Below, in pieces: positions 1-64,000 of a stretch of 64,000 nucleotides of DNA. The number at the start of each line of letters is the position of its first letter. The first letter of the stretch is position 1. A model generated the notes under the pieces. It worked only from the letters and a program-made list of their open reading frames with translations. It was not told the origin of the DNA and made no database searches. The stretch lies in the NCBI GenBank assembly GCA_947165275.1, contig CAMUZQ010000003.1, positions 1 through 64,000 of the forward strand, given 5' to 3'. The position numbers and the translations under genes were made by a program. The stretch is from an uncultured Lachnospiraceae bacterium (GTDB lineage Bacteria; Bacillota; Clostridia; Lachnospirales; Lachnospiraceae).

Positions 1-696
1 CTCCACCTTAAGAACATAATAAAAATCTGCGGATCTTTCTTTACCATCGTTAGAACCACTCTCTGTCAGTAAATCATCAAGCTGCTTTTTTGAAACCAAT
101 ACTCTTGATTTTATGATTCCTTTAAGCGGCTCTATTTCATATGTACCCGTAGCATTAATATCATTCTTATAAAAGCGAATATACTTTGCATTTCCTATAT
201 CTTCATGATGTGAATACACTGATTCCCCCTTGATTGCATAGTAATAAAAAACAAAAGTCCTGCCTTCAGATAAAAGCCCTTCTCTGCTCAGTAGCTCATA
301 ATAATCAGGTCTCAAATAACCGATAACACACAAATCATTATGGATATTCCTATTGTCCTTTTCCTTACCTGTAGTTCTTTTATCTAACGTACTAATCGCA
401 GGTTCTCCAAGTACAAGGTTGCTATAAGACAACATACGGTTAAGTCTGCTGTATTTTCTGCTTCGTGCTTCAATGATTTCATATATAAAATCTTTCAATG
501 CATTTTCACTATCTGCCTGAATACTTGGTTTGATTGCAAAAGCACCTACTCCTGGAAGAACTTCCTCAAAGAGTCTGTAATTCTTTGTCTTTGAATCAAA
601 ATCTCCAAGATACAGGACGTAACGTCCTACCGTTCTTCTAATTGCATCATTGTATGTATGCATTTTCAGAAGATCTCCACGCTTATATGTATACAT
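1..696 (-). pseudogene. N-terminally truncated PD-(D/E)XK nuclease (PF04411/DUF524 type, McrC/LlaJI partner)
   Basis: An open reading frame runs from an ATG at 696 off the left edge, 232 codons with no stop. The start reads MYTYKRGDLLKMHTYNDAI, followed by a GRYVLYLGDFD-like segment and a PGVGAFAIKPS-like segment. KMHTYxDAI followed by YVLYPG is the hallmark of the last part of the PD-(D/E)XK domain in DUF2357/DUF524 proteins, which act with McrB-type GTPases in McrBC/LlaJI restriction. In intact members several hundred residues, including the D...DxK catalytic residues, precede this motif. Here a stop lies three codons upstream (703-705), so they are absent. The start follows the neighbouring regulator stop by 2 bp and has no ribosome binding site of its own. 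I read this as a 5'-deleted remnant. The residues after about 110 (LCVIGYLRPDYYE onward) look like a separate C-terminal domain. The assignment is from motif memory. Confidence 0.6.
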
Positions 697-698
697 GA

Positions 699-2033
699 TT
701 ATTTAAGAATCTGCCATACAGGATACTGCCTTGATCCCTCACGTTTAATATATCCTTTGTCCTTAAGCGAATCCAACGCCCTTTGAACAGTTCTGACCGT
801 TTTTGAGATCTTTTCGGATATTTCCTCTCTGGAAGAGTCCGGTTTCTGCTTCAATATCGCATATACCGCCTTCTCCGTTCCGTTCAAAGTGACATCCAAA
901 GTGACATCCAAAATGTCACTATGAATTCTATTGCGGTAGATAATAAACTTAAATCCATTCCTCGTGTTTTCGTAAGAATACTTTACTTTCGCATCTTTAC
1001 ATAAACTGTCTATTCTCTTGAAACCACTTCCAAACTGTTCAATTCTCTTGCATAAATAAAGCATTTTTGAGATCGTATCATTTCTTAATTCAGACTCATG
1101 ATGCTCCTTGATATACTCCTCCGGCATATATTTGCTGGCATAATCTCCCGGGCTGTATATGGTTATCATTCCCGGATGAATACATATCTCGTGATGAGTT
1201 CTTCCTCCATATATTGCATGCGCAAAGCCGTTTGCAAGCACCTCTCTTATAACAGCTGCAGGTATTTCCGGGATTTCATCCCGCTCCATCTTGTTTATTT
1301 CCACTCGCCAGCGGATATTTTTAAAAATATACTCCTCTGCTTTGTCCAGAAGGTTGATAATATTATCCTCAAACAGTGCCATGTCAAGGATTGTAAGCTT
1401 TTCATCCGTTGCAAACACTCCCACCTTCAAGGATATCGGATGCGTATTTCCAAACAATGCTTCACCTGCATTGGTTAAATAGTCGTCCTGAACAAGTCCA
1501 AATCTGTTAATGACTATAGGCGTATTATATTTCCCCTTCGGAAGTCTGCCTGCCTCTACTGCTCTCTGCCAAAAAGTTTTTACGGCGGATCTGTCAACCT
1601 TATCAGCTTTTGCAGTAGATTTATCCATCTCCCATTTTGTCCGATATTTATTGGCCTCAAAGAATACCTTCAATTCCTCCGGTGCTACCTCACGATCTTC
1701 ATCTGCAGTTCGCAGATAATATCTCCCCGCAGCAGAATATGGTGTATTGTCTCCACTGAACTCAACCTTTATCAAAGATTTTCCATCAATGATTTCTTCG
1801 CTTATTACCGGATAGATCTGAGGCTTTATGTTTTCATATACAGCTCTCGATACATCCCTCAGCGATGATTCCGAAACATCCTGCCCCGTAACATCGCCAT
1901 TGGGTTTGACTCCAAAATATAATGTTCCGACTCCGTGCTTATTCAATATAGACGATATGGAAACCATCGCTGCCTTCATCTCACCTGTTGTCTTTTTGAA
2001 TTCCAGAGTTTCCGTTTCCTTGCCAAGATTCAT
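699..2033 (-). CDS. AlbA_2/Schlafen-type ATP-binding putative transcriptional regulator
   Basis: This 444-residue protein has the usual three-part layout of the family. An AlbA_2 (Schlafen AAA_4-like) domain lies at about 8-120, with ETLEFKK and the GTLYFGV strand. An HATPase_c_4 domain lies at about 255-365, with AAVIREVLANGFAHA, IYSPGDY and EQFGSGFKRI. A winged helix ends it at about 380-440, with SREEISEKISKTVRTVQRAL. Relatives are usually annotated as putative DNA-binding regulators or RecG-like helicase-related proteins, and their biochemical role is poorly known. The linker before the winged helix reads LDVTLDVTL and is encoded by the same GTGACAT repeats that crowd its promoter, which suggests autoregulation. 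The start at 2033 is supported by AAAGGTGG seven bases upstream. It lies immediately upstream of the truncated nuclease. Family confident, function inferred. Confidence 0.8.
   Translation of the reverse strand: MNLGKETETLEFKKTTGEMKAAMVSISSILNKHGVGTLYFGVKPNGDVTGQDVSESSLRDVSRAVYENIKPQIYPVISEEIIDGKSLIKVEFSGDNTPYSAAGRYYLRTADEDREVAPEELKVFFEANKYRTKWEMDKSTAKADKVDRSAVKTFWQRAVEAGRLPKGKYNTPIVINRFGLVQDDYLTNAGEALFGNTHPISLKVGVFATDEKLTILDMALFEDNIINLLDKAEEYIFKNIRWRVEINKMERDEIPEIPAAVIREVLANGFAHAIYGGRTHHEICIHPGMITIYSPGDYASKYMPEEYIKEHHESELRNDTISKMLYLCKRIEQFGSGFKRIDSLCKDAKVKYSYENTRNGFKFIIYRNRIHSDILDVTLDVTLNGTEKAVYAILKQKPDSSREEISEKISKTVRTVQRALDSLKDKGYIKREGSRQYPVWQILK
888..920. repeat. AGTGACA repeats inside the regulator gene
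   Basis: Two direct AGTGACATCCAA units (AGTGACA at 888-894 and 900-906) are followed by an inverted TGTCACT at 914-920. On the coding strand they specify the LDVTLDVTL linker. The bases TGTCACTATGAATT here also occur at the promoter operator near 2088-2101. The coding repeats therefore copy the regulatory site sequence. Confidence 0.8.
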
Positions 2034-2055
2034 ACTGGTGCCACCTTTCTCTCAA

Positions 2056-2094
2056 AGTGACATCATTATACATCTAAGTGACATTTTTGTCACT
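2056..2094 (-). promoter_or_regulatory. Promoter and palindromic operator of the AlbA-type regulator
   Basis: Read on the minus strand, a -35 box GTGACA (2093-2088), a 17-bp spacer and a perfect -10 TATAAT (2070-2065) precede the gene. A perfect 7-4-7 palindrome (AGTGACA, TTTT, TGTCACT) at 2077-2094 covers the -35 box. A further half-site AGTGACAT lies near the expected transcription start at 2056-2063. The arrangement fits repression by occlusion of the -35 region. The repressor is inferred to be the downstream regulator itself. Confidence 0.7.
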
Positions 2095-2144
2095 ATGAAT
2101 TTTGCCAATTCCACCATCACTTTTCTGCACCCGGTTCAACCAGA

Positions 2145-2175
2145 AGTGACATTTTGTCACTTCAAAAATGTCACT
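2145..2175. promoter_or_regulatory. Upstream operator cluster
   Basis: A second palindrome, AGTGACA-TTT-TGTCACT, spans 2145-2161 and is followed by another TGTCACT half-site at 2169-2175. Same motif as the operator at 2077-2094, with a 3-bp rather than 4-bp centre. It lies just beyond the 3' end of the TnpW-like gene and about 50-80 bp upstream of the regulator -35 box, so it may be an upstream site for cooperative binding. Confidence 0.6.
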
Positions 2176-2197
2176 TCAAAAATAACGGTTTTCAGAC

Positions 2198-2485
2198 TTA
2201 ACATTCTGAGCGAAGCACTCTTTTCAGCTTCTGTGCGAAGGTCTGCCCCTGCTCCTTGAAGTGAAGATTTGCAATATAGGTAGTCTTTCCGATAGTGCGT
2301 TTTACCGTGCTTGTGGGCAAAGAAGAAGCGCAGGTATCATTATCGACAACTGCGCTTTCCTGCTCCGGTATTAAGTTTTTTTCGTTGCTCTGCACATAAG
2401 CTTCCATTTTCGTCTTATCCTGCAAGGCGGCACGATCAGAAACGGCACCGATGAATTTGCCCTTCATGATCGGAAATACTGACAT
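2198..2485 (-). CDS. TnpW-like transposon-encoded small protein
   Basis: A 95-residue protein. The C-terminal part (about 60-95), TVKRTIGKTTYIANLHF followed by an AQKLKRVL segment, matches the pattern of the TnpW family, small proteins of unknown function carried by clostridial conjugative and mobilizable transposons (pattern: RxIGKTTYxVxxHF, then KIxRLI). The start at 2485 is set by a strong AAGGAGGT site seven bases upstream; a longer frame to 2593 exists but lacks such a site. No recombinase or mobilization gene is next to it, so it is probably a leftover of a mobile element. The N-terminal 55 residues are not typical of the family. Family assignment from memory of the motif. Confidence 0.6.
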   Translation of the reverse strand: MSVFPIMKGKFIGAVSDRAALQDKTKMEAYVQSNEKNLIPEQESAVVDNDTCASSLPTSTVKRTIGKTTYIANLHFKEQGQTFAQKLKRVLRSEC

Positions 2486-2810
2486 TTTCAAACCTCCTTC
2501 GAAGTGCAACATGTTACACTTTTTGCCCCAAACGCAAAAAAGCGCCCGGGGAATTATCGTGTTTTTTACCTCGAACGCATCTAAAAAATGCAAACAACAG
2601 ATTCAATAATACTAATCTGTATATAGCACCTTATATTTTTTAGTTAAAAAAATATAGGGAGTCTTTAACAGACTCCCTATACCAGGAATAGCTTAAATTC
2701 AAGCTTTTCCGGGAACCGGAAGCATCGGTTTTCTCCGTAATAGAGTTTTCCGCTCTTCCTCATGAAATCTTTTGGAATTTCAAAAGTTCCCAAAAAACAG
2801 CTTGCATCTT
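2486..2810. other. Gene-free stretch between TnpW-like gene and ppdK
   Basis: This stretch holds the leader of the TnpW-like gene, the ppdK terminator at 2642-2680, and a minus-strand frame that overlaps the ppdK 3' end and stops at 2677-2679. From its ATG at 2763 that frame encodes 28 residues beginning MRKSGKLYYGENRCF. The composition looks protein-like but there is no ribosome binding site, so I do not call a gene. Confidence 0.4.
2642..2680 (-). terminator. Intrinsic terminator of ppdK
   Basis: A perfect 10-bp stem (ATAGGGAGTC 2654-2663 with GACTCCCTAT 2671-2680) has a 7-nt loop. On the minus strand it is followed by ATTTTTTTAAC, a clear U tract. It lies about 130 bp past the ppdK stop. 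Confidence 0.85.
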
Positions 2811-5441
2811 TTACTGACGTGACTCGGCTATAGCAGCCTGTGCTGCCGCAAGTCTTGCTATCGGTACTCTGAAGGGTGAGCAGGAAACATAGTCCAGACC
2901 GATCTTATTGCAGAACTCGATGGATGAAGGATCTCCTCCATGCTCTCCGCAGATACCGCAATGCAGGTCGGGTCTCACGCTCTTTCCTTTCTTAAGCGCC
3001 ATATCCATAAGCTCTCCTACGCCGTCCTGATCAAGCTTTGCGAAAGGATCGTTCTCAAAGATCTTCCTCTCATAATATGCCTGCAGGAATTTCCCTGCAT
3101 CATCTCTTGAGAAGCCATAGGTCATCTGTGTAAGGTCATTCGTTCCGAAGCAGAAGAATTCTGCATCTGCCGCGATCTTGTCAGCTGTAAGCGCTGCTCT
3201 GGGGATCTCTATCATCGTACCTACCTCATATCTGAGATCCGAACCCAAAGCCTTAAGCTCTGCATCTGCTGCCTCTACTACTATATCCTTGACGTACTTT
3301 AATTCCTTTACATCACCTACAAGCGGGATCATGATCTCCGGAACAAGGTTCCAGTCGGAATGATTCTTCGCAACCTTAACAGCTGCTCTGATAACAGCTA
3401 CAGTCTGCATCTTGGCGATCTCGGGATATGTAACATCAAGTCTGATGCCCCTGTGTCCCATCATGGGATTGAATTCCACCAGGCTCTCGATCTTGGTCTT
3501 TATTTCCTCTACACTCTTCCCCTTTGCTTTTGCAAGTTTGGAAATGTCTGCCTCTGTCTTAGGCACAAACTCATGCAGCGGAGGATCCAGGAATCTTATC
3601 GTTACAGGGTTGCCTTCCATAGCCTCAAAGAGCTGTTCGAAGTCTCCCTGCTGCAGAGGCTCTATCTTATTAAGTGCCTCCTCTCTTTCCTCAACTGTGT
3701 CGGAAACGATCATCTCTCTGAAGGCTTCGATCCTGTCCTCATCAAAGAACATATGCTCGGTACGGCAGAGACCTATACCCTCTGCTCCCAGCTCCCTTGC
3801 CTTCTTCGCATCATGGGGGGTATCCGCATTGGTACGAACCTTAAGTGTCCTGTACTTATCAGCCCATCCCATGATCCTTCCGAACTCACCTGCGATCTTT
3901 GCATCAACCGTAGGAACCGCGCCATCATAGATATTACCTGTAGTACCGTCGAAGGAAATGATGTCACCCTCATGATATTCCTTTCCTCCGAGAGTAAACT
4001 TCTTATTGGCTTCGTCCATCACGATATCGCCGCAGCCCGAGACACAGCATGCTCCCATGCCCCTTGCCACAACAGCTGCATGGCTTGTCATGCCGCCTCT
4101 GACCGTGAGGATACCCTGGGCAACCTTCATTCCTGTTATGTCTTCGGGAGATGTCTCAAGCCTTACAAGTACGACCTTTTCACCTCTTGCTGCCCAGTCC
4201 TCAGCATCAGCTGCAGTAAATACGATCTTGCCGCTTGCTGCACCGGGAGCTGCCCCGAGAGCCTTACCGATAACTCTTGCCCTTACCAGAGCGCTCTGAT
4301 CAAAGGTCGGATGAAGCAGTGTGTCCAGATTTCTGGGATCGATCATGGCAACTGCCTCTTCCTCTGTTCTCATTCCTGCATCCACAAGGTCGCAGGCTAT
4401 CTTCAATGCCGCCTGTGCCGTCCTCTTTCCGTTCCTTGTCTGAAGCATGTAAAGCTTTCCGTGCTCTACGGTAAATTCCATATCCTGCATATCCCTGTAG
4501 TGGTCCTCAAGGGTTTTGCATACATCCGAGAACTGCGAGAATGCCTCGGGGAATTTTTCTTCCATTTCAGATATCTTCATAGGTGTACGGACTCCGGCCA
4601 CGACATCCTCTCCCTGCGCATTGGTAAGGAATTCTCCGAAAAGCCCCTTCTCACCTGTTGCCGGATTTCTTGTGAAAGCAACACCTGTACCACAGTCATC
4701 ACCCATATTACCGAATGCCATTGACTGTACATTTACGGCTGTTCCCCATGAATAGGGAATATCATTATCTCTTCTGTATACATTCGCGCGGGGATTGTCC
4801 CATGACCTGAATACTGCCTTGATAGCGCCTACCAGCTGATCTTTGGGATCTGTAGGGAAATCCTGTCCGATCTTATCCTTATACTCAGCCTTGAACTGAT
4901 TTGCAAGCTCCTTCAGATCGTCTGCATCCAGCTCGACATCCTGTGTCACGCCCTTTCTTGACTTCATCCTGTCGATAAGCTGCTCAAAATACTTCTTGCC
5001 GACTTCCATAACGACATCGGAGTACATCTGGATAAAACGTCTGTAGCAGTCCCATGCCCATCTGGGATTATTTGATTTTTCAGCAAGTGTATTCACGACG
5101 GTCTCATTAAGACCAAGATTAAGGATGGTATCCATCATGCCGGGCATTGAAGCTCTTGCGCCGGATCTGACCGAAACAAGAAGAGGATTATCCTTATCGC
5201 CGAACCTCTTGCCCGTGATCTCCTGAAGCTTCTCCACATACTCCATTATCTGTCCGAAGATCTCACTGTTGATCTCCCTGCCATCCTCATAGTACTGAGT
5301 ACAGGCTTCGGTTGTTATGGTAAATCCCTGCGGAACCGGGAGTCCCAGATTTGTCATTTCCGCAAGATTGGCTCCCTTACCTCCAAGGAGCTCACGCATG
5401 TCTGCGTTGCCTTCAGTAAACAGATACACCCATTTCTTCAT
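2811..5441 (-). CDS. ppdK: Pyruvate, phosphate dikinase
   Basis: An 876-residue, full-length enzyme that interconverts pyruvate, ATP and phosphate with phosphoenolpyruvate, AMP and pyrophosphate. In anaerobic Clostridia it often runs glycolytically or anaplerotically together with phosphofructokinase. The N-terminal nucleotide-binding domain starts with GGKGANLAEM (about 21-30). The swivelling phosphohistidine domain has GGMTSHAAVVARGMG, with the catalytic His near residue 453. The C-terminal PEP/pyruvate barrel has CFGTNDLTQMTYGFSRDD and HCGICGEHGGD (Cys near 827). The start at 5441 follows GGAGGAAAAGGA. The gene is monocistronic, with its own promoter and terminator. The regulatory phosphorylation Thr/His region is intact (GGMTSH). 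Confidence 0.97.
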   Translation of the reverse strand: MKKWVYLFTEGNADMRELLGGKGANLAEMTNLGLPVPQGFTITTEACTQYYEDGREINSEIFGQIMEYVEKLQEITGKRFGDKDNPLLVSVRSGARASMPGMMDTILNLGLNETVVNTLAEKSNNPRWAWDCYRRFIQMYSDVVMEVGKKYFEQLIDRMKSRKGVTQDVELDADDLKELANQFKAEYKDKIGQDFPTDPKDQLVGAIKAVFRSWDNPRANVYRRDNDIPYSWGTAVNVQSMAFGNMGDDCGTGVAFTRNPATGEKGLFGEFLTNAQGEDVVAGVRTPMKISEMEEKFPEAFSQFSDVCKTLEDHYRDMQDMEFTVEHGKLYMLQTRNGKRTAQAALKIACDLVDAGMRTEEEAVAMIDPRNLDTLLHPTFDQSALVRARVIGKALGAAPGAASGKIVFTAADAEDWAARGEKVVLVRLETSPEDITGMKVAQGILTVRGGMTSHAAVVARGMGACCVSGCGDIVMDEANKKFTLGGKEYHEGDIISFDGTTGNIYDGAVPTVDAKIAGEFGRIMGWADKYRTLKVRTNADTPHDAKKARELGAEGIGLCRTEHMFFDEDRIEAFREMIVSDTVEEREEALNKIEPLQQGDFEQLFEAMEGNPVTIRFLDPPLHEFVPKTEADISKLAKAKGKSVEEIKTKIESLVEFNPMMGHRGIRLDVTYPEIAKMQTVAVIRAAVKVAKNHSDWNLVPEIMIPLVGDVKELKYVKDIVVEAADAELKALGSDLRYEVGTMIEIPRAALTADKIAADAEFFCFGTNDLTQMTYGFSRDDAGKFLQAYYERKIFENDPFAKLDQDGVGELMDMALKKGKSVRPDLHCGICGEHGGDPSSIEFCNKIGLDYVSCSPFRVPIARLAAAQAAIAESRQ

Positions 5442-5460
5442 TCCTTTTCCTCCATAAAAA

Positions 5461-5519
5461 TAATTCCGAAATACCTTCGGGTAATTAAGTGATTATACCA
5501 TATTTCAAAGCATTTGAAA
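5461..5519 (-). promoter_or_regulatory. ppdK promoter, inverted repeat and leader hairpin
   Basis: On the minus strand a -10 TATAAT (5497-5492) is preceded at 16 bp by TTTCAA (5519-5514). A perfect 7-3-7 inverted repeat, TTTCAAA-GCA-TTTGAAA, at 5503-5519 covers the -35 box, a possible operator. Downstream, 5461-5487 (TAATTCCGAA pairing with TTCGG and AATTA) can form a hairpin in the leader. Confidence 0.55.
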
Positions 5520-5551
5520 CGTCTCTGAAATACAGCCGTAACCCGCTTTTC

Positions 5552-8206
5552 CTATTGTCCCGCAGCCTGTTGTGCCAGCAGTGCCGCCAAAAGATTGGGA
5601 TCTATGGCTCCTATATCGCCGTTTTCCTCTCCGCCTCCCGCTGCTGGATTATCTGATGATACCGAAGCTGACGCTGCGGCCACAGGCGGAGCATCTGTCC
5701 TGGGTAATCCTGCAGCATCCAGAGAATGAGGGCACCAGCCTGCGATCAAAGGAACTCCCACTGTCCTGTACGGACAGGTCTCCGAAGCCGCCTGCCCCGT
5801 AAGTCCGCATACGAAATTGTAGCTTCCTGTGCCGGTGCTGTGCACTCCGTTGCAGACTGTTTCCGGGATCGTATCCACACGGTAAAACTCCGTATGCGCC
5901 GCTCCGGAAGCCTTGTCAAAATCAGATGCCAGATTCCCGGTATATTTACAGACAGTGGCGGTAGTCACATCTGCCGGCTGAACGAAATCCACCTCCGGGA
6001 GCCCCTCATGGATGGGCTCCATCACGGCCCGCCAGACCGTCCTCGCAAGCCTCTGCTGCTCTTTGTCATACATCTTCTTGTTATTATCGTACCCTGCCCA
6101 GGTAGTACAGGTATAGTAATGCGTATAGCCCGCAAACCACACATCGTTCTCACCGGTTGTCGTACCGGTCTTTCCGGCGATCTTCTGTGTGCCGAAATTA
6201 ACGGATGCGCCTGTTCCCTGAGTGACCACGTCCTCCATGGCTGATGTGCACAGATATGCGGCAGCCTCTCCCAGCACCTGTGAGCCCGGATCGCCTGTAT
6301 TATCCAGGAGTACATTTCCGTCATGATCCAGTATCTTGGTATAGAAAATAGGCTTATGATAAACCCCTCCGTTCGCTATCGTCGCATATGCGGCATTCAG
6401 TTCATAATTCTTTACACCGTGAGTGATGCCCCCGAGGGCGAGCGCCTGCTGCACATCGGACATGACCGTTCCGTTCGACTGGACTTCATTATCCACAAGT
6501 GTCGTAAACCCGAACTTAAGGAGATAGTCATACCCGACCTGGGGCGTGATATCCGTAAGAGTCTTGACCGCAATGATGTTCATGGACTGCTCTATGGCAT
6601 ATCTCAGGGTGACCGGGCCCTTATATCCCGAGGAATACCAGTTGGAAACCGGTCTGCCGTTTGCATAGTTGAAGGGCTCATCGACGGTGACGGTTCCCAG
6701 GGTCTTTGCGCCTATATCAAAAGCAGGCGCATATGTGGATACGATCTTGAAGGTCGATCCCGGCTGCCTTACCGTATCGGTAGCCCTGTTTAGCGTCAGG
6801 GAAGCTTCCTTCTTTCCTCTGCCGCCTACAATGGCTTTTACATAACCGTTAGTCTGGTCTTCGATCGTAAGAGAGATCTGGGGCTGTGGTGTGATGGAGA
6901 TAGTCTCCGCCTCGATGGAATAGCCTTCGCTCTCTATATATTTCTTATACAGCTCGGCGTCCGCCCTGGCGTCCGCCTCGGAGGAATACAGACGGTCATA
7001 TCCGTTCCGCCCCTGATCCTTGAAATAAACCTCCATCATCTGTGAAGAGAAGTTCTGAACCTTATCATCCTTATCCACTCCGGTCACACGGTAATCCAGC
7101 AGATACTCGGTCTTGGAAGGATAGAGCTCCGGATCTGCAGTCGCATCATCGCATATTTTCTGTATCTTGGAATCCTGCGTCGTAAATATCTGCAGACCTC
7201 CTGAATAAAGCATATTGTATGCCTGATTCTCCGTATAACCCAGCTTCTCCTGGAAATCATCCATTATCTCCTCGACCATGGCGTCAACAAAATATGAATT
7301 TATTGAATTCTGCTCTGTCTTGGAATTGACTGTCTGGATCCTCTCATAGGGGTCGTCAGCCATAGCCTGCTGATAAGCCTGATCGGTGATATAGCCCTGG
7401 GCAAGCATCTTGTCGAGGACCATCTTTCGTCTCACCGCATTGTTGTCGGGATGAGAGATAGGATTATATCTGCTGGGATTACTTGTGATCGCCGCTATTA
7501 CCGAAGCTTCGGACAGATTGAGATCAGATGCGTTTTTACCGAAATACCTCAGCGATGCAGCCTGAACCCCCAGAGTGTTCTGTCCGAGGTTGATCGTATT
7601 AAGATACAGCTCCAGTATGCTGTTTTTTGTCATGCCCGGCTGTCTTTCAAGCTGTATGGCCAGATACTGCTCCTGTATCTTTCTTTTTACCTTTTCAAAA
7701 GTGGATTCCCCGGTTGCCCACTTGTCAAATACCGAATTCTTTATGAGCTGCTGGGTTATTGTACTTGCGCCCTGCGACATATCCCTTGTGGATACCATTA
7801 TATAAGCCGCTCTCGCTATACCCTTGATATCGATACCGTTATGCTCATAAAACCTCTCATCCTCCATTGCAACAAAGGCATGCTGCATATCTATGGGTAT
7901 CTTGTCTATGGTCTGGTATATACGGTTCGAATTTGTAGCGACCAGTTTGGTAATCTGATTGCCTTCACTGTCATAAACCGAACTGGAATATCCTGTAGGA
8001 CGCACATCAATAGTAGATATATCCGGGGCCGAAACAAGTATCCCCCTGAATACACCTGCTGCCGCAAAGCTTCCTGCAAGTACCGCCGCCACAAGCACGA
8101 TGATCGCCGCCATATAAAATCCGGCGCCGAGCATATTCGTAAGCTTTGGCATCTTTGCATGAAGCTCCTTACGTCTTCTTTCTATTCCTCTTCGGCTGTA
8201 ATCCAA
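5552..8206 (-). CDS. Class A penicillin-binding protein (PBP1a type)
   Basis: A bifunctional peptidoglycan synthase of 884 residues that polymerizes lipid II and cross-links stem peptides at the outer membrane face. A basic cytoplasmic head (RRGIERRRK) is followed by one membrane segment at about 30-52. The GT51 transglycosylase domain has EDERFYEHNGID (catalytic Glu near 119) and GASTITQQLIKN. The transpeptidase domain has SxxK as GSTFKIVS (about 485), SMN (about 542) and KTGTT (about 678). The C-terminal tail is Ala/Gly-rich and low complexity. The start is TTG at 8206, because relatives begin with the same MxYxxxGIxxR head; ATG at codon 19 is an alternative. The stop of the preceding small membrane gene lies 13 bp upstream, so the two are co-transcribed. 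Confidence 0.95.
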   Translation of the reverse strand: MDYSRRGIERRRKELHAKMPKLTNMLGAGFYMAAIIVLVAAVLAGSFAAAGVFRGILVSAPDISTIDVRPTGYSSSVYDSEGNQITKLVATNSNRIYQTIDKIPIDMQHAFVAMEDERFYEHNGIDIKGIARAAYIMVSTRDMSQGASTITQQLIKNSVFDKWATGESTFEKVKRKIQEQYLAIQLERQPGMTKNSILELYLNTINLGQNTLGVQAASLRYFGKNASDLNLSEASVIAAITSNPSRYNPISHPDNNAVRRKMVLDKMLAQGYITDQAYQQAMADDPYERIQTVNSKTEQNSINSYFVDAMVEEIMDDFQEKLGYTENQAYNMLYSGGLQIFTTQDSKIQKICDDATADPELYPSKTEYLLDYRVTGVDKDDKVQNFSSQMMEVYFKDQGRNGYDRLYSSEADARADAELYKKYIESEGYSIEAETISITPQPQISLTIEDQTNGYVKAIVGGRGKKEASLTLNRATDTVRQPGSTFKIVSTYAPAFDIGAKTLGTVTVDEPFNYANGRPVSNWYSSGYKGPVTLRYAIEQSMNIIAVKTLTDITPQVGYDYLLKFGFTTLVDNEVQSNGTVMSDVQQALALGGITHGVKNYELNAAYATIANGGVYHKPIFYTKILDHDGNVLLDNTGDPGSQVLGEAAAYLCTSAMEDVVTQGTGASVNFGTQKIAGKTGTTTGENDVWFAGYTHYYTCTTWAGYDNNKKMYDKEQQRLARTVWRAVMEPIHEGLPEVDFVQPADVTTATVCKYTGNLASDFDKASGAAHTEFYRVDTIPETVCNGVHSTGTGSYNFVCGLTGQAASETCPYRTVGVPLIAGWCPHSLDAAGLPRTDAPPVAAASASVSSDNPAAGGGEENGDIGAIDPNLLAALLAQQAAGQ

Positions 8207-8219
8207 ATCCGTCTCCCCG

Positions 8220-8546
8220 TCAGTCAGTCAGATCGCTGAAGCTGAATCCCTGTACCTCTTCACTGGCGTCTGAATCGGCCTTTACTACCTTTTCCTCTTC
8301 CTTCTTTACCTCACCGATGATCTTGTCTTCCTCAGCTGCCTTCTCTCCGGCAAGATCGATCGACACATAATCATCCTCATTGTCGCCTGCCTTTTCCTTA
8401 TCCAGAAATTCCTGAAGGTCATCATTGGACTCTTCATCAAAATCATCAAATTCCGTGTATTTATCCCCGGTCAGGAAATAATACACCCCTGCTGCTGCAG
8501 CGCCAATAACAGCGATCCCCAAAAGCCCCTTAAGAACGTTCTTCAT
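8220..8546 (-). CDS. Small membrane-anchored acidic protein, PBP operon
   Basis: A 108-residue protein with a short positively charged N-terminus and one hydrophobic segment (LKGLLGIAVIGAAAAGVYYFL, about 5-25). The rest is a strongly acidic, probably disordered tail rich in Asp and Glu. I do not recognise a family. It is the first gene of a two-gene unit with the class A PBP, so a role as a membrane partner or regulator of that synthase is possible but is inferred from context alone. A clear TAGGAGGT site precedes the ATG at 8546. It is divergent from the foldase-like lipoprotein gene. Confidence 0.75.
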   Translation of the reverse strand: MKNVLKGLLGIAVIGAAAAGVYYFLTGDKYTEFDDFDEESNDDLQEFLDKEKAGDNEDDYVSIDLAGEKAAEEDKIIGEVKKEEEKVVKADSDASEEVQGFSFSDLTD

Positions 8547-8592
8547 GAAACTGTACCTCCTAAAACAATTCTATGTTTCGCCAAGTGCTCAT

Positions 8593-8598
8593 ATTATA
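8593..8598 (-). promoter_or_regulatory. -10 box of the small membrane protein/PBP operon
   Basis: A perfect TATAAT on the minus strand, within AGTATAAT, lies about 47 bp upstream of the ATG. No convincing -35 was found at 16-18 bp. Confidence 0.45.
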
Positions 8599-8628
8599 CT
8601 ATTGAAATGTGAAAAAAAAAAGTTCACG

Positions 8629-8659
8629 TTCATTTATCGGCCGAATATTGTGATAGAAT
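8629..8659 (+). promoter_or_regulatory. Extended -10 promoter abutting the lipoprotein start
   Basis: TGATAGAAT (8651-8659) is an extended -10 box (TGn then TAGAAT). A weak TTCATT lies at 8629-8634, 19 bp upstream. The expected transcription start is at or within two bases of the ATG at 8667, and no ribosome binding site is seen. A leaderless message is possible. Confidence 0.45.
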
Positions 8660-8666
8660 ACTCTCT

Positions 8667-9698
8667 ATGAAGGCCAGGCTGTTTATTTTACTGATCCTTT
8701 TACTCGCTCTCCTTACCGGAGGCTGCGGAGAGGGGGGATCAGAGGACGACAAACATATAATTCTTACTACAGGCTTTGAAGAAGGACAGCTTTTTTTGAT
8801 CGGTGACAGCAAATGCTTCATCCCTGAAGCCAGGCTCTACGTGAGGAACCTGTCAACAGGCTATGAGAAGCTTTACGGAAGCGAGATCATGGATCTCTCC
8901 GTGGGAAACACCCTTGTCTCTGATAAGCTGACCTCTCTTGCGCTGTCAAGACTTGCCCAGGTGAAAGCAATGGGGCTTCTGGCGGCAGAGCATGAGGTAA
9001 CCCTAAATGACCGTGATCTGGATAAATGCACCCAGGCCGCTGACAGATATATGCAGTCCCTGTCCGATCGCGATATATCCGATATGGGGATCGACTACGA
9101 CCTCCTCCTTTCCATGTATGAGGACTACGCCCTGGCGGATAAGGTTTATGATCATATCACCGGGGATATCAATCCTGAATACTCCGATGATGAGGCACGT
9201 ATCATAACCATTCAGCGTATACTGATAAAAGGCGCAGACGAGTCGGAAGCCCTGCAGAAGGCCAACGCTGTATATGCAAAGCTTGAACAGGGCGCAAGCT
9301 TCGATTCCCTGGTGGGCGATTATAATGAAGAGCTTCAGTCCAGATATTCCTTTGGAAAGGACAGCAGTGATTTTTCCCCGGAGTTCATCGAAGCCTGCTT
9401 CAGGCTCTCCACTGACGAGATCTCCACTCCCTTCGTAACACCGGAGGGTGTTTCCATAGTGAAATGCTTAAGCTCATATGATATGGAACAGACCGATCTG
9501 AATAAGGCCCGTATGGTCGAAAAGAAAAAAAGCGATGCCTTCAATGAGATCTACAGCGATTTCGTTGAGGATCTTTATACGGATTTTAATAACGACCTGT
9601 GGGAGGAGCAGAAGATCCCATCCGGAATGCTTGATACAGAGGAAAATTTTTTTGAAGTGTATTATGATATTTTTAACACGCCGGGATCGTCGTCATAG
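8667..9698 (+). CDS. PrsA/SurA-like parvulin-type foldase lipoprotein
   Basis: A 343-residue secreted lipoprotein. The signal peptide ends in the lipobox LTGGC, with the lipidated Cys at 20. It is then helical (SurA_N-like, about 50-165). A parvulin-like peptidyl-prolyl isomerase region lies at about 180-275, recognisable from ARIITIQRILIK, then ADESEALQKANAVYAKLEQGA and FSPEFIEACFRL. The canonical GG and active-site residues are weakly conserved, so it may be a chaperone without isomerase activity. The C-terminal part is acidic. Such proteins fold exported proteins at the membrane-wall interface, which fits its position next to the PBP operon. The ATG at 8667 is the only good start; no Shine-Dalgarno sequence is visible. 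Confidence 0.8.
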   Translation: MKARLFILLILLLALLTGGCGEGGSEDDKHIILTTGFEEGQLFLIGDSKCFIPEARLYVRNLSTGYEKLYGSEIMDLSVGNTLVSDKLTSLALSRLAQVKAMGLLAAEHEVTLNDRDLDKCTQAADRYMQSLSDRDISDMGIDYDLLLSMYEDYALADKVYDHITGDINPEYSDDEARIITIQRILIKGADESEALQKANAVYAKLEQGASFDSLVGDYNEELQSRYSFGKDSSDFSPEFIEACFRLSTDEISTPFVTPEGVSIVKCLSSYDMEQTDLNKARMVEKKKSDAFNEIYSDFVEDLYTDFNNDLWEEQKIPSGMLDTEENFFEVYYDIFNTPGSSS

Positions 9699-9755
9699 CG
9701 CTGTCACGGGACAGTCCGGCAGATATTACGGCATATTTTAAGGAAGGAAACGAAA

Positions 9756-11033
9756 ATGGAAAACTATCAGATCGACACAAAATGCGTACAGGCAGGCTAC
9801 AGACCCGGGAACGGAGAACCGAGGCAGATCCCCATCATCCAGTCCACCACATTCAAATACGACACAAGTGAGGAAATGGGAAAGCTCTTTGATCTGGAGG
9901 AATCGGGATATTTTTACACCCGGCTTCAAAACCCCACTAACGACTATGTTGCAGCGAAAATAGCGGCTCTGGAGGGAGGAACCGCAGGTATGCTCACAAG
10001 CTCCGGACAGGCTGCAAATTTCTTTGCTCTTTTCAATATATGCGAAGCCGGATCCCATATAGTTTCTTCAGCTTCAATATACGGCGGCACCTTCAATCTC
10101 ATCTCGGTAACAATGGCCAAGATGGGCATAGAGGCAACCTTTGTTTCTCCTGACTGTACCGAGGAGGAGCTGAATGCGGCATTCCGTCCTGAGACCAGGG
10201 CTGTCTTCGGAGAGACCATAGCAAATCCTGCACTCACAGTGCTTGACATAGAAAAATTTGCCCGTGCCGCGCACGATCACGGTGTCCCTCTCATTGTTGA
10301 CAATACCTTTCCCACACCCGTACACTGCCGGCCGATAGAGTTCGGGGCTGATATAGTCACTCATTCCACCACCAAATATATGGACGGCCACGGAGCCGGA
10401 GTAGGCGGAGCGATAGTTGATTCGGGAAGATTTGACTGGATGGCACATGCGGACAGCTATCCCGGACTGACTACTCCCGACGAGTCCTATCACGGAATAA
10501 TATATGCCGAAAAGTTCGGAAAAGAAGGCGCCTTTATAACAAAATGCACCTCGCAGCTTATGCGTGATCTTGGCTGTATACAATCGCCGCAGAATGCTTT
10601 TCTTCTGAATCTGGGTCTGGAATCGCTGCATGTAAGGATGGCACGCCACGCCTCAAACGGTCTCGCTATAGCCGAATACCTGTCAGGTCATCCGAAAGCA
10701 GCGCATGTAAGCTATCCCCATCTTAAAGAGGATCCTTACTATGATCTTGCTATGAAGTACATGCCCGAAGGCGGATGCGGTGTGGTATCCTTTGAGATAG
10801 AGGGCGGCCGTCCCGCTGCAGAGGCCTTCATGAGCAGACTCAGGCTTGCGGCAATAGAAACCCATGTCGCCGATGCGAGAACCTGCTGCCTGAATCCTGC
10901 GACATCCACTCACAGACAGATGTCGGATGAGCAGCTGAAAGCCGCCGGGATACCGGCAGGTCTCATAAGGATCTCCTGCGGTCTGGAAGCCGCGGAAGAT
11001 ATAATAGCTGATCTACAGCAGGCGCTAGTATAG
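9756..11033 (+). CDS. metY: O-acetylhomoserine aminocarboxypropyltransferase (sulfhydrylase)
   Basis: A 425-residue PLP enzyme of the Cys/Met metabolism family. It makes homocysteine (or methionine) from O-acetylhomoserine and sulfide (or methanethiol). Visible family features are the YTRLQNPT active-site Tyr segment, ALEGGTAGMLTSSGQAA, the IVDNTFPTP strand carrying the PLP-pyridine Asp, and the Schiff-base lysine in STTKYMDGHG (near residue 208). Length and the long insertion (DSYHGIIYAEKFG) fit the MetY rather than the MetB/MetC branch. The ribosome binding site AAGGAAGG lies 8-9 bases from the ATG. It follows the lipoprotein gene by 57 bp. I saw no SAM riboswitch or T-box in this gap. Its last codons and stop lie inside a 164-bp palindromic element. 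Confidence 0.92.
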   Translation: MENYQIDTKCVQAGYRPGNGEPRQIPIIQSTTFKYDTSEEMGKLFDLEESGYFYTRLQNPTNDYVAAKIAALEGGTAGMLTSSGQAANFFALFNICEAGSHIVSSASIYGGTFNLISVTMAKMGIEATFVSPDCTEEELNAAFRPETRAVFGETIANPALTVLDIEKFARAAHDHGVPLIVDNTFPTPVHCRPIEFGADIVTHSTTKYMDGHGAGVGGAIVDSGRFDWMAHADSYPGLTTPDESYHGIIYAEKFGKEGAFITKCTSQLMRDLGCIQSPQNAFLLNLGLESLHVRMARHASNGLAIAEYLSGHPKAAHVSYPHLKEDPYYDLAMKYMPEGGCGVVSFEIEGGRPAAEAFMSRLRLAAIETHVADARTCCLNPATSTHRQMSDEQLKAAGIPAGLIRISCGLEAAEDIIADLQQALV

Positions 11034-11188
11034 CGTTCGAAAAATAACTGGACTAATGCGCAGAATGCTTGCCTGAGAGTGCGTTTTCAAAAACGCAGGC
11101 GTAGCGGGCTACGCCGAGGCTTTTGGAAATGTGCTATCAGGTGAGCAGGCAAGCATTTGGTACAGTTATTTAAGAAACGCTATACTAG
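11025..11188. repeat. 164-bp long palindromic element with terminal inverted repeats
   Basis: The ends are CTAGTATAGCGTT (11025-11037) and its exact reverse complement AACGCTATACTAG (11176-11188). Further paired blocks are AAATAACTG with CAGTTATTT and ATGCTTGCCTG with CAGGCAAGCAT. The centre contains two smaller hairpins, GCGTTTT/AAAACGC and GGCGTAGC/GCTACGCC. It lies between converging metY and the symporter gene and supplies the last metY codons (Leu-Val-stop). It could be a MITE-like or REP-like dispersed element that also serves as a bidirectional terminator. Confidence 0.75.
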
Positions 11189-11198
11189 ATGCCCCTCT

Positions 11199-12590
11199 TT
11201 AGACTATAACTCCTAAAGACCGAAGGAAAAGTATAAAGAGCAGAACAGGTGTGACATATTTGACCATCAGGATATAAAGCCCTTTACGTCCGAATCTCTC
11301 GCCGTTTTTCGTGGCTTCCTTAACTATGGTCTCAGGCTTTGCGACCCATCCGATCAGCAGACAGGTTCCTATTGCAACGACAGGCATAAGGATGTAATTG
11401 CTCAGGTAGTCAAGTATGTCAAGCACCTGCCCTGTGCCGCCGTTTGGCATGGGAAGCTCAAAATACAGCACATTGTATCCGAGACAGACGACTATCCCGA
11501 TACACAGGCCTGTCACCCCCTCCAGTATCGCTGCCTTTTTCCTTGACATCCCGAATTTTTCGATCATGGAAGCCACCACAGCCTCCATTATGGATATAGA
11601 GCTGGTCAGTGCCGCAAAAAACACCATGACGAAAAAGACTGCTCCGACTATCCCTCCGATGGTGCGCATTTTGGAAAAAACAGCAGGCATGGAAATAAAA
11701 AGAAGAGAAGGTCCCGAGGCATCCATTCCCTCACGGCCCATAACCACATATATAGGCGCTATTATCATGATACCGGCAAGGAAAGCGACCCCTGTATCAA
11801 ACAATTCAATATAGTTGGCACTCCTGATAAGATTTTCCTTATCATCAAGATATGAGCCGTAAGTGATCATTATTCCCATGGCAACACTTATGGAATAAAA
11901 AAGCTGTCCCATTGCATCCAGGAGCACCTTTAGGAAGGAGCCCGGAGTGATCCCGCTCAGATCCGGCACCATATATACCTTTAATCCATCCAGTCCTGTT
12001 CTGGTAATATTGCCGTCTGTATGATGCATCGTAAGAGCAAAAACAGCTATCGCCGTGACAAGGATCACCAGTATCGGCATCAGGATCTTCGATATCCTTT
12101 CTATCCCTTTGTTTATCCCTTTATAGATAACAAAAGAATTGAAAGCAATAAACACGGCGAGCAGCACGACAGGCTCCACCGGTGATGTTATAAAGCTCGT
12201 GAAGTAACCATCCTCAGTCGCAGCAGCTCCGTTTCCGGTAAGATATACCAAAGCGTATTTCATGACCCATCCTCCGATCACACAGTAATACGGAAAGATC
12301 AGAAACGGTACGATGACTGCAAACTTGCCTATCCATCTCCAGCCGGGATGTAATTCTCCATAGGCCCTCAGCGGAGATTTCTTGGTCTTACGCCCAATGG
12401 CTATTTCCGAAACAAGCAGTGTAAAACCGAATGTTACAACCAGAACAAGATATACGACCAGAAACAGGCCTCCTCCGTTCTTCGCTGCCAGATAAGGAAA
12501 TCTCCATAGATTCCCAAGTCCTACTGCGCTTCCTGCGGCTGCGAGCACAAACCCCATGGCGCCCGAAAATGATGTCTTTTTTTTCTTCAT
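11199..12590 (-). CDS. Sodium-dependent transporter, neurotransmitter:sodium symporter (NSS/SNF) family
   Basis: A 463-residue integral membrane protein of the LeuT/TnaT/MhsT group, which imports amino acids or related compounds with sodium. The family signature in TM1, GSAVGLGNLWRFPYLAAKNGG, is complete (about 16-36). It is followed by a run of hydrophobic helices consistent with 11-12 membrane segments, and the unwound TM6 region matches LLDAMGQLFYSISVAMG. Substrate cannot be read from the sequence. Its size (under about 500 residues) is normal for bacterial members. An AGAGGT site precedes the ATG at 12590. It is downstream of tex on the same strand but has its own promoter. Confidence 0.93.
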   Translation of the reverse strand: MKKKKTSFSGAMGFVLAAAGSAVGLGNLWRFPYLAAKNGGGLFLVVYLVLVVTFGFTLLVSEIAIGRKTKKSPLRAYGELHPGWRWIGKFAVIVPFLIFPYYCVIGGWVMKYALVYLTGNGAAATEDGYFTSFITSPVEPVVLLAVFIAFNSFVIYKGINKGIERISKILMPILVILVTAIAVFALTMHHTDGNITRTGLDGLKVYMVPDLSGITPGSFLKVLLDAMGQLFYSISVAMGIMITYGSYLDDKENLIRSANYIELFDTGVAFLAGIMIIAPIYVVMGREGMDASGPSLLFISMPAVFSKMRTIGGIVGAVFFVMVFFAALTSSISIMEAVVASMIEKFGMSRKKAAILEGVTGLCIGIVVCLGYNVLYFELPMPNGGTGQVLDILDYLSNYILMPVVAIGTCLLIGWVAKPETIVKEATKNGERFGRKGLYILMVKYVTPVLLFILFLRSLGVIV

Positions 12591-12640
12591 GAACCTCTTA
12601 CCTCTTTAGATCTTTTCTTCTGCCAATCTGAATATAAAGC

Positions 12641-12669
12641 AGTATCATACTCTGGTAGTATAATGTCAA
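12641..12669 (-). promoter_or_regulatory. Promoter of the sodium symporter gene
   Basis: A perfect -35 TTGACA (12669-12664), a 17-bp spacer and a -10-like GATACT (12646-12641) lie in the short gap after the tex stop. Confidence 0.5.
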
Positions 12670-12682
12670 ATTCCTGTCCTGA

Positions 12683-15022
12683 CTACTTACGTCTGTGTGC
12701 CATTATATAGCCTATCGTACCCGGAGCAAACTCCTCCTTCCCGGCTCTGTCTTTTTTTCTTTTATCCGCACGGCCGGAATTTCCGTTTGAAAGGCTCTTC
12801 TGCTTATCCCTTTTCCCATGATCCGGCGATGCCCCCTCTCCTGTCATGGAAAGAGAGATCCTTCCTTTCTTTTCATCGACCTCGAGAACGGTCACATCCA
12901 CCACATCTCCTACAGATACGACCTCCAGAGGGTGCCTGATGAATCTGTCCGACATCCTCGAGATATGGACCAGACCATCCTCATGAACTCCTATGTCCAC
13001 AAAAGCTCCGAAATCAATGACGTTCCTTACCGTACCCTTAAGCTTCATTCCGGGTTTAAGATCCTTCATCTCAAGCACATCCGACCGCAGTACGGGGACC
13101 GGCAGATCCTCTCTGGGATCGCGCGCCGGTTTTTCCAGCTCTGAAAGGATATCCTCAAGCGTGATCTCTCCACAGCCCATCTCCTCGGCCAATGCCCGCC
13201 TGTCCTTGATATTCTTCCTGAATGAACGTATCTTTTCCTCGTCTCTGATGCCGCATCCGATTTTTCGGAGCAGAGCTCTGGCGCTGTCATAGGACTCCGG
13301 ATGTACTGCTGTCGCATCCAGCATCTCTTCTCCGTCAAGGATCCTGCAGAAGCCTGCACACTGTTCATATGTCCTGGGACCGAGCTTCGCCACCTTTTTA
13401 AGCTCCTGCCTGGTGCGGAACCTGCCGTTGGTCTCTCTGTATGAGACTATGTTTTTTGCAACGGTATCAGATATTCCCGAGATATAGGAGAGCAATGAGA
13501 ACGAGGCCGTATTCAGATCCACTCCTACACTGTTGACCGCATCCTCGACCACTCCTGACAGAGTCTCTGTCAGCTTCTTCTGGTTCATGTCATGCTGGTA
13601 CTGCCCCACTCCGATGGATCTGGGCTCAATCTTTACAAGCTCGGATAAGGGATCCTGTACTCGCCTTGCAATAGATGCGGCGCTTCTTTGTCCCACATCA
13701 AATTCCGGGAATTCCTCAGTTGCCAGCCTGCTCGCTGAATATACACTGGCTCCGGCCTCATTTGTTATCACATAATGAACCTTCTGTTCCGGTATTTCCT
13801 TCAAAAGCTCTGCCACTACCTGTTCCGACTCCCTTGACGCCGTACCGTTTCCTATGGATATCAGGGTTATCCTGTGTCTGGCAATAAGCTCCTTCAGTAT
13901 CTTTTTTGACTCCTCGATCTTATTATGGGGTGCAGTAGGATAGATAACTCTGGTTTCAAGCACCTTCCCTGTCGGATCTACAACAGCCAGCTTGCAGCCT
14001 GTCCTGAAGGCCGGGTCCCAGCCAAGTACCGTCTGTCCTGCGATCGGAGGCTGCATTAGAAGCTGCTTCAGGTTTTTTCCGAAAACCTCTATCGCTCCGT
14101 CCTCGGCTTTTTCCGTAAGCTCGTTTCTGATCTCCCTCTCTATTGACGGCTTTATCAGCCTTTCATAGGAGTCGGCTGCAGCCTCTCTGATCAGCAGAGA
14201 TGTATAAGGATTATCTGATACAAGGAGCTGCTTTTCAAGATATGACATGATCCTGTCTTCCGGAGCAATGACAGACACACTGAGAAACTTTTCTGCCTCC
14301 CCCCTGTTTATTGCAAGCACCCTGTGACCTGCGATCCTGCTTATCTCCTCCTCATATGAATAGTAATTACTGTATACGGATTCAGCTTCCTTTTCCTTCC
14401 CCTCGGATACGATCCTGCCCTCATCCCTGGTCATCCTCCTGATATGCTCTCTGAAATCCGCATCATCGGAGATCTGCTCGGCTATTATGTCCGAAGCACC
14501 GGCTATGGCCGCTGCCACATCTATCACTTCCTTCTCTGCAGCAGCGATCTGGTCCTCTTTGCTGTCCGAGTCAGGAGTGATCTTTCCTGTCACATACTTT
14601 GCCGCTTCATTCTCTACAGGTTCTGCGGCATCCTGCCTTAATATATAATCTGCCAGCGGCTGCAGCCCTCTCCTTCTGGCAGCCTCAGCCCTTGTCTTTT
14701 TCTTTTGTTTATACGGTCTGTAAAGATCCTCTACTGTCACAAGCTTATCAGCTGCAAGAATAGAGGCTTTCAGCTCCTCCGTAAGCTTTCCCTGGCCGTC
14801 GATCAGTCCTATGACCTCCTGCTTTCTGTCTTCAAGATTTCTCAGATATTCCAACCGTGCAGAAAGCAGTCTCAGCTGCTCATCATCAAGACTTCCGGTA
14901 GCTTCCTTTCTGTATCTTGCGATAAAGGGGATCGTATTTCCCTCATCTATAAGCTTTATCGCTGCATCCACCTGCCAGGTCTGTGCCTTTATGTCCTTAG
15001 CTATCAATGCCGTAATATCCAT
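12683..15022 (-). CDS. tex: Tex-family RNA-binding transcription accessory protein
   Basis: A protein of about 779 residues. Tex proteins bind nucleic acid and influence transcription and termination. The order is typical: N-terminal helical HTH-like region (about 1-200), YqgF/RNase H-like domain (about 325-420, with GQTVLGWDPAFRTGCKLA), helix-hairpin-helix repeats (about 490-560, with VGVDLNTASFSLLSYISGIS), and an S1 domain (about 645-715, with GMKLKGTVRNVIDFGAFVDIG). A basic tail of about 50 residues closes it (KRDKQKSLS, then KRKKDRAGKEE). I place the start at ATG 15022, where AAAGGA stands six bases upstream. The in-frame ATG at 15037 has GGAGG touching it, too close to use. Monocistronic in appearance. 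Confidence 0.95.
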   Translation of the reverse strand: MDITALIAKDIKAQTWQVDAAIKLIDEGNTIPFIARYRKEATGSLDDEQLRLLSARLEYLRNLEDRKQEVIGLIDGQGKLTEELKASILAADKLVTVEDLYRPYKQKKKTRAEAARRRGLQPLADYILRQDAAEPVENEAAKYVTGKITPDSDSKEDQIAAAEKEVIDVAAAIAGASDIIAEQISDDADFREHIRRMTRDEGRIVSEGKEKEAESVYSNYYSYEEEISRIAGHRVLAINRGEAEKFLSVSVIAPEDRIMSYLEKQLLVSDNPYTSLLIREAAADSYERLIKPSIEREIRNELTEKAEDGAIEVFGKNLKQLLMQPPIAGQTVLGWDPAFRTGCKLAVVDPTGKVLETRVIYPTAPHNKIEESKKILKELIARHRITLISIGNGTASRESEQVVAELLKEIPEQKVHYVITNEAGASVYSASRLATEEFPEFDVGQRSAASIARRVQDPLSELVKIEPRSIGVGQYQHDMNQKKLTETLSGVVEDAVNSVGVDLNTASFSLLSYISGISDTVAKNIVSYRETNGRFRTRQELKKVAKLGPRTYEQCAGFCRILDGEEMLDATAVHPESYDSARALLRKIGCGIRDEEKIRSFRKNIKDRRALAEEMGCGEITLEDILSELEKPARDPREDLPVPVLRSDVLEMKDLKPGMKLKGTVRNVIDFGAFVDIGVHEDGLVHISRMSDRFIRHPLEVVSVGDVVDVTVLEVDEKKGRISLSMTGEGASPDHGKRDKQKSLSNGNSGRADKRKKDRAGKEEFAPGTIGYIMAHRRK

Positions 15023-15122
15023 ATCCCATCCTTTCATCCTCCACTTCGCAACATTACACAGTATAACACAGATTAAAGGATTTCATCAGAAAATCATTAA
15101 TCCCGTGAAGTCAGAATGAAAC

Positions 15123-15151
15123 TTGCAGACACCATTTCATGCATATATAAT
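15123..15151 (+). promoter_or_regulatory. Promoter of the zinc-ribbon membrane protein gene
   Basis: TTGCAG (15123-15128), 17-bp spacer and perfect TATAAT (15146-15151). The predicted start near 15158 leaves a leader of about 30 or 85 nt, depending on which start codon is used. Confidence 0.65.
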
Positions 15152-15241
15152 AGTCGTACTGCACCTTAAGGGTCAGACAGCTGATCCATGATCCATTATG
15201 TTGCCATGGCGGACATCGCCTTCTTTGGTTTTGAGATAATA

Positions 15242-15742
15242 ATGCTCAGATACTGCACTGAATGTCATAAAGACTTTGATTTTCCACCCCTTGCCGTTTC
15301 CGGCAGGGAAGACCTTATATGTCCTGAATGCGGCAGTTTGATCGACAAGAACAGCCGGAACCCTGCGGGAAAGGAAACAGCTGAAAGGACAGAAGAAAAC
15401 ATAGGAAACGCATATGCCCGCCTTCTGCATTTGTCCTATATCTTCTACCTCACGATAAGCATCCTCGGGATCATCTCCTGGTTTGCGGGACTGCACGGTG
15501 TGTTGTATGTCTTAACCATGATCTCACTGACTGCCTTTATCCTGCAGCTGATCACGGGAACACTGATATTCAGGCTCGGTCTTATCCTTCTCCCTGCAGG
15601 AGCCGTCATCGGCTATATGGTTTTCGGATCGGTCGACGGAGCCTGTCTCGGGATCCACCTGGTTTTCTTTATCCGGCATCTTATCAGGGATATTATTTAC
15701 GGACTGGTTTTCAGGTTCATACAATGGACCTCAGGCTGCTGA
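15242..15742 (+). CDS. Zinc-ribbon membrane protein of unknown function
   Basis: About 166 residues. The N-terminus is a zinc ribbon with CTEC and, 20-odd residues later, CPEC (residues about 5-35 of this start). A charged linker and about three to four hydrophobic helices follow (LSYIFYLTISILGIISWF, then LYVLTMISLTAFILQLITG). Proteins of this build are common in Lachnospiraceae and mostly uncharacterised. I take MLRYCTECHK as the start because ribbon proteins of this sort begin there; the frame is open to an ATG at 15188, and neither start has a good ribosome binding site. It converges on sbcC, with a GC hairpin (15746-15760) in between. Confidence 0.65.
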   Translation: MLRYCTECHKDFDFPPLAVSGREDLICPECGSLIDKNSRNPAGKETAERTEENIGNAYARLLHLSYIFYLTISILGIISWFAGLHGVLYVLTMISLTAFILQLITGTLIFRLGLILLPAGAVIGYMVFGSVDGACLGIHLVFFIRHLIRDIIYGLVFRFIQWTSGC

Positions 15743-15774
15743 CCGCCCGGCTGCGCCGGGTATTGGAAGCATTC

Positions 15775-18700
15775 TCACAATCCGGTTTCCACAGACAGCG
15801 TGCTCCCGTCTTTTGCCTTTCTGACCCTGATCTGCTGGGGGATATTTTCCATTAATTCCTCTCTGTGGCTTATGATCCCCACCAGCTTGCTGGTACCTGA
15901 CAGATTGATAAGGATATCCATTGCATTCTCTATTGACTTACGGTCCAGAGTACCGAAGCCTTCGTCAACAAACAGCGCATCCATCTGAATACCGCCAAGG
16001 TTCATCGAAACAGTGTCGGATAAGCCCAGAGCGAGGCTAAGAGATGCCTTAAAGCTCTCTCCTCCGGACAGATTTCCTACAGGTCTTCTATGACCGGTCG
16101 AATTATCAAGAACCTCCAGATCAAGGAAGGTATTGCTCTTCTTTCCCGGCGAGTCCTCCTGGCGGTACAATTCATACCGGCCTTCACTCATGGGAAGAAG
16201 CCTCCTGTTTGCCGCTGCGATGATTCCATCAAAGCCTGCTGCCTGAATATACTGTTCAAGGGTGATCTTTCCATTGCCGGTCGTACCCTTGACAAGATCA
16301 TATAATCTGGTGCATATATCATTTTCCTTCCTTGCTTTTTCCAGTTCAGCCTCCTGTGATGATATCCTCTCCAGCCTTTCCTCATTTCCATTGAGCCTGT
16401 TCTTTATGGAATTGGACGCATCGCGTTTTTTCGTCACCTCGGCCTCCAGGCTCCCGCACTTTTTTTTCAGCTGGTCGACATCTATGACCTGACGCCCCCC
16501 GGCATCCTTTTCGGCCTCCTCCAGCTGCCTCTTATTCGTGACAAGCTCCTGCCTGTAGCTGCTGATCTCCTCATCCGTCTCGGCGATCGAAGCTTCTGTC
16601 AAAACATATCCGAGCATATCTTCGATGGAATCAAACCTGTTTTTCTTTACTGCAGCCTCCAGCTTCTGCTTTCTTTCCTCTTTCTCCTTTTCTTCCTTCC
16701 TGATCGATTTTTCCAGTGTTTCCAGTACTGATCTCTCCGATGTCAGGGTTTCATCTGCCTTTTTGGCTTCCTCCTCTGATCTTTCGATCTGATCCAGAAT
16801 ACTCTTTTTCTCTGTCCGGGCTTTATTCCTCTCGGCCTCTGCCATCTCCCAGCTGTCAAACGCCAGCTTTGTCAGAGTTTTCAATACGGCTTCCTTCTCA
16901 GCCCTGGTTTTTTCCGTGATCAGCTTTCTTTTTGAGAACTCATCCTTATCCTGCTCCAGCGCCTCTGTCTTTTGCCCCTGTGCATCCTCAAGATCCTTTT
17001 CCGCTTTTGCAAGAAGCCTGCTGTCCTTCTCCAAAGCCTTCTGCTGTCTGATATTCTCCCGGATCCTGTCATTGACGGTTCCCTGTGCCTCCTTTATCTC
17101 CTTTATCAGATCATCTGAGCCTTTATCCGTATACCTGAGATCCAGCAGTCTGTTCTCCAGGCAGCCAAGGATATCGGACCGCATCCGGTCCTCATATTCC
17201 GACAGCGCGGTCCTGGCTGTTTCTGCAGCTATATTTGTCTCAGCCTTTTCAGCTTGAAGAGCTGCTTCCCTGTCCTTCAGGTACTTAAATTCCTCCTCGG
17301 TAACAGCCTCACCCGGGATCTTTGCCGGCTCCGGGTGATGCAAGGACCCACAGACAGGACATTTCTGTCCCTCCTCCAGCCCCTCCGCCAGTATGCCTGC
17401 ACGGCAGTCATCCAGGATCCTCTCTGCTTCTATTCTTTCTTCAGCAGCCTTCCCGTATGCCCGGGAAGCTTTCATATACGCCTTTTGCTTTTCCTCCAGA
17501 TCCTTTTTTTTACTCTCCATATCAGGGATCCCCCTGTTTATGATCGTATCGATACTATCAAGCAGATCCTGATACTGCTCACGAAGGACTCTGATCTCCG
17601 TCAGTTTTTCCGGCGTGCCTTTAAGCTTCCTTATGATATCCCTCAGACTGTCGATCTCGGCCTTTAGGGCATCACCCCTCTCCTCCAGCACCCTGTTTTC
17701 TTCTGCAAAGCCCTCCGTCTCCACCCTGAGCCTGTCTATCTCACCCATAAGCTTATCTCTTTGCTGATATTTCTCCTCTTCCTCCTCAAGCCTGTCTATC
17801 AGCTTTTGAAGCCTGTCTGCTTCAGGCTGCCTGCTCATCGCTTTCAACAATTCTTCCTTAGCCTCATCTGCTCTACATGATGCGGATTTTACCTTTTCTT
17901 TCTTCTCTTCTATCTGTGCTTTTATTTCCTTTACAGTTCCTTCCTTTTCTTTCCACGATAAATAAGCAGGATTCACCTCCCTGGAAGCCAGTTTCTGTCT
18001 GGCTGACAGAGCTTCCTTTTCCTCAATTTCATTTTTTTTATCTTTAAGCTCCCTTTCTTTTTCCCTGAGGGTCTCAAGCCGGGCAATCATAGTATTATTG
18101 GTTTCAGCTGTTGCAAGGGCTTCTCTGCACCTGTCATATTCCTTTTCAACAGCCTTCAGCTCAAGAGCCGCGCTTTCTGACTTTTTTCTGTCCGAATCTG
18201 TCAGAGCCTTGACCATTTCGATGATCCTTCCTGGATCCCATGCGCTTCCCGATCCTTTTACACACGTCTGAAGATCGGATAAGGCCCCTGCAAGCTCATC
18301 CTCCGCATCTGCCGAAACATCCTCAAAATACTGTATGATACTGTCCTCGATCTTTGTTTTTGTTCTGCCTGCAGCATCCATTCGAGCCTTTAAGCCGTAT
18401 TCAATTTTGTTATACCCGCCTGTCTGAAAGATCGTACGAAGGATCTTCGTTCTGTCCTCCGTCCTGGCATTGAGCAGGGACCAGAACTCTCCCTGAGCGA
18501 TCATCGCGATCTGCTTGAATTGCTTTTCATCAATATGAAGAAGTTCCTTTACTGCTTCATTTACCTGGGTCTTCCCCTCTATCGGCGCGCTGTCTTCCGA
18601 ATAAAGGATGGCATTTTCCCTGACTGAGGTTAAACCGGTACCACGCTGCTTCCTGCGCTCATACTCAGGTCTTCGCCAGACATGGTAATCCCGTCCCTGA

Positions 18701-18957
18701 TGTCTGAAGTAAAAATCAACATAGGTCTCTGTTGATTCCCCGGCATATTCACTTCTGAGATTCCTTGTATCTCTGAACCTTCCGCTGGTTTCTCCATATA
18801 ATGCAAAACATACAGCATCAAATATGGTGGTCTTTCCTGCGCCTGTATCCCCGGATATCAAAAATAAACCCTTGTCCTCAAACCTGGTAAAATCTATTGC
18901 CGGCATCTCTGAGGCGTATGGCCCGAAGGCGCTCATTATCAGTTTAATCGGCTTCAT
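15775..18957 (-). CDS. sbcC: Exonuclease subunit SbcC (Rad50-like SMC ATPase)
   Basis: About 1060 residues. With SbcD it forms the Mre11/Rad50-type nuclease that cleaves hairpins and protein-blocked DNA ends. Walker A is GDTGAGKTTIFDA near residue 35. It is followed by very long coiled coils with the zinc hook CPVCGSLHH near 530. The C-terminal half has the ABC signature LSGGESFKASLSLALGLSD and Walker B ALFVDEGFGTLD. The length is normal. I use ATG 18957, with GCAGGTG upstream; a GTG at 18966 is possible. It overlaps the sbcD stop by about 14 bp, so the two are translationally coupled. Confidence 0.95.
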   Translation of the reverse strand: MKPIKLIMSAFGPYASEMPAIDFTRFEDKGLFLISGDTGAGKTTIFDAVCFALYGETSGRFRDTRNLRSEYAGESTETYVDFYFRHQGRDYHVWRRPEYERRKQRGTGLTSVRENAILYSEDSAPIEGKTQVNEAVKELLHIDEKQFKQIAMIAQGEFWSLLNARTEDRTKILRTIFQTGGYNKIEYGLKARMDAAGRTKTKIEDSIIQYFEDVSADAEDELAGALSDLQTCVKGSGSAWDPGRIIEMVKALTDSDRKKSESAALELKAVEKEYDRCREALATAETNNTMIARLETLREKERELKDKKNEIEEKEALSARQKLASREVNPAYLSWKEKEGTVKEIKAQIEEKKEKVKSASCRADEAKEELLKAMSRQPEADRLQKLIDRLEEEEEKYQQRDKLMGEIDRLRVETEGFAEENRVLEERGDALKAEIDSLRDIIRKLKGTPEKLTEIRVLREQYQDLLDSIDTIINRGIPDMESKKKDLEEKQKAYMKASRAYGKAAEERIEAERILDDCRAGILAEGLEEGQKCPVCGSLHHPEPAKIPGEAVTEEEFKYLKDREAALQAEKAETNIAAETARTALSEYEDRMRSDILGCLENRLLDLRYTDKGSDDLIKEIKEAQGTVNDRIRENIRQQKALEKDSRLLAKAEKDLEDAQGQKTEALEQDKDEFSKRKLITEKTRAEKEAVLKTLTKLAFDSWEMAEAERNKARTEKKSILDQIERSEEEAKKADETLTSERSVLETLEKSIRKEEKEKEERKQKLEAAVKKNRFDSIEDMLGYVLTEASIAETDEEISSYRQELVTNKRQLEEAEKDAGGRQVIDVDQLKKKCGSLEAEVTKKRDASNSIKNRLNGNEERLERISSQEAELEKARKENDICTRLYDLVKGTTGNGKITLEQYIQAAGFDGIIAAANRRLLPMSEGRYELYRQEDSPGKKSNTFLDLEVLDNSTGHRRPVGNLSGGESFKASLSLALGLSDTVSMNLGGIQMDALFVDEGFGTLDRKSIENAMDILINLSGTSKLVGIISHREELMENIPQQIRVRKAKDGSTLSVETGL

Positions 18958-20101
18958 GTAAAACACCTGCCTCTCTCGCCACTGTTCTCATTACATCCAT
19001 CTCCTCTTCGCTGATCTCACAGCCGTACATCTGCCTGTAAAAATCGCTGATAAGCTCAGAAAAGGATCTGTTCTCGGCAACCCTTGAGATATCTACCTGC
19101 TCTATCGCCCTTGTATGTGAATTATCGTAATCTATTTTTACTGTATTGGGATATACCTGCTGGAAAATACCCATTGCATTACTTACTATCTCCTCGTCAG
19201 TAAGAGTTGCATAGATAAAATCCTCCGGAGCAGTAACCCTGGTACTGTCAAGAAGATCTTTTATTTTCCCCTTCAGATGCCTCATATTTCTCATCGGACT
19301 TAATGGCACCAGTTCGATCTCGATCCTTCCTTTACCGCCTAATGTGATCAGCGGTACGGATTTTTCATTATTCACTTCACTGAGCGAATACTTAAGGGGA
19401 GATCCGGAATATCTCACCTCCCTGCGCCCGACCTGCTGGGGGGAATGAATATGCCCGAGTGCCACATAGTCAAATCTGTCGAAGCAGTCGTATCCGATCT
19501 TCTCAACTGTTCCCACACTTTGTGTTCCAAGGCTTTCTGATCCGGAAAGGCCCGGATCTTCACTTCTGCCCATGACAAACTGGTGCGCCACAAGCACATT
19601 GTTCCTGGATCCGTCGATATCCGCGCTTTCAAGGATTGCCCGGACAGCATCATCATATGACTCTATTTTGGCATCCGGAAAAAAATGTCTGACCTGCGAA
19701 GCCTTAACAAAGGGCAATAAATATATATCAGCCTCATCACCATCTGCCTTCAATACCTGCTTATGCAGCCTGCCGTCATACTTTGCAGAAATAAAAATAT
19801 GATTCGACTCAAAGAGGCTGCTTCCGTAATTCAGTCTTTCATCGGAATCATGGTTGCCGCTGACCATGTATACACTGACCTGTCTTTCTGCAAGCTCCCT
19901 CAGGAAACGATCGAGCATCCGTGTAGCCGCTTCACTCGGTATGGCTTTATCATATGTATCACCGGCGATCAAAACAGCATCTGCTGCCTGCTCATCTGCT
20001 ATCTCAAGCAGCTGATCCAGCATATACTCCTGATCCTCTGTCAGATCAAAATCTCCCAGGGATCTGCCCAGATGCAGATCTCCTACATGCATAAGTTTCA
20101 T
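18944..20101 (-). CDS. sbcD: Exonuclease subunit SbcD (Mre11-like)
   Basis: A 385-residue metallophosphoesterase nuclease. The phosphodiesterase motifs are in order: GDLHLG (about 7-12), AGDTYDK (about 46-52), SGNHDS (about 80-85), VAHQF and ALGHIHSPQ. These bind the two manganese ions at the active site. The C-terminal part is the SbcC-interacting cap. A GGAGG site precedes ATG 20101. It is the first gene of the sbcDC operon. The upstream region is shared with the divergent double-glycine peptide gene. Confidence 0.96.
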   Translation of the reverse strand: MKLMHVGDLHLGRSLGDFDLTEDQEYMLDQLLEIADEQAADAVLIAGDTYDKAIPSEAATRMLDRFLRELAERQVSVYMVSGNHDSDERLNYGSSLFESNHIFISAKYDGRLHKQVLKADGDEADIYLLPFVKASQVRHFFPDAKIESYDDAVRAILESADIDGSRNNVLVAHQFVMGRSEDPGLSGSESLGTQSVGTVEKIGYDCFDRFDYVALGHIHSPQQVGRREVRYSGSPLKYSLSEVNNEKSVPLITLGGKGRIEIELVPLSPMRNMRHLKGKIKDLLDSTRVTAPEDFIYATLTDEEIVSNAMGIFQQVYPNTVKIDYDNSHTRAIEQVDISRVAENRSFSELISDFYRQMYGCEISEEEMDVMRTVAREAGVLHEAD

Positions 20102-20163
20102 TCAGCTTATCCTCCAATCATCGGGTTTTGATTATCCCGGATTTGACATGAGTATTTCAATAA

Positions 20164-20192
20164 TTGCCATTTCCTGATTTTTATCGTATAAG
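20164..20192 (+). promoter_or_regulatory. Promoter of the double-glycine peptide gene
   Basis: TTGCCA (20164-20169), exact 17-bp spacer, TATAAG (20187-20192). A strong GGAGGT (20215-20220) then stands six bases before the ATG. Confidence 0.65.
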
Positions 20193-20226
20193 TATTTAGA
20201 AATGAATATATAACGGAGGTATCATT

Positions 20227-20415
20227 ATGAATCATAAAAAACTGAACGAGCAGGAGCTCGCCGGCGTATCCGGCGGAACAGCGGCAGTAAGGCCCAAGAA
20301 CTACTGCATTGTTGATTCCAACGGAAAGGTTGTAGCTTCCTTTACCTCTTTGGAAGAGGCCAAGGAGGATTTTGAAAATTACGGACCCGGATACAGTATC
20401 ATCGAAAAGCCCTGA
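20227..20415 (+). CDS. Double-glycine leader peptide (bacteriocin- or signal-like)
   Basis: A 62-residue peptide. Residues 1-17, MNHKKLNEQELAGVSGG, form a classic double-glycine leader of the kind cut by C39-peptidase ABC exporters (hydrophobic and Glu residues at regular spacing, then GG). The predicted mature product is 45 residues with a single Cys. It contains an IVDSNGKVV strand pattern and an amphipathic SLEEAKEDFENYG helix, unlike a simple pore-forming class II bacteriocin. No C39 exporter, immunity protein or modifying enzyme is adjacent. It has its own promoter, a strong ribosome binding site and a terminator. The leader is confident; its function (bacteriocin, pheromone or other secreted factor) is open. 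Confidence 0.75.
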   Translation: MNHKKLNEQELAGVSGGTAAVRPKNYCIVDSNGKVVASFTSLEEAKEDFENYGPGYSIIEKP

Positions 20416-20448
20416 TTTCGTTTTATTGACTATCCCGGATACATTCAG

Positions 20449-20472
20449 GCGGCATACAGTATTGTATGCCGC
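20449..20472 (+). terminator. Terminator of the double-glycine peptide gene
   Basis: A perfect 10-bp stem, GCGGCATACA with TGTATGCCGC, has a 4-nt loop and is followed by TTGTCT. The U tract is short. Confidence 0.65.
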
Positions 20473-20525
20473 TTGTCTGGATTCCGTTTGTATTTAAGCC
20501 GTGGGCTTACGGCATTCTCTCATTT

Positions 20526-21218
20526 TTATCCGGCATTTCTTTTCAGCTCATGATAAAGCGCTGCTTTTGCAGAGAGCCTGTAGGGCGTTGAGTACAGTAC
20601 ACCTACGAGTCCGCAGGTGAGCAGTGAAAGCAGCCACCAGCCTATGAAAGAAAGATCCATCATAAATGCTCTCCACTTATTGCCGTTCATCATCTGTCTG
20701 GACCTGGTTATTGCTTCGGTTCCTTTAAGCTCCGGATCATCCAAAAGGATATACGGCACCATCATATAGGAATAGGACTTTACCAGCCCCGGGATAAAAA
20801 GCAGGCAGAACCAGAGACCAAGGAACAGATCCCTCAAAAAAACGGTCAGCACGATCCTCTTGTAATTTGCAAAGCCGTCACCCAGTCTGTTCAGCGTGAC
20901 CTCGTCCACGATGTTCTCTTTAAGATATGAATGGCACCCGATCTCCAGGGGATTAAGCAAAAATATCCTCATGGCTGTCCATATTATACTGAAGATCAGA
21001 GCGAAAGACACGATGAATGCCATGACCGCAAGGACCTCCGACGAATTGAGTCCCATCTGCTCCAGCTTGTCGGCTGTCTGCGATAAGCTGGACGAAGTAC
21101 CCGACATCGCAGACCCCGCTGTAAGAATTGAAAGGATCAGCGAAACCAGAACGCATCCCCAGTAATTCTTTTTTAACGCAATTTTCCCTGTCTTCTTTAC
21201 CTCAGCTATTGACCACAT
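20526..21218 (-). CDS. DUF975 family integral membrane protein
   Basis: A 230-residue membrane protein with about five to six hydrophobic segments. The C-terminal half has the DUF975 (PF06161) pattern: GLVKSYSYMMVPYILLDDP, then EAITRSRQMMNGNKWRAF and a last helix. Function is unknown across the family. The gene starts at ATG 21218 after GAGGAGGG. It stands alone between the peptide gene and two gene remnants. Confidence 0.88.
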   Translation of the reverse strand: MWSIAEVKKTGKIALKKNYWGCVLVSLILSILTAGSAMSGTSSSLSQTADKLEQMGLNSSEVLAVMAFIVSFALIFSIIWTAMRIFLLNPLEIGCHSYLKENIVDEVTLNRLGDGFANYKRIVLTVFLRDLFLGLWFCLLFIPGLVKSYSYMMVPYILLDDPELKGTEAITRSRQMMNGNKWRAFMMDLSFIGWWLLSLLTCGLVGVLYSTPYRLSAKAALYHELKRNAG

Positions 21219-21299
21219 ATTTTTTACCCTCCTCTGTATAATGTAGTTTTATATCTGTATCACATTACATTTACTTTGATACTCTTTTTATGTTTTCTG

Positions 21300-21617
21300 T
21301 TATCTGCTGATCCTTATATTTGTCAGAGCAACCTGATCCCCGCTTAATGCGGCATATATATCCTTTGTATCATCATCGTTTAAGGTCGTAACATTCTTTA
21401 TATATATACCCATATTCTCTGTGACCGTAGTGATGGTGTTGCCCTTTCTCGTGAAGGTCACGACGCAGTCGATCCCATCCTTTGTCTTCTTCTTCCAGTC
21501 ATCCCAGCCTGCAAAATCATCTCGTTTTCTGACGATGATCTCATTCTTTACCGCATTATCTGTTTCCCAGTATTCTCCGTCAATGCGTATAAGCGCGAAT
21601 TCCCTATAGCCGTCTGT
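21300..21617 (-). pseudogene. C-terminal remnant of a secreted beta-sandwich domain protein
   Basis: This minus-strand frame, open for about 106 codons, has no start and begins right after a stop. It reads EFALIRIDGEYWETDN, then KRDDFAGWDDWKKK, CVVTFTRKGNTITT and ALSGDQVALTNIRISR. The alternating strand pattern, with paired Trp and the VALTNIRI ending, resembles the end of carbohydrate-binding-like modules in secreted Lachnospiraceae proteins; this is from memory, not a search. It overlaps, in another frame, the truncated end of the upstream membrane gene. The two pieces appear to be joined by a deletion at about 21600-21610. Confidence 0.55.
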
Positions 21618-22423
21618 TCAAAAAGCTTCTGCATGCTTTTCTTCTGATCCTTCAGGTATTCTATCTCGAGTCTGTGGGAACGCGATATCGTCACATTCAT
21701 ATCAATAAGGACAAAAGCAAAAAGTATCACCGCCATACCAACGATAGACATGTTTATAAGGGATATCCCATAGGTGAAATACTGCAGGATGCCCGCAGCC
21801 AGAGGAACCAGTAGAAACAGGATCAGCGGATACTTAACCAGTTTTCTCAATAATATCCCATATTTCAAAATAAGATACAGCTGTATGAACATGACCACCA
21901 CAGGAACCATAAAACTTAATGGAAAGAGAGGCGATCTGACATAATGATTGGTCTCATCAAATGTATAATACAGCCCTGTGAACTGGGATATGATCAGAAG
22001 AAGCTGTCCTGTCGCAATAAGGATCTCCGAGAGCCTTGACATCAGAGGCACTTTTTTCAATCCTCCCTCAATCATAAGCAGATCGTAAATATACATATTG
22101 ATAGCATGAGTGATCGCCAGGACCATGAAGAATACAACATAATTGCTGATACGCACCATCCAGTAGCCCTCCGGGCTCGGATCACCTCTGTATATGTAGG
22201 CGAAACGCTCGGCTATCAGCATGATCGTGGAATTGATCTCCACTAAAAGAAGGGCCATTTTTCTTCTTTTTGAAAGTGTCCCGGTTATAAGGACAAAGAA
22301 GGCCGTAATACCGCAGATCCCTATCAGGACAAGCATTATATCAAGCTGATATTTCCTAATCAAATCAAACATATCGGCAGATAAATCCCTTCTGGTACTC
22401 ATGGCACTGCGTACGGCCGGCAA
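21548..22423 (-). pseudogene. Truncated 7TM sensor, HD-GYP type, N-terminal part only
   Basis: The 291-codon frame encodes about seven hydrophobic helices and then a helical linker, HRLEIEYLKDQKKSMQKLFEQ followed by TAI. In membrane-bound HD-GYP cyclic-di-GMP phosphodiesterases of this family a linker of the form ...LFEQTAxALAxAIDAKDxYTxGHS leads straight into the catalytic domain. Here the sequence leaves that pattern after FEQTAI and ends 16 residues later in unrelated coding sequence. The whole catalytic domain is therefore missing. The start is uncertain: TTG 22423 or, more typical of relatives, the MFDLIRKYQ methionine at 22372. It is probably non-functional as a phosphodiesterase. Confidence 0.65.
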
Positions 22424-22543
22424 AACTAATTCCGATTATAGCACTCCCGGGGAAAAAAAATAAGTGAAAACTATTATAATAAACCGCCCGGCGGCAGGTC
22501 AAACCCGCTTCCGGACGATTTTCTTCCTCATTTATGGATTATT

Positions 22544-23083
22544 TCAGAGCAATGCCTTAATACACTCCTCCACTTTCTTCATATCTGCTGTAGGCTCAAA
22601 GCGCGCAGCCACTTTTCCCTCGCGGTCGATGACAAATTTTGTAAAATTCCATTTAATGTCCGGCTTCCTGGCCCAGTCGGGATCCGCCTTCGTAAACATA
22701 TCCTCCAGAAGAGGCTTGAGCTCATGCTCATCGAAGCCTGCAAAGCCCTTCTCAGCCTTAAGATATGTGTAAAGAGGAAGCTCATTCTCCCCGTTCACAT
22801 CCGACTTCTTCATCTGAGGAAAGGTCGTATTATAGTGCAGAGTACAGAATTCATGTATCTCATCGTCTGATCCGGGAGCCTGTCCGCCAAACTGATTGCA
22901 GGGGATATCCAGTATCTCCAGACCTTTATCATGATAATCCTTATAGAGCTGCTCTATAGGCTCGTACTGTGGAGTAAACCCGCATCCTGTAGCGGTATTC
23001 ACTATAAGGATCACCTTTCCCCTGTATTCCGCGAGGCTGAGTTTTTCTCCTTTTCCTGTAGTCACTTCATAATCATAGATCAT
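22544..23083 (-). CDS. gpx: Glutathione peroxidase family thiol peroxidase
   Basis: A 179-residue protein that reduces hydrogen peroxide and organic peroxides. Bacterial members usually draw electrons from thioredoxin rather than glutathione. The peroxidatic Cys lies in NTATGCGFTPQY (near residue 34), and the second signature LDIPCNQFGGQAPGS follows at about 58-72. The tetrad Gln and Trp/Asn (WNFTKF) are present. It is a Cys rather than a selenocysteine form. It follows the OhrR-like gene by 24 bp with a strong AAAGGAGG site, so it is almost certainly in the same peroxide-responsive operon. Confidence 0.95.
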   Translation of the reverse strand: MIYDYEVTTGKGEKLSLAEYRGKVILIVNTATGCGFTPQYEPIEQLYKDYHDKGLEILDIPCNQFGGQAPGSDDEIHEFCTLHYNTTFPQMKKSDVNGENELPLYTYLKAEKGFAGFDEHELKPLLEDMFTKADPDWARKPDIKWNFTKFVIDREGKVAARFEPTADMKKVEECIKALL

Positions 23084-23107
23084 TTTCGTCCTCCTTTTGT
23101 AGATATG

Positions 23108-23542
23108 TTACTTATCATTCAGGAACAGATACAGTAGTCTGTACAGTTCCCTTGCATCCTTCTCTGTGAGCGAAGTACCGCCCTCTGTCATTTTGGCGGG
23201 AATGTCCCTGCACTTCTCTTTCAAAGCCTCCCCCTCGGGGGTTATGGATATGATGGTGATCCTCTCATCCTCCTTCGACCGCTGCCGGGTGACATATCCG
23301 GCGTTTTCAAGTCTCTTTAGAAGCGGTGTCAGCGTGCCTGCATCGAGATAAAGGATCTCTCCCAGCTGGCCTACATTCACGCTTTCCTTCTCCCACATGA
23401 CCATCATCACAATGTATTGAGTGTAGGTAAGCCCCAAAGGCTTCAGGTACGGCGTGTAGCTTCCTACTATCTTTCTGCTGCACGCATACATTGGAAAACA
23501 TAACTGATTCTTCAATAAGAGCTGTTCGTATTCCTGCGACAT
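23108..23542 (-). CDS. ohrR: MarR family regulator, OhrR-like
   Basis: About 144 residues. A winged-helix dimer of the OhrR branch, which loses DNA binding when a reactive cysteine is oxidised by organic peroxide. That Cys is present near the N-terminus in LLLKNQLCFPMYACSRK. The winged helix covers about 50-100 (GLTYTQYIVM, then GEILYLDAGTLTPLLKRLE), with the wing Arg/Asp residues (SKEDERITII). Start MSQEYEQ at 23542, placed six bases after GGGGTG; two in-frame starts lie just upstream (GTG 23551, ATG 23548). It precedes gpx and has a palindromic operator within its promoter, so autoregulation is expected. Confidence 0.9.
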   Translation of the reverse strand: MSQEYEQLLLKNQLCFPMYACSRKIVGSYTPYLKPLGLTYTQYIVMMVMWEKESVNVGQLGEILYLDAGTLTPLLKRLENAGYVTRQRSKEDERITIISITPEGEALKEKCRDIPAKMTEGGTSLTEKDARELYRLLYLFLNDK

Positions 23543-23569
23543 CCGCATCACCCCGTCTGCTTATCTTTT

Positions 23570-23604
23570 ACAATATTATATTGCGCGCAATGTAATATTG
23601 TCAA
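23570..23604 (-). promoter_or_regulatory. ohrR-gpx promoter with 32-bp palindromic operator
   Basis: On the minus strand a perfect TTGACA (23604-23599) and a perfect TATAAT (23580-23575) are 18 bp apart. A palindrome centred between 23585 and 23586 spans 23570-23601, with 15 of 16 base pairs matching. Its core is ATTGCGCGCAAT. It fills the spacer and overlaps both boxes, ideal for a MarR-type repressor. Confidence 0.85.
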
Positions 23605-23694
23605 GGGGGAGGAAAAGTTTTTTCACGACCGGTCTGTTCATGGTATATTATTTACGTATCTGTTTCCTTTTTTTGTTTTGGAAAGGATAGTGTA

Positions 23695-24780
23695 ATGGGC
23701 AAAGCTTACCCGTTTCTGAATATTATGCCCGAATACAGGCAATACCTTATTACTGATATGATCATGGACATTGCGACTCTTCTGATCCTCACCATGCTCA
23801 TAGTACAGTTCGTCAGGAGAAAGCACAGGTTCTTCGAGCTTACCCTTTTCTTTCTTATGTGCCTCAGTGATGTGATCATGGTCATCTGCGACATGGTCTT
23901 CGATATCGCCCCGGTATTCTGGATGCTTGATGAAGATAATGTTATGCCTCTGCTCCTGACCCGTTTTCTCATTGCCTGGGTGGTCGAACAGATCTTTACA
24001 GTCACCCTTATGGCGCAGTGGCTTATATACGTGGAATATACGCTGCATCAAAGCCGGGATCTTATACGCCGTCGGTACACTACGGCAATGATACCCTTTA
24101 TCGCAGCCTCTTCCATGATGATCATCAGCCTTCCGATCGGTTTCTGGCGTACCGCTCCCTTTGATTCGAGCCTTGTTTACACTGTGCTCATAATATTGTC
24201 ACACATGGTTATCCTGTTTTACCTCATAGCTCCTTACGTCGTTCTTTTCCGGGAAAGGAAACGCACCAGACTGCCTGCATACATCAGACTGACCCCGACC
24301 TCGCTTTGCATGATAGTGGGCATAGTATCAAACCTTTTCCTGACCTTTTTGATACAGGATTATCCGGTTCTTCCTTTTTTCTTTTCTCTGGGACTGCTGT
24401 TTGCGGATTATTATATGTACCGCAGATTGAATTATATAGATCCTGACACCGGATTTAATAACAGAAGATTCCTGCCTGTATTGATAAACCTTGCAAAGAA
24501 GAAGCATCTCAAAGGCGTTACCGTGATCCGTATCAGGGTAAAGCGCGGCAGCAATGCAGCCGCAAAGCTGCTGAAGTCCTGGAAACCCGAGCAGTGCAGG
24601 ATCATAACCATGGGCGACGGCCTTTTCCTTATAGTATCCGGTGCGCTGGAAGACTCCGTTTCTGAGCGTTTCATAGCCCTTGTCACGAAACAGCTCAAAA
24701 ACAAAGGGCTCCCGGCTGAGGCAGACTATTTTACGGACCACGAAGGAAATGTGGATGCTATTCTAAGAAATTACAGATAA
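23695..24780 (+). CDS. Multi-pass membrane protein with vestigial GGDEF-like domain
   Basis: A 361-residue protein with about seven to eight membrane helices in the first 240 residues. A YIDPDTGFNNRRFLPVL segment follows, matching the DxLTGLxNRRxF entry of GGDEF domains. The remaining 100 residues keep some of the fold pattern (VTVIRIRV, MGDGLFLIVSG, then FIALVTKQL). They have no GGDEF/GGEEF active-site loop and the domain is short, so diguanylate cyclase activity is not expected. It could be a sensor or nucleotide-binding partner. AAAGGA precedes the ATG. It is divergent from ohrR, and the 32-bp palindrome lies about 95 bp upstream. Confidence 0.75.
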   Translation: MGKAYPFLNIMPEYRQYLITDMIMDIATLLILTMLIVQFVRRKHRFFELTLFFLMCLSDVIMVICDMVFDIAPVFWMLDEDNVMPLLLTRFLIAWVVEQIFTVTLMAQWLIYVEYTLHQSRDLIRRRYTTAMIPFIAASSMMIISLPIGFWRTAPFDSSLVYTVLIILSHMVILFYLIAPYVVLFRERKRTRLPAYIRLTPTSLCMIVGIVSNLFLTFLIQDYPVLPFFFSLGLLFADYYMYRRLNYIDPDTGFNNRRFLPVLINLAKKKHLKGVTVIRIRVKRGSNAAAKLLKSWKPEQCRIITMGDGLFLIVSGALEDSVSERFIALVTKQLKNKGLPAEADYFTDHEGNVDAILRNYR

Positions 24781-24800
24781 ATCATGACGATCAAACATAT

Positions 24801-25592
24801 CTACAGCCTCTCCGCCTTTTCCGTGCAGGCACTCATCGCATCCTGTATCGCCGCCCTGAATCCCCGGCGCTCCAGAACCTTGACCGCTTCTATGGTCGTT
24901 CCGGCAGGAGAGCAGACCATATCCTTCAGCTCTGCCGGATGCCTTCCTGTCTCCAGCATCATCTTTGCAGAGCCCATCACAGCCTGAGCCGCAAATTCAT
25001 AGGCCTGTTTCCTGCTCATGCCGTCAGCCACAGCCTGATCTGCCATTGCTTCTATCATGATAAACACATAGGCCGGTGAAGACCCGGAAACCGAGGTGAC
25101 TGCAGCCATCTGATGCTCCGGTATCTCCTCTGCTTTTCCGAAGGAATCAAGGATCCTTACAGCCCGCTCCCTGTCATCCTCCGTCACATTACCGCTTACA
25201 CAGAAGCCTGTCATCCCGGCACCTACAAGCGCCGGTGTATTCGGCATGCATCTGACGATCCTGACCTTTTTGCCGAAACATTCCGTAAGACGCGCTATGC
25301 TCTTTCCCGGAGCTATCGATATGAACAAAGTATCCTCCGATGCCGCGGGAGCTATCTCCTTTATCACAGATTCTATTACCTGAGGCTTGACCGCCAGGAT
25401 GACTGTATCAGCCTGCTGTGTCACGTCCGTATTGTCGTTTGCCAATGCGATCCCGTACTTCTCAGCCACGGTATTTCTGGTATTAACCGCCTTGTCATAC
25501 CCGATCACACCGCCCTCTGATATTACGCCTCTGGAGAGTATCCCCCCGATGATCGCCTGTGCCATGTTTCCAAGTCCAATAAATCCTATCAT
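24801..25592 (-). CDS. proC: Pyrroline-5-carboxylate reductase
   Basis: A 263-residue enzyme that reduces 1-pyrroline-5-carboxylate to proline with NAD(P)H. The Rossmann motif IGFIGLGNMAQAIIGG is at 2-17. AVKPQ follows, and the C-terminal dimer domain has SVSGSSPAYVFIMIEA and the signature region DMVCSPAGTTIEAVKVLE. Start at ATG 25592, after GAGGAGAGGA; the frame is open further upstream but the Rossmann fold begins here. The rRNA methylase gene ends 13 bp upstream, so it is the last gene of the pfkA-methylase-proC unit. Confidence 0.95.
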   Translation of the reverse strand: MIGFIGLGNMAQAIIGGILSRGVISEGGVIGYDKAVNTRNTVAEKYGIALANDNTDVTQQADTVILAVKPQVIESVIKEIAPAASEDTLFISIAPGKSIARLTECFGKKVRIVRCMPNTPALVGAGMTGFCVSGNVTEDDRERAVRILDSFGKAEEIPEHQMAAVTSVSGSSPAYVFIMIEAMADQAVADGMSRKQAYEFAAQAVMGSAKMMLETGRHPAELKDMVCSPAGTTIEAVKVLERRGFRAAIQDAMSACTEKAERL

Positions 25593-25605
25593 ATCCTCTC
25601 CTCCT

Positions 25606-26397
25606 CTATAAAGCATAATTGGTCTCATCCTGAGGGATCCCGCAGGCGGCCCCCCGGATAAAGGATGCTGAATACATAAGAATTGCCGCCGAAACTGCCG
25701 CATTGAGTGACTCGACCCTTCCCTCCATCGGTATCCTCACTCTCTCGTCAGCAAGCTGCAATGTCTCCCCAGTAAGACCGTTTCCTTCATTGCCTATGAT
25801 AAAGCCCCGCCTTTCCGAAAGCTCCGTGTCCCCTATATCTCTGCCTGACAGATCCGCCGCATATAAGGTGATACCTGCCCTTTTCATATCAAGCAGCGTC
25901 TCCTCCAGATCCTCCGTATATATAAAGGGGACCCTGAAAACAGACCCCATGGTGGATCTCACAACCTTCGGGGAATATATATCCGCACAGCCCCTGTTCA
26001 TGATGACAGCCGATACGCCGGCAGCCTCGGCAGTACGGATTATGGTGCCAAGGTTTCCCGGATCCTGAACAGTTTCCAGGATAATATACAGACTGCCCTC
26101 CAGAAGCTCCCCGATATGGTACTGCTTCTGCCTGACCACTGCAAGGATCCCCTGGGGATGCTTTGTATCCGAGAGTCTTGCAAAATCGGAATCCTTCAGA
26201 ACATAATCATATTCCGTCTCAGGATGTGTCTTCCTGTAGCCTTCGGATATGTATACAGATACCAGCTCCCCGTCAGGTATCTCCCGGAAGATCCTCTCTC
26301 CCTCAGTCACAAAAAGTCCGGTCCTGCGCCTTGCGGATGACCGCTCGCACAGTGCCCGGACTTCCTTTATTTTCTTTATTCCAGGTGTTTCCCCCAT
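25606..26397 (-). CDS. TrmH/SpoU family RNA 2'-O-methyltransferase
   Basis: A 263-residue SPOUT methyltransferase. A short substrate-binding N-terminal domain (RRTGLFVTEGERIFRE) is followed by the knotted catalytic domain with the three SpoU motifs: ETVQDPGNLGTIIRTAEAAG, FIIGNEGNGL and IPMEGRVESLNAAVSAAILMY. These bind S-adenosylmethionine in the trefoil knot. The target is probably a ribose in 23S rRNA, as for RlmB-like proteins, but it cannot be read from the sequence. Its ATG overlaps the pfkA stop (TGATG), showing translational coupling. Confidence 0.92.
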   Translation of the reverse strand: MGETPGIKKIKEVRALCERSSARRRTGLFVTEGERIFREIPDGELVSVYISEGYRKTHPETEYDYVLKDSDFARLSDTKHPQGILAVVRQKQYHIGELLEGSLYIILETVQDPGNLGTIIRTAEAAGVSAVIMNRGCADIYSPKVVRSTMGSVFRVPFIYTEDLEETLLDMKRAGITLYAADLSGRDIGDTELSERRGFIIGNEGNGLTGETLQLADERVRIPMEGRVESLNAAVSAAILMYSASFIRGAACGIPQDETNYAL

Positions 26398-27383
26398 CAG
26401 ATGGAGAGCGCCCTTGCTATCTCATACTGATACTCGGGTATCTTCTTTTCCATAGCCAGCGCCTCATCAATATCAAAATCCGTGAATTCACCATTATGAT
26501 ATCCTATCACCCTGTTGGATCTGCCTTCAGCCAGAAGGTCCGCTGCCATGGCTCCCATGATGGATGCATAATACCTGTCCTTACAGGTAGGAGAGCCTCC
26601 TCTCTGCATATAACCCAGGATCGTTGCTCTTGTCTCCATGCCTGTCGCTGCCTCTATGCGCCGCGCCATAGAGGTCGAATGTCCTATGCCCTCCGCGTTG
26701 ATTATAAGATGAAAGGTCTTGCCTATCTTACGGCTCTCGATAATATGATTTATGATCTCCTGCTCGTCATAATCATATTTTTCGGGAAGAAGGATATCCT
26801 CCGCGCCTGAGGCCACACCACACCATAATGCGATATATCCTGCATTTCTTCCCATTACCTCCACTATGGAGCACCTCTCATGTGAGGACGAAGTATCTCT
26901 TATCTTATCTATAGCCTCCAGGGCTGTATTTACGGCTGTATCAAAGCCTATGGTATAATCGGTGCAGGCAATATCAAGATCTATCGTTCCCGGGATCCCC
27001 ATCACCTCGATACCCTCGTGGGCAAGGGCCAGAGCCCCTCTGTATGATCCGTCGCCCCCGATCACAACTACCGCATCAATCCCCTGCTTGCGGCAGATAT
27101 CGGCTGCCTTCTTCTGTCCTGCCTCGGTCTTAAACTCCTCGGACCTTGCTGTACGAAGTATGGTTCCTCCGCGCTGTATGGTATCGGAAACGGATCTCGG
27201 TCCGAATTCTATGAAATCCCTCTCCAGAAGTCCCTGGTAGCCCCGCTGTATACCTACCACCTCAAAGCCGTTGTATATAGCCTTTCTGGTCACAGCCCTT
27301 ATGGCTGCATTCATTCCGGGTGAGTCCCCTCCTGAGGTAAGAACAGCAATTTTTTTTGATCCTTTGGTTTTTGTTTTTGGCAT
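26397..27383 (-). CDS. pfkA: 6-phosphofructokinase
   Basis: A 328-residue enzyme that phosphorylates fructose 6-phosphate in glycolysis. GGDSPGMNAAIRAVTR lies near 18-33, and GGDGSYRGA follows (the Gly after GGD is typical of ATP-dependent enzymes). The active-site segment is GIPGTIDLDI, where the canonical sequence is GTIDNDI. The catalytic Asp of TID is kept but the next residue is Leu instead of Asn. EVMGRNAGYIALWCG and LGYMQRGGSPTCKDR (fructose 6-phosphate and effector contacts) are intact. AGGAGA precedes the ATG. First gene of the run with the rRNA methylase and proC. Confidence 0.93.
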   Translation of the reverse strand: MPKTKTKGSKKIAVLTSGGDSPGMNAAIRAVTRKAIYNGFEVVGIQRGYQGLLERDFIEFGPRSVSDTIQRGGTILRTARSEEFKTEAGQKKAADICRKQGIDAVVVIGGDGSYRGALALAHEGIEVMGIPGTIDLDIACTDYTIGFDTAVNTALEAIDKIRDTSSSHERCSIVEVMGRNAGYIALWCGVASGAEDILLPEKYDYDEQEIINHIIESRKIGKTFHLIINAEGIGHSTSMARRIEAATGMETRATILGYMQRGGSPTCKDRYYASIMGAMAADLLAEGRSNRVIGYHNGEFTDFDIDEALAMEKKIPEYQYEIARALSI

Positions 27384-27443
27384 ATAAGCTTCTCCTGACG
27401 TGCTTTAGACAATCAACCTCTTTATTTTATATCAAAGTCCGGG

Positions 27444-28475
27444 TTAGTGCAATTTCGTCCGGCTCATTACGTATATGATGTCCCTGACATTAGTATCCTC
27501 CTGCATATCCCTGTCATCATATACATATAGATACAGGATGATCCCTTCGGATTTCACAGGCTGGAAGACCATCTCGACCCTGTAGGGAGACGGAAGTATC
27601 GCGCGGTCCTCATATCTGCCCTTGTAATAGCTGTATTTTTCTCCCGATCCGTTCTTTGTACTGCGTGACTCCATGGTAAACCGGTTAACATCCGCATCCC
27701 CGCCGAGAATATTCGTAATGATCTTTTTTTCCACCTGCACAGGATCGTTTATATCTTCCTTATCCACGAGCAGATCCTTGCTGAAATAGCAGACAAACAC
27801 ATTATCCGGCCGCACATCTGACTTCCCCTTCACATTAAGCACATAATGATATCCGTCAATCTCACCAAGACTGTTTTCCTTTATATTTCTTTCTGACGCA
27901 GTCCAGGAAGCCGGTATCCGGTAGGTGACCCTTCCTCCGTCCAGTGATCTTTCCTGAGAGCTTTTTCCGTCTATCTTATAGCCGTCGATGAAGTACCATT
28001 CATCCTTCGATGCTTTTTCGTCTCCCTCCGCCCGGCTCACGGAATCCGTATCCATCGTGAGCTCCTTATTGATCATCCCAAAGGACAGCTCTCCATAGAC
28101 CCTGACCCGGTCCCCTTCTTTTAATGAGGATATTACGGACATAGTGTCCTTATCCGATGTCCTGCATATTATTTTTTTATCCGTACCCTCTCCGGATATT
28201 CCTATTTCCTTATTATTGCCTTTCTTTGTACTGACCTGCCCCGTCAGAACAAGGTCTCTTCCGTTATATGTCTGCTTTGTCTTCTCATAATCCGAGGCCG
28301 CATCTCCAAGAAGCGTTCCGGCATCCGCAGACTCATATATCCGATGCTTTTTTACATCCAGCTCAACTGAGGTTTTCGTGAGTCCGAATCCGCCCAGAAA
28401 AAAACATCCCGTGATAAGGATAAGCAAAAAAAACAGTCCCGTTATCCTGTTTATAAATAAACTATGATTCTTCAT
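27444..28475 (-). CDS. Membrane-anchored extracytoplasmic protein with OB-fold-like region, ExbBD operon
   Basis: A 343-residue protein I do not recognise as a whole. One N-terminal helix (about 9-31, ITGLFFLLILITGCFFLGG) anchors it. At about 60-140 the pattern NGRDLVLTGQVSTKK, then SLKEGDRVRVYGEL resembles the tRNA_anti-like (OB-fold) domains found in exported Firmicutes proteins. The C-terminal 190 residues are mixed beta with no motif I can name. The gene overlaps the previous one by 14 bp and closes the ExbB/ExbD-type cassette. It may be the effector that the proton channel acts on, which is context inference only. The Cys at position 24 is not in a proper lipobox. Confidence 0.7.
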   Translation of the reverse strand: MKNHSLFINRITGLFFLLILITGCFFLGGFGLTKTSVELDVKKHRIYESADAGTLLGDAASDYEKTKQTYNGRDLVLTGQVSTKKGNNKEIGISGEGTDKKIICRTSDKDTMSVISSLKEGDRVRVYGELSFGMINKELTMDTDSVSRAEGDEKASKDEWYFIDGYKIDGKSSQERSLDGGRVTYRIPASWTASERNIKENSLGEIDGYHYVLNVKGKSDVRPDNVFVCYFSKDLLVDKEDINDPVQVEKKIITNILGGDADVNRFTMESRSTKNGSGEKYSYYKGRYEDRAILPSPYRVEMVFQPVKSEGIILYLYVYDDRDMQEDTNVRDIIYVMSRTKLH

Positions 28476-28914
28476 ATTCCGGCTCTATACCTGAATCCTT
28501 AAGCAGCCTGTCCACAGCTTCATATGTTTCCGAATCCGCAAAATCATCAATGAGTTTACAGCTTTTGATCCTGCTCCTGCTCCGACTGATATAAGCTTCA
28601 AGTCTGTCCAGGGTTATCTGCCTTTCATTCATGGTTATGTCCTGACCTCTGACGGATATCTTCAGCTCAAGGCCGTCCTCTTCGGGTACCTTGCTTTCCG
28701 AAACGGAAGCAGCTGAGTTGTCGGATACCTCACTCTTTATTGCGGCCTCATCATTTCCCTCCGGTCCCACGGGCTCTGACTTTATCGCTGCGCTCAGGTC
28801 GATAAGCTTTTTTTCCCCATAAAACAGCCTTATCTCCTTCCTTCCGAACCCCATTACCGCAAAGGTCAGGATAAGGAATGATATGATTATCATAAGCCGG
28901 TGCATTTTACTCAT
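28462..28914 (-). CDS. Single-pass membrane protein with ExbD-like outer domain (third ExbD-like subunit)
   Basis: A 150-residue protein. A hydrophobic segment (about 5-23, RLMIIISFLILTFAVMGFG) is followed by a low-complexity Ser/Glu linker. A domain at about 80-145 then has KISVRGQDITMNERQITLD and KLIDDFADSETYEAVDRLL. That strand, strand, helix, then aD...Y..v...L..SGI pattern matches the periplasmic domain of ExbD/TolR. Its helix lacks the channel Asp of true ExbD, so it cannot replace the proton-carrying subunit. It overlaps its neighbours by 8 and 14 bp, so the operon is tightly coupled. The ExbD-like reading is a pattern judgement. Confidence 0.65.
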   Translation of the reverse strand: MSKMHRLMIIISFLILTFAVMGFGRKEIRLFYGEKKLIDLSAAIKSEPVGPEGNDEAAIKSEVSDNSAASVSESKVPEEDGLELKISVRGQDITMNERQITLDRLEAYISRSRSRIKSCKLIDDFADSETYEAVDRLLKDSGIEPEYEES

Positions 28915-29458
28915 TCTTTTCTTTCCATTTCAGGTTTCTTTCATCCAGCTCTTCCTGTATGGCATGAAAGGTATTTGATGAAGCATATGCATCCACAAGA
29001 AGGATCGTCTGGCTTCTGTCTGTCCCGTCCAGGATCCCCTGCAGTTCATCTATCCCTTTGAGCTTTTTCCTATTGAGCTCTATTGTGGTTCCGGTGACCC
29101 GGATGTAGCTTTCATATCCCACGTCCTCCGACCAGTAGATTCCGGAGGAATCTATGCCGTCAGCATGAACACCTTCATCGCTCCCGGTCCCCCTCGGAAC
29201 ATACATCAGGAAAAGAGCTGTGCCGACTGACAGAGTCCCCATTATGATAAAAACAATACATACATCCCTTACAGCGCGGGTCTGTGATTCGAGCAGGGCC
29301 TTCCCCTTCTCGGAGGTTTCATAGAATAAATAGTCGTCCTTTCTCTTAAAGACGATCATCCAGGCCGTTTTTATCGGCTGAACCGCCAGCATTACAAGCC
29401 CTGCCAGACCGATCAGTATAAAGGCCACTCCTATGACTGTTAATACGGTTATCAGCAT
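28907..29458 (-). CDS. Two-pass membrane protein with ExbD-like outer domain (second ExbD-like subunit)
   Basis: A 183-residue protein. There are two hydrophobic segments (about 3-27 and 66-88) with a 40-residue charged loop between them. A C-terminal domain at about 115-180 reads YIRVTGTTIELNRKKLKGID, then ILLVDAYASSNTFHAIQEEL. This has the same order of strands and helix as ExbD/TolR outer domains and as the next gene product. I know of no named family with this layout. It lies 15 bp downstream of the true ExbD-type gene and overlaps the following gene by 8 bp. Confidence 0.65.
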   Translation of the reverse strand: MLITVLTVIGVAFILIGLAGLVMLAVQPIKTAWMIVFKRKDDYLFYETSEKGKALLESQTRAVRDVCIVFIIMGTLSVGTALFLMYVPRGTGSDEGVHADGIDSSGIYWSEDVGYESYIRVTGTTIELNRKKLKGIDELQGILDGTDRSQTILLVDAYASSNTFHAIQEELDERNLKWKEKNE

Positions 29459-29473
29459 AACGTCGGATCTTCT

Positions 29474-29983
29474 CTATTCCTTCTTAAAATAGACATTGTT
29501 ATTGGAAGCCTGCAGCTTATCGACAGCTTCTCTTATCCTCTTCTCGTCCCTGTACAGTATCCTCTCATCTCCCTGATTCAGCGAGAAAACAACAGGCTTA
29601 TCCCGGTTTGCGCTAATATACCCCTTCAGATATTCCTCAAGATCAGCATATTCTTTTTCCACATCTCTGCCGTTTAATGAAATGATATGATCCGTCTCAT
29701 CAGGACTCCCTGATATCCTGATCTCCCTGTTCTCGGGATCCTCCCTGTCATAGGTTGAGATCACGGTTACAAATGTATAATAATCATCTATCATTTCATT
29801 TCTGAGATCGTATTCCTTTTTCGCCTCGGCATACTCCTCCTGTATACTCAGGGTTTCCTCTTCCGATATCTTCTTTGACAGTATGGTCTGGGAAACAAAG
29901 ATCAGCAATATGATAAATATCACATCCAGCAGAGGAGTGAGGTCCAGAAGGATATTATTTGTATGCAGATGATTCCGTCTCAT
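29474..29983 (-). CDS. ExbD/TolR-type biopolymer transport protein
   Basis: A 169-residue protein. The N-terminal LLDLTPLLDVIFIILLIFVSQ carries the invariant membrane Asp (D20) that conducts protons in ExbD, TolR and MotB-like subunits. It is followed by a coiled-coil-like charged stretch and an outer-face domain ending in VVFSLNQGDERILY and a final helix. ExbD works as a dimer inside an ExbB pentamer and turns proton flow into motion. The gene follows the ExbB-type gene by 11 bp. In Gram-negative bacteria it would serve TonB or Tol-Pal; no such partner is encoded here. Family assignment good, role unknown. Confidence 0.85.
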   Translation of the reverse strand: MRRNHLHTNNILLDLTPLLDVIFIILLIFVSQTILSKKISEEETLSIQEEYAEAKKEYDLRNEMIDDYYTFVTVISTYDREDPENREIRISGSPDETDHIISLNGRDVEKEYADLEEYLKGYISANRDKPVVFSLNQGDERILYRDEKRIREAVDKLQASNNNVYFKKE

Positions 29984-29994
29984 GGCAGTCTTCC

Positions 29995-30558
29995 CTATTC
30001 TTCGGAAATATTATTGAGCTTTATGGCATTGTCCAGCTTCTTGTTATAGTCCGAAAGCATTATATCCGTATCATATATGGTTTTTGCCGGGAAACAGGTC
30101 GCAACGATCTTAAGCGCGATAGCAGCCACCAGTCCGAAAAAGGTTGTCGAGAGCGCAGTTCCAAGGCCGCTTATCAGGTTTTCGATCGAAGCCTCGTTTC
30201 CCTGCTGAACTACAAGCATGAGTCCTGCGACAGTGCCCAGTATGCCGAAAAGAGGAAATAAGGGTATTAATTGTGAATATATTTCATATTTCGAGCATGT
30301 CTGGTTAAAGCTCTTTTCATAGTCCCTGATCGTATCCGGAGTGACCGCTTCTCCCTCCTCTGCTTCATCGCTTATCTCATGGGTCTTTTTGTTTATGGTC
30401 GTCCTGAGATTCCTTTTGCTGCTGAGGGCATCCTCGATATGGCTTTTATGTACTGACAGCCTGACCCACAGCATGAGCAGTCTTATCAGGATAAATACAG
30501 CTGCTGTAACTATAAATACATTGCCAAATCTTTCAATTAACCCGAGAATAAATTCCAT
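29995..30558 (-). CDS. MotA/TolQ/ExbB-type proton channel protein
   Basis: A 187-residue protein of PF01618 type. There are three membrane helices: about 12-33, about 96-118 (LIPLFPLFGILGTVAGLMLV) and about 131-152 (GTALSTTFFGLVAAIALKI). The channel-lining threonines match T109 in LGTVAG and T138/T139 in ALSTTFFG. The long cytoplasmic loop lies between helices 1 and 2, as in ExbB/TolQ. With the next gene product it should form a stator-like proton channel. It starts 16 bp after the MATE-ATPase fusion gene. It is shorter than E. coli ExbB (244 residues) but has all core helices. Confidence 0.88.
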   Translation of the reverse strand: MEFILGLIERFGNVFIVTAAVFILIRLLMLWVRLSVHKSHIEDALSSKRNLRTTINKKTHEISDEAEEGEAVTPDTIRDYEKSFNQTCSKYEIYSQLIPLFPLFGILGTVAGLMLVVQQGNEASIENLISGLGTALSTTFFGLVAAIALKIVATCFPAKTIYDTDIMLSDYNKKLDNAIKLNNISEE

Positions 30559-30574
30559 GATCCTTACCTGCCTT

Positions 30575-32353
30575 TCAAATGTCCGCCTGACCGTTCAGCC
30601 TTATCGAAAGAACATTGAGTCCCAGAATGTTCTGATAATGCATTTCGGATGCCAGCCCCGACACGATGCGTATTCCGATATTACGTGTCTTATCCTTCTG
30701 ATCCATCATCCTGCTCCTCTGCTCTATGTTAAATGGAATGCAGTCATCCTTTATGGAAAGGATCAGCGTTTCAGGCTTGCAGGCTGCGCGTACCTGTACA
30801 TAATGCTTCCTGTTGTCGGCTGAAAAGCCATGCTTTATGACATTTCCTGCCATTTCCTCAAGGAAAAGACCGGAAAAGAAAGCCCTGCGCCTGTCTATTC
30901 CCCTTTCCTGACAGAATTCCTGCAAAGTTCTTGAGACGCCGATGACACCGTCCATATCATGCAGCGTGATATCTATATATTTATATACAGGCACTCCGAA
31001 ATCCTCAGGTATGGGCATTAGCTCATCAAGATTTTTGGGGAAGCCCTTATTATATATGCAGGCGTATATCAATACGAAGACGGGAGCGATAAGTCCGTTA
31101 AGCACAGTTGCCGTATACACCCCGCTAAGTCCCATGCTTCCTATGAGAAGCATCGAAAAAAGCACGGTACCTATCAGTCCGTCAAGCAGAGCCAGGATAT
31201 GCGCCGGTATGTGTCTTTCGGATGCCTGCCAGTAGCAGGAGAAATGTGACATAACGATACTCAGCGGCATACTCCAGGGAAGTATCCTGAAGCCCATCAG
31301 CGTCATCATATAGACCGGATCCGACGGATCCCTGTAATACAGTCTCGTAAGCGGCTCTGCCAGCAGCATGATGGCAAAAGCCAGCGCTGACAGTATCGGG
31401 ATGAAATTCAGCAGAGCAGTCTTCATGACTTCTGTCAGCGATCCGCGGTCTTCCTCCCCGACACTGACACTGATCATCATCCGTGAAACGACAACCATTC
31501 CGTCAGGAATGATCCAGAATAAGGACAGCAGGGAATTCGCAGCCGTATAGGCAGATATTCCTACCGCTCCCACATATGCGATTATCAGTGAGTTTACTGC
31601 AGCCCCCCTTACGGCGCGATAGGCATTGCCTGCCGCCCCCGGCACGCCGATCTTTATTATATCACAGGCCATATTCCATTTAATGCCCTTGACGGAAAAA
31701 TGCATCGGGGCATCCTTCCTCATAAAGCCGGGAACCTGTATCAGAAAATAAACCCATAATCCAAGGGACGGGGCAAGGGCAAGCCCCAGGGTCTCCAGCT
31801 TCATGACTCCGACAAAAAGATAGTTCAGGACAAAATTCAATCCAATATAAACAATACCTGCCGTCGTGGCCAGCCCGCCTTTATTGTCCAGAGACAGAAA
31901 GGCGGCCAGCTGACTGCCGAGAAACAGGGGGATGATACTGACCGCCTGGCCAAGCACATACAGGGTGAGCAGCCTGCTGATCTCAGGATCACCGGCCGCC
32001 GGCATAATGCTCCCCGCAAGTCCGAATACCAGATGTCCCACGGTGACTATAATGGCAAGGATCCCGGAAACAGCCATATCCAGAGCGAAAATATCCTGCA
32101 CACCTGCAGGATCGTTCCGTCCCATATGCTCTCCGCAGATGATGGTCGCGCCCCCGACCAGCAGGACCGTGACCGCCACAACAGCCAGGTTTACCGGAGA
32201 ATAAAGGCCCACAGCAGACATCGCCTTGACACCCACGAAATTCCCGGCAAAAAGACTGGAAACGATACCGTTTATCATCCCCACAGATGCCAGCAGGATC
32301 TGTACCGGCAGTAGTCTGAACATTGTTTTCTGTGTAAGCTTCGATCCTTCCAC
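30575..32353 (-). CDS. MATE family transporter fused to RsbW-like HATPase domain
   Basis: About 592 residues. Residues 1-440 are a MATE/MatE multidrug-type exporter with two six-helix bundles (LLPVQILLASVGMINGIVSS at the start, then VGVKAMSAVGLYSP, and GVPGAAGNAYRAVRGAAVNS at the second half). Residues about 455-590 are a GHKL ATPase of the RsbW/SpoIIAB type: FLEEMAGNVIKHGF (N box), LSIKDDCIPFN (G1-like) and RNIGIRIVSGLASE (G2-like). A fusion of a MATE exporter to a switch-kinase-like domain is unusual. The start is GTG 32353, six bases after GGAGGAG; the longer frame to 32428 lacks a site and overlaps the upstream gene. Its substrate is unknown. Confidence 0.88.
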   Translation of the reverse strand: MEGSKLTQKTMFRLLPVQILLASVGMINGIVSSLFAGNFVGVKAMSAVGLYSPVNLAVVAVTVLLVGGATIICGEHMGRNDPAGVQDIFALDMAVSGILAIIVTVGHLVFGLAGSIMPAAGDPEISRLLTLYVLGQAVSIIPLFLGSQLAAFLSLDNKGGLATTAGIVYIGLNFVLNYLFVGVMKLETLGLALAPSLGLWVYFLIQVPGFMRKDAPMHFSVKGIKWNMACDIIKIGVPGAAGNAYRAVRGAAVNSLIIAYVGAVGISAYTAANSLLSLFWIIPDGMVVVSRMMISVSVGEEDRGSLTEVMKTALLNFIPILSALAFAIMLLAEPLTRLYYRDPSDPVYMMTLMGFRILPWSMPLSIVMSHFSCYWQASERHIPAHILALLDGLIGTVLFSMLLIGSMGLSGVYTATVLNGLIAPVFVLIYACIYNKGFPKNLDELMPIPEDFGVPVYKYIDITLHDMDGVIGVSRTLQEFCQERGIDRRRAFFSGLFLEEMAGNVIKHGFSADNRKHYVQVRAACKPETLILSIKDDCIPFNIEQRSRMMDQKDKTRNIGIRIVSGLASEMHYQNILGLNVLSIRLNGQADI

Positions 32354-32384
32354 CTGATCTCCTCCACCTTTGAGATTTTTTATA

Positions 32385-33788
32385 TCATACAGCAGAAACC
32401 GGCCGGCAACAATTATGATCCGGGTCATTCCTGCCGTTATCCCACATTTCCCTCACGCATTCACTCAAACGGTTTAGATCCGTGGCAAGCGGTCTGAGCT
32501 TCTCTACAGCTTTTTTGTAGTCATTATACAGCTTATACCTGTATCTGTATGAATCCTGAACAGAGTTTCTCATTGTATAGCGGAGCTCGAAAATATAAGC
32601 AAGATATTCCCTCTCATCCATATTAAGTACACTGGGATAATCCAGGGCGGTAACGTTTCCGAAGGGAAGGAACAGGTCAGGTGTATACTCCGCATCATTG
32701 ATGCCAAACCGGCAGTGCTCGTATTCATTAAAGTGCACATATGTAGTATCCAGATACTCCGCCAGCTCATATGTGCGCCCGGCCATTTCCCAGGTTTCCT
32801 CAGGAAAACCGACGATATAAAATGCCATTGTCTCTATCCCGAGCAGATGAGCATGATCTGTAAGCTCCTTCACCCTCCTGATATCACCCTTGATACTGTT
32901 ATAATTTCTTAAGACTCCTGCATCTGCGGACTCGACCCCGAAGCATATCATCCCTGTTCCTGCATCCTTCATGAGCTGAAGGATTTCTTCATCCAGACCT
33001 TCTATTCTGGTCTCGCATACTATCCTGGTCCTAATACCCCGGTCGATGATCCTCTTTAAGAGCGCCTTTGTTATGTTTTTGTCCGCCGAAAAATACTGGT
33101 CTCTGAACTGTATCTCATCAGGCTCAAGCTCCAGAAGCTTTTCCATGCTTCCGGCCGCAGCTTCCACACTTTTTGTCCTGTAGCCTTCATAATACAGCTT
33201 ATAGGGGCAGTACAGGCACGACATCGGGCATCCCCTGCTTGCTGCAAGAGTCAGCCTCAGCCCCTTTGCCATATCCTTGTAGCCTTTGTAATTCACAAGG
33301 GTATAATCCGGGGCAGGCAGATGAACAAAGCCGTTCTTTATGTTTTTGACATATCTCAGGGCATATTCATCGACAGGCTCCTCTATGACCTCGCTGATAT
33401 ACGGGGCATTGCCGGTAAGCCATTTCTTAAGGATCTTTGCAGCAAGTCCGCAGATCTTTATATCCGCTTCGGGCATAAGCCCCCTTACGGCTTCAAGCAG
33501 CTTTAGATCGGAATGTATCGTCTGACCGGTGGTCTTAAGTATCACCAGGTTATAGATATCATTTTCGAGCTGTTTCAGCAGCTCATCGGGAAGCATCCTG
33601 TTTTCTACGGCCGCATCTATCACTCTGACCTGATATTCTCCGCTTTCGGAAAAAACAGATGCCGCTGTCAGAAACGTCAGATCCGGGTAAACATCATATG
33701 ATACCTGGAGCATCCCCAATTCTCCATGGGCATCACTGTGAATATTGAATCCATAATAGGGACGAAGAAACAAAACCTTTTTTTTCAT
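32385..33788 (-). CDS. B12-binding-type radical SAM protein
   Basis: About 467 residues. The N-terminal part ([15 protein letters not shown], then [23 protein letters not shown]) has the Rossmann-like layout of B12-binding domains; the His of DxHxxG is not obvious. The radical SAM core has [18 protein letters not shown] with the CxxxCxxC iron-sulfur ligands near 190, followed by [12 protein letters not shown] and [12 protein letters not shown]. Such enzymes perform methylations or other radical chemistry on lipids, peptides or small molecules. It leads the run into the MATE-ATPase and ExbBD genes (31-bp gap). The start is uncertain: ATG 33788 fits the fold, while AAAAGGAG lies before a TTG at 33812. 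Confidence 0.85.
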
Positions 33789-33941
33789 AAAGATATGTTT
33801 ATTGATTCCCAACTCCTTTTTTCAGTTTCATCAATTATACGACCTTTTGTCCTGTTTTGCATCACCCAGGTTGTACAAACGGCTTTCTCCGGCCGCTTTT
33901 GCATTTTCAGGGCCGCCTCGGATCGCAGATCGCATAAAAGA

Positions 33942-33970
33942 TTTACAAATCCCATGATTTGTGCTATATT
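33942..33970 (+). promoter_or_regulatory. Promoter of the HU gene
   Basis: TTTACA (33942-33947), 17-bp spacer and TATATT (33965-33970) preceded by TG in extended -10 position. The leader of about 105 nt ends in AGGAGAGG before the ATG. A minus-strand TATAAT at 33839-33834 probably serves the divergent radical SAM operon. Confidence 0.7.
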
Positions 33971-34082
33971 ACCGCCCGTTAAAGTAAATATCCTCATTAA
34001 GGGTATGCTCATCAAAGCCTCTGCTTTTTGCAGGGTGGATTATGACCAGATCCCGGGAGGCGAAGACAGGAGAGGAATCGAC

Positions 34083-34361
34083 ATGAATAAGACAGAATTA
34101 GTAGAAGCAATCGCAAAAAAGGCCGATATTTCAAAGAAGGATGCTGAAGCAGCTCTCAAGGCATTCACTGATACAGTCGGCGCACAGCTTAAGAAGGGCG
34201 ATAAGATCCAGCTCGTAGGCTTCGGTACCTTCGAGGTATCCAAGAGAGCAGCCCGTACCGGAAAGAACCCTCAGACAGGCGAGGCTATCAAGATCGCAGC
34301 ATCAAAGTCCCCCAAGTTCAAGGCCGGAAAGGCACTTAAGGATCTTGTAAACAAGAAGTGA
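34083..34361 (+). CDS. hup: HU family DNA-binding protein
   Basis: A 92-residue nucleoid protein that binds and bends DNA as a dimer. The whole family layout is visible: [19 protein letters not shown], the [20 protein letters not shown] signature (about 46-65), the beta arms with the Pro of NPQTG, and the C-terminal helix [11 protein letters not shown]. It starts at ATG 34083 after AGGAGAGG. The gene is single, with its own strong promoter and a downstream hairpin. Confidence 0.98.
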
Positions 34362-34379
34362 TCCTGAATAGTTTTTTTC

Positions 34380-34407
34380 ATGACCCCGGATATGTATCCG
34401 GGGTCAT
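34380..34407 (+). terminator. Hairpin downstream of hup
   Basis: ATGACCCCGGA pairs with TCCGGGGTCAT around a TATGTA loop. The 3' side is only AT-rich (ATTATAAG) with no clean U tract; a run of seven T precedes the stem instead. A likely but not textbook terminator. Confidence 0.5.
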
Positions 34408-34516
34408 ATTATAAGTTTATGAGACGCAAAGGACTGTATCTCATAAACGGATCGCTCCGTTTCAGGAGCGGAAGATCATAGACAGGGTACGGTTTATTTT
34501 CACCGGGGAGGAAAAC

Positions 34517-34933
34517 ATGCTCAAAGAGTATTATGACAAGTATTATTTTGAACAGAACTATAACTGTGCTGAGACTCTGATCCGGGCAGCGAATGAATGC
34601 TATGATCTTAAGCTGCACGACAGGGATATGATAATGGTAGGCGGCTATGGAGCCGGAATACAGACCGGAAACACATGCGGGGCAATACTTTCAGCTGTAG
34701 CCGTGCTTTCCATGAAGTACATAGAAAACAAAGCGCATGAGAGTGCCAGCATAAGAGAAGTGACCACAGCTCTCATAAGGAAGTTCAATCTGAAATACGG
34801 TTCGGTCCTGTGCAAGGATATAAAAAGGCAATCCTTCAGTCCTGAATACAGATGTAAAAAGACGGTGGAAACCGCCTGCGACATACTTGACGAAGTTCTT
34901 GAGGAATTTGATAAAGAAAGAACAAATCCGTAA
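34517..34933 (+). CDS. C_GCAxxG_C_C family redox protein
   Basis: A 138-residue protein. The family is named for its spaced cysteines. Here they are NCAET (C17), the central GNTCGAILSAVAVLS, then VLCKD and YRCKKTVETACDIL. Members are small, cytoplasmic and presumed to be redox-active or metal-binding, with no proven role. GGGGAGG precedes the ATG at 34517. It is directly upstream of the hydrogenase-like sensor kinase, which also has many redox cysteines. Confidence 0.85.
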   Translation: MLKEYYDKYYFEQNYNCAETLIRAANECYDLKLHDRDMIMVGGYGAGIQTGNTCGAILSAVAVLSMKYIENKAHESASIREVTTALIRKFNLKYGSVLCKDIKRQSFSPEYRCKKTVETACDILDEVLEEFDKERTNP

Positions 34934-35008
34934 GTTTTATTGGTATAATGTGTTTATTGATCAGGGACTCTTCGGTATGTATGGGAAAAACAGGTTTTAC
35001 GCTTCATT

Positions 35009-37963
35009 ATGAATGCACAGAGTATTGTTTATACAAATGACAACTGCATTGGATGCAATCGGTGTATCAATGTCTGCAGTGCGATCGGTGCCTGCGTCTC
35101 CGTGGAGGTAGACGGTAAGGCCAGGATCCAGGTAGACGGAAGCAAATGCGTTGCCTGCGGAAGCTGCATAGACGTCTGTGTTCATAATGCCCGGGAATAT
35201 CTTGACGATACCGAAACCTTTTTTAAGGATCTTGAGAGGGGTGAGCCGATATCCCTGCTTCTCGCCCCTTCCTTCAAAGCAAATTATCCGGATGAATATG
35301 AAAGTGTACTCGGCGGTCTGAAGTCTCTGGGAGTCCGCAGGATATTCAGCGTCTCCTTCGGAGCGGATATCACAACCTGGGGATATCTGAACTACATTGA
35401 CCGCTATAAATTCACAGGCGGTATTTCCCAGCCCTGCCCTGCAGTGGTCTATTACATCGAACGTTATCTTCCCGAATTGCTGCCGAAATTATTCCCTGTT
35501 CAGAGTCCTCTGATGTGCTCAGCCATATACGCAAGAAAAGAACTGGGAGTCACGGACCGGTTTGCCTTCATTAGTCCGTGCATTGCCAAGAAGATGGAGA
35601 TAGAAGACCCGAACAATAAAGACCTGGTTCAGTACAATGTCACCTTTGATCATCTGATGCGCTACATCAGGGAGCATGACATCAAGGGGGATCCGATGAA
35701 CAGCGAGATCGAATACGGACTCGGATCCTTCTATCCCACTCCCGGAGGACTGGCGGAAAATGTCCGCTGGTTTCTGGGCGACGGAGTTTACATCCGTCAG
35801 ATCGAGGGAGAGCGCCGTCTGTACGAATGGATGCATGAGAACGCCTCCCGGATAAAGGATGATAAGACGCCGTTTCTTTTCATAGACGCCCTGAACTGCG
35901 AAAAGGGCTGCATCTGCGGCACCGCTGTCAATCAGGAGAAATCCCGTACTGATGATGCCCTGTATGAGCTTTTGAAGATCCGGGAAGGCTCCAAGCGCGC
36001 CCAGAGCGGAATGGCCTGGTCAAAACCGGACAGTCCAGATGAAAGGCTGCAGCACTTCAATGATCAGTTCAGGGATCTGAGGCTTGAAGACTATCTGCGG
36101 GAATATAACGACCGTTCATCGGAGTGTATTTACAGCATTCCCACCGATGAGGAGCTGGATGCTATCTTTGTCACCATGAATAAGCTGACTCCTGAGAGCC
36201 GCAAGATAAACTGCACCTGCTGCGGATATGACAGCTGCGTTCAGATGGCGACTGCCATCCACAACGGCTTCAATCACCGGGAAAACTGTATATATTATGA
36301 GAAAACCATGGTCCGGGAGCTTGAGATAGAAAAATCCGTAGCTGAGGCAGCCACCAAGGCAAAAAGCTCTTTTCTGGCAAATATGTCCCATGAGATCAGG
36401 ACTCCCATCAATGCGGTTCTCGGAATGAACGAAATGATCCTTCGTGAGTGTCAGGAATCCAACATCATTACCTACTCGGAAAACATACGGAGCGCAGGGA
36501 ACACTCTGCTTGGTCTGGTAAATAACATCCTGGACTTCTCAAAGATCGAAGCCGGGAAAATGGATATAATTCCTGTAGAGTACGACCTGTCCTCAGTCAT
36601 CAACGATCTGGTAAACATGATCCAGATACGTGCGGACAATAAGGGACTCCAGCTCTCCTTAAGCTTTGATCCCGGCACGCCGAAGATACTTCTTGGCGAT
36701 GAGATACGCATAAAGCAGATCATAACAAACCTTTTGACTAATGCCGTAAAATATACGGATTCGGGCACGATCACCTTTGCCATGAAGTACTCTGAGACAG
36801 ATGATCCTGACGTCATCACTCTGGATGTCAGCGTCAGGGACACCGGTATCGGAATAAAGCCTGAGGATCTGAAGCTGCTGTTTGAGAAATTCAGCCGGAT
36901 CGAGGAGGAGCGAAACCGTAATATCGAGGGTACAGGTCTGGGTATGAACATCACCCAGAGACTGCTGGAGCTGATGGGCTCGTCACTAGAAGTACAAAGT
37001 GAATACGGCCGGGGCTCCGAGTTCAGCTTCTCGGTGAAGCAGAAGGTGATCCGCAGGGAGCCTCTCGGAGATTATCAGTCTTCATACCAGAAGCTTCTGG
37101 GACAGCGAAAGACCTACCACAGGACCTTCTTGGCGCCTTCAGCCAGGGTACTGGTCATCGATGATACCCCCGTCAATCTTATGGTTTTCAAGAGCCTTCT
37201 GAAGCAGACTCTTGTACAGATCGACACTGCTTCAAGCGGGGATGAGGGACTGAGACTGACTTTGAACAAAAAATATGACATCATCTTTTTCGATCATATG
37301 ATGCCTGACAAAAACGGTATCGAGACCTTACACGAGCTGAAGTCTCAGAGCGGCAACCCGAATCTTGAGACCCCGGCTGTCTGCCTTACCGCCAATGCCG
37401 TTTCAGGGGCTCGGGCGAAATACCTGGCGGAGGGCTTCGATGACTATCTGACCAAGCCGATCGATTACGTAAAGCTGGAGGAGATGCTTATCTGCTACCT
37501 GCCAAAGGATAAGACAAAGCTTTCCGGACAGGAAGATGCTCCGAAGAGTCCCGGGAAGAGAGCTGTTAAGAGGACTGTGAAAAAGGAATGTCCGGACGAG
37601 AGGCTTAAAGCCCTGACCGGTGTTCCGGGAATGGACATCTCTGCCGGACTGGCAAACAGCAAAGATATCGACAGTTTTATCAAAAAGCTTAAGAAATTCT
37701 ACAATCTGATCGAAGAAAACACTGTTTTGCTCAACAGTCTCTGTGAGACGGGGAATCTGAATAATTACGCCATAGGTATCCAGGTCCTGAAGAGCTCCGC
37801 GCAGTTCATAGGTGCAGGAAGGCTCAGCGAAGAGGCCGAAGCTCTGCAGGCTGCTGCAGAGGAAGGCGACGGGATCTTCGTCCAAAGCAGACACCCGCTA
37901 TTTATGGAGCACTATAAGGCTTTACATTCTGCTCTGGACGTAATGTTTAAGGCATCCCGGTGA
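35009..37963 (+). CDS. Ferredoxin/[FeFe]-hydrogenase-like sensor hybrid histidine kinase
   Basis: A 984-residue protein. Residues 1-60 are a two-cluster ferredoxin (Cys 13/16/19/23 and 47/50/53/57). Residues about 75-325 resemble the H-cluster domain of [FeFe]-hydrogenases, with the three loops as SQPCPAVV (C143), SPCIAKK (C191) and LNCEKGCICG (C297, C301). An extra four-Cys segment, INCTCCGYDSC with a distant C427, follows. The histidine kinase has MSHEIRTP (H461), N, G1 (DTGIGI) and G2 (GTGLGM) boxes. A receiver domain (about 705-825, YDIIFFDHMMPD) and an HPt-like end (about 860-980) complete it. This matches the sensory HydS/group D hydrogenase class, thought to sense hydrogen or redox state. 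At the HPt phosphosite AIGIQVLKSSAQFIGA has no His. The cytoplasmic location follows from the lack of membrane helices. Confidence 0.88.
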   Translation: MNAQSIVYTNDNCIGCNRCINVCSAIGACVSVEVDGKARIQVDGSKCVACGSCIDVCVHNAREYLDDTETFFKDLERGEPISLLLAPSFKANYPDEYESVLGGLKSLGVRRIFSVSFGADITTWGYLNYIDRYKFTGGISQPCPAVVYYIERYLPELLPKLFPVQSPLMCSAIYARKELGVTDRFAFISPCIAKKMEIEDPNNKDLVQYNVTFDHLMRYIREHDIKGDPMNSEIEYGLGSFYPTPGGLAENVRWFLGDGVYIRQIEGERRLYEWMHENASRIKDDKTPFLFIDALNCEKGCICGTAVNQEKSRTDDALYELLKIREGSKRAQSGMAWSKPDSPDERLQHFNDQFRDLRLEDYLREYNDRSSECIYSIPTDEELDAIFVTMNKLTPESRKINCTCCGYDSCVQMATAIHNGFNHRENCIYYEKTMVRELEIEKSVAEAATKAKSSFLANMSHEIRTPINAVLGMNEMILRECQESNIITYSENIRSAGNTLLGLVNNILDFSKIEAGKMDIIPVEYDLSSVINDLVNMIQIRADNKGLQLSLSFDPGTPKILLGDEIRIKQIITNLLTNAVKYTDSGTITFAMKYSETDDPDVITLDVSVRDTGIGIKPEDLKLLFEKFSRIEEERNRNIEGTGLGMNITQRLLELMGSSLEVQSEYGRGSEFSFSVKQKVIRREPLGDYQSSYQKLLGQRKTYHRTFLAPSARVLVIDDTPVNLMVFKSLLKQTLVQIDTASSGDEGLRLTLNKKYDIIFFDHMMPDKNGIETLHELKSQSGNPNLETPAVCLTANAVSGARAKYLAEGFDDYLTKPIDYVKLEEMLICYLPKDKTKLSGQEDAPKSPGKRAVKRTVKKECPDERLKALTGVPGMDISAGLANSKDIDSFIKKLKKFYNLIEENTVLLNSLCETGNLNNYAIGIQVLKSSAQFIGAGRLSEEAEALQAAAEEGDGIFVQSRHPLFMEHYKALHSALDVMFKASR

Positions 37964-37996
37964 TCCGGTTCCCCCTGGCAGGCCGGATGCAGGGAT

Positions 37997-39184
37997 TTAT
38001 GAACCCTTTCTCAGCATGAACTTCCTTGCCACACTTATTCCGATCTTATAAGGCAGAGGGCGAAGAGTCCTGTCGGCTTCTTTGAGCTTTTCTCTTATGG
38101 GGATGCTCTGGGGACAGTGATTTTCGCATTTTCCGCAGCCTATACACTGACTTGCAAAAGCAGGCTCCTTTTTTAAGCCTATGGACTGCGCATATTCAAA
38201 TCTGGCAGCTGTCTTCCCGTCTATAGAGGTCATATTGTAGCATCTGAAAATACCGGGGATATCCACTCCTTTGGGACAGGGCATGCAATACCTGCAGGCA
38301 GTGCATCCTACAAGCTCAGTTTCCTTGATGATCTCTTTTACTTCGTCTATAACCTTAAGATCCTCCCCGGAAAGACATCCCTTCTCAGCCTCTGAGGCGA
38401 TCCTGCAATTCTCCTCCACCATCTCCAGGGAATTCATCCCCGACAAAACGCAGGTAACCTGCGGCTGATCCCAGAGCCACCTCAATCCGTATTCGGCGGG
38501 AGAATACCCTGTCTTCTGCGAGGCGATCAGCGCTTTTGCCTTTTCCGGCAGCAGATTCACGAGCTTTCCGCCGCGCAGAGGCTCCATTATGATCACAGGT
38601 ATGCCTTTCTCCGCCGCTGCCATCAGCCCCTCTCTGCCGGCCTGGGTATGCTCATCAATATAATTATATTGTATCTGGCAGAAATCCCAGTCATAGGCAT
38701 TCAATATTCCGATAAAATCCTCTGAATTCCCATGATAGGAAAAGCCTGTATTTCTGATGCGGCCCTCAGCCTTTCTTTTCTGTATCCAGTCGGTGATACC
38801 AAGGGAGAGCAGCTTTTCCCACTGATTTTGGGCTGTAATGTGATGCATCAGGTAATAATCCACATAATCTGTCCGAAGCCTCTTCAGAGACTCCTTGAAA
38901 TACCTGTCCAGGGCAGACTGGCTGCTGATAAGATACTGGGGCAGCTTTGTTGCTATATTTACCTTGTCTCTTATCCCGTTTTTTTCAAGTATCTGCCCCA
39001 GAGCGGCCTCACTTCCTGTATATATATAGGCCGTGTCAAAATAGTTCACTCCGTTATTATAGGCAGCCAGAAGCTCTTTTTCCGCTTTGTCGATATCGAT
39101 CCCCCTTATATTTGAGGTGAACCTCATACAACCGTAACCCAAAACGGAAATATCCTCGCCGTACCGATTCTTTCTGTATTTCAT
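37997..39184 (-). CDS. Aldo/keto reductase with C-terminal 4Fe-4S clusters
   Basis: About 395 residues. An aldo/keto reductase barrel with the catalytic residues Asp and Tyr in NYFDTAYIYTGSE, Lys in ATKLPQ and His in YYLMHH. The C-terminal part has CTACRYCMPCPKGVDIP and CIGCGKCENHCPQ, two iron-sulfur binding sets, typical of the Clostridia oxidoreductases annotated as Fe-S aldo/keto reductases. Substrate unknown. The ATG at 39184 follows AAGGGAG; the open frame upstream to 39244 has no ribosome site. It converges with the hybrid kinase gene. Confidence 0.92.
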   Translation of the reverse strand: MKYRKNRYGEDISVLGYGCMRFTSNIRGIDIDKAEKELLAAYNNGVNYFDTAYIYTGSEAALGQILEKNGIRDKVNIATKLPQYLISSQSALDRYFKESLKRLRTDYVDYYLMHHITAQNQWEKLLSLGITDWIQKRKAEGRIRNTGFSYHGNSEDFIGILNAYDWDFCQIQYNYIDEHTQAGREGLMAAAEKGIPVIIMEPLRGGKLVNLLPEKAKALIASQKTGYSPAEYGLRWLWDQPQVTCVLSGMNSLEMVEENCRIASEAEKGCLSGEDLKVIDEVKEIIKETELVGCTACRYCMPCPKGVDIPGIFRCYNMTSIDGKTAARFEYAQSIGLKKEPAFASQCIGCGKCENHCPQSIPIREKLKEADRTLRPLPYKIGISVARKFMLRKGS

Positions 39185-39284
39185 ATAAACTCCCTTATCC
39201 TTCTTTGAAATCGATCGATCCGGATATTGCGATCCCGGATACATTCAATTACAATATGCCATTCCGATTCCCTTTAGTCAATAA

Positions 39285-39523
39285 ATTACACGGATCCCGG
39301 ATATCACCAAAGACGTAGATACATTCTATATTTATGCAACGGAATATATCATGGGAAGCTTTGAAGAGGGCTCTCCCGATTATGCGACGCTCGATAACGC
39401 TGAGATGATCCAGGGCGTGGATGCCGAATACAATTCTTCGGACCGGATGGCCGTCATGACAACGACTATACATACTTCTTTAATAATATCAAAGACAACG
39501 TGGCAAAACGGGTCGCAGCCTAA
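39285..39523 (+). pseudogene. Frameshifted gene fragment of unknown family
   Basis: One plus frame is open from just after a stop at 39282 and reads ITKDVDTFYIYATEYIMGSF, then NAEMIQGVDAEYNSSDRM. Near 39450 the protein-like signal moves to another frame, which continues DYTYFFNNIKDNVAKRVAA and stops at 39521-39523. No start or ribosome site is present. It looks like the C-terminal end of a decayed gene with one frameshift. I do not recognise the family. Confidence 0.45.
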
Positions 39524-40257
39524 TCATGTCTTTCATCATCATTATCAAAGCACTCGCAAAACCGCGCAGCCGGAGCTGCCGGTTCATTCGCGGTTTTCAA
39601 ATGTGAGATGTCCGCATATCCTGTCACTCTGAATGATGCGATTCCCTTTCTTCTCTCCTCCGTGACCACGCTGGTCACTGAAGAGGGTGCCGCTACAAAA
39701 TTGTGCCAGAGGATCATGGGCGAGATACTCAGCAGGTATGAAAGAAGCACTGCAGTGATCCCGAAATGGCAGAAAAAAACAATGGTCTCATTGTTTGCTC
39801 TTTCCGCCATAAAGACACGTCCTTCCTTTTTATAACCGTGTTTATTCAACAGCTCTTCAAAGGCAGAGGTCACTCTCCGGTATTCTTCTCCGACTTCTCC
39901 TTCTGACATCCTTGCATTTTCGATCCAATGCTCATAGCTGTAGAAATCGTCATTTACAGTCCAGTCTGCAGGCAGCCAGTCCCAGCAGATCTTTTTTTTA
40001 TCATCTGTGTCCGGTCTCCAGATACGGCACGGGAATTCCCTAAGCCATTCCATTTCAACTGCCTGCGCCTGAAGCTTCTCCAAGGTGAACCTTGCAGTAT
40101 CCTTTGCCCGCCCCAGGGGTGAAACATAACAGTGATCCATATGAAAATGTGTCTGATACAGGTAGTCCGCCAGAAGCGACGCCTCGCGAAATCCCTTTTC
40201 AGTCAGCGAATCCTTCTCATAATCCGGATCTCCATGTCTGATAAAAAACAGCTTCAT
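39520..40257 (-). CDS. Histidine phosphatase (phosphoglycerate mutase-like) family protein
   Basis: A 245-residue protein. The RHG motif, LFFIRHGDPDYEKDSLTEKG (His 8), and the later VFFCHFGITAVLL with its second His are the two catalytic histidines of the family, which uses a phosphohistidine intermediate. VSPLGRAKDTA carries the phosphate-binding Arg. Members range from phosphoglycerate mutases to phosphatases of sugars or cofactors; the specificity is not evident. The last 30 residues (Ala/Pro, then Asp/Glu-rich) look non-family and abut the frameshifted fragment. The downstream end may have been altered by the same rearrangement. Confidence 0.85.
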   Translation of the reverse strand: MKLFFIRHGDPDYEKDSLTEKGFREASLLADYLYQTHFHMDHCYVSPLGRAKDTARFTLEKLQAQAVEMEWLREFPCRIWRPDTDDKKKICWDWLPADWTVNDDFYSYEHWIENARMSEGEVGEEYRRVTSAFEELLNKHGYKKEGRVFMAERANNETIVFFCHFGITAVLLSYLLSISPMILWHNFVAAPSSVTSVVTEERRKGIASFRVTGYADISHLKTANEPAAPAARFCECFDNDDERHD

Positions 40258-40287
40258 GTCAGCAGTGACCCTTTCTTCCGTCCCGTA

Positions 40288-41064
40288 TCACATACATGTA
40301 TATCCGCCGTCCACAGGGAGAGCTATACCTGTAACATATGATGAATTCGGGGAAGCAAGGAAGACCACGGCGGTATCAAGCTCACCTTCTTTTCCATAAC
40401 GCTCCAGGGGTATCATGGTTTTGGCATTCTGCTGGAAAAAGTCACTGTTCAGAGTATCCGTGGTCAGCGGGGTATAGAAATATCCCGGGCAGATGGCATT
40501 GACTGTTATGCCGTAAGCTCCCCATTCCGCTGCAAGCGCCCTTGTGAGATTCACGACTCCGCCCTTGGCTGCATGATACGGTGCGGATCCGGCAACCTTA
40601 TTTCCTACAAGCCCGTACATGGATGCTATATTGATTATGCGTCCGTATCTTGCCGGGATCATCCCCTGATTTGCCACCGCGCGCGCGAATTTAAATGTTC
40701 CGAAAAGATCCACATCAAATTCCTTCTGGAACTGCTCATCGGTTATATTCTCCGCATGATCCACTGCTCCGGTCCCGGCATTGTTGACCAGAATATCCAC
40801 CCTGCCGAAGCGATCCATAACAGCTTTGACCGTAGCCTCTATCTCATCAGTTTTGGTTATGTCACAGCGGATTGGCATGGTCTCAACCCCATGCTCATCG
40901 GTTATCTCCCTGCATACCTGCTCCAGCATGTCCATCCTTCGTGCTATGGCTATGATAGTACATCCCTGGTTCGCAAGGGCATGGGCCATCTGGACTCCCA
41001 GTCCGGAGGAACATCCAGTCACTATCGCGACATTTCCGGTGATCTCAAATATTCTCTTAAACAT
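40288..41064 (-). CDS. Short-chain dehydrogenase/reductase, gluconate 5-dehydrogenase-like
   Basis: A 258-residue SDR enzyme. TGCSSGLGVQMAHAL is the TGxxxGxG cofactor motif (about 16-30), LVNNAGTGA follows, and the catalytic Ser/Tyr/Lys lie in INIASMYG and APYHAAKGG. The C-terminal end is the usual YVTGIALPVDGGYTCM. The sequence type resembles gluconate 5-dehydrogenase or 3-oxoacyl-ACP reductase-like proteins; the substrate cannot be read. A basic residue (Arg 42) after the second strand suggests NADP(H). It is followed by the phosphatase gene on the same strand, 30 bp away. Confidence 0.9.
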   Translation of the reverse strand: MFKRIFEITGNVAIVTGCSSGLGVQMAHALANQGCTIIAIARRMDMLEQVCREITDEHGVETMPIRCDITKTDEIEATVKAVMDRFGRVDILVNNAGTGAVDHAENITDEQFQKEFDVDLFGTFKFARAVANQGMIPARYGRIINIASMYGLVGNKVAGSAPYHAAKGGVVNLTRALAAEWGAYGITVNAICPGYFYTPLTTDTLNSDFFQQNAKTMIPLERYGKEGELDTAVVFLASPNSSYVTGIALPVDGGYTCM

Positions 41065-41210
41065 ACTCCCTGATACCTTCCTTTCCCCTCATAGGGAGCT
41101 GTCCGGAAATCAATATACGTCTGATCCTATGGCAGCTCCAAAGATATAATGCGTCTGAGCTATCAGTATAACACAGAAAATGACTGTCATGGGATATTTC
41201 CGGCTGAGGG

Positions 41211-41261
41211 ATCAAAAAAAGACCGGCCCCCGGCAGTATTGTCTGCCGTCGGACCGGTCCT
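41211..41261 (-). terminator. Intrinsic terminator of groESL
   Basis: A long stem, GACCGG...CGGCAG with CTGCCG...CCGGTC (41221-41259), is followed on the minus strand by seven T (AAAAAAA at 41214-41220 on the plus strand). Confidence 0.85.
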
Positions 41262-41281
41262 TGATACAGGTCTTTAATGAT

Positions 41282-42916
<1,635 letters not shown>

Positions 42917-42930
42917 TCACCTCCGGATTT

Positions 42931-43218
42931 TTACTCTATAACTGCAAGGATATCGCTCTGACGCACGATGATCACCTTATCATCCTTCGAGAGCTCAACC
43001 TCTGTGCCTGAATACTTGCTGTAGATGACCTTCTGGCCCTTCTTGACCGTCATCTTGACTTCTTTGCCGTCGATCACTCCACCCGGGCCAACCTCAAGTA
43101 TCTCAGCCTGCTGGGGCTTTTCCTTTTCCTTACCGGGTATGACAATACCTGATGCAGTCGTCTCCTCAGCCTCGATGGCTTTCAGCACTACACGATCACC
43201 TAATGGCTTCAGTTTCAT
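42931..43218 (-). CDS. groES: Co-chaperonin GroES
   Basis: A 95-residue lid for GroEL. MKLKPLGDRVVLK at the start, the mobile loop EEETTASGIVIPGKE (about 14-32), and the closing DKVIIVRQSDILAVIE are all standard. ATG 43218 is set by GAGGAGG nine bases upstream. First gene of the groESL operon, directly behind the CIRCE element. Confidence 0.98.
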   Translation of the reverse strand: MKLKPLGDRVVLKAIEAEETTASGIVIPGKEKEKPQQAEILEVGPGGVIDGKEVKMTVKKGQKVIYSKYSGTEVELSKDDKVIIVRQSDILAVIE

Positions 43219-43264
43219 ATTGATTCGCCTCCTCATATAATAAATATTGTTTTTTCATCCTTTG

Positions 43265-43291
43265 TTAGCACTCAATTGGCACGAGTGCTAA
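43265..43291. promoter_or_regulatory. CIRCE element (HrcA operator)
   Basis: A perfect TTAGCACTC (43265-43273), nine-base spacer, GAGTGCTAA (43283-43291). This is the exact HrcA-binding consensus that represses groESL until heat shock. Confidence 0.98.
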
Positions 43292-43303
43292 CCATCAATG
43301 TGT

Positions 43304-43332
43304 ATAATACCCCTACCTAAATCTTATGTCAA
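43304..43332 (-). promoter_or_regulatory. groESL promoter
   Basis: On the minus strand TTGACA (43332-43327), 17-bp spacer and TATTAT (43309-43304). The CIRCE element lies just downstream at the transcript start. Confidence 0.85.
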
Positions 43333-43341
43333 GCCTGTTTT

Positions 43342-44721
43342 TCATTGTTTTTCATTTATTATCCTGGCCACATATACTCCCTCGGAGGAGGCCTGGCTCA
43401 GGGAATGCGTGGTCCCCGAGGCATCTCCTATCACGTAAAGGCCCTTGTATTTTGTTTTGAATTCATTGTCCACGTCTATGCATGAATTATAGAATTTCAC
43501 CTCTGTTCCATACAGAAGATTGTCATAGTTCGCTGTGCCGGGAACAAGCTTGTTCAGTGCATATATCATCTCGATGATGGTATCAAGCGTAAGCTTTGGG
43601 ATCGCAAGCGCCAGGTTGCCGGGCTCCGCCGAAAATGTAGGTCTGACGAAGGATTCCGCCAGTCTTTTGGCATTGGTCCTTTTATTTGCGACAAGATCTC
43701 CGAACCGCTGTACCATCACGCCCCCTGCCAGCATATTTGTAAGTCTTGCGATATACTCGCCGTATGCATTGCTGTCCTTGAAGGGTTCCGTGAAGTGATG
43801 GGTCACGAGCAGCGCAAAATTGGTATTTTCCGTGTGTCTGGAAGGGTCCTCATAGCTGTGGCCGTTTACTGTCATGACGCCGTTGGTATTCTCAGTGACC
43901 ACGGCTCCCTTCGGGTTCATGCAGAAGGTACGGCAGGTACAGCCGGTAACGGCGCTCCTGTACATTATCTTGCTTTCGTATACCTGATCGGTGATCCTGT
44001 CCCAGATGAAGGACGGACATTCAAATCGTATACCTATATCGACCCTGTTATTCCTTGCTGTGATGCCCAGTCCCTCACAGACCTTTGACGTCCAGGCCGA
44101 TCCGCTCCTGCCCGTGGCAAGTATCAGATACTTTGCGTTCGTGATCCCCTCTTTTGTTATCACATCCCAGGTATCGTCTTTTCCCTGCCTGATGCTTTCC
44201 ACGGGATTTTCGGTCATGATGTCTATACGGTTCCTGATCTCCCTGACTATATTTGACAGGATAACATAGTTTTTGTCAGTACCGAGATGCCTTACCTCGG
44301 CATCCAGCAGGTGCAGGTCATATTGCAGCGCTTCTCTCTTTATCTGCGAATCCACGGTATTATACCGTTTAGAGCCCTCTCCTCCCATGGACATATTTAT
44401 CTCATCCACGTAGTTCATGAGCTCTATCGCCTTCTTATCTCCTATATATCTCGCCATATCTCCGCCGAAATTATTTGTTATATTGTATTTGCCGTCCGAA
44501 AAGGCGCCGGCGCCGCCGATCCCCTCCATGATGGAACAGGTTGCGCAGTGTATGCAGGATTTGATCTTTACACCGTCTATGGGACATTTACGCTTATCCA
44601 GGGGCCTTCCTTTTTCTATGAGACCTATGGACAGCTTCGAATCAAGCTTCACAAATTCATAAGCCGCAAATATCCCGCCGGCCCCGCCGCCTACGATCAG
44701 CACATCATATTTATCCTTCAT
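43342..44721 (-). CDS. FAD-dependent dehydrogenase (COG2509 type)
   Basis: About 459 residues. YDVLIVGGGAGGIFAAYEF is the FAD Rossmann motif at the N-terminus. KSCIHCATCSIMEGIGGAGAFSDGK is the characteristic Cys-containing segment of this uncharacterised flavoprotein family. LILATGRSGSAW and a C-terminal GLYVIGDASGTTHSLSQASSEG close the FAD site. The reaction is unknown. Start at ATG 44721, after AAAGGATGA; the frame upstream to 44751 precedes the Rossmann start. The gap to the next gene (44722-44957) has a minus-strand TATAAT-containing dyad near 44770-44780 and a GCCTCCGG/CCGGAGGC hairpin near 44828-44850, nothing else seen. Confidence 0.9.
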   Translation of the reverse strand: MKDKYDVLIVGGGAGGIFAAYEFVKLDSKLSIGLIEKGRPLDKRKCPIDGVKIKSCIHCATCSIMEGIGGAGAFSDGKYNITNNFGGDMARYIGDKKAIELMNYVDEINMSMGGEGSKRYNTVDSQIKREALQYDLHLLDAEVRHLGTDKNYVILSNIVREIRNRIDIMTENPVESIRQGKDDTWDVITKEGITNAKYLILATGRSGSAWTSKVCEGLGITARNNRVDIGIRFECPSFIWDRITDQVYESKIMYRSAVTGCTCRTFCMNPKGAVVTENTNGVMTVNGHSYEDPSRHTENTNFALLVTHHFTEPFKDSNAYGEYIARLTNMLAGGVMVQRFGDLVANKRTNAKRLAESFVRPTFSAEPGNLALAIPKLTLDTIIEMIYALNKLVPGTANYDNLLYGTEVKFYNSCIDVDNEFKTKYKGLYVIGDASGTTHSLSQASSEGVYVARIINEKQ

Positions 44722-44957
44722 ATCCGGGTCATCCTTTCTGAGTAATAACATTTTATCCGCGATAGTGTATTATAACACAGCGTTATGAGCCTTGGTAGCT
44801 GTCGTCCGGCGCTGAATACGCCCGCGCCTCCGGTCCGGAAAAGACTGCCGGAGGCAATGAAGCCTGCTGAATTTTCCGGTTTTCATGCCGTCACTGATGT
44901 AGTAAAATAAATAACCGGAAAAGCAGTCAGATCATAAAAGAGAGGAGAGTCGATCAT

Positions 44958-45284
44958 ATGCAGCTTGCCGATATATCACATAAATTCGAAGAAAAGCTCA
45001 GCGACACAGAGGAGCTCGTACATATCATAGGCCTGAACAAAACATTGAATATTCACGAACATGACGGGATAGTTTATATCCAGCTGGCGCATTCGCAGGG
45101 AAACGGGAATGTGATCTCAAAATCTCCTTTGGAATTTGACAGGGAATACAATCATGTCGCCCAGTGCATTTTTGACAGAAAACTGCGCTGCATTACCGTC
45201 AATGATGATTCCTATGATACTGAAAATAAAGTATCCGTGAAGGAACTGATACAGCTCTTGAAATCAGAGCTTACATCACATTGA
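44958..45284 (+). CDS. Small protein of unknown function
   Basis: A 108-residue soluble protein starting MQLADISHKFEEKLSDTEEL, with a mixed strand/helix pattern (IHEHDGIVYIQLAHSQGNG). I recognise no domain. AGGAGAG lies about 8 bases before the ATG. Its TGA stop overlaps a TTG that opens the HD-GYP remnant (TTGA), so the two frames could be coupled. Confidence 0.65.
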   Translation: MQLADISHKFEEKLSDTEELVHIIGLNKTLNIHEHDGIVYIQLAHSQGNGNVISKSPLEFDREYNHVAQCIFDRKLRCITVNDDSYDTENKVSVKELIQLLKSELTSH

Positions 45285-45502
45285 ATTCCATGCAGAACAA
45301 GAGACAGAAGAGGAGCACCGCTATCGCAAGGATGATCTGTGTAGCTGATTCCTTCGATGCCATGAATTCAAACAGAGTCTATCGGAATAAGCTTACAAAG
45401 GAAGCCATAATAAGTGAGATTGAAAAGAATAAGGGCAAACAGTTCGATCCTCAGGTCGCTGATGTCTTCCTTCGCCTTTTAAGAGAAGGAAGGATCGCTT
45501 AA
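45281..45502 (+). pseudogene. C-terminal fragment of an HD-GYP domain protein
   Basis: About 73 codons. AIARMICVADSFDAMNSNRVY, then GKQFDPQVADVFLRLLREG is the last third of an HD-GYP cyclic-di-GMP phosphodiesterase domain (typical: ARIIxVADxFDAMTSxRxYR ... GTQFDPxxVxxFL). The metal-binding HD and GYP motifs, which lie upstream in intact proteins, are missing. The first ten residues (NSMQNKRQKRS) do not fit. It is probably a remnant, although a TTG or ATG start (45281 or 45290) could still be used. Confidence 0.65.
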
Positions 45503-46017
45503 GCCATTTCCCTTTCTGCTATGCCTATAGCCGTAAAGAACCATACAGCATATCGTTCAGGTGATATCAGCATATCATGCTTCAGCTCATCGAGCTTTAC
45601 ATAGCGAAGTCCGGAGACCTCTTCAGGATCAGCCTTGAAGGGTCCGGAATATTCGCCTGTAAGCACATGATCCACTTCATATTCCGTAAGTCCGTTTGCA
45701 AACTCAGCACGATAAACGAAACTGCCGGCTTCATGCAGGGTCACATTTTCTATCCCGCACTCCTGCTGCAACCGTTTAGCTGCCGCATATGCAACAGTCT
45801 CTCCGACACGGGGATGGGAACAGCAGGTATTCGCCCACAATCCCGCGCTGTGATATTTTCCCGAAGCCCGCTGCTGGATAAGCAGACGGTCCCCGTCAAA
45901 CAGGAATACCGAGAAGGCTCTGTGAAGCAGCCCCTTCCGGTGTATGTCAAGCTTCTCTCCGCATCCTGTCTCCCGGTCATCCAGATCCACCAGTATCAGG
46001 TCTTTATTTTCACTCAT
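45499..46017 (-). CDS. idi: Isopentenyl-diphosphate delta-isomerase, type 1
   Basis: About 172 residues. A Nudix-fold enzyme that interconverts isopentenyl and dimethylallyl diphosphate. HRAFSVFLFDGDRLLIQQRA, the catalytic-Cys region LWANTCCSHPRVGE, the Nudix helix AAAKRLQQECGIE, and EVDHVLTG with its metal-binding Glu are all present. ATG 46017 follows GGGGAGGAG. It overlaps the stop of the HD-GYP fragment on the other strand. Its own promoter lies about 130 bp upstream. Confidence 0.94.
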   Translation of the reverse strand: MSENKDLILVDLDDRETGCGEKLDIHRKGLLHRAFSVFLFDGDRLLIQQRASGKYHSAGLWANTCCSHPRVGETVAYAAAKRLQQECGIENVTLHEAGSFVYRAEFANGLTEYEVDHVLTGEYSGPFKADPEEVSGLRYVKLDELKHDMLISPERYAVWFFTAIGIAEREMA

Positions 46018-46146
46018 CCAACTCCTCCCCAAGTGGTCATGAATATTCGCAGTAAATCAGCTTTATCTGATCCATAACCGGCTTTTTCCGCCTTTCCTCA
46101 GATACCGGATAATGGTCAGAGATACTCTTGGACTGATTTATCGCCT

Positions 46147-46176
46147 ATTATACAATATTGTTATCAACCTTTACAA
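46147..46176 (-). promoter_or_regulatory. Promoter of idi
   Basis: On the minus strand TTGTAA (46176-46171), 18-bp spacer and perfect TATAAT (46152-46147). Confidence 0.6.
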
Positions 46177-46237
46177 ACAGATCTGCACCAGATCAGGTTC
46201 CGAATCATAAAACACATCTACTGCATGAAGAATAGTG

Positions 46238-46453
46238 TTTTCTTTCTGGCAATATCTCTCCTTTTTATGTTATTATGTGAGGCATGCAGAGATATGACCT
46301 CATCTGCCCATGCCATTTCGGACTTGAGGCAGTGCTGAAAAGAGAAATACAGGATCTGGGATATGAGATCTCCCGGACGGAGGACGGACGCGTAGTCTTT
46401 CACGGAGATGCAGATGCCGTTGTGATGGCGAATATACATCTGCGCACGGCGGA
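46238..46453. repeat. Parent copy of a 0.2-kb inverted duplication
   Basis: This segment, the promoter and first 57 codons of the RNA methyltransferase gene, recurs in reverse orientation at 49757-49968, with about a dozen differences by eye including small gaps. Confidence 0.9.
46268..46276 (+). promoter_or_regulatory. Extended -10 promoter at the methyltransferase start
   Basis: TGTTATTAT (TGn plus TATTAT, 46271-46276) stands seven bases before the ATG at 46284, so transcription should start at or next to the start codon. GAGG lies only one base from the ATG, too close to act as a normal ribosome site. Confidence 0.4.
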
Positions 46454-47444
46454 AAGAGTGCTGATAGACTGCGCCGAGTTTGATGCAAGGACATTTGATG
46501 AGCTTTTTGAAAATGTGAAGGCAGTCAGATGGGAGGACTTCATCCCGAAAGACGGCAGATTCTGGGTAAAAAAAGCATCATCGGTAAACTCAAAGCTTTT
46601 TTCACCGAGAGACATCCAGTCCATAATTAAAAAAGCAATGGTCGATCATCTGTCGGAAGTATACGGTATATCTCATTTTGAGGAAGACGGATCGGATTAT
46701 CCCCTCAGAGTATTTATAAACAAGGATCATGTAACCCTGGGGCTGGATACCACGGGAGACTCTCTGCATAAAAGGGGCTACAGGCCTGATGCAGGCGAAG
46801 CGCCTATAGCGGAGAATCTTGCAGCGGCATTGATCATGCTCACTCCATGGAGGGAGGACAGACATCTTATAGATCCCTTCTGCGGCTCCGGCACCTTTCC
46901 CATAGAAGCAGCCATGATAGCAAGAAATATAGCTCCGGGTTTGGACAGGAGCTTTACTGCCGAGGCATGGAACAACCTTATAGACAGGAAGCTGTGGTAT
47001 GAAGCGGCAGACGAGGCCAGATCCGTGATAAGGACTGAGGTTAAAAGCGACATACAGGGCTTTGATATAGATCCTAAGGTGGTTGCCTTAGCCAGAGAGA
47101 ACGCAAAGAGAGCAGGAGTAATGGATACGATCCATTTCCAGGAGAGAGCTGTGGCAGAGCTTTCACATCACGGGAAATACGGATTTGTCATTACCAACCC
47201 GCCCTATGGTGAGAGGATCGAGACCATAAAGACCCTTCCGCCGATATACAGTGAATTGGGTGAAGCAATGAAGCGGCTTGATACCTGGTCGTTTTATGTG
47301 ATAACCTCTTATGATCGCGCGGAGCGGGATATAGGCAGGAAATCTGCAAAAAACCGAAAGATATATAACGGGATGATACAGACGAGATATCTGATGTTTC
47401 CCGGCCCCAGGCCCCCTGTACGCAGGATGCGGGATAACACGTAA
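46284..47444 (+). CDS. THUMP-domain class I SAM-dependent RNA methyltransferase (RlmL/YpsC-like)
   Basis: A 386-residue protein. A ferredoxin-like and THUMP RNA-binding N-terminus (LICPCHFGLEAVLKREI, about 5-160) is followed by a Rossmann methyltransferase of the UPF0020 type. That has LIDPFCGSGTFPIEAA (SAM motif I), GFDIDP and the catalytic FVITNPPYGER. It should methylate the exocyclic N2 of a guanine in 23S rRNA, as RlmL does. It is the length of the stand-alone Gram-positive form, without the RlmK half. The 5' end is duplicated in inverted, broken form 3.3 kb away. It is followed by the amidase gene, 2 bp away. Confidence 0.92.
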   Translation: MQRYDLICPCHFGLEAVLKREIQDLGYEISRTEDGRVVFHGDADAVVMANIHLRTAERVLIDCAEFDARTFDELFENVKAVRWEDFIPKDGRFWVKKASSVNSKLFSPRDIQSIIKKAMVDHLSEVYGISHFEEDGSDYPLRVFINKDHVTLGLDTTGDSLHKRGYRPDAGEAPIAENLAAALIMLTPWREDRHLIDPFCGSGTFPIEAAMIARNIAPGLDRSFTAEAWNNLIDRKLWYEAADEARSVIRTEVKSDIQGFDIDPKVVALARENAKRAGVMDTIHFQERAVAELSHHGKYGFVITNPPYGERIETIKTLPPIYSELGEAMKRLDTWSFYVITSYDRAERDIGRKSAKNRKIYNGMIQTRYLMFPGPRPPVRRMRDNT

Positions 47445-47446
47445 AG

Positions 47447-48481
47447 ATGATGATGAAAAAACATGAATTACTCATAATCACTATAATTGCGGCTCTCATC
47501 AGCATGCCGGTCATGCTTTTTTTCTTTTTCCATAATAATGCATTTGCAGGCAATATGCAGCTTGAGGATGCTGTTGCCGATGAGGAGGGACAGGCATTGG
47601 AAATGTCCCTTGCCATAGAAAGCAATATGCAGGTGGTGGAGGGGATAGATGACGGAACAGAGCCGAGCCTTGTCATACCCCTTGAATACAACACGGAGAT
47701 CGATAAGATAAATGTCGAGGAGGATAAGGCATCCTCTTTTATAAGCATAGCCATCCCTACAAGAGAGAATGATTACTATTATAAGAATGAACTGACGGGC
47801 TCTGAAAAAGGGATAAAAGACATTTCATATGATTATTCCGAGGGATATGCGAAGTTTGATATAAATTTGAAGGGCTTCTATATCCCGGTTCTGCATATGA
47901 CTCCCAAAACGCTTTATTTAGAGCTGAACACTCCGTATGAGCTGTATGGCCACACCTATATAATTGATGCGGCCCATGGCGGAGATGATAATGGAGACAG
48001 TGCATACGGGGTTCAGGAGAAGGATATTGTTCTGGGGATCGCAAAGTCAATAGAAGGCTCTGCAGCTTCAGACGGTGTCGGTGGTATTTATTATACAAGA
48101 ACCCGGGACGAAAATGTATCGGAGGAGAGCAGAGAGAAGCTTATAGAACTCTTAAAGCCGGATCTGACTATTTCCCTGCATACGAATGCGGACGGAGATA
48201 CGCGGATCACACACGGCGTGGGCGCGGTTGTAAACAATCCCGAAGATGTTTCTGAAGTAAAGAAGCTTATAGGTGTGATAGCTTCCGAGACCGGTCAGCA
48301 GGATCTGGGGGTCAGGATCCTTACATCGGAGGAGGATCCCGGTGCACACAGGATAAGTCTTTATACCGGGTATATCACAAATAAGGCCGAAGCGGTCAAA
48401 ATGGGGACAGAGGAATATGCTTCCAAGGTCGGAAGTATCATCTATGCATGGCTGATGCATGAGGAGGATCTGAATAAATGA
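47447..48481 (+). CDS. N-acetylmuramoyl-L-alanine amidase family (Amidase_3) exported protein
   Basis: A 344-residue protein. A signal or anchor helix (about 8-30) is followed by about 130 residues with no named domain. A C-terminal Amidase_3 domain starts near 165: IIDAAHGGDDNGD (zinc His), KDIVLGIA with the preceding Glu ligand, and SLHTNAD (zinc His). Active enzymes have a catalytic Glu in a VExGFxSN motif. Here the corresponding segment is ISLYTGYITNKAEA with Tyr at that place. Either the activity is lost or this belongs to the group with altered residues. Head of a four-gene overlap chain with rdgB (4-bp overlap). Confidence 0.82.
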   Translation: MMMKKHELLIITIIAALISMPVMLFFFFHNNAFAGNMQLEDAVADEEGQALEMSLAIESNMQVVEGIDDGTEPSLVIPLEYNTEIDKINVEEDKASSFISIAIPTRENDYYYKNELTGSEKGIKDISYDYSEGYAKFDINLKGFYIPVLHMTPKTLYLELNTPYELYGHTYIIDAAHGGDDNGDSAYGVQEKDIVLGIAKSIEGSAASDGVGGIYYTRTRDENVSEESREKLIELLKPDLTISLHTNADGDTRITHGVGAVVNNPEDVSEVKKLIGVIASETGQQDLGVRILTSEEDPGAHRISLYTGYITNKAEAVKMGTEEYASKVGSIIYAWLMHEEDLNK

Positions 48482-49086
48482 AGATCATATTCGCAACGGG
48501 AAATAAAAACAAGCTTCAGGAAATCTGCAGCATCATGGAAGGAACAGGGTATGATATCATAACCGCGTCAGAAGCCGGAATAGATGCCGATCCCGAAGAA
48601 AACGGGGAAAGCTTTGAGGAGAATGCGCTGATAAAGGCAAGAGCAGTATATGAGCTTTCCGACAAAAGCTCTGTTGTAATGTCTGATGATTCGGGACTTT
48701 GTATAGATGCGCTTGGAGGAGAGAAGGGGCTTCTCGGGATACATTCCGCCAGGTTTATGGGACATGATACATCCTATGATGAAAAGAACAGGGAGATACT
48801 GAAACGCCTCGGGGATACGCCGGATGAGGAAAGGACTGCGAGATTTGTATGCTCGGCAGCGGCCATACTTCCCTCGGGAAGAGAGATAGTTGTGAGAGAA
48901 ACCATGGAGGGTGTTATCTCGCATGAGATAGCCGGGGCAAACGGTTTCGGTTATGACCCCATCTTTTACCTGCCGGAATTTGGCAGGACCTCTGCGGAGA
49001 TATCTCCTGAAGCGAAAAATCTGATCTCGCACAGGGGAAAGGCTTTGAGACATATGAGAGCGGTACTTGAAGAGGCCGTAAGATGA
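48478..49086 (+). CDS. rdgB: XTP/dITP pyrophosphatase (RdgB/HAM1)
   Basis: A 202-residue house-cleaning enzyme that hydrolyses non-canonical purine triphosphates (ITP, XTP). FATGNKNKLQEI at the start, ENGESFEENALIKARAVYE, SDDSGLCIDALGG and the closing GANGFGYDPIFYLPE and SHRGKAL are all family hallmarks. It overlaps both neighbours by 4 bp (ATGA), so translation is coupled. Confidence 0.97.
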   Translation: MKIIFATGNKNKLQEICSIMEGTGYDIITASEAGIDADPEENGESFEENALIKARAVYELSDKSSVVMSDDSGLCIDALGGEKGLLGIHSARFMGHDTSYDEKNREILKRLGDTPDEERTARFVCSAAAILPSGREIVVRETMEGVISHEIAGANGFGYDPIFYLPEFGRTSAEISPEAKNLISHRGKALRHMRAVLEEAVR

Positions 49087-49565
49087 AGGTTCTTATAGTC
49101 AGTGATACACATGGCAGACATGAAAGAATCCTGCAGGTTCTTCGCAGGGAGGAGCCTGTGGATATGCTCATACATTGCGGTGATACCGAGGGCGGTGAGG
49201 ACTGGATCAGACAGCACACAAGGTGCTTTTCTGTGCCGATCGTAAAGGGAAATAACGATTTTTTCAGCAATCTGCCACCGGAGCTTGAGCTTGATATTGA
49301 GGGATATCATGTATTTATGACTCATGGGCACAACTATGGAGTTTCCATGGGGATCGAGAGGATCGTGGAGGAAGCACAGTCACGAAAGGCGGATATAGTT
49401 ATGTTCGGACATACGCACCGTCCCCTGACAGAAAAGATCGACGGACTATGGGTCATAAATCCCGGTTCTCTTTCCTACCCGAGGCAGGAAGGTCATGACC
49501 CTACTTACATCGTGATGCATATAACTGAGGAAAAAGAGCCGGAATTTACTTTATACAGGCTGTGA
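49083..49565 (+). CDS. YfcE/MJ0936 family metallophosphodiesterase
   Basis: A 160-residue metal-dependent phosphodiesterase. SDTHG (7-11), HCGDTEGGE, VKGNNDF, MTHGHNYG and MFGHTHRP form the metal-binding set of calcineurin-like phosphoesterases. It is usually encoded next to rdgB in Firmicutes, as here, and sometimes fused to it. The physiological substrate is not established. Last gene of the unit. Confidence 0.94.
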   Translation: MKVLIVSDTHGRHERILQVLRREEPVDMLIHCGDTEGGEDWIRQHTRCFSVPIVKGNNDFFSNLPPELELDIEGYHVFMTHGHNYGVSMGIERIVEEAQSRKADIVMFGHTHRPLTEKIDGLWVINPGSLSYPRQEGHDPTYIVMHITEEKEPEFTLYRL

Positions 49566-49628
49566 TCTCATGTCCGGCTCGGATTTGACACATATATTGA
49601 TCCTGTAATAGAATATAAAAGCTTTTTA

Positions 49629-49703
49629 CGAGGTGTGGCTCAGTTTGGCTAGAGCACCTGCTTTGGGAGCAGGGGGCCGCAGGTTCGAATCCTGTCACCT
49701 CGA
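49629..49703 (+). tRNA. tRNA-Pro (anticodon TGG)
   Basis: The acceptor stem CGAGGTG pairs with CACCTCG. The anticodon arm CTGCTTTGGGAGCAG shows TGG, and the T arm GCAGGTTCGAATCCTGT is standard. The discriminator is A and the CCA end is not encoded. Confidence 0.96.
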
Positions 49704-49756
49704 TTAAGAAAATTTCAGTAAAATCAAGGCTTATCTTGTTTTAGCATCCTGCTGTG

Positions 49757-49968
49757 TCCGCCGTGCGCAGATGTATATTCGCCATCACAACGGCATCTGC
49801 ATCTCCGTGAAGACCATGCGCCCTTCCTCCGTCCGGGAGATCTCATATCACAGATCCTGTATTTCTCTTTTCAGCACTGCCTCAAGTCCGAAATGGCATG
49901 GTAAGATGAGGTCATATTTCTGCATGCCTCACATAATAACATGAGGAGGGATATTGCCAGAAAGAAAA
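49757..49968 (-). pseudogene. Inverted, decayed copy of the methyltransferase 5' end
   Basis: The reverse complement matches 46238-46453 nearly base for base, including the extended -10 box and the ATG. The copied frame reads MQKYDLI, then FGLEAVLKREIQDL and then a TGA stop where the parent has GGA. A one-base deletion follows later. It stops where the parent reads ...CACGGCGGA. It therefore encodes at most a peptide of about 29 residues. Confidence 0.9.
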
Positions 49969-49995
49969 TAAAACCCGGGGATCGCTCCCCGGGTT
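49960..49995 (-). terminator. Terminator of the cellobiose transporter operon
   Basis: A perfect 9-bp stem, AACCCGGGG (49972-49980) with CCCCGGGTT (49987-49995), is followed on the minus strand by TTTATTTTCTTT. It lies 15 bp past the permease stop. Confidence 0.85.
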
Positions 49996-50009
49996 GATGA
50001 TATCCTATG

Positions 50010-50867
50010 TCAGCCCTTGACTGCTCCGACTGCAACTCCGCCGACAATATGCTTGGAAAGGATAAGATAGACTATGATGACCGGAAAGATCGAAAAGGCG
50101 ATCATCATATAAACCTGTCCCATATCAAACTTCAGGAAGTCCGCCGATCTCAGCTGGGCTATCAGAATGGGAAGAGTCTTTTTCTTATCTGTTGTCAGTA
50201 CCAGAGCCGGTGTGAAGTAATTATTCCAGCTTGCCACGAAGGCGAATATAGCCTGTACGGCTATAGCCGGCTTCATCAGGGGGAGCACTATGCTGTTGAA
50301 GGTCCTGAATTCTCCCGAGCCGTCGATACGCGCTGCCTCAAGCAGAGCCATCGGAAGTGCTGATTCCATATACTGCTTCATATAAAAGAAGGTGGCAGGC
50401 GCGGCGATGGCCGGTATTATAAGCGGAACAAAGGTGTCCATAAGCTTCATCCTGCCCATCAGGTTGATGAAGCCGAGTGCCACTACCTGTGTAGGTATCA
50501 TCATTACGGCCAGTATAAAAGTAAACATGGCGTTTTTGATCTTGAATTCATATGCATGTATCGCATAGGCTGTCATGGTAGAAAAATATGTAGACAATAC
50601 CGCGGCGCTTATGGCAATGATAAGTGAATTCCTCATTCCGCTCAGTACGGGCTGTGTGCTGCCCATAAGGCTCTTCCAGTTAGCCAGGGCATATCCGCCG
50701 GGTATAAGGGTGAAGCCCCGTGTAAGATCCGAATGGCTCCTGGTGGCATTTATGAAAAGAACATAAAACCAAAACAGACAAAGGACCGTTACAAAGATCA
50801 GTACTATATATGCTATGATGCGCCTCGTTGTGACGCTGCTTCCTCTTTTTAATCTTCTGCTATCCAT
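50010..50867 (-). CDS. Carbohydrate ABC transporter permease (MalG/CUT1 type)
   Basis: A 285-residue inner permease with six membrane helices and the cytoplasmic EAA loop EAARIDGSGEFRTFNSIVLP, which contacts the ATPase. Typical CUT1 sequence (NSLIIAISAAVLSTYFSTMTAYA). With the preceding permease and the lipoprotein it should import an oligosaccharide, probably cellobiose or cellodextrins given the adjacent GH94 enzyme. No ATPase gene is present here; such systems usually share an MsmX/MsmK-type ATPase encoded elsewhere. A terminator follows. Confidence 0.93.
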   Translation of the reverse strand: MDSRRLKRGSSVTTRRIIAYIVLIFVTVLCLFWFYVLFINATRSHSDLTRGFTLIPGGYALANWKSLMGSTQPVLSGMRNSLIIAISAAVLSTYFSTMTAYAIHAYEFKIKNAMFTFILAVMMIPTQVVALGFINLMGRMKLMDTFVPLIIPAIAAPATFFYMKQYMESALPMALLEAARIDGSGEFRTFNSIVLPLMKPAIAVQAIFAFVASWNNYFTPALVLTTDKKKTLPILIAQLRSADFLKFDMGQVYMMIAFSIFPVIIVYLILSKHIVGGVAVGAVKG

Positions 50868-50935
50868 AGTAATCTCCTCTATAATGCGTAGTTATATATC
50901 TGACTTTCTCTGTCGGCTGTGCCGGATCTTCCGCA

Positions 50936-51859
50936 TCAGTCGTTCTGGTTTGAGGTGAATTTGTAAACCGCGAAGCTCAATATACCCGTTACAATGAGCA
51001 GTATCACCGATAAAGCCCCTGACATTCCGTAATTCTTATTGAAAAGATGTTTGTTCAGGAACATGATGAGCGTCATGGTCGTCCTGTCGGGAGCACCCTC
51101 TCCGGCTGTCAGGATCTGCGGCACATCGAACATCTGCAGTCCGCCTATAAGTGAGGTTATGAGCACAAATACAAATATGGGTCTTAAGAGCGGCATCGTT
51201 ATCCGCCAGAAGATCTGGTTTGAGGTAGCCCCGTCAACCTCTGCTGCTTCGAAAAGAGAAGTATCTATTCCCATCATGCCGGCAAGCAGCAGGATAGTCG
51301 TATTGCCGAACCACATCAGGAAATTCATGAAGCCTACCAGCATTCTCGCGCTGCCGGTATTGGACATGAATTTATACGGCTCGGAAATGAGTCCTGCCTG
51401 CATGAGCATGGAGTTTATCGGCCCCGAATCAGCAAACAGTGTGAAGAACAGCATCGCAAATGCAGCTGCCATGATCAGGTTGGGAAGATAGATCACCGTT
51501 TTGAAAAATCTCTGTCCCTTTATCCTGAGAGAAGGATCCGAGAACCAGGCTGCAAGCAGCAGTGATACGATGATCTGCGGGATGAAGCCCAGGATCCACA
51601 TTACAAACGTATTTTCCGTATATTTCCAGATGTCCGCATTGGAGAGCAGAGTGGCATAGTTCTCCATCCCGATGAAATTAGGTCCTATCTGCTTAAGGCC
51701 CGAGCGGTAATTCTCGAAAAAGCTGTAATAGATCGTTGAAACAAAGGGTATCAGCTGGAATACAGCGTACACGATCATAAAGGGAAGCAGAAATATATAG
51801 CCCCATTTATTATACTTTACTACATTGGAGCTTCCGCTCTTTTTCTTTCCCCCGTCCAT
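50936..51859 (-). CDS. Carbohydrate ABC transporter permease (MalF/CUT1 type)
   Basis: A 307-residue permease with six membrane helices. Start: GYIFLLPFMIVYAVFQLIPF. EAA loop: EAAEVDGATSNQIFWRITMPLL. It pairs with the next permease. It lies downstream of the binding-protein gene, across a 202-bp gap with strong RNA hairpins, so it is probably expressed at a lower level than that gene. Confidence 0.93.
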   Translation of the reverse strand: MDGGKKKSGSSNVVKYNKWGYIFLLPFMIVYAVFQLIPFVSTIYYSFFENYRSGLKQIGPNFIGMENYATLLSNADIWKYTENTFVMWILGFIPQIIVSLLLAAWFSDPSLRIKGQRFFKTVIYLPNLIMAAAFAMLFFTLFADSGPINSMLMQAGLISEPYKFMSNTGSARMLVGFMNFLMWFGNTTILLLAGMMGIDTSLFEAAEVDGATSNQIFWRITMPLLRPIFVFVLITSLIGGLQMFDVPQILTAGEGAPDRTTMTLIMFLNKHLFNKNYGMSGALSVILLIVTGILSFAVYKFTSNQND

Positions 51860-51927
51860 ATTAAAACCTCCTATGATGATTTATGTCTGATATCCGGATG
51901 ACTCCGGCCGGATGCAGTTTTGTTCAT

Positions 51928-52021
51928 GTTCAGAGTCCACAGCAAACCTTTGTCCGCAAACATCCATTGTCAACTCTGAACTTTTTTATAAAGGGAGCCC
52001 GCCCGCATCCGGGCAGGCCCC
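51928..52021 (-). terminator. Hairpins between binding-protein and permease genes (attenuator-like)
   Basis: A GC-rich stem at 51993-52021 (GGG-GCC-GCCCG with CGGGC-GGC-CCC and small bulges) is followed on the minus strand by TTTATAAAAAAG. A second 9-bp perfect stem, GTTCAGAGT (51928-51936) with ACTCTGAAC (51973-51981), lies beyond it. Likely mRNA stabiliser or partial terminator, giving more binding protein than permease. Confidence 0.6.
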
Positions 52022-52062
52022 TGATAAGCATAAAGTGTTACAGCTGATGGAAATACCTTGAT

Positions 52063-53556
52063 TCAGAATGAAAGCTCAGGATATTTCTCCTTAACTGCCG
52101 TCTGGAAGTTTGCTACTGCCTTATCGTAGTCTACCTTGCCTTCGAAGTAATCCTTCATTGCAGCCTGGAAGGACTCGTTGCAGCCCTGATCATAATCTGA
52201 GATCTTGCTCATATCAACCTTCTCAGCACCGTCAGCCAGCTGCTTGTAAGGATTCTGTCCGCCGAGGATCTTGTTTCCGAAGGATGTATCTGCTGCAAGC
52301 TCTCCGAGAAGTGAAGGACTGTTAACGCAGTCGGAATCCTTCTCAACGATCTCCCTGAGAACAGCCTTGTCAGTTGTCATTGTGAGCATGATATCCTTGA
52401 CAAGTGTGGGGTTATCTGTTCCGGTTGCACCGCAGATCCATGTGCCGCCCCAGTAGAATGACTGAGGTCCTACGCAAAGTCCCCAACGTCCTGCATTTGC
52501 CACTGATCCCTCAGTATCGGCTGCCATACAGAAGTTGATAAGCCATGCGGGTCCGAAATAAGCAAATACTTTTCCTTCAGGATAGAAGCCCTTGTTCCAG
52601 TCATCTGACCAGAGATCATAGGTATTTGTCTCTTTTGCATCCACCAGTGCTTTGGAATCCTCAACCCACTTCTCAATATTGGGGTCGATCTGAACTGTAG
52701 TCCCGTCAACCCAGGGCTTGGAAACGTTGTTTGAATATACACGATATGAATCATTTACGGTTGATTCTACGAAATAGCCTGCCTTTTTAAGATCCTCAGC
52801 AGTCTTGTTGAATGTTGCCCAGTCCTTCACCTTCTCCTGTACCTCTTCAGGCTCCTCGGTTCCAAGCACTTCCTTGGCAATATCCCTGTTATAGATAAGA
52901 CCTGCCGAGCATGCCTGCCATGAAAGGCCTCTGAGCTTGCCGTTGGTATCTGTCACGATATCCTGAGTATACTTGTACTGATCTGAGATATCAGCTGCTG
53001 CGATGCCAAGATCATCCATTGACATTGCTACTGCAGGATCTGCATTTACATATTTTAATGCATAATCTGCCTCTACAAGGAAGATATCTACCTTATCATC
53101 TGCTGCAGCGCTCTCATTAGTCGGAAGAATCTCATCAAGATGGTTCTGATAAGCGTTGTCATCGGTAGGAGTGATGATCCACTTTACTGTTACATCACCG
53201 ATCTTTCCGCTGTTAGGATCGCTGGCGTCTGCCTCATATCCGGGATAGTGATCCGTAACCCTGCTCTTGAACTCCTCATTCCAGCACTGGATATTGAGGA
53301 CCTTGCCCTCATCCGATGCAGTTGCCGTATCTGCTGCGCTGTCTGCAGCTGCTGCATCATCCGCAGGAGCTGCCTCATCTGCAGGAGCCGCCTCGTCTGC
53401 AGGAGCTGCCTCATCCGCAGGAGCCGCCTCATCCGCAGGAGCCGCTGCATCTGCTGCTGCAGGTGCTGCTGTATCTGCTGCTGCGCCTCCGCATCCTGCA
53501 AGGAGTGTAGCTGTCATTGCCGCTGTAAGCATAATACTTACGATCTTCTTTTTCAT
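52063..53556 (-). CDS. Extracellular sugar-binding lipoprotein (family 1, CUT1)
   Basis: A 497-residue lipoprotein. The signal peptide ends in LLAGCGG (Cys 22), followed by an Ala/Glu/Asp/Pro-rich linker of about 50 residues built from repeated ADEAAP units. The binding domain then starts LNIQCWNEEFKSRV and has the two-lobe pattern of family 1 oligosaccharide-binding proteins (FAYFGPAWLINF, YWGGTWICGATGTDN). Substrate is inferred as cellobiose/cellodextrin from the divergent GH94 gene. AAGGAGG stands before ATG 53556. It follows the lacI-type gene by 67 bp. Confidence 0.93.
   Translation of the reverse strand: MKKKIVSIMLTAAMTATLLAGCGGAAADTAAPAAADAAAPADEAAPADEAAPADEAAPADEAAPADDAAAADSAADTATASDEGKVLNIQCWNEEFKSRVTDHYPGYEADASDPNSGKIGDVTVKWIITPTDDNAYQNHLDEILPTNESAAADDKVDIFLVEADYALKYVNADPAVAMSMDDLGIAAADISDQYKYTQDIVTDTNGKLRGLSWQACSAGLIYNRDIAKEVLGTEEPEEVQEKVKDWATFNKTAEDLKKAGYFVESTVNDSYRVYSNNVSKPWVDGTTVQIDPNIEKWVEDSKALVDAKETNTYDLWSDDWNKGFYPEGKVFAYFGPAWLINFCMAADTEGSVANAGRWGLCVGPQSFYWGGTWICGATGTDNPTLVKDIMLTMTTDKAVLREIVEKDSDCVNSPSLLGELAADTSFGNKILGGQNPYKQLADGAEKVDMSKISDYDQGCNESFQAAMKDYFEGKVDYDKAVANFQTAVKEKYPELSF
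53357..53446. repeat. Five 18-bp tandem repeats in the lipoprotein linker
   Basis: Five consecutive units of the form TCATCCGCAGGAGCTGCC differ only at silent or near-silent positions. They encode (Asp/Glu-Ala-Ala-Pro-Ala) linker units. Copy number could vary by slippage. Confidence 0.85.
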
Positions 53557-53623
53557 TTTTTCCCTCCTTAAATGAATTAGGTGAATTTATGTATAAGGCT
53601 CTGCCGCCTTTATACCATATTGA

Positions 53624-54637
53624 TCAGATCAGGCTCTTTACCGAATCCCCCTTCAGGAGCTTACCCTCGACAACCACCCTCTCGGGTATGGCCGTTTTCG
53701 GCCTCTCTATCATCTGCACAAGTCTTCTGGCCGCCAGCTCCCCTATGGTATCTGTATTCTGCTCTATAGTCGCAAGCTTCGGTTCAAGAACCTTGGCTAT
53801 CCTTATCCCGTCATACCCCGCAATGGATATATCATCCGGTATGGAAAGCCCTCTCGCCTGCAATGCATTGATCCCGCCTATCGCTGAGAAGTCATCCGGA
53901 TATATGATGCAGGTCGGCGGATCCGGCAGCTCTAAAAGCTCAGCCGTAAACTTATATGAAACATCCGGCTTCCTGTAGATGCCTTCCTTGATATATTCGT
54001 CCGGAACCGTTGCTCCGAAATCCTCCAGTGTCTTATAAAAGCTTGCCAGCCGGTTTCTTGTTACCGAGGAATCCGCACCGTGTATATATGCTATCTTTCT
54101 GTGTCCGCATTCCTTATATATATAGGTTACAAGCTCTCTCATGCCGCTCACATTATCCGATATTATGGCTGTGCGGTTATCAAAGGTGTGATCTATGGTC
54201 ACCACCGGCATGTCACTTGTAGCAAGCTCCACCACATCCGGATCGTCAAAATCTATACAGGCAAGGATCACTCCGTCATAGCCTCTGTATCTGCAGTGTT
54301 CAAGATACTTCATGTTCATAACGCTCTTGTTGCTGTTTATGAAGCTTATATCATATCCCTTGGCCTCTGCCGTCCTTTTCAGGGAATCAAGCACCGCCGC
54401 ATAGAAGTCATGTGTAAATCCGTTTCCGGCCTCGTCTCTGAAAAGCACCCCTATATTATGGCTCCTGTTGGTCTTTAAGGTCCTTGCCGAGGCATTCGGA
54501 AAATATCCCATCTCCTTTGCAGTTTCCCTGACCTTCTTCTTGGTGGCTTCACCTATATCACTGTGATCATTCAGGGCCTTGCTCACTGTGGCCACCGACA
54601 CACCTATTTTTTTTGAAATATCCTTCATAGAGACCAT
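53624..54637 (-). CDS. LacI family transcriptional regulator
   Basis: About 337 residues. The N-terminal helix-turn-helix and hinge are typical: SMKDISKKIGVSVATVSKAL, then GYFPNASARTLKT. A periplasmic-binding-like effector domain follows (IGVLFRDEAGNGFTH, then TCIIYPDDFSAIGGINALQ and ISIAGYDGIRIAKVL). It probably represses the transporter and/or the divergent cellobiose phosphorylase gene and responds to an imported sugar. ATG 54637 stands 10 bases after GGAGGT; the upstream ATG at 54655 overlaps that site. Candidate operators lie at 54704-54714 and 54844-54859. Confidence 0.93.
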   Translation of the reverse strand: MVSMKDISKKIGVSVATVSKALNDHSDIGEATKKKVRETAKEMGYFPNASARTLKTNRSHNIGVLFRDEAGNGFTHDFYAAVLDSLKRTAEAKGYDISFINSNKSVMNMKYLEHCRYRGYDGVILACIDFDDPDVVELATSDMPVVTIDHTFDNRTAIISDNVSGMRELVTYIYKECGHRKIAYIHGADSSVTRNRLASFYKTLEDFGATVPDEYIKEGIYRKPDVSYKFTAELLELPDPPTCIIYPDDFSAIGGINALQARGLSIPDDISIAGYDGIRIAKVLEPKLATIEQNTDTIGELAARRLVQMIERPKTAIPERVVVEGKLLKGDSVKSLI

Positions 54638-54703
54638 TCTTATCTGAACCTCCATGCAAAACGTCTAATTTATATCAGGTCTCTACTTGCATCTGACGCT
54701 CCC

Positions 54704-54714
54704 TTAAACGTTTT
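54704..54714. promoter_or_regulatory. LacI-type operator candidate near the lacI gene
   Basis: TTAAACGTTTT contains the perfect palindrome AAACGTTT with the central CG usual for LacI-family sites. It lies about 65 bp upstream of the lacI-type start. Confidence 0.45.
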
Positions 54715-54841
54715 CGCAATTCGAATATATAACAAACTGCCAAACATGTCAATACATTTTTCGATATTTTGGTCATTTTATATAAAAACTCCGCCTCGCG
54801 CCCCCTGATACTCCCGGTTTCCGGCCGGATCGCCTCTATTT

Positions 54842-54872
54842 TTGCTTAAACCTTTAAGCTTTTTAGTACAAT
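54842..54872 (+). promoter_or_regulatory. Cellobiose phosphorylase promoter with 16-bp palindrome
   Basis: TTGCTT (54842-54847), 19-bp spacer, TACAAT (54867-54872). The palindrome GCTTAAA-CC-TTTAAGC (54844-54859) sits across the -35 box and spacer, a natural operator position. The rest of the roughly 380-bp gap between the divergent genes shows no other gene, only AT-rich sequence and a leader of about 135 nt. Confidence 0.5.
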
Positions 54873-55014
54873 ATGACTAAATTTTGATTTCATTGTATTT
54901 TTTGTTGTATTTCCTGATCCTATGGAATATAATCAAAACAAATCCGGTTTATGCCGGCAGCTTAATCGTTATAGGTACCTTTATCAATCAACTCATTTTA
55001 ACGGGGGTAAAAAC

Positions 55015-57450
55015 ATGAATTTCGGACATTTTGACGACGACAACATGGAATACGTCATCACCACACCGAAGACTCCGCTGCCCTGGATCAATTATCTCGG
55101 CAGCAATGATTTTTTTTCGCTGATCTCGAATACCGGCGGCGGTTATTCCTTTTATAAGGATGCAAAGCTGCTCCGCATCACCAGGTACAGATACAATGAT
55201 GTGCCTCTGGATTCGAACGGCAAATATTTCTATATCAAGGACGGATCCACTGTGTGGAATCCCGGCTGGCAGCCTACAAAGACTCCGCTTGATGAATATG
55301 AGTGCCGTCACGGCATAGGCTATACAAGGTTTCACGGAAAGAAAGACGGGGTCAGCGCAGATGTATTATGCTTCGTTCCTATGGATGACACCTGTGAGGT
55401 ACAGCGCATAGAGCTCAGAAATGATACCTCCTCGGAAAAGAAGCTGCAGCTTTTCTCATATGTTGAGTTCTGTCTCTGGAATGCGATGGATGACATGACA
55501 AACTACCAGAGAAACCTTTCCACAGGTGAGGTCGAGGTCATAGGCAGCACCATATATCATAAGACGGAATACAGGGAGCGGCGCAATCACTATGCAGTAT
55601 ATTCCGTTAATACCGATGCTGACGGTTTCGATACCTCCAGAGACGAGTTCATCGGAGTTTATAATTCAGGAGCTGATCCCGATGCGGTCCTTGAGGGAAA
55701 ATGCCGTAATTCGATCGCTTCAGGCTGGTACCCCATTGCATCGCATCAGATAGATGTCACCCTCGCTCCCGGGGAAAGCAGATCATTTATATTTGTTCTC
55801 GGCTACTGTGAAAATCCCGAGGATCAGAAATGGGAGAAGAAGGACGTGATCAACAAGGCTCCCGCCGAAAGAATGCTTGCCAGGTACCGGTCTGATGCCG
55901 ATGTTGAAAGATCCTTCAACGCTCTGAAGGAATACTGGAAGAAGCTCCTCGCCAAATTCACCGTGGATACCTCCAATGATAAGGTAAACCGGATGGTCAA
56001 TATCTGGAACCAGTATCAGTGTATGGTCACCTTTAATATGAGCCGGTCAGCATCCTATTACGAGTCCGGAATCGGAAGAGGCATGGGCTTCAGGGATTCC
56101 TGTCAGGATCTTCTCGGCTTTGTTCATCTTATCCCGGACAGAGCCAGACAGAGAATAATAGACATCGCTTCCACACAGTTCCCGGACGGCTCCGCATATC
56201 ATCAATACCAGCCGCTTACAAAAAAGGGGAATTCCGATATAGGCTCCGGCTTCAATGATGATCCTCTCTGGCTTATTGCCGGGACCTCGGCCTATATCCG
56301 TGAAACAGGCGATACATCCATTCTTGACGAAAAGGTTCCGTATGATAACGACATGTCTATGGCAACCCCTCTCTTCGATCACCTTACCAGAAGTCTGGAT
56401 TATATCATCGGACATAAGGGTCCTCACGACCTCCCCCTTATAGGCCGCGCTGACTGGAACGACTGCCTGAACCTCAACTGCTTCTCAGAGCATCCCGGAG
56501 AATCCTTCCAGACCTTCGGCCCTTCAGAAGGACCTGTGGCTGAGTCCGTCTTTATCGGAGGGATGTTTGTCAAATACGGCAACGAATATGCGGATCTCTG
56601 TGACTTTATCGGCAGGCCGGACGAGGCAGAAAGAGCCAGAGCCGAGGTCGAAAAAATGACAAAAGCCCTCCTTACTGCAGGCTGGGACGGAAAATGGTTT
56701 ATCAGAGCCTATGATGCGCATGGCAATAAGGTAGGCTCCAATGAATGTGAAGAAGGAAAGATATATATCGAGCCCCAGGGCTTCTGCGTACTTGCCGGAG
56801 TCGGAGTAGAGACCGGCGAAGCGCAGCAGGCCATGGATTCCGTCAAGGAGCTTCTCGATACGGATTATGGCATAATGATCCTCCAGCCAGCATATACAAG
56901 GTATCATGTAGAGCTCGGAGAGATCTCCTCTTATCCGCCCGGATACAAGGAAAATGCCGGTATCTTCTGTCATAATAATCCCTGGGTATCCATAGCGGAA
57001 ACCGTGGTAGGAGACGGCGACAGAGCTTTTGAGATCTACCGCAAAACCTGTCCTGCCTACCTTCAGGACATATCGGAAATACACCGCACCGAGCCCTATG
57101 TTTATTCACAGATGGTGGCAGGACGCGATGCCAGATTCCATGGGCAGGGCAAAAACTCCTGGCTGACGGGAACGGCAGCATGGACCTTTACGGATATATC
57201 CCAGTACATCCTCGGCGTTTATCCTACATTGAACGGTCTTCAGATCAATCCCTGCATTCCTCACGGCTTCGGAGACTTCAGCATTGTACGTGAATACAGA
57301 AATGCCGTATATCACATCACTGTCAGCAACCCTTCCGATATATGCAAGGGCGTGGCAAAAATGGTAGTGGACGGGAAGGAAGTTTCCGGTAACGTGATAC
57401 CTTATGATAAATCAAAAAAGGATGTGCATGTAGAGATCACCATGGGCTGA
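55015..57450 (+). CDS. cbpA: Cellobiose phosphorylase (GH94)
   Basis: An 811-residue cytoplasmic enzyme that splits cellobiose with phosphate into glucose 1-phosphate and glucose, saving ATP. The start [20 protein letters not shown] and the [28 protein letters not shown] segment are typical of GH94 cellobiose phosphorylases. The (alpha/alpha)6 barrel has [20 protein letters not shown] and the catalytic Asp in [13 protein letters not shown]. The closing region has [12 protein letters not shown] and [16 protein letters not shown] 55015 follows GGGGGT; the frame is open to 54922 but that part is unlike the family. Divergent from the LacI-transporter operon. Confidence 0.94.
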
Positions 57451-57468
57451 TCTGCCCGTAAAAATACG

Positions 57469-57506
57469 AAGATCCCCGGTTTGCAGCAAACCGGGGATCT
57501 TTTTTC
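57469..57506. terminator. Bidirectional terminator between cbpA and the sugar ABC operon
   Basis: A perfect 15-bp stem, AAGATCCCCGGTTTG with CAAACCGGGGATCTT, has a 3-nt loop, then TTTTT on the plus strand and TATTTTT on the minus strand. It serves both converging genes. Confidence 0.95.
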
Positions 57507-57509
57507 TGT

Positions 57510-58586
57510 TCAATAGGATCTTTCCGAGATCAGCTCCTCCGTCAGAAGAGTGACCGTATAAGGATTGTTTCTCACCTGGATAGTTCCGATATAGGATACC
57601 CCTGAAAACTGCCCTTCTTCAATATATGTCTCTTTTTCTATGGGTCTGCCCTCCTCCAGCGATCTGATCACTTCTGTGAGCCGGGGACCATACAAAGGAT
57701 TACACTCGGTATTTACTGCTATCTTGCCGTCAAAGGTCAGCTGCAGTCCATTATGACTGGAGTCAAAGGACAAAACCATGAATTCCCCGTTGTCTATGTC
57801 CAGACCGACCTTATACCCCTTTGCTTCTATGGCTTCTATAGCTCCATAAGCCATGTTGTCATTCTCGGCATAAACCACATTGATATCTTTTCCGAATTTA
57901 TCAAGCATTTCCGTCATGACCTCTTTACCCTTGGCTGTAGTAAAATCTCCTGTTTCCTGCGCAAGGATACGCCAGTTTTTATTCAGCATCGCAGCCTCCT
58001 CCAGGGCCGAGGTCCTCCCAAGCTGTGCCGATGCTCCCAAAGTCCCCTGTATATCTACTATATTAATGTTACGGGCCACACCCTTACTGCTCAGATATTC
58101 CTGCAGCCAGACACAGGCTCTCTCTCCTTCAAGCTTGAAATCCGAGCCTATCCAGCAGGCGTACAGCGATCCGTCATCCACCCGGATCCGTCTGTCATAC
58201 ACAATGATCGGGATCCCGGCATCTCTGGCCTCGGATAATACCGAATCCCAGCCGGTTTCAACTATGGGATCGAGAACTATATAATCTACTCCCTGATCTA
58301 TGAATTCCCGGATAGCCTTGAGCTGATTCTCCTGCTTCTGCTGCGCATCATCAAAGATCAGATCATAACCCTCTGCCGGGCTGAAGGCCTCTCTGACAGA
58401 TGCAGTCGATGCCATACGCCAGTCTGATTCGGATCCTATCTGTGACAGGCCTATGGTTATCTTATCGTCAGTATGCTTTAGGCTGCTCTTTTGATCATAT
58501 CCGTCAGACGCAGAAATTCCCGCCCGGCCACAGGAGCCGAGCAGGAATATCATGATCGCCGCAATAAATACCAAAGCTTTTCTCAT
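57510..58586 (-). CDS. Second sugar-binding lipoprotein (YtfQ-like) of the galactofuranose-type operon
   Basis: A 358-residue lipoprotein. Lipobox LLGSC (Cys 19). The family 2 binding fold has IGLSQIGSESDWRMASTAS, which matches the SESDWRTANT signature of YtfQ, FIDQGVDYIVLDP and GIPIIVYDRR. It is clearly a paralogue of the first gene of this operon and shares its motifs in the same order. It is the last gene of the operon; its ATG directly follows the YjfF-type stop (TAAATG). It may widen substrate range or act as a sensor. A shared terminator closes the unit. Confidence 0.9.
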   Translation of the reverse strand: MRKALVFIAAIMIFLLGSCGRAGISASDGYDQKSSLKHTDDKITIGLSQIGSESDWRMASTASVREAFSPAEGYDLIFDDAQQKQENQLKAIREFIDQGVDYIVLDPIVETGWDSVLSEARDAGIPIIVYDRRIRVDDGSLYACWIGSDFKLEGERACVWLQEYLSSKGVARNINIVDIQGTLGASAQLGRTSALEEAAMLNKNWRILAQETGDFTTAKGKEVMTEMLDKFGKDINVVYAENDNMAYGAIEAIEAKGYKVGLDIDNGEFMVLSFDSSHNGLQLTFDGKIAVNTECNPLYGPRLTEVIRSLEEGRPIEKETYIEEGQFSGVSYIGTIQVRNNPYTVTLLTEELISERSY

Positions 58587-59630
58587 TTACCTTTTTCCGG
58601 TCTGTCTGGACCTCAGAACAGCAAACAGACTTTGAATAACTATGAATATAAAAAGCAGGGCCGCAGTAAGGATATTGGGCCAGGAGGATGCCAGCTTGCC
58701 GTTTGTCTTTACTATGGATGATATAGTTCCGTTTATCAGCACTCCGAAGAAAGAGCCTATAACATTTCCTACCCCTCCTGTCAGCAGTGTACCTCCGATG
58801 ACTGCGGATGAGATCGCATCCATCTCAAGTCCGGTTGCCTGTGAAACAGAACCTGCCATGGTATTAAGACAATAGCAGATACCTCCGATGGAGCAAAGGA
58901 ATGAAGAAAGCATGTAAGCCTTCATCTTTATCAGCTTGACATTGAGTCCCATCATAGCCGCCGAGCTCTCACTTCCACCCACTGCATAAAGAGAACGTCC
59001 GAACTTTGTATATCTGAGGATCAGGAAAATAGCGATCAGCACGATCAGCGCGACCACTACGCCGGGTCTCACATAGGGCGCCATATATTTGCCCTTATTG
59101 TTGGTATAGCCGCCAAAGGGCACTATGACCTTTGCATTGGCCCAGGCATAGAAAGTAGGACTTATCTCCTGAGTGATCGAAACCTGATCTGTACATATTA
59201 CAGCCGTCATACCCCTGCAGAAGAACATTCCCGCCATTGATACGATGAAGGGCTGTATCTCAAGATATCCAACAAGGAATCCCTGGAAGATACCGAATAC
59301 TATACCTATCAGCAGCACCAGGATTATCATGGGAACGGCGCCGATACCTTTCTGCATACCGACAGCCAGAAGCATACAGTCCATGGCTATCAGGGCGCCT
59401 ACGGAAATATCTATTCCACCGGTCAGCATGACACAGGTCATGCCACAGGCCACGCAGATCAGTCCGGCGTTGGTTATCAGTATATTAAGAAACGTCTGGA
59501 AATGCGTGAAGCCCTTTGAACCATATGCTATGCAGCCGCCTGCATAAAGCACTATGAACAGCGCTATGGTTATGAGCAGGAGCATCGTGTTGCTGTTAAT
59601 GCTCTTCTTTGAATCAGCCTTCTTGCTCAT
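58587..59630 (-). CDS. yjfF: Sugar ABC transporter permease (YjfF-like, CUT2)
   Basis: A 347-residue permease with about 8-10 membrane helices of the RbsC/BPD_transp_2 family. TGGIDISVGALIAMDCMLLAVG and YAVGGSESSAAMMGLNVKLIKM are the family signatures, and GGTLLTGGVGNVIGSFFGVL follows near the end. By order and sequence it corresponds to the second permease of the YtfQRT-YjfF galactofuranose system. It overlaps the preceding permease gene by 4 bp. Confidence 0.9.
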   Translation of the reverse strand: MSKKADSKKSINSNTMLLLITIALFIVLYAGGCIAYGSKGFTHFQTFLNILITNAGLICVACGMTCVMLTGGIDISVGALIAMDCMLLAVGMQKGIGAVPMIILVLLIGIVFGIFQGFLVGYLEIQPFIVSMAGMFFCRGMTAVICTDQVSITQEISPTFYAWANAKVIVPFGGYTNNKGKYMAPYVRPGVVVALIVLIAIFLILRYTKFGRSLYAVGGSESSAAMMGLNVKLIKMKAYMLSSFLCSIGGICYCLNTMAGSVSQATGLEMDAISSAVIGGTLLTGGVGNVIGSFFGVLINGTISSIVKTNGKLASSWPNILTAALLFIFIVIQSLFAVLRSRQTGKR

Positions 59631-60706
59631 GCTCTCACCCCCTTTGCAGCTGCGCGAGCCGCACTCTGCTTCCTGAGAAACGCCTTAAACGGCGGTGCCT
59701 CTATCACAACTATCAATATAACTATAACCGCCTTGAACACCGGTGCCTGGATCGACGAAACGCCCAGTGCGTAAAGCGTGGTCGTTATAGCCTGTATCGT
59801 ATACGCTCCAATTATGGAGCCGGCAAGATTGAACTTGCCTCCGCCGAGGCTGTTGCCGCCGAGAGCCACAGACAGGATCGCATCCATCTCAAGATAAAGA
59901 CCGATATTGTTTGAATCAGCCGAGGTGATCCTTGAGGATGCCACGATACCTGCTATAGCAGCGAAAAGTCCGCAAAGCATATATGCCAGGAAGATAAGGA
60001 GTCTGGAATTAAGTCCAGCTATCCGGCTGGCCTTTGCGTTGATACCGACCGACTGTATATACATACCGAGCGCTGTCTTTTTCAGAACCAGTGAAACCAC
60101 TATGATGCACACAGCCGTGATGATTATCGGAGTGGGAACAGGTCCTGTAAATGCACCGATATAGGCGAAGGAAGGATTCCTGACATAAACTATAAGGTCG
60201 TTGCAGAGCAGAAGTCCGATCGCTCTTGCAGCTGAATATAATATAAGTGTAGCAACCATGGGCTGAATGGAAAGATGCGCAACCAGCGTACCGTTAAAGG
60301 CTCCGCATACAAGTCCCATGACTATCGCGCAAAGCAGACCTATACCAAGAGGAACCGCCAGGGTAGTTGTGGAGGATACTCCATAGCCTGCAAGCATCAT
60401 ACACATAAAGCTTGCGCAAAGACTCATTACCGATCCTACGGAAATGTCTGTACCGGCAGATGCCGATACCACAAGGGTCATTCCTATTGCCAGTATGGCA
60501 ACCTCCGATCCTCTGTTGATTATATCAATGATACGTCCGTACAGTATGGTCCCGCTGGTCGTTGTATTTCTCAATGATATCATGAAGAACGAGAGAGGAT
60601 TTGATCCCGTTGCCGCATCATATATTATATTCACCGCCATGACCAGTATGAGCGCTACAACCGGCAGGAACAGCGGCCATGACTTTATCTTATTCCACGT
60701 TTTCAT
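59627..60706 (-). CDS. ytfT: Sugar ABC transporter permease (YtfT-like, CUT2)
   Basis: A 359-residue permease. SAGTDISVGSVMSLCASFMCMML, then SVGINAKASRIAGLNSRLLIF and GGNSLGGGKFNLAGSIIGAY are RbsC/YtfT-type signatures. It has multiple membrane helices throughout. Its ATG overlaps the ATPase stop by one base (TAATG). It forms a heterodimer with the YjfF-like permease. The tail is basic and cytoplasmic (RKQSAARAAAKGVRA). Confidence 0.9.
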   Translation of the reverse strand: MKTWNKIKSWPLFLPVVALILVMAVNIIYDAATGSNPLSFFMISLRNTTTSGTILYGRIIDIINRGSEVAILAIGMTLVVSASAGTDISVGSVMSLCASFMCMMLAGYGVSSTTTLAVPLGIGLLCAIVMGLVCGAFNGTLVAHLSIQPMVATLILYSAARAIGLLLCNDLIVYVRNPSFAYIGAFTGPVPTPIIITAVCIIVVSLVLKKTALGMYIQSVGINAKASRIAGLNSRLLIFLAYMLCGLFAAIAGIVASSRITSADSNNIGLYLEMDAILSVALGGNSLGGGKFNLAGSIIGAYTIQAITTTLYALGVSSIQAPVFKAVIVILIVVIEAPPFKAFLRKQSAARAAAKGVRA

Positions 60707-62217
60707 TATGCCTCACCTCCCGCTATAGCCTTCATTACGCTTTCCTGTGAAAGCTCATGATCCAGTTCTCCAACCTTCTGTCCGTCACGCATTATGACCA
60801 TACGGTTGCAGGTACGGAGCATTTCTTCTATCTCAGACGAAATGAAAAGGACGCTCTTTCCCTCGCCGGCAAGCTTGACGATAAGCTTCTGGATCTCGGA
60901 TTTGGTACCTATGTCTATACCTCTTGTGGGCTCATCCAGAATAAGGAAATCCGGATCTGTAGCAAGCCAGCGCGCAAGTATGACCTTCTGCTGATTGCCT
61001 CCGGACAGCTGCTTTATGAGTGTTTCCTTGCTGGCAGTCTTTATCTGTACCAGCTCTATATACCTGTCGGCTATCTCCTCCTGCTGGGCTCTGGACAGCT
61101 GTCTGAACATTCCCCTCTTTGCCTGAAGAGCCAGAATTATATTCTCTCTTACGGAAAGATCGGCTATGATACCCTCAGCCTTACGGTCATCGGGAAGCAT
61201 CCCCATTCCTTTGTTCATTGCATCTATAGGCTGATTGATCTTAACCTGCTTTCCATTCACCTCCAGAGTGCCTGTCTGAGCCTTATCCGCGCCGTAGATA
61301 CAGCGTGCCAGCTCCGATCTGCCGGATCCCAGAAGTCCGCCTATACCTACGACCTCTCCCTTGTGTATATCGAGATCGAAGGGCTTGACAGTGCCTGCAT
61401 GGGACAGTCCCTTTGCGGATATCTCCATCGGTTCCTTTGAAAAATCCTTCTGCTCCTTCTTGATCTCTGCGAGATCATCAAGATCCTTACCCATCATGGC
61501 TGCTACCAGCTTGACCCTGGGGAGCTCTGAGATGGGATATTCACCTACAAAACCTCCGTTTCTTAAAACGGTTATCCTGTCGCATACAGCATATACCTGC
61601 TCCAGGAAATGGGTAACAAACAATATACTGACGCCCTTTTCTCTCAAGCCCCTCATAAGTACGAAAAGCTTCTCAACCTCATCATCATCCAGAGAAGATG
61701 TGGGCTCATCAAGGATCAGCACCTTACATTCCATATCTACAGCCCTTGCTATGGCAACCATCTGCTGGATAGCAAGAGAATAATTTTCAAGATTCTGGGT
61801 AACATCAACGGATATCCCAAGCTCATCCATTATCTTCTGCGAACGCTTATTATAAGATTTTCTGTCAATAGTATGAAGCTTGGTCAGAGGCTCGCGTCCG
61901 ATAAACAGATTTTCCGCCACTGACAGATTCGGGCAGAGGTTAACCTCCTGATAAACGGTGGAAATGCCTACATTCTGAGCATCCCTGGTAGAATGGTTTT
62001 TCACGGGACCATCAATACCATCGATGCGGATCTCTCCTGCTTCGAAATCATTGATTCCCGTCAGACATTTGATCAAAGTTGACTTTCCGGCTCCGTTCTC
62101 TCCCATAAGTGCATGGATCTCACCCTTTCGCAAAGTAAGATCTACACCATCCAGGGCTTTGACGCCGGGAAAAGTCATAGAAATGCCCCGTGCCGTCAGC
62201 ACAACATTTTCTTCCAT
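60706..62217 (-). CDS. ytfR: Sugar ABC transporter ATPase, two-domain (YtfR-like, CUT2)
   Basis: A 503-residue protein with two fused ABC domains. First: MGENGAGKSTLIKCL (Walker A, near 38), YSLAIQQMVAIARAV in the signature position, ILDEPTSSLDDDE (Walker B). Second: GIGGLLGSGRSELARCIYG (the usual degenerate Walker A), LSGGNQQKVILARWLA (complete signature), ILDEPTRGIDIG. This one-active-site layout is standard for the RbsA/YtfR family. It drives uptake through the two permeases. Separated from the binding-protein gene by a hairpin. Confidence 0.93.
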   Translation of the reverse strand: MEENVVLTARGISMTFPGVKALDGVDLTLRKGEIHALMGENGAGKSTLIKCLTGINDFEAGEIRIDGIDGPVKNHSTRDAQNVGISTVYQEVNLCPNLSVAENLFIGREPLTKLHTIDRKSYNKRSQKIMDELGISVDVTQNLENYSLAIQQMVAIARAVDMECKVLILDEPTSSLDDDEVEKLFVLMRGLREKGVSILFVTHFLEQVYAVCDRITVLRNGGFVGEYPISELPRVKLVAAMMGKDLDDLAEIKKEQKDFSKEPMEISAKGLSHAGTVKPFDLDIHKGEVVGIGGLLGSGRSELARCIYGADKAQTGTLEVNGKQVKINQPIDAMNKGMGMLPDDRKAEGIIADLSVRENIILALQAKRGMFRQLSRAQQEEIADRYIELVQIKTASKETLIKQLSGGNQQKVILARWLATDPDFLILDEPTRGIDIGTKSEIQKLIVKLAGEGKSVLFISSEIEEMLRTCNRMVIMRDGQKVGELDHELSQESVMKAIAGGEA

Positions 62218-62251
62218 GTACCTTCTCCTTTCTCCTCAATATTTCTGAAAT

Positions 62252-62307
62252 AAAAAGCGGGCGCCCGGTGCGAAGACGTTTTCACATCCGCACACTTCCA
62301 CGCCCGC
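62252..62307 (-). terminator. Attenuator-like hairpin between ytfQ and ytfR
   Basis: CGCCCGC (62301-62307) pairs with GCGGGCG (62257-62263), with an inner GTGCG/CGCAC pairing. On the minus strand the stem is followed by TTTTTATTTC. It probably stops part of the transcription after the highly expressed binding-protein gene. Confidence 0.65.
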
Positions 62308-62350
62308 ATTCTGTTTATAGGTTATCTGTTGCTTTCACAACTACCGCTTC

Positions 62351-63523
62351 TTAATACTGTGCAGCTATTACGTCGTCAGTAACCTCTGTCATAGTCTGAG
62401 GAGTTCCGTCGATAGAGAAGTCAACGATCTGATCAGGAAGTGCATACCAATGCTCCTCCATGTAAACTTCCTTATCAGGAGTCTTGCCTTCCTGAAGCTG
62501 CTGTATAACCATCTCAACGAAAGGAGCTGCAAGAGGATTGCACTCGAAGTCAGCTGAGATCTTGCCTGCCTTTACATCCTCAAGACCTGCTGTGCAGGCA
62601 TCGAATGATATAAGGATAACATCATTGCCGGGACCATATGCAACACCTGCATTGTCCATAGCTGTCATTGCGCCAAATGCCTCGTTATCGTTCTGGCAAA
62701 CTACTACATTGAACTTGCCCTCATAGGACTTGCAGTATGACTCCATAACTTCCTGTCCGCCGGCCTCTGTGAAATCACCGGTCTGCTCGTCAAGGATCGT
62801 CCAGCCTTCTCTGTCAGCGATCTCCTTGAATCCGTCTGAACGGCCGATCTGAGCTGATGCGCCTGTTGAACCTGAGATAACAAGAGCGTTGATCTCTTTG
62901 ATTCCCTGCTTCTCAGCATAAGCCTTAAGCCACTCACCAGCTGCCTTTCCTTCTGTAAGGAAGTTTGAACCTACCCATGCTACATACTTGTCTGAATCAT
63001 CGATAGTTCTGTCGATAACGATTACAGGGATGCCTGCATCCTCACACTCTGTAAGAACTGTATCCCAGCCTGTTGCGATGATGGGGTCGATGATGATGTA
63101 ATCAACGCCCTGCTCGATGAATGAACGAACTGCTTCCTTCTGAGCTGCCTCGTCATTGTCGCAGTCAACGAAGCTGAGGTCATATCCGTTTGCTGCTGAG
63201 AACACATCCTGGCATGACTTCGTGGAAGCTGTACGCCAGTCTGACTCATGTCCGACCTGTGCGAAACCGATGCTTATGTTTCCGCCGCTTGCTGCTGCAC
63301 CTGAATCTGCTGCCTTCTCCTCAACTGCATCTGCTGCTGCCTCAACATCCTCAACTACCTCTGTTGCTGCTTCCTCTGCTGCTGATGCTGCGCTGTCAGC
63401 TGTCTCCTCAACTGCTGCAGCGGCATCGCCTGCCGCATCAGCCGGAGCTGATGAACCACAGCCTGCAAGAAGTGACATTACCATTGCTGCACTAAGAAGA
63501 GTGCCGAGTAACTTTTTCTTCAT
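62351..63523 (-). CDS. ytfQ: Galactofuranose-type sugar-binding lipoprotein
   Basis: About 390 residues. Signal peptide with lipobox LLAGCGS (Cys near 22), then an Ala/Glu/Val/Asp-rich linker of about 70 residues. The binding domain has ISIGFAQVGHESDWRTASTKS (the YtfQ-type ESDWRTA signature), FIEQGVDYIIIDPIIATGWD and GIPVIVIDRTIDDSDKYVAWVGS. Real substrate could be a furanose or another pentose/hexose. ATG 63523 follows AAGGAGG; the open frame continues upstream but without a signal peptide. First gene of the operon. Confidence 0.93.
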   Translation of the reverse strand: MKKKLLGTLLSAAMVMSLLAGCGSSAPADAAGDAAAAVEETADSAASAAEEAATEVVEDVEAAADAVEEKAADSGAAASGGNISIGFAQVGHESDWRTASTKSCQDVFSAANGYDLSFVDCDNDEAAQKEAVRSFIEQGVDYIIIDPIIATGWDTVLTECEDAGIPVIVIDRTIDDSDKYVAWVGSNFLTEGKAAGEWLKAYAEKQGIKEINALVISGSTGASAQIGRSDGFKEIADREGWTILDEQTGDFTEAGGQEVMESYCKSYEGKFNVVVCQNDNEAFGAMTAMDNAGVAYGPGNDVILISFDACTAGLEDVKAGKISADFECNPLAAPFVEMVIQQLQEGKTPDKEVYMEEHWYALPDQIVDFSIDGTPQTMTEVTDDVIAAQY

Positions 63524-63596
63524 TTTTTCCTCCTTAAATGAAATCCGGGTGACATGCGCCCTTTTATTTACATTTGTAATTTTATTCGCAATACGC

Positions 63597-63625
63597 ATTA
63601 TAATCCATGCACATTTTTCACAAAA
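63597..63625 (-). promoter_or_regulatory. Promoter of the ytfQRT-yjfF-type operon
   Basis: A perfect TATAAT on the minus strand (63602-63597) has only a weak TTTTGT (63625-63620) at 17 bp. The leader is about 65-70 nt. Confidence 0.45.
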
Positions 63626-63732
63626 CAGGTTATATTTTTTACGGAATATGAATAAAATATGAACAAAATTTGATATTTTTACACCCTTTGTTCATTTTTT
63701 TAAGAATAAAACAGACTTAAGCTGAAATTTGC

Positions 63733-64000
63733 TTAAAATTCTCCGACTATACGCACCTCAGGCTCCAGCTCCACGCCGAATTTTGCCTTTACGTGCTCTT
63801 TTACCTCTTCTATCAGATCGAGTATATCTGCCGAGGTGGCATTTCCCAAATTGATTATAAAACCGTTATGCTTTGGAGAAACCCGCGCTCCTCCTATGGT
63901 AAGTCCCGAAAGGCCTGTATCCGTTATCAGCTTCGCTGCATAATATCCCTCAGGTCTCTTGAATGTGGATCCGGCAGAGGGAAATTCCAGAGGCTGTTTT
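63733..64000 (-). CDS. murB: UDP-N-acetylenolpyruvoylglucosamine reductase, C-terminal part
   Basis: The 3' end of a gene that continues past the right edge (89 codons visible). MurB reduces UDP-GlcNAc-enolpyruvate to UDP-MurNAc in peptidoglycan synthesis. The visible part reads [20 protein letters not shown], with the catalytic Ser-type SAGSTFKRP motif, then [19 protein letters not shown] and [11 protein letters not shown] before the TAA at 63733-63735. All are MurB hallmarks. Confidence 0.95.

Follow-up and report, generated by a model that had tools for sequence, protein, structure and literature searches.

Five adjacent genes of an uncultured Lachnospiraceae bacterium, here called C to G, form a conserved unit that probably encodes a proton-driven envelope motor of the Ton/Tol kind and the 5:2 type, working in a seemingly one-membrane cell and handing its output to the proteins E, F, and G, which would act on the wall or surface. 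The accepted role of ExbB/ExbD and TolQ/TolR motors is to convey energy from the inner membrane to an outer membrane. According to a passage of one review (PMC9389320), whether and how orthologs of the Ton system work in Gram-positive cells is still to be tested. The five genes lie in a window, by which we mean the whole 64,000-nucleotide stretch of contig CAMUZQ010000003.1 that was analyzed, where the open reading frame list gives seven minus-strand genes at 27444..33788:

32385..33788, minus strand: gene A, radical SAM protein (Pfam PF04055, 63.3 bits), upstream neighbor outside the conserved unit
30575..32353, minus strand: gene B, MATE transporter (MatE, PF01554, 46.3 bits) and HATPase_c_2 (PF13581, 41.5 bits) fused within one protein, outside the conserved unit
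29995..30558, minus strand: gene C, channel protein of the ExbB/TolQ/MotA type, 187 aa with three hydrophobic segments
30232-30234, minus strand: gene C, channel threonine T109
30142-30144, minus strand: gene C, channel threonine T139
29474..29983, minus strand: gene D, protein of the ExbD/TolR type, 169 aa with a single membrane helix and a conserved domain at the C terminus
29924-29926, minus strand: gene D, Asp20 in the membrane helix
28907..29458, minus strand: gene E, 183 aa, two-helix hairpin and outer head
28913-29122, minus strand: gene E, predicted ExbD/TolR-fold head, residues 113-182
28462..28914, minus strand: gene F, protein of 150 aa with a single membrane helix, box, variable linker, and head
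28777-28842, minus strand: gene F, conserved juxtamembrane box, residues 25-46
28477-28674, minus strand: gene F, head homologous to that of E, residues 81-146
27444..28475, minus strand: gene G, protein of 343 aa with a membrane anchor at the N terminus and two domains
28020-28346, minus strand: gene G, predicted OB-fold, residues 44-152
27447-27977, minus strand: gene G, predicted PsbP/Mog1-like domain, residues 167-343

The preliminary description of this locus had reported seven minus-strand genes separated by short gaps and then by two overlaps, a layout that we recover from A to G as gaps of 31, 16, 11, and 15 bp followed by overlaps of 8 and 14 bp when gene B starts at the GTG at 32353, which is preceded by a ribosome site (GGAGGAGATC). 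A foreign origin was considered on grounds of composition and rejected, the G+C content of C to G (0.418–0.476, against 0.474 for the window) giving no sign of it. A scan for promoters and terminators returned a noisy pattern without clear operon limits.

A single-sequence ExbB query of contigs returned no matches, and an alignment-based query returned 318 loci, the best 80 of which were compared, a choice that biases the comparison toward near relatives. Genes C-D-E-F-G occur in one order and on one strand in 67 of these 80 loci, and because the same five-gene order recurs so often the cassette is more than a chance assembly. Of the remaining 13 loci, seven break off where their contig ends or close to that point, and the other six have a shortened gene set. 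The count includes L093, with F-type scores at both the E and F positions, and L131, with E and F scores swapped, both scored as five-gene loci; without L068, L069, L084, L090, L113, and L114, which seemingly are the sources of the first profiles, it becomes 61 of 74. Median intergenic gaps from C to G are 10, 3, -4, and 0 bp, some overlaps being overstated because starts in relatives were placed at the first start codon after a stop. For the residue and segment counts per family given below, proteins were assigned by order where five genes were present.

The conserved unit is thus five genes and not seven. The preliminary description had spoken of a seven-gene cassette that should stay together in related genomes; seven genes are indeed adjacent at this locus, but relatives keep only C to G, and the expectation fails for A and B. 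Nothing beside the cassette in the best 80 of the 318 loci matches A, and no ortholog of B was found there either, its sole match being a plain MATE protein of 451 aa with 24% identity two genes upstream at L084. Each of the two queries recovers itself in a control search, and at least 2 kb of upstream DNA is available in 68 of the 80 loci, the 12 loci with less than 2 kb upstream of C being unable to show A or B. In the nearest relative (L056), the 255 bases preceding the ExbB gene hold no MATE code. An ortholog of A with 71% identity is found at an unlinked site in the same-genus genome G079, which lacks the cassette. We therefore rejected a conserved unit of seven genes, and with it the proposal that the radical SAM and MATE-ATPase proteins are parts of the machine. 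As to their identity, the MATE-ATPase fusion is upheld, both of its domains being matched in B, and A is a radical SAM protein as proposed, but its B12 type is not evident, since Pfam finds no B12-binding domain and only radical SAM families, some of them B12-type.

It could still be supposed that A to G serve one pathway in which the radical SAM protein modifies a product, the MATE protein exports it, and the motor releases it, as A, B, and C are tightly spaced on one strand here. MATE-ATPase matches occur in 13 of 200 sampled genomes, and four of these carry the cassette (our own, G041, G135, and G193), a co-occurrence of 3/7 versus 9/192 (Fisher p 0.005) that was calculated post hoc and assumes that the sample contains seven other cassette genomes; the genome samples used for presence and absence share members with one another. 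In G041, G135, and G193, however, the fusion and the cassette are on different contigs, and in G079 the ortholog of A lies apart from both the MATE-ATPase and the cassette. Together with the lack of orthologs of A and B next to the cassette in the 80 compared loci, this makes a single seven-gene pathway very improbable.

The assignment of C as an ExbB/TolQ-type protein with channel threonines is borne out by a match to MotA_ExbB (PF01618) of 50.7 bits, above the curated cut-off of 22.9, and by the alignment of T109 and T139 with T148 and T181 of ExbB (HMMER alignment to 5sv0, numbering hand-counted from the alignment). All 39 aligned C members match PF01618 (E ≤ 0.01), and both threonines are invariant in 81 of 81 C proteins. 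Against PDB, the C profile finds MotA (1.1e-8), ExbB (4e-6), and TolQ (5.8e-6), and its best sequence match is a MotA (8gqy). For D, the match to ExbD (PF02472) reaches 21.1 bits, under the cut-off of 25.4, and stops at profile position 96 of 128; 30 of 42 D members match this model (E ≤ 0.01). A PDB search with D yielded just two proteins: TolR, matched in its membrane part alone (E 0.06), and a flagellar hook protein without relation to D, which ranked a little ahead (E 0.03). Asp20 aligns in this search with the Asp of the TolR LLDV motif and is invariant in 78 of 78 D proteins, in agreement with the ExbD/TolR type and membrane Asp noted previously.

Asp25, Thr148, and Thr181 are named as essential in a passage of PMC12905483. 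In the cassette, Asp20, Thr109, and Thr139 are invariant even in proteins only 22–23% identical to those of the window. This bears on the idea that C to G are a vestigial Ton/Tol remnant without function today, for which one could invoke the verdict, in a passage of PMC12204202, that Ton systems in monoderms are likely nonfunctional. Given such residue conservation, and the retention of the gene order and of three extra genes, we regard a remnant as the least probable of all readings.

The three extra proteins lie largely beyond the reach of domain models. E matches no Pfam family, but in a confident structure model its head adopts the ExbD/TolR fold, and the top four structure matches are of ExbD/TolR type; two hydrophobic segments are present in 70 of 71 E relatives. 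The sole Pfam match of F is at chance level (12.9 bits, cut-off 24). E and F are related to each other by hhalign (99.1%, E 7e-19, 72 columns), and by this sequence homology to E alone the F head is assigned to the same ExbD-type domain. Two further membrane proteins with ExbD-like outer domains had been proposed, and the proposal agrees with the model for E and with homology for F. Neither carries the Asp20 motif of D, hhalign finds no significant similarity of D to E or F, and the E and F profiles gave no clear match among PDB sequences. Conservation in F is highest in the juxtamembrane box (0.56), followed by the head (0.44) and the linker (0.24). A three-gene form that consists of ExbB, ExbD, and one head shares the motor and one head with the full cassette and looks like a minimal version; in one such form the head has a Pfam ExbD match of 16.9 bits, below the cut-off.

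For G, the sole Pfam match, to an OB family, stays below threshold (15.7 bits against a cut-off of 27), and the G profile finds OB-fold proteins among PDB sequences at E 0.01–0.03, none of them a clear match. The structure model predicts an OB-fold middle domain and a PsbP/Mog1-like C-terminal domain after the membrane anchor, so that the anchored protein with an OB-fold-like region described earlier is supported by the model. One hydrophobic segment is present in 66 of 67 G relatives. Full-length G was not found outside the family in the order and class genome samples, where only partial matches, mostly to the OB half, occur. Lipoprotein anchoring of F and G was considered and rejected as a family feature because a loose lipobox occurs in only 6 of 74 F proteins and in 6 of 68 G proteins, the G of the window included.

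The folds of G allow another reading, in which the PsbP/Mog1-like domain serves as a chaperone for a ligand, and the motor formed by C and D, acting with the heads of E and F, releases or pushes a lipid, glycolipid, or lipoprotein cargo and does not pull on the wall. A shared fold shows no function, however, and both OB and PsbP-like folds are common. In the 80 loci, most of whose neighbors are without annotation, a gene for an AIM24 protein is the only neighbor whose position is constant in over eight loci; it is the upstream gene in 29 of the best 80 of 318. We consider lipid movement unlikely. The AIM24 neighbor, and the lack of a known load-bearing partner, could instead speak for a regulated proton leak or a stress-signaling complex without mechanical output; heads of ExbD type and an external protein of two domains suit force or binding better, and no constant signaling neighbor is seen among the neighbors listed for the 80 loci, making this reading highly unlikely.

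With respect to the cell envelope, the genome (96.01% complete) has no match to the TonB C-terminal domain (PF03544; 3 of 14 controls positive, Escherichia coli included), the TonB-dependent receptor plug (PF07715; 3 of 14 controls positive), or Omp85, the BamA/outer-membrane marker (PF01103; 7 of 14 controls positive). The absence of these families accords with the preliminary description, which saw no Ton or Tol-Pal partners at the locus and took the lineage to lack an outer membrane, and the host cell seems to have one membrane.

We infer the following mechanism for the favored Ton/Tol-kind motor, including its stoichiometry, its proton flow, the way in which E, F, and G assemble on it, and its target. 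By analogy, C would be a pentamer that surrounds the helices of a D dimer, and protons would move past Asp20 in D and Thr109/Thr139 in C, making the complex turn or rock. The output would go to neither TonB nor TolA. Above the membrane, E and F would form pairs, either between themselves or with D, and F, in which a helix is followed by the conserved box, a flexible linker, and a folded head, would be the likeliest force arm; its juxtamembrane box may dock on a head, in analogy to the TonB D-box on ExbD. G, anchored beside E and F, would most likely be the part that does the work, with the wall or a polymer or lipid of the surface as its target. The preliminary description had likewise proposed the wall, or else an exported substrate. 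More tentatively, and with appreciable doubt, the cassette might be the Ton/Tol equivalent of one-membrane cells, doing mechanical work on wall or surface polymers with a force arm rebuilt from spare ExbD heads, with one detached head sufficing in the minimal three-gene form, and a duplication of that head into E and F, plus the addition of G, giving the full form.

Among known systems, the cassette resembles Ton (ExbB-ExbD-TonB) in that C is an ExbB-family channel with both essential threonines, the helix of D is of ExbD type with its Asp, ExbD-type heads are present, and F shares with TonB the layout of helix, juxtamembrane box, linker, and folded end. Unlike Ton, it is found in a genome without TonB_C or receptor plug and in a seemingly one-membrane host, and it adds two separate ExbD-like head proteins and G. 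It differs from Tol-Pal (TolQ-TolR-TolA) in its five-gene layout, in the lack of Omp85 in the genome, and in the absence of TolA, TolB, and Pal from the seven proteins of the locus (Pfam). The flagellar MotA-MotB motor belongs to the same family, and 8gqy is the top PDB match of C, but D, E, and F have no OmpA-like peptidoglycan-binding domain in Pfam. The genome encodes a separate MotAB elsewhere (L001). The generic ion transporters of the GIT clade, as presented in part of PMC12505986, likewise encode nonflagellar A and B subunits within a single operon and have extra parts of no assigned role, whereas the extra parts of the cassette are separate proteins; that part of the article makes no mention of a cassette of this kind, and a word search of the article finds no Lachnospiraceae.

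Zorya (ZorA-ZorB) is also an accessory system built on a MotA/ExbB-family motor, and C matches part of the ZorA models (best 3.3e-07 in PADLOC and 3.9e-05 in NCBIfam). These matches, patchy presence, and the lack of G in two same-genus genomes would fit a Zorya-like sensor of phage or damage with the motor sensing the envelope. Unlike ZorA, C has only 187 aa and lacks a long tail; Pfam finds no OmpA-like domain in D, none of the other six proteins matches a Zorya component in PADLOC, and no cytoplasmic-effector-like protein is among the five conserved genes. Identity with Zorya is ruled out by gene content, the seven proteins showing in PADLOC only the partial ZorA matches of C and no ZorB, ZorC, or ZorD, and we judge a Zorya-like sensor quite improbable.

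That no described system has this set, as had been suggested, agrees with our searches of open-license literature, which returned no description of it. The cassette makes the Gram-positive Ton question concrete, offering a complete motor, strict residues, defined partners, and a three-gene minimal version, and may represent an unstudied route to mechanical work on the surface of single-membrane cells. If C and D turn out to drive E, F, and G, gut and rumen bacteria would perform envelope work of a kind not described before, and the cassette would show how ExbD heads become detached and reused. The cassette also occurs in Lachnospiraceae bacterium A4, AD3010, and AC2028, whose records are not marked as metagenome-assembled, and some of its hosts are probably in culture.

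Seven open reading frames, all on the minus strand, occupy positions 27444-33788, in agreement with the preliminary description, which had read them as one seven-gene ExbB/ExbD-type cassette. The intergenic spacings given there also hold when the GTG at 32353, which is preceded by a strong ribosome site, is taken as the start of B. Letters were assigned by transcription order.

Genes of the locus and their Pfam assignments
32385..33788, minus strand: A, radical SAM protein, confirmed by Pfam
30575..32353, minus strand: B, MATE-ATPase fusion, confirmed by Pfam
29995..30558, minus strand: C, ExbB-like protein, confirmed by Pfam
29474..29983, minus strand: D, ExbD-like protein, Pfam ExbD score under the cut-off
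28907..29458, minus strand: E, zero Pfam family matches
28462..28914, minus strand: F, chance-level Pfam match only
27444..28475, minus strand: G, sub-threshold Pfam OB match

Using C as a query against 250 family genomes, we found matches in 15, the source genome included, and single-sequence searches around these matches identified complete C-D-E-F-G sets at five loci (L020, L021, L022, L023, and L024) and partial sets at three (L025, L026, and L028). A profile scan of named genomes yielded 318 relatives, the best 80 of which were kept for locus counts; by title these are Lachnospiraceae (70), Acetatifactor (4), Clostridium (2), Pseudobutyrivibrio, Candidatus Darwinimomas (also Lachnospiraceae), one Clostridia bacterium, and one bacterium. 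Among these best 80, 67 loci carry the five genes in a single order and strand, and the median C-D, D-E, E-F, and F-G spacings are 10, 3, -4, and 0 bp. In seven of the other 13 loci (L071, L089, L097, L105, L116, L126, and L135) the set breaks off where the contig ends or close to that point, whereas the remaining six (L110, L111, L112, L117, L119, and L123) are shorter variants, the assignments of L116 and L123, with 517 and 583 bases left, being less certain. Only C to G make up the conserved unit, which is well conserved and smaller than the preliminary description stated: its C-to-G order stands, and A and B fall outside. One genome (G111) carries the cassette twice, on two contigs (L021 and L022), within a stretch of 11.2 kb or more that is 99.93% identical between them, reflecting either recent duplication of the region or an artefact of assembly.

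The searches with A and B bear on a rival reading of the locus as a seven-gene pathway. Across the best 80 of 318 loci, 68 of which include 2 kb or more of sequence before C, A has zero matches. The single match to B is a plain 451-aa MATE protein, 24% identical, encoded two genes upstream of the cassette at L084. In L056, the nearest relative (its C is 57% identical), the 255 bases preceding C carry no sign of B, and the same-genus genome G079 encodes an A orthologue (71% identity) with neither B nor the cassette nearby. A repetitive surface-type protein of 2573 aa is encoded near that orthologue (L171, 11195-18916, minus strand). A sample of 200 family genomes yielded MATE-ATPase fusion matches in 13; besides the source genome, G041, G135, and G193 contain both fusion and cassette, on different contigs. 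This possible co-occurrence (rough p 0.005, calculated after the fact on an assumed sample) may reflect a functional link or shared ancestry. Further matches to the ATPase end of the fusion occur in these cassette-bearing genomes on contigs separate from the cassette (C32 of G041; C43, C3, and C14 of G135; C58 of G193; C81 of the source genome).

Thr109 and Thr139 are kept in 81 of 81 C proteins, the window included, and Asp20 in 78 of 78 D proteins, the relatives being drawn from the best 80 of 318; a rival reading of the cassette as a remnant has to be weighed against these counts. In HMMER alignments the threonines fall on ExbB T148 and T181, and Asp20 falls on the TolR LLDV motif, the latter alignment being weak (E 0.06). 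Asp25, Thr148, and Thr181 are essential in the Ton motor, according to part of PMC12905483. A PDB search with the C profile found MotA, ExbB, and TolQ, and 75 of the best 80 of 318 relatives have three hydrophobic segments in C. The motor is of the same kind as ExbB/ExbD and TolQ/TolR, and the cassette would operate in the manner of the 5:2 motor class. E and F are homologous, and folds for the head of E (its ExbD/TolR-type outer domain) and for G are those predicted by modelling. Most likely, a C pentamer would encircle a D dimer, with protons flowing through the complex; E and F would be force arms or partner heads, and G would be the working end, on the wall or surface. Rivals with other outputs are a proton-leak signal device and a machine for cargo release in which G acts as chaperone. 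The central idea of the preliminary description, that of a machine powered by protons and bearing ExbD-like effectors, survives testing so far.

No matches to TonB_C, the TonB-receptor plug, or Omp85 were found in the source genome in searches whose controls were detected; because this assembly, in 153 contigs, reaches 96% completeness, the absence is strong but not absolute. The cassette differs from Ton, whose defining TonB_C and plug are missing from this genome, and from Tol-Pal, for which Omp85 is missing. A Zorya-like sensor is a further rival, but ZorB/C/D are missing among the seven proteins; unlike flagellar stators, the cassette also lacks an OmpA-like domain. The source genome seems to contain three different MotA/ExbB-family motors: elsewhere it encodes a long-tailed MotA/ExbB-like protein (542 aa) adjoining a 311-aa protein (L035, contig C6, 153-2731, minus strand), the latter apparently MotB/OmpA-like and the pair, by our reading, resembling ZorA/ZorB, and what we read as flagellar-type MotA and MotB genes (L001, contig C59). 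The cassette lies outside any described system that we could find in a literature search. In the portions consulted, Gram-positive Ton-system orthologues are treated as an untested matter (PMC9389320), occasional Ton systems of monoderms are judged likely non-functional (PMC12204202), and non-flagellar homologues are described as varied, with extra domains of unknown function, no such cassette appearing in that portion (PMC12505986).

Full-length G, defined as scoring >100 bits, is present in 13 of 397 family genomes, in one of which (G326) the listed piece matches only the C-terminal half; G matches occur in 18 of the 397 overall, the five not full-length being OB-half hits, and G is absent from two same-genus genomes, G079 and G380. 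A three-gene form, ExbB-ExbD-head, occurs at L029, L030, L032, L033, where the head matches Pfam ExbD weakly (16.9 bits, under the cut-off), and L177, which belongs to another family of the same class; L027 has a second, weak head. These shorter operons look like a minimal form of the cassette system. Against 245 class genomes the C profile had six matches including the source genome, the only other strong one being G676, the genome of L177 (80.8 bits).

Directly upstream of the cassette in 29 of the best 80 of 318 loci is a gene for an AIM24 protein (PF01987, 130-140 bits in three proteins tested), at a distance of 60 bp or less in 27 of the 29. These loci, between L096 and L135, form one part of the family; the single AIM24 gene of the source genome is on a contig other than that of the cassette. 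At eight loci (L057, L058, L065, L066, L067, L075, L088, and L091) a transglutaminase-domain protein, tested in L058, is encoded upstream, together with what we take to be a DUF58-like protein and, in seven of the eight, presumably a MoxR-like ATPase. Downstream at L058, L064, L065, L066, L067, L075, L088, and L091 lies a gene for a putative lipoprotein of 646-667 aa, which in L058 matches DUF3298 over the cut-off and PdaC just under it.
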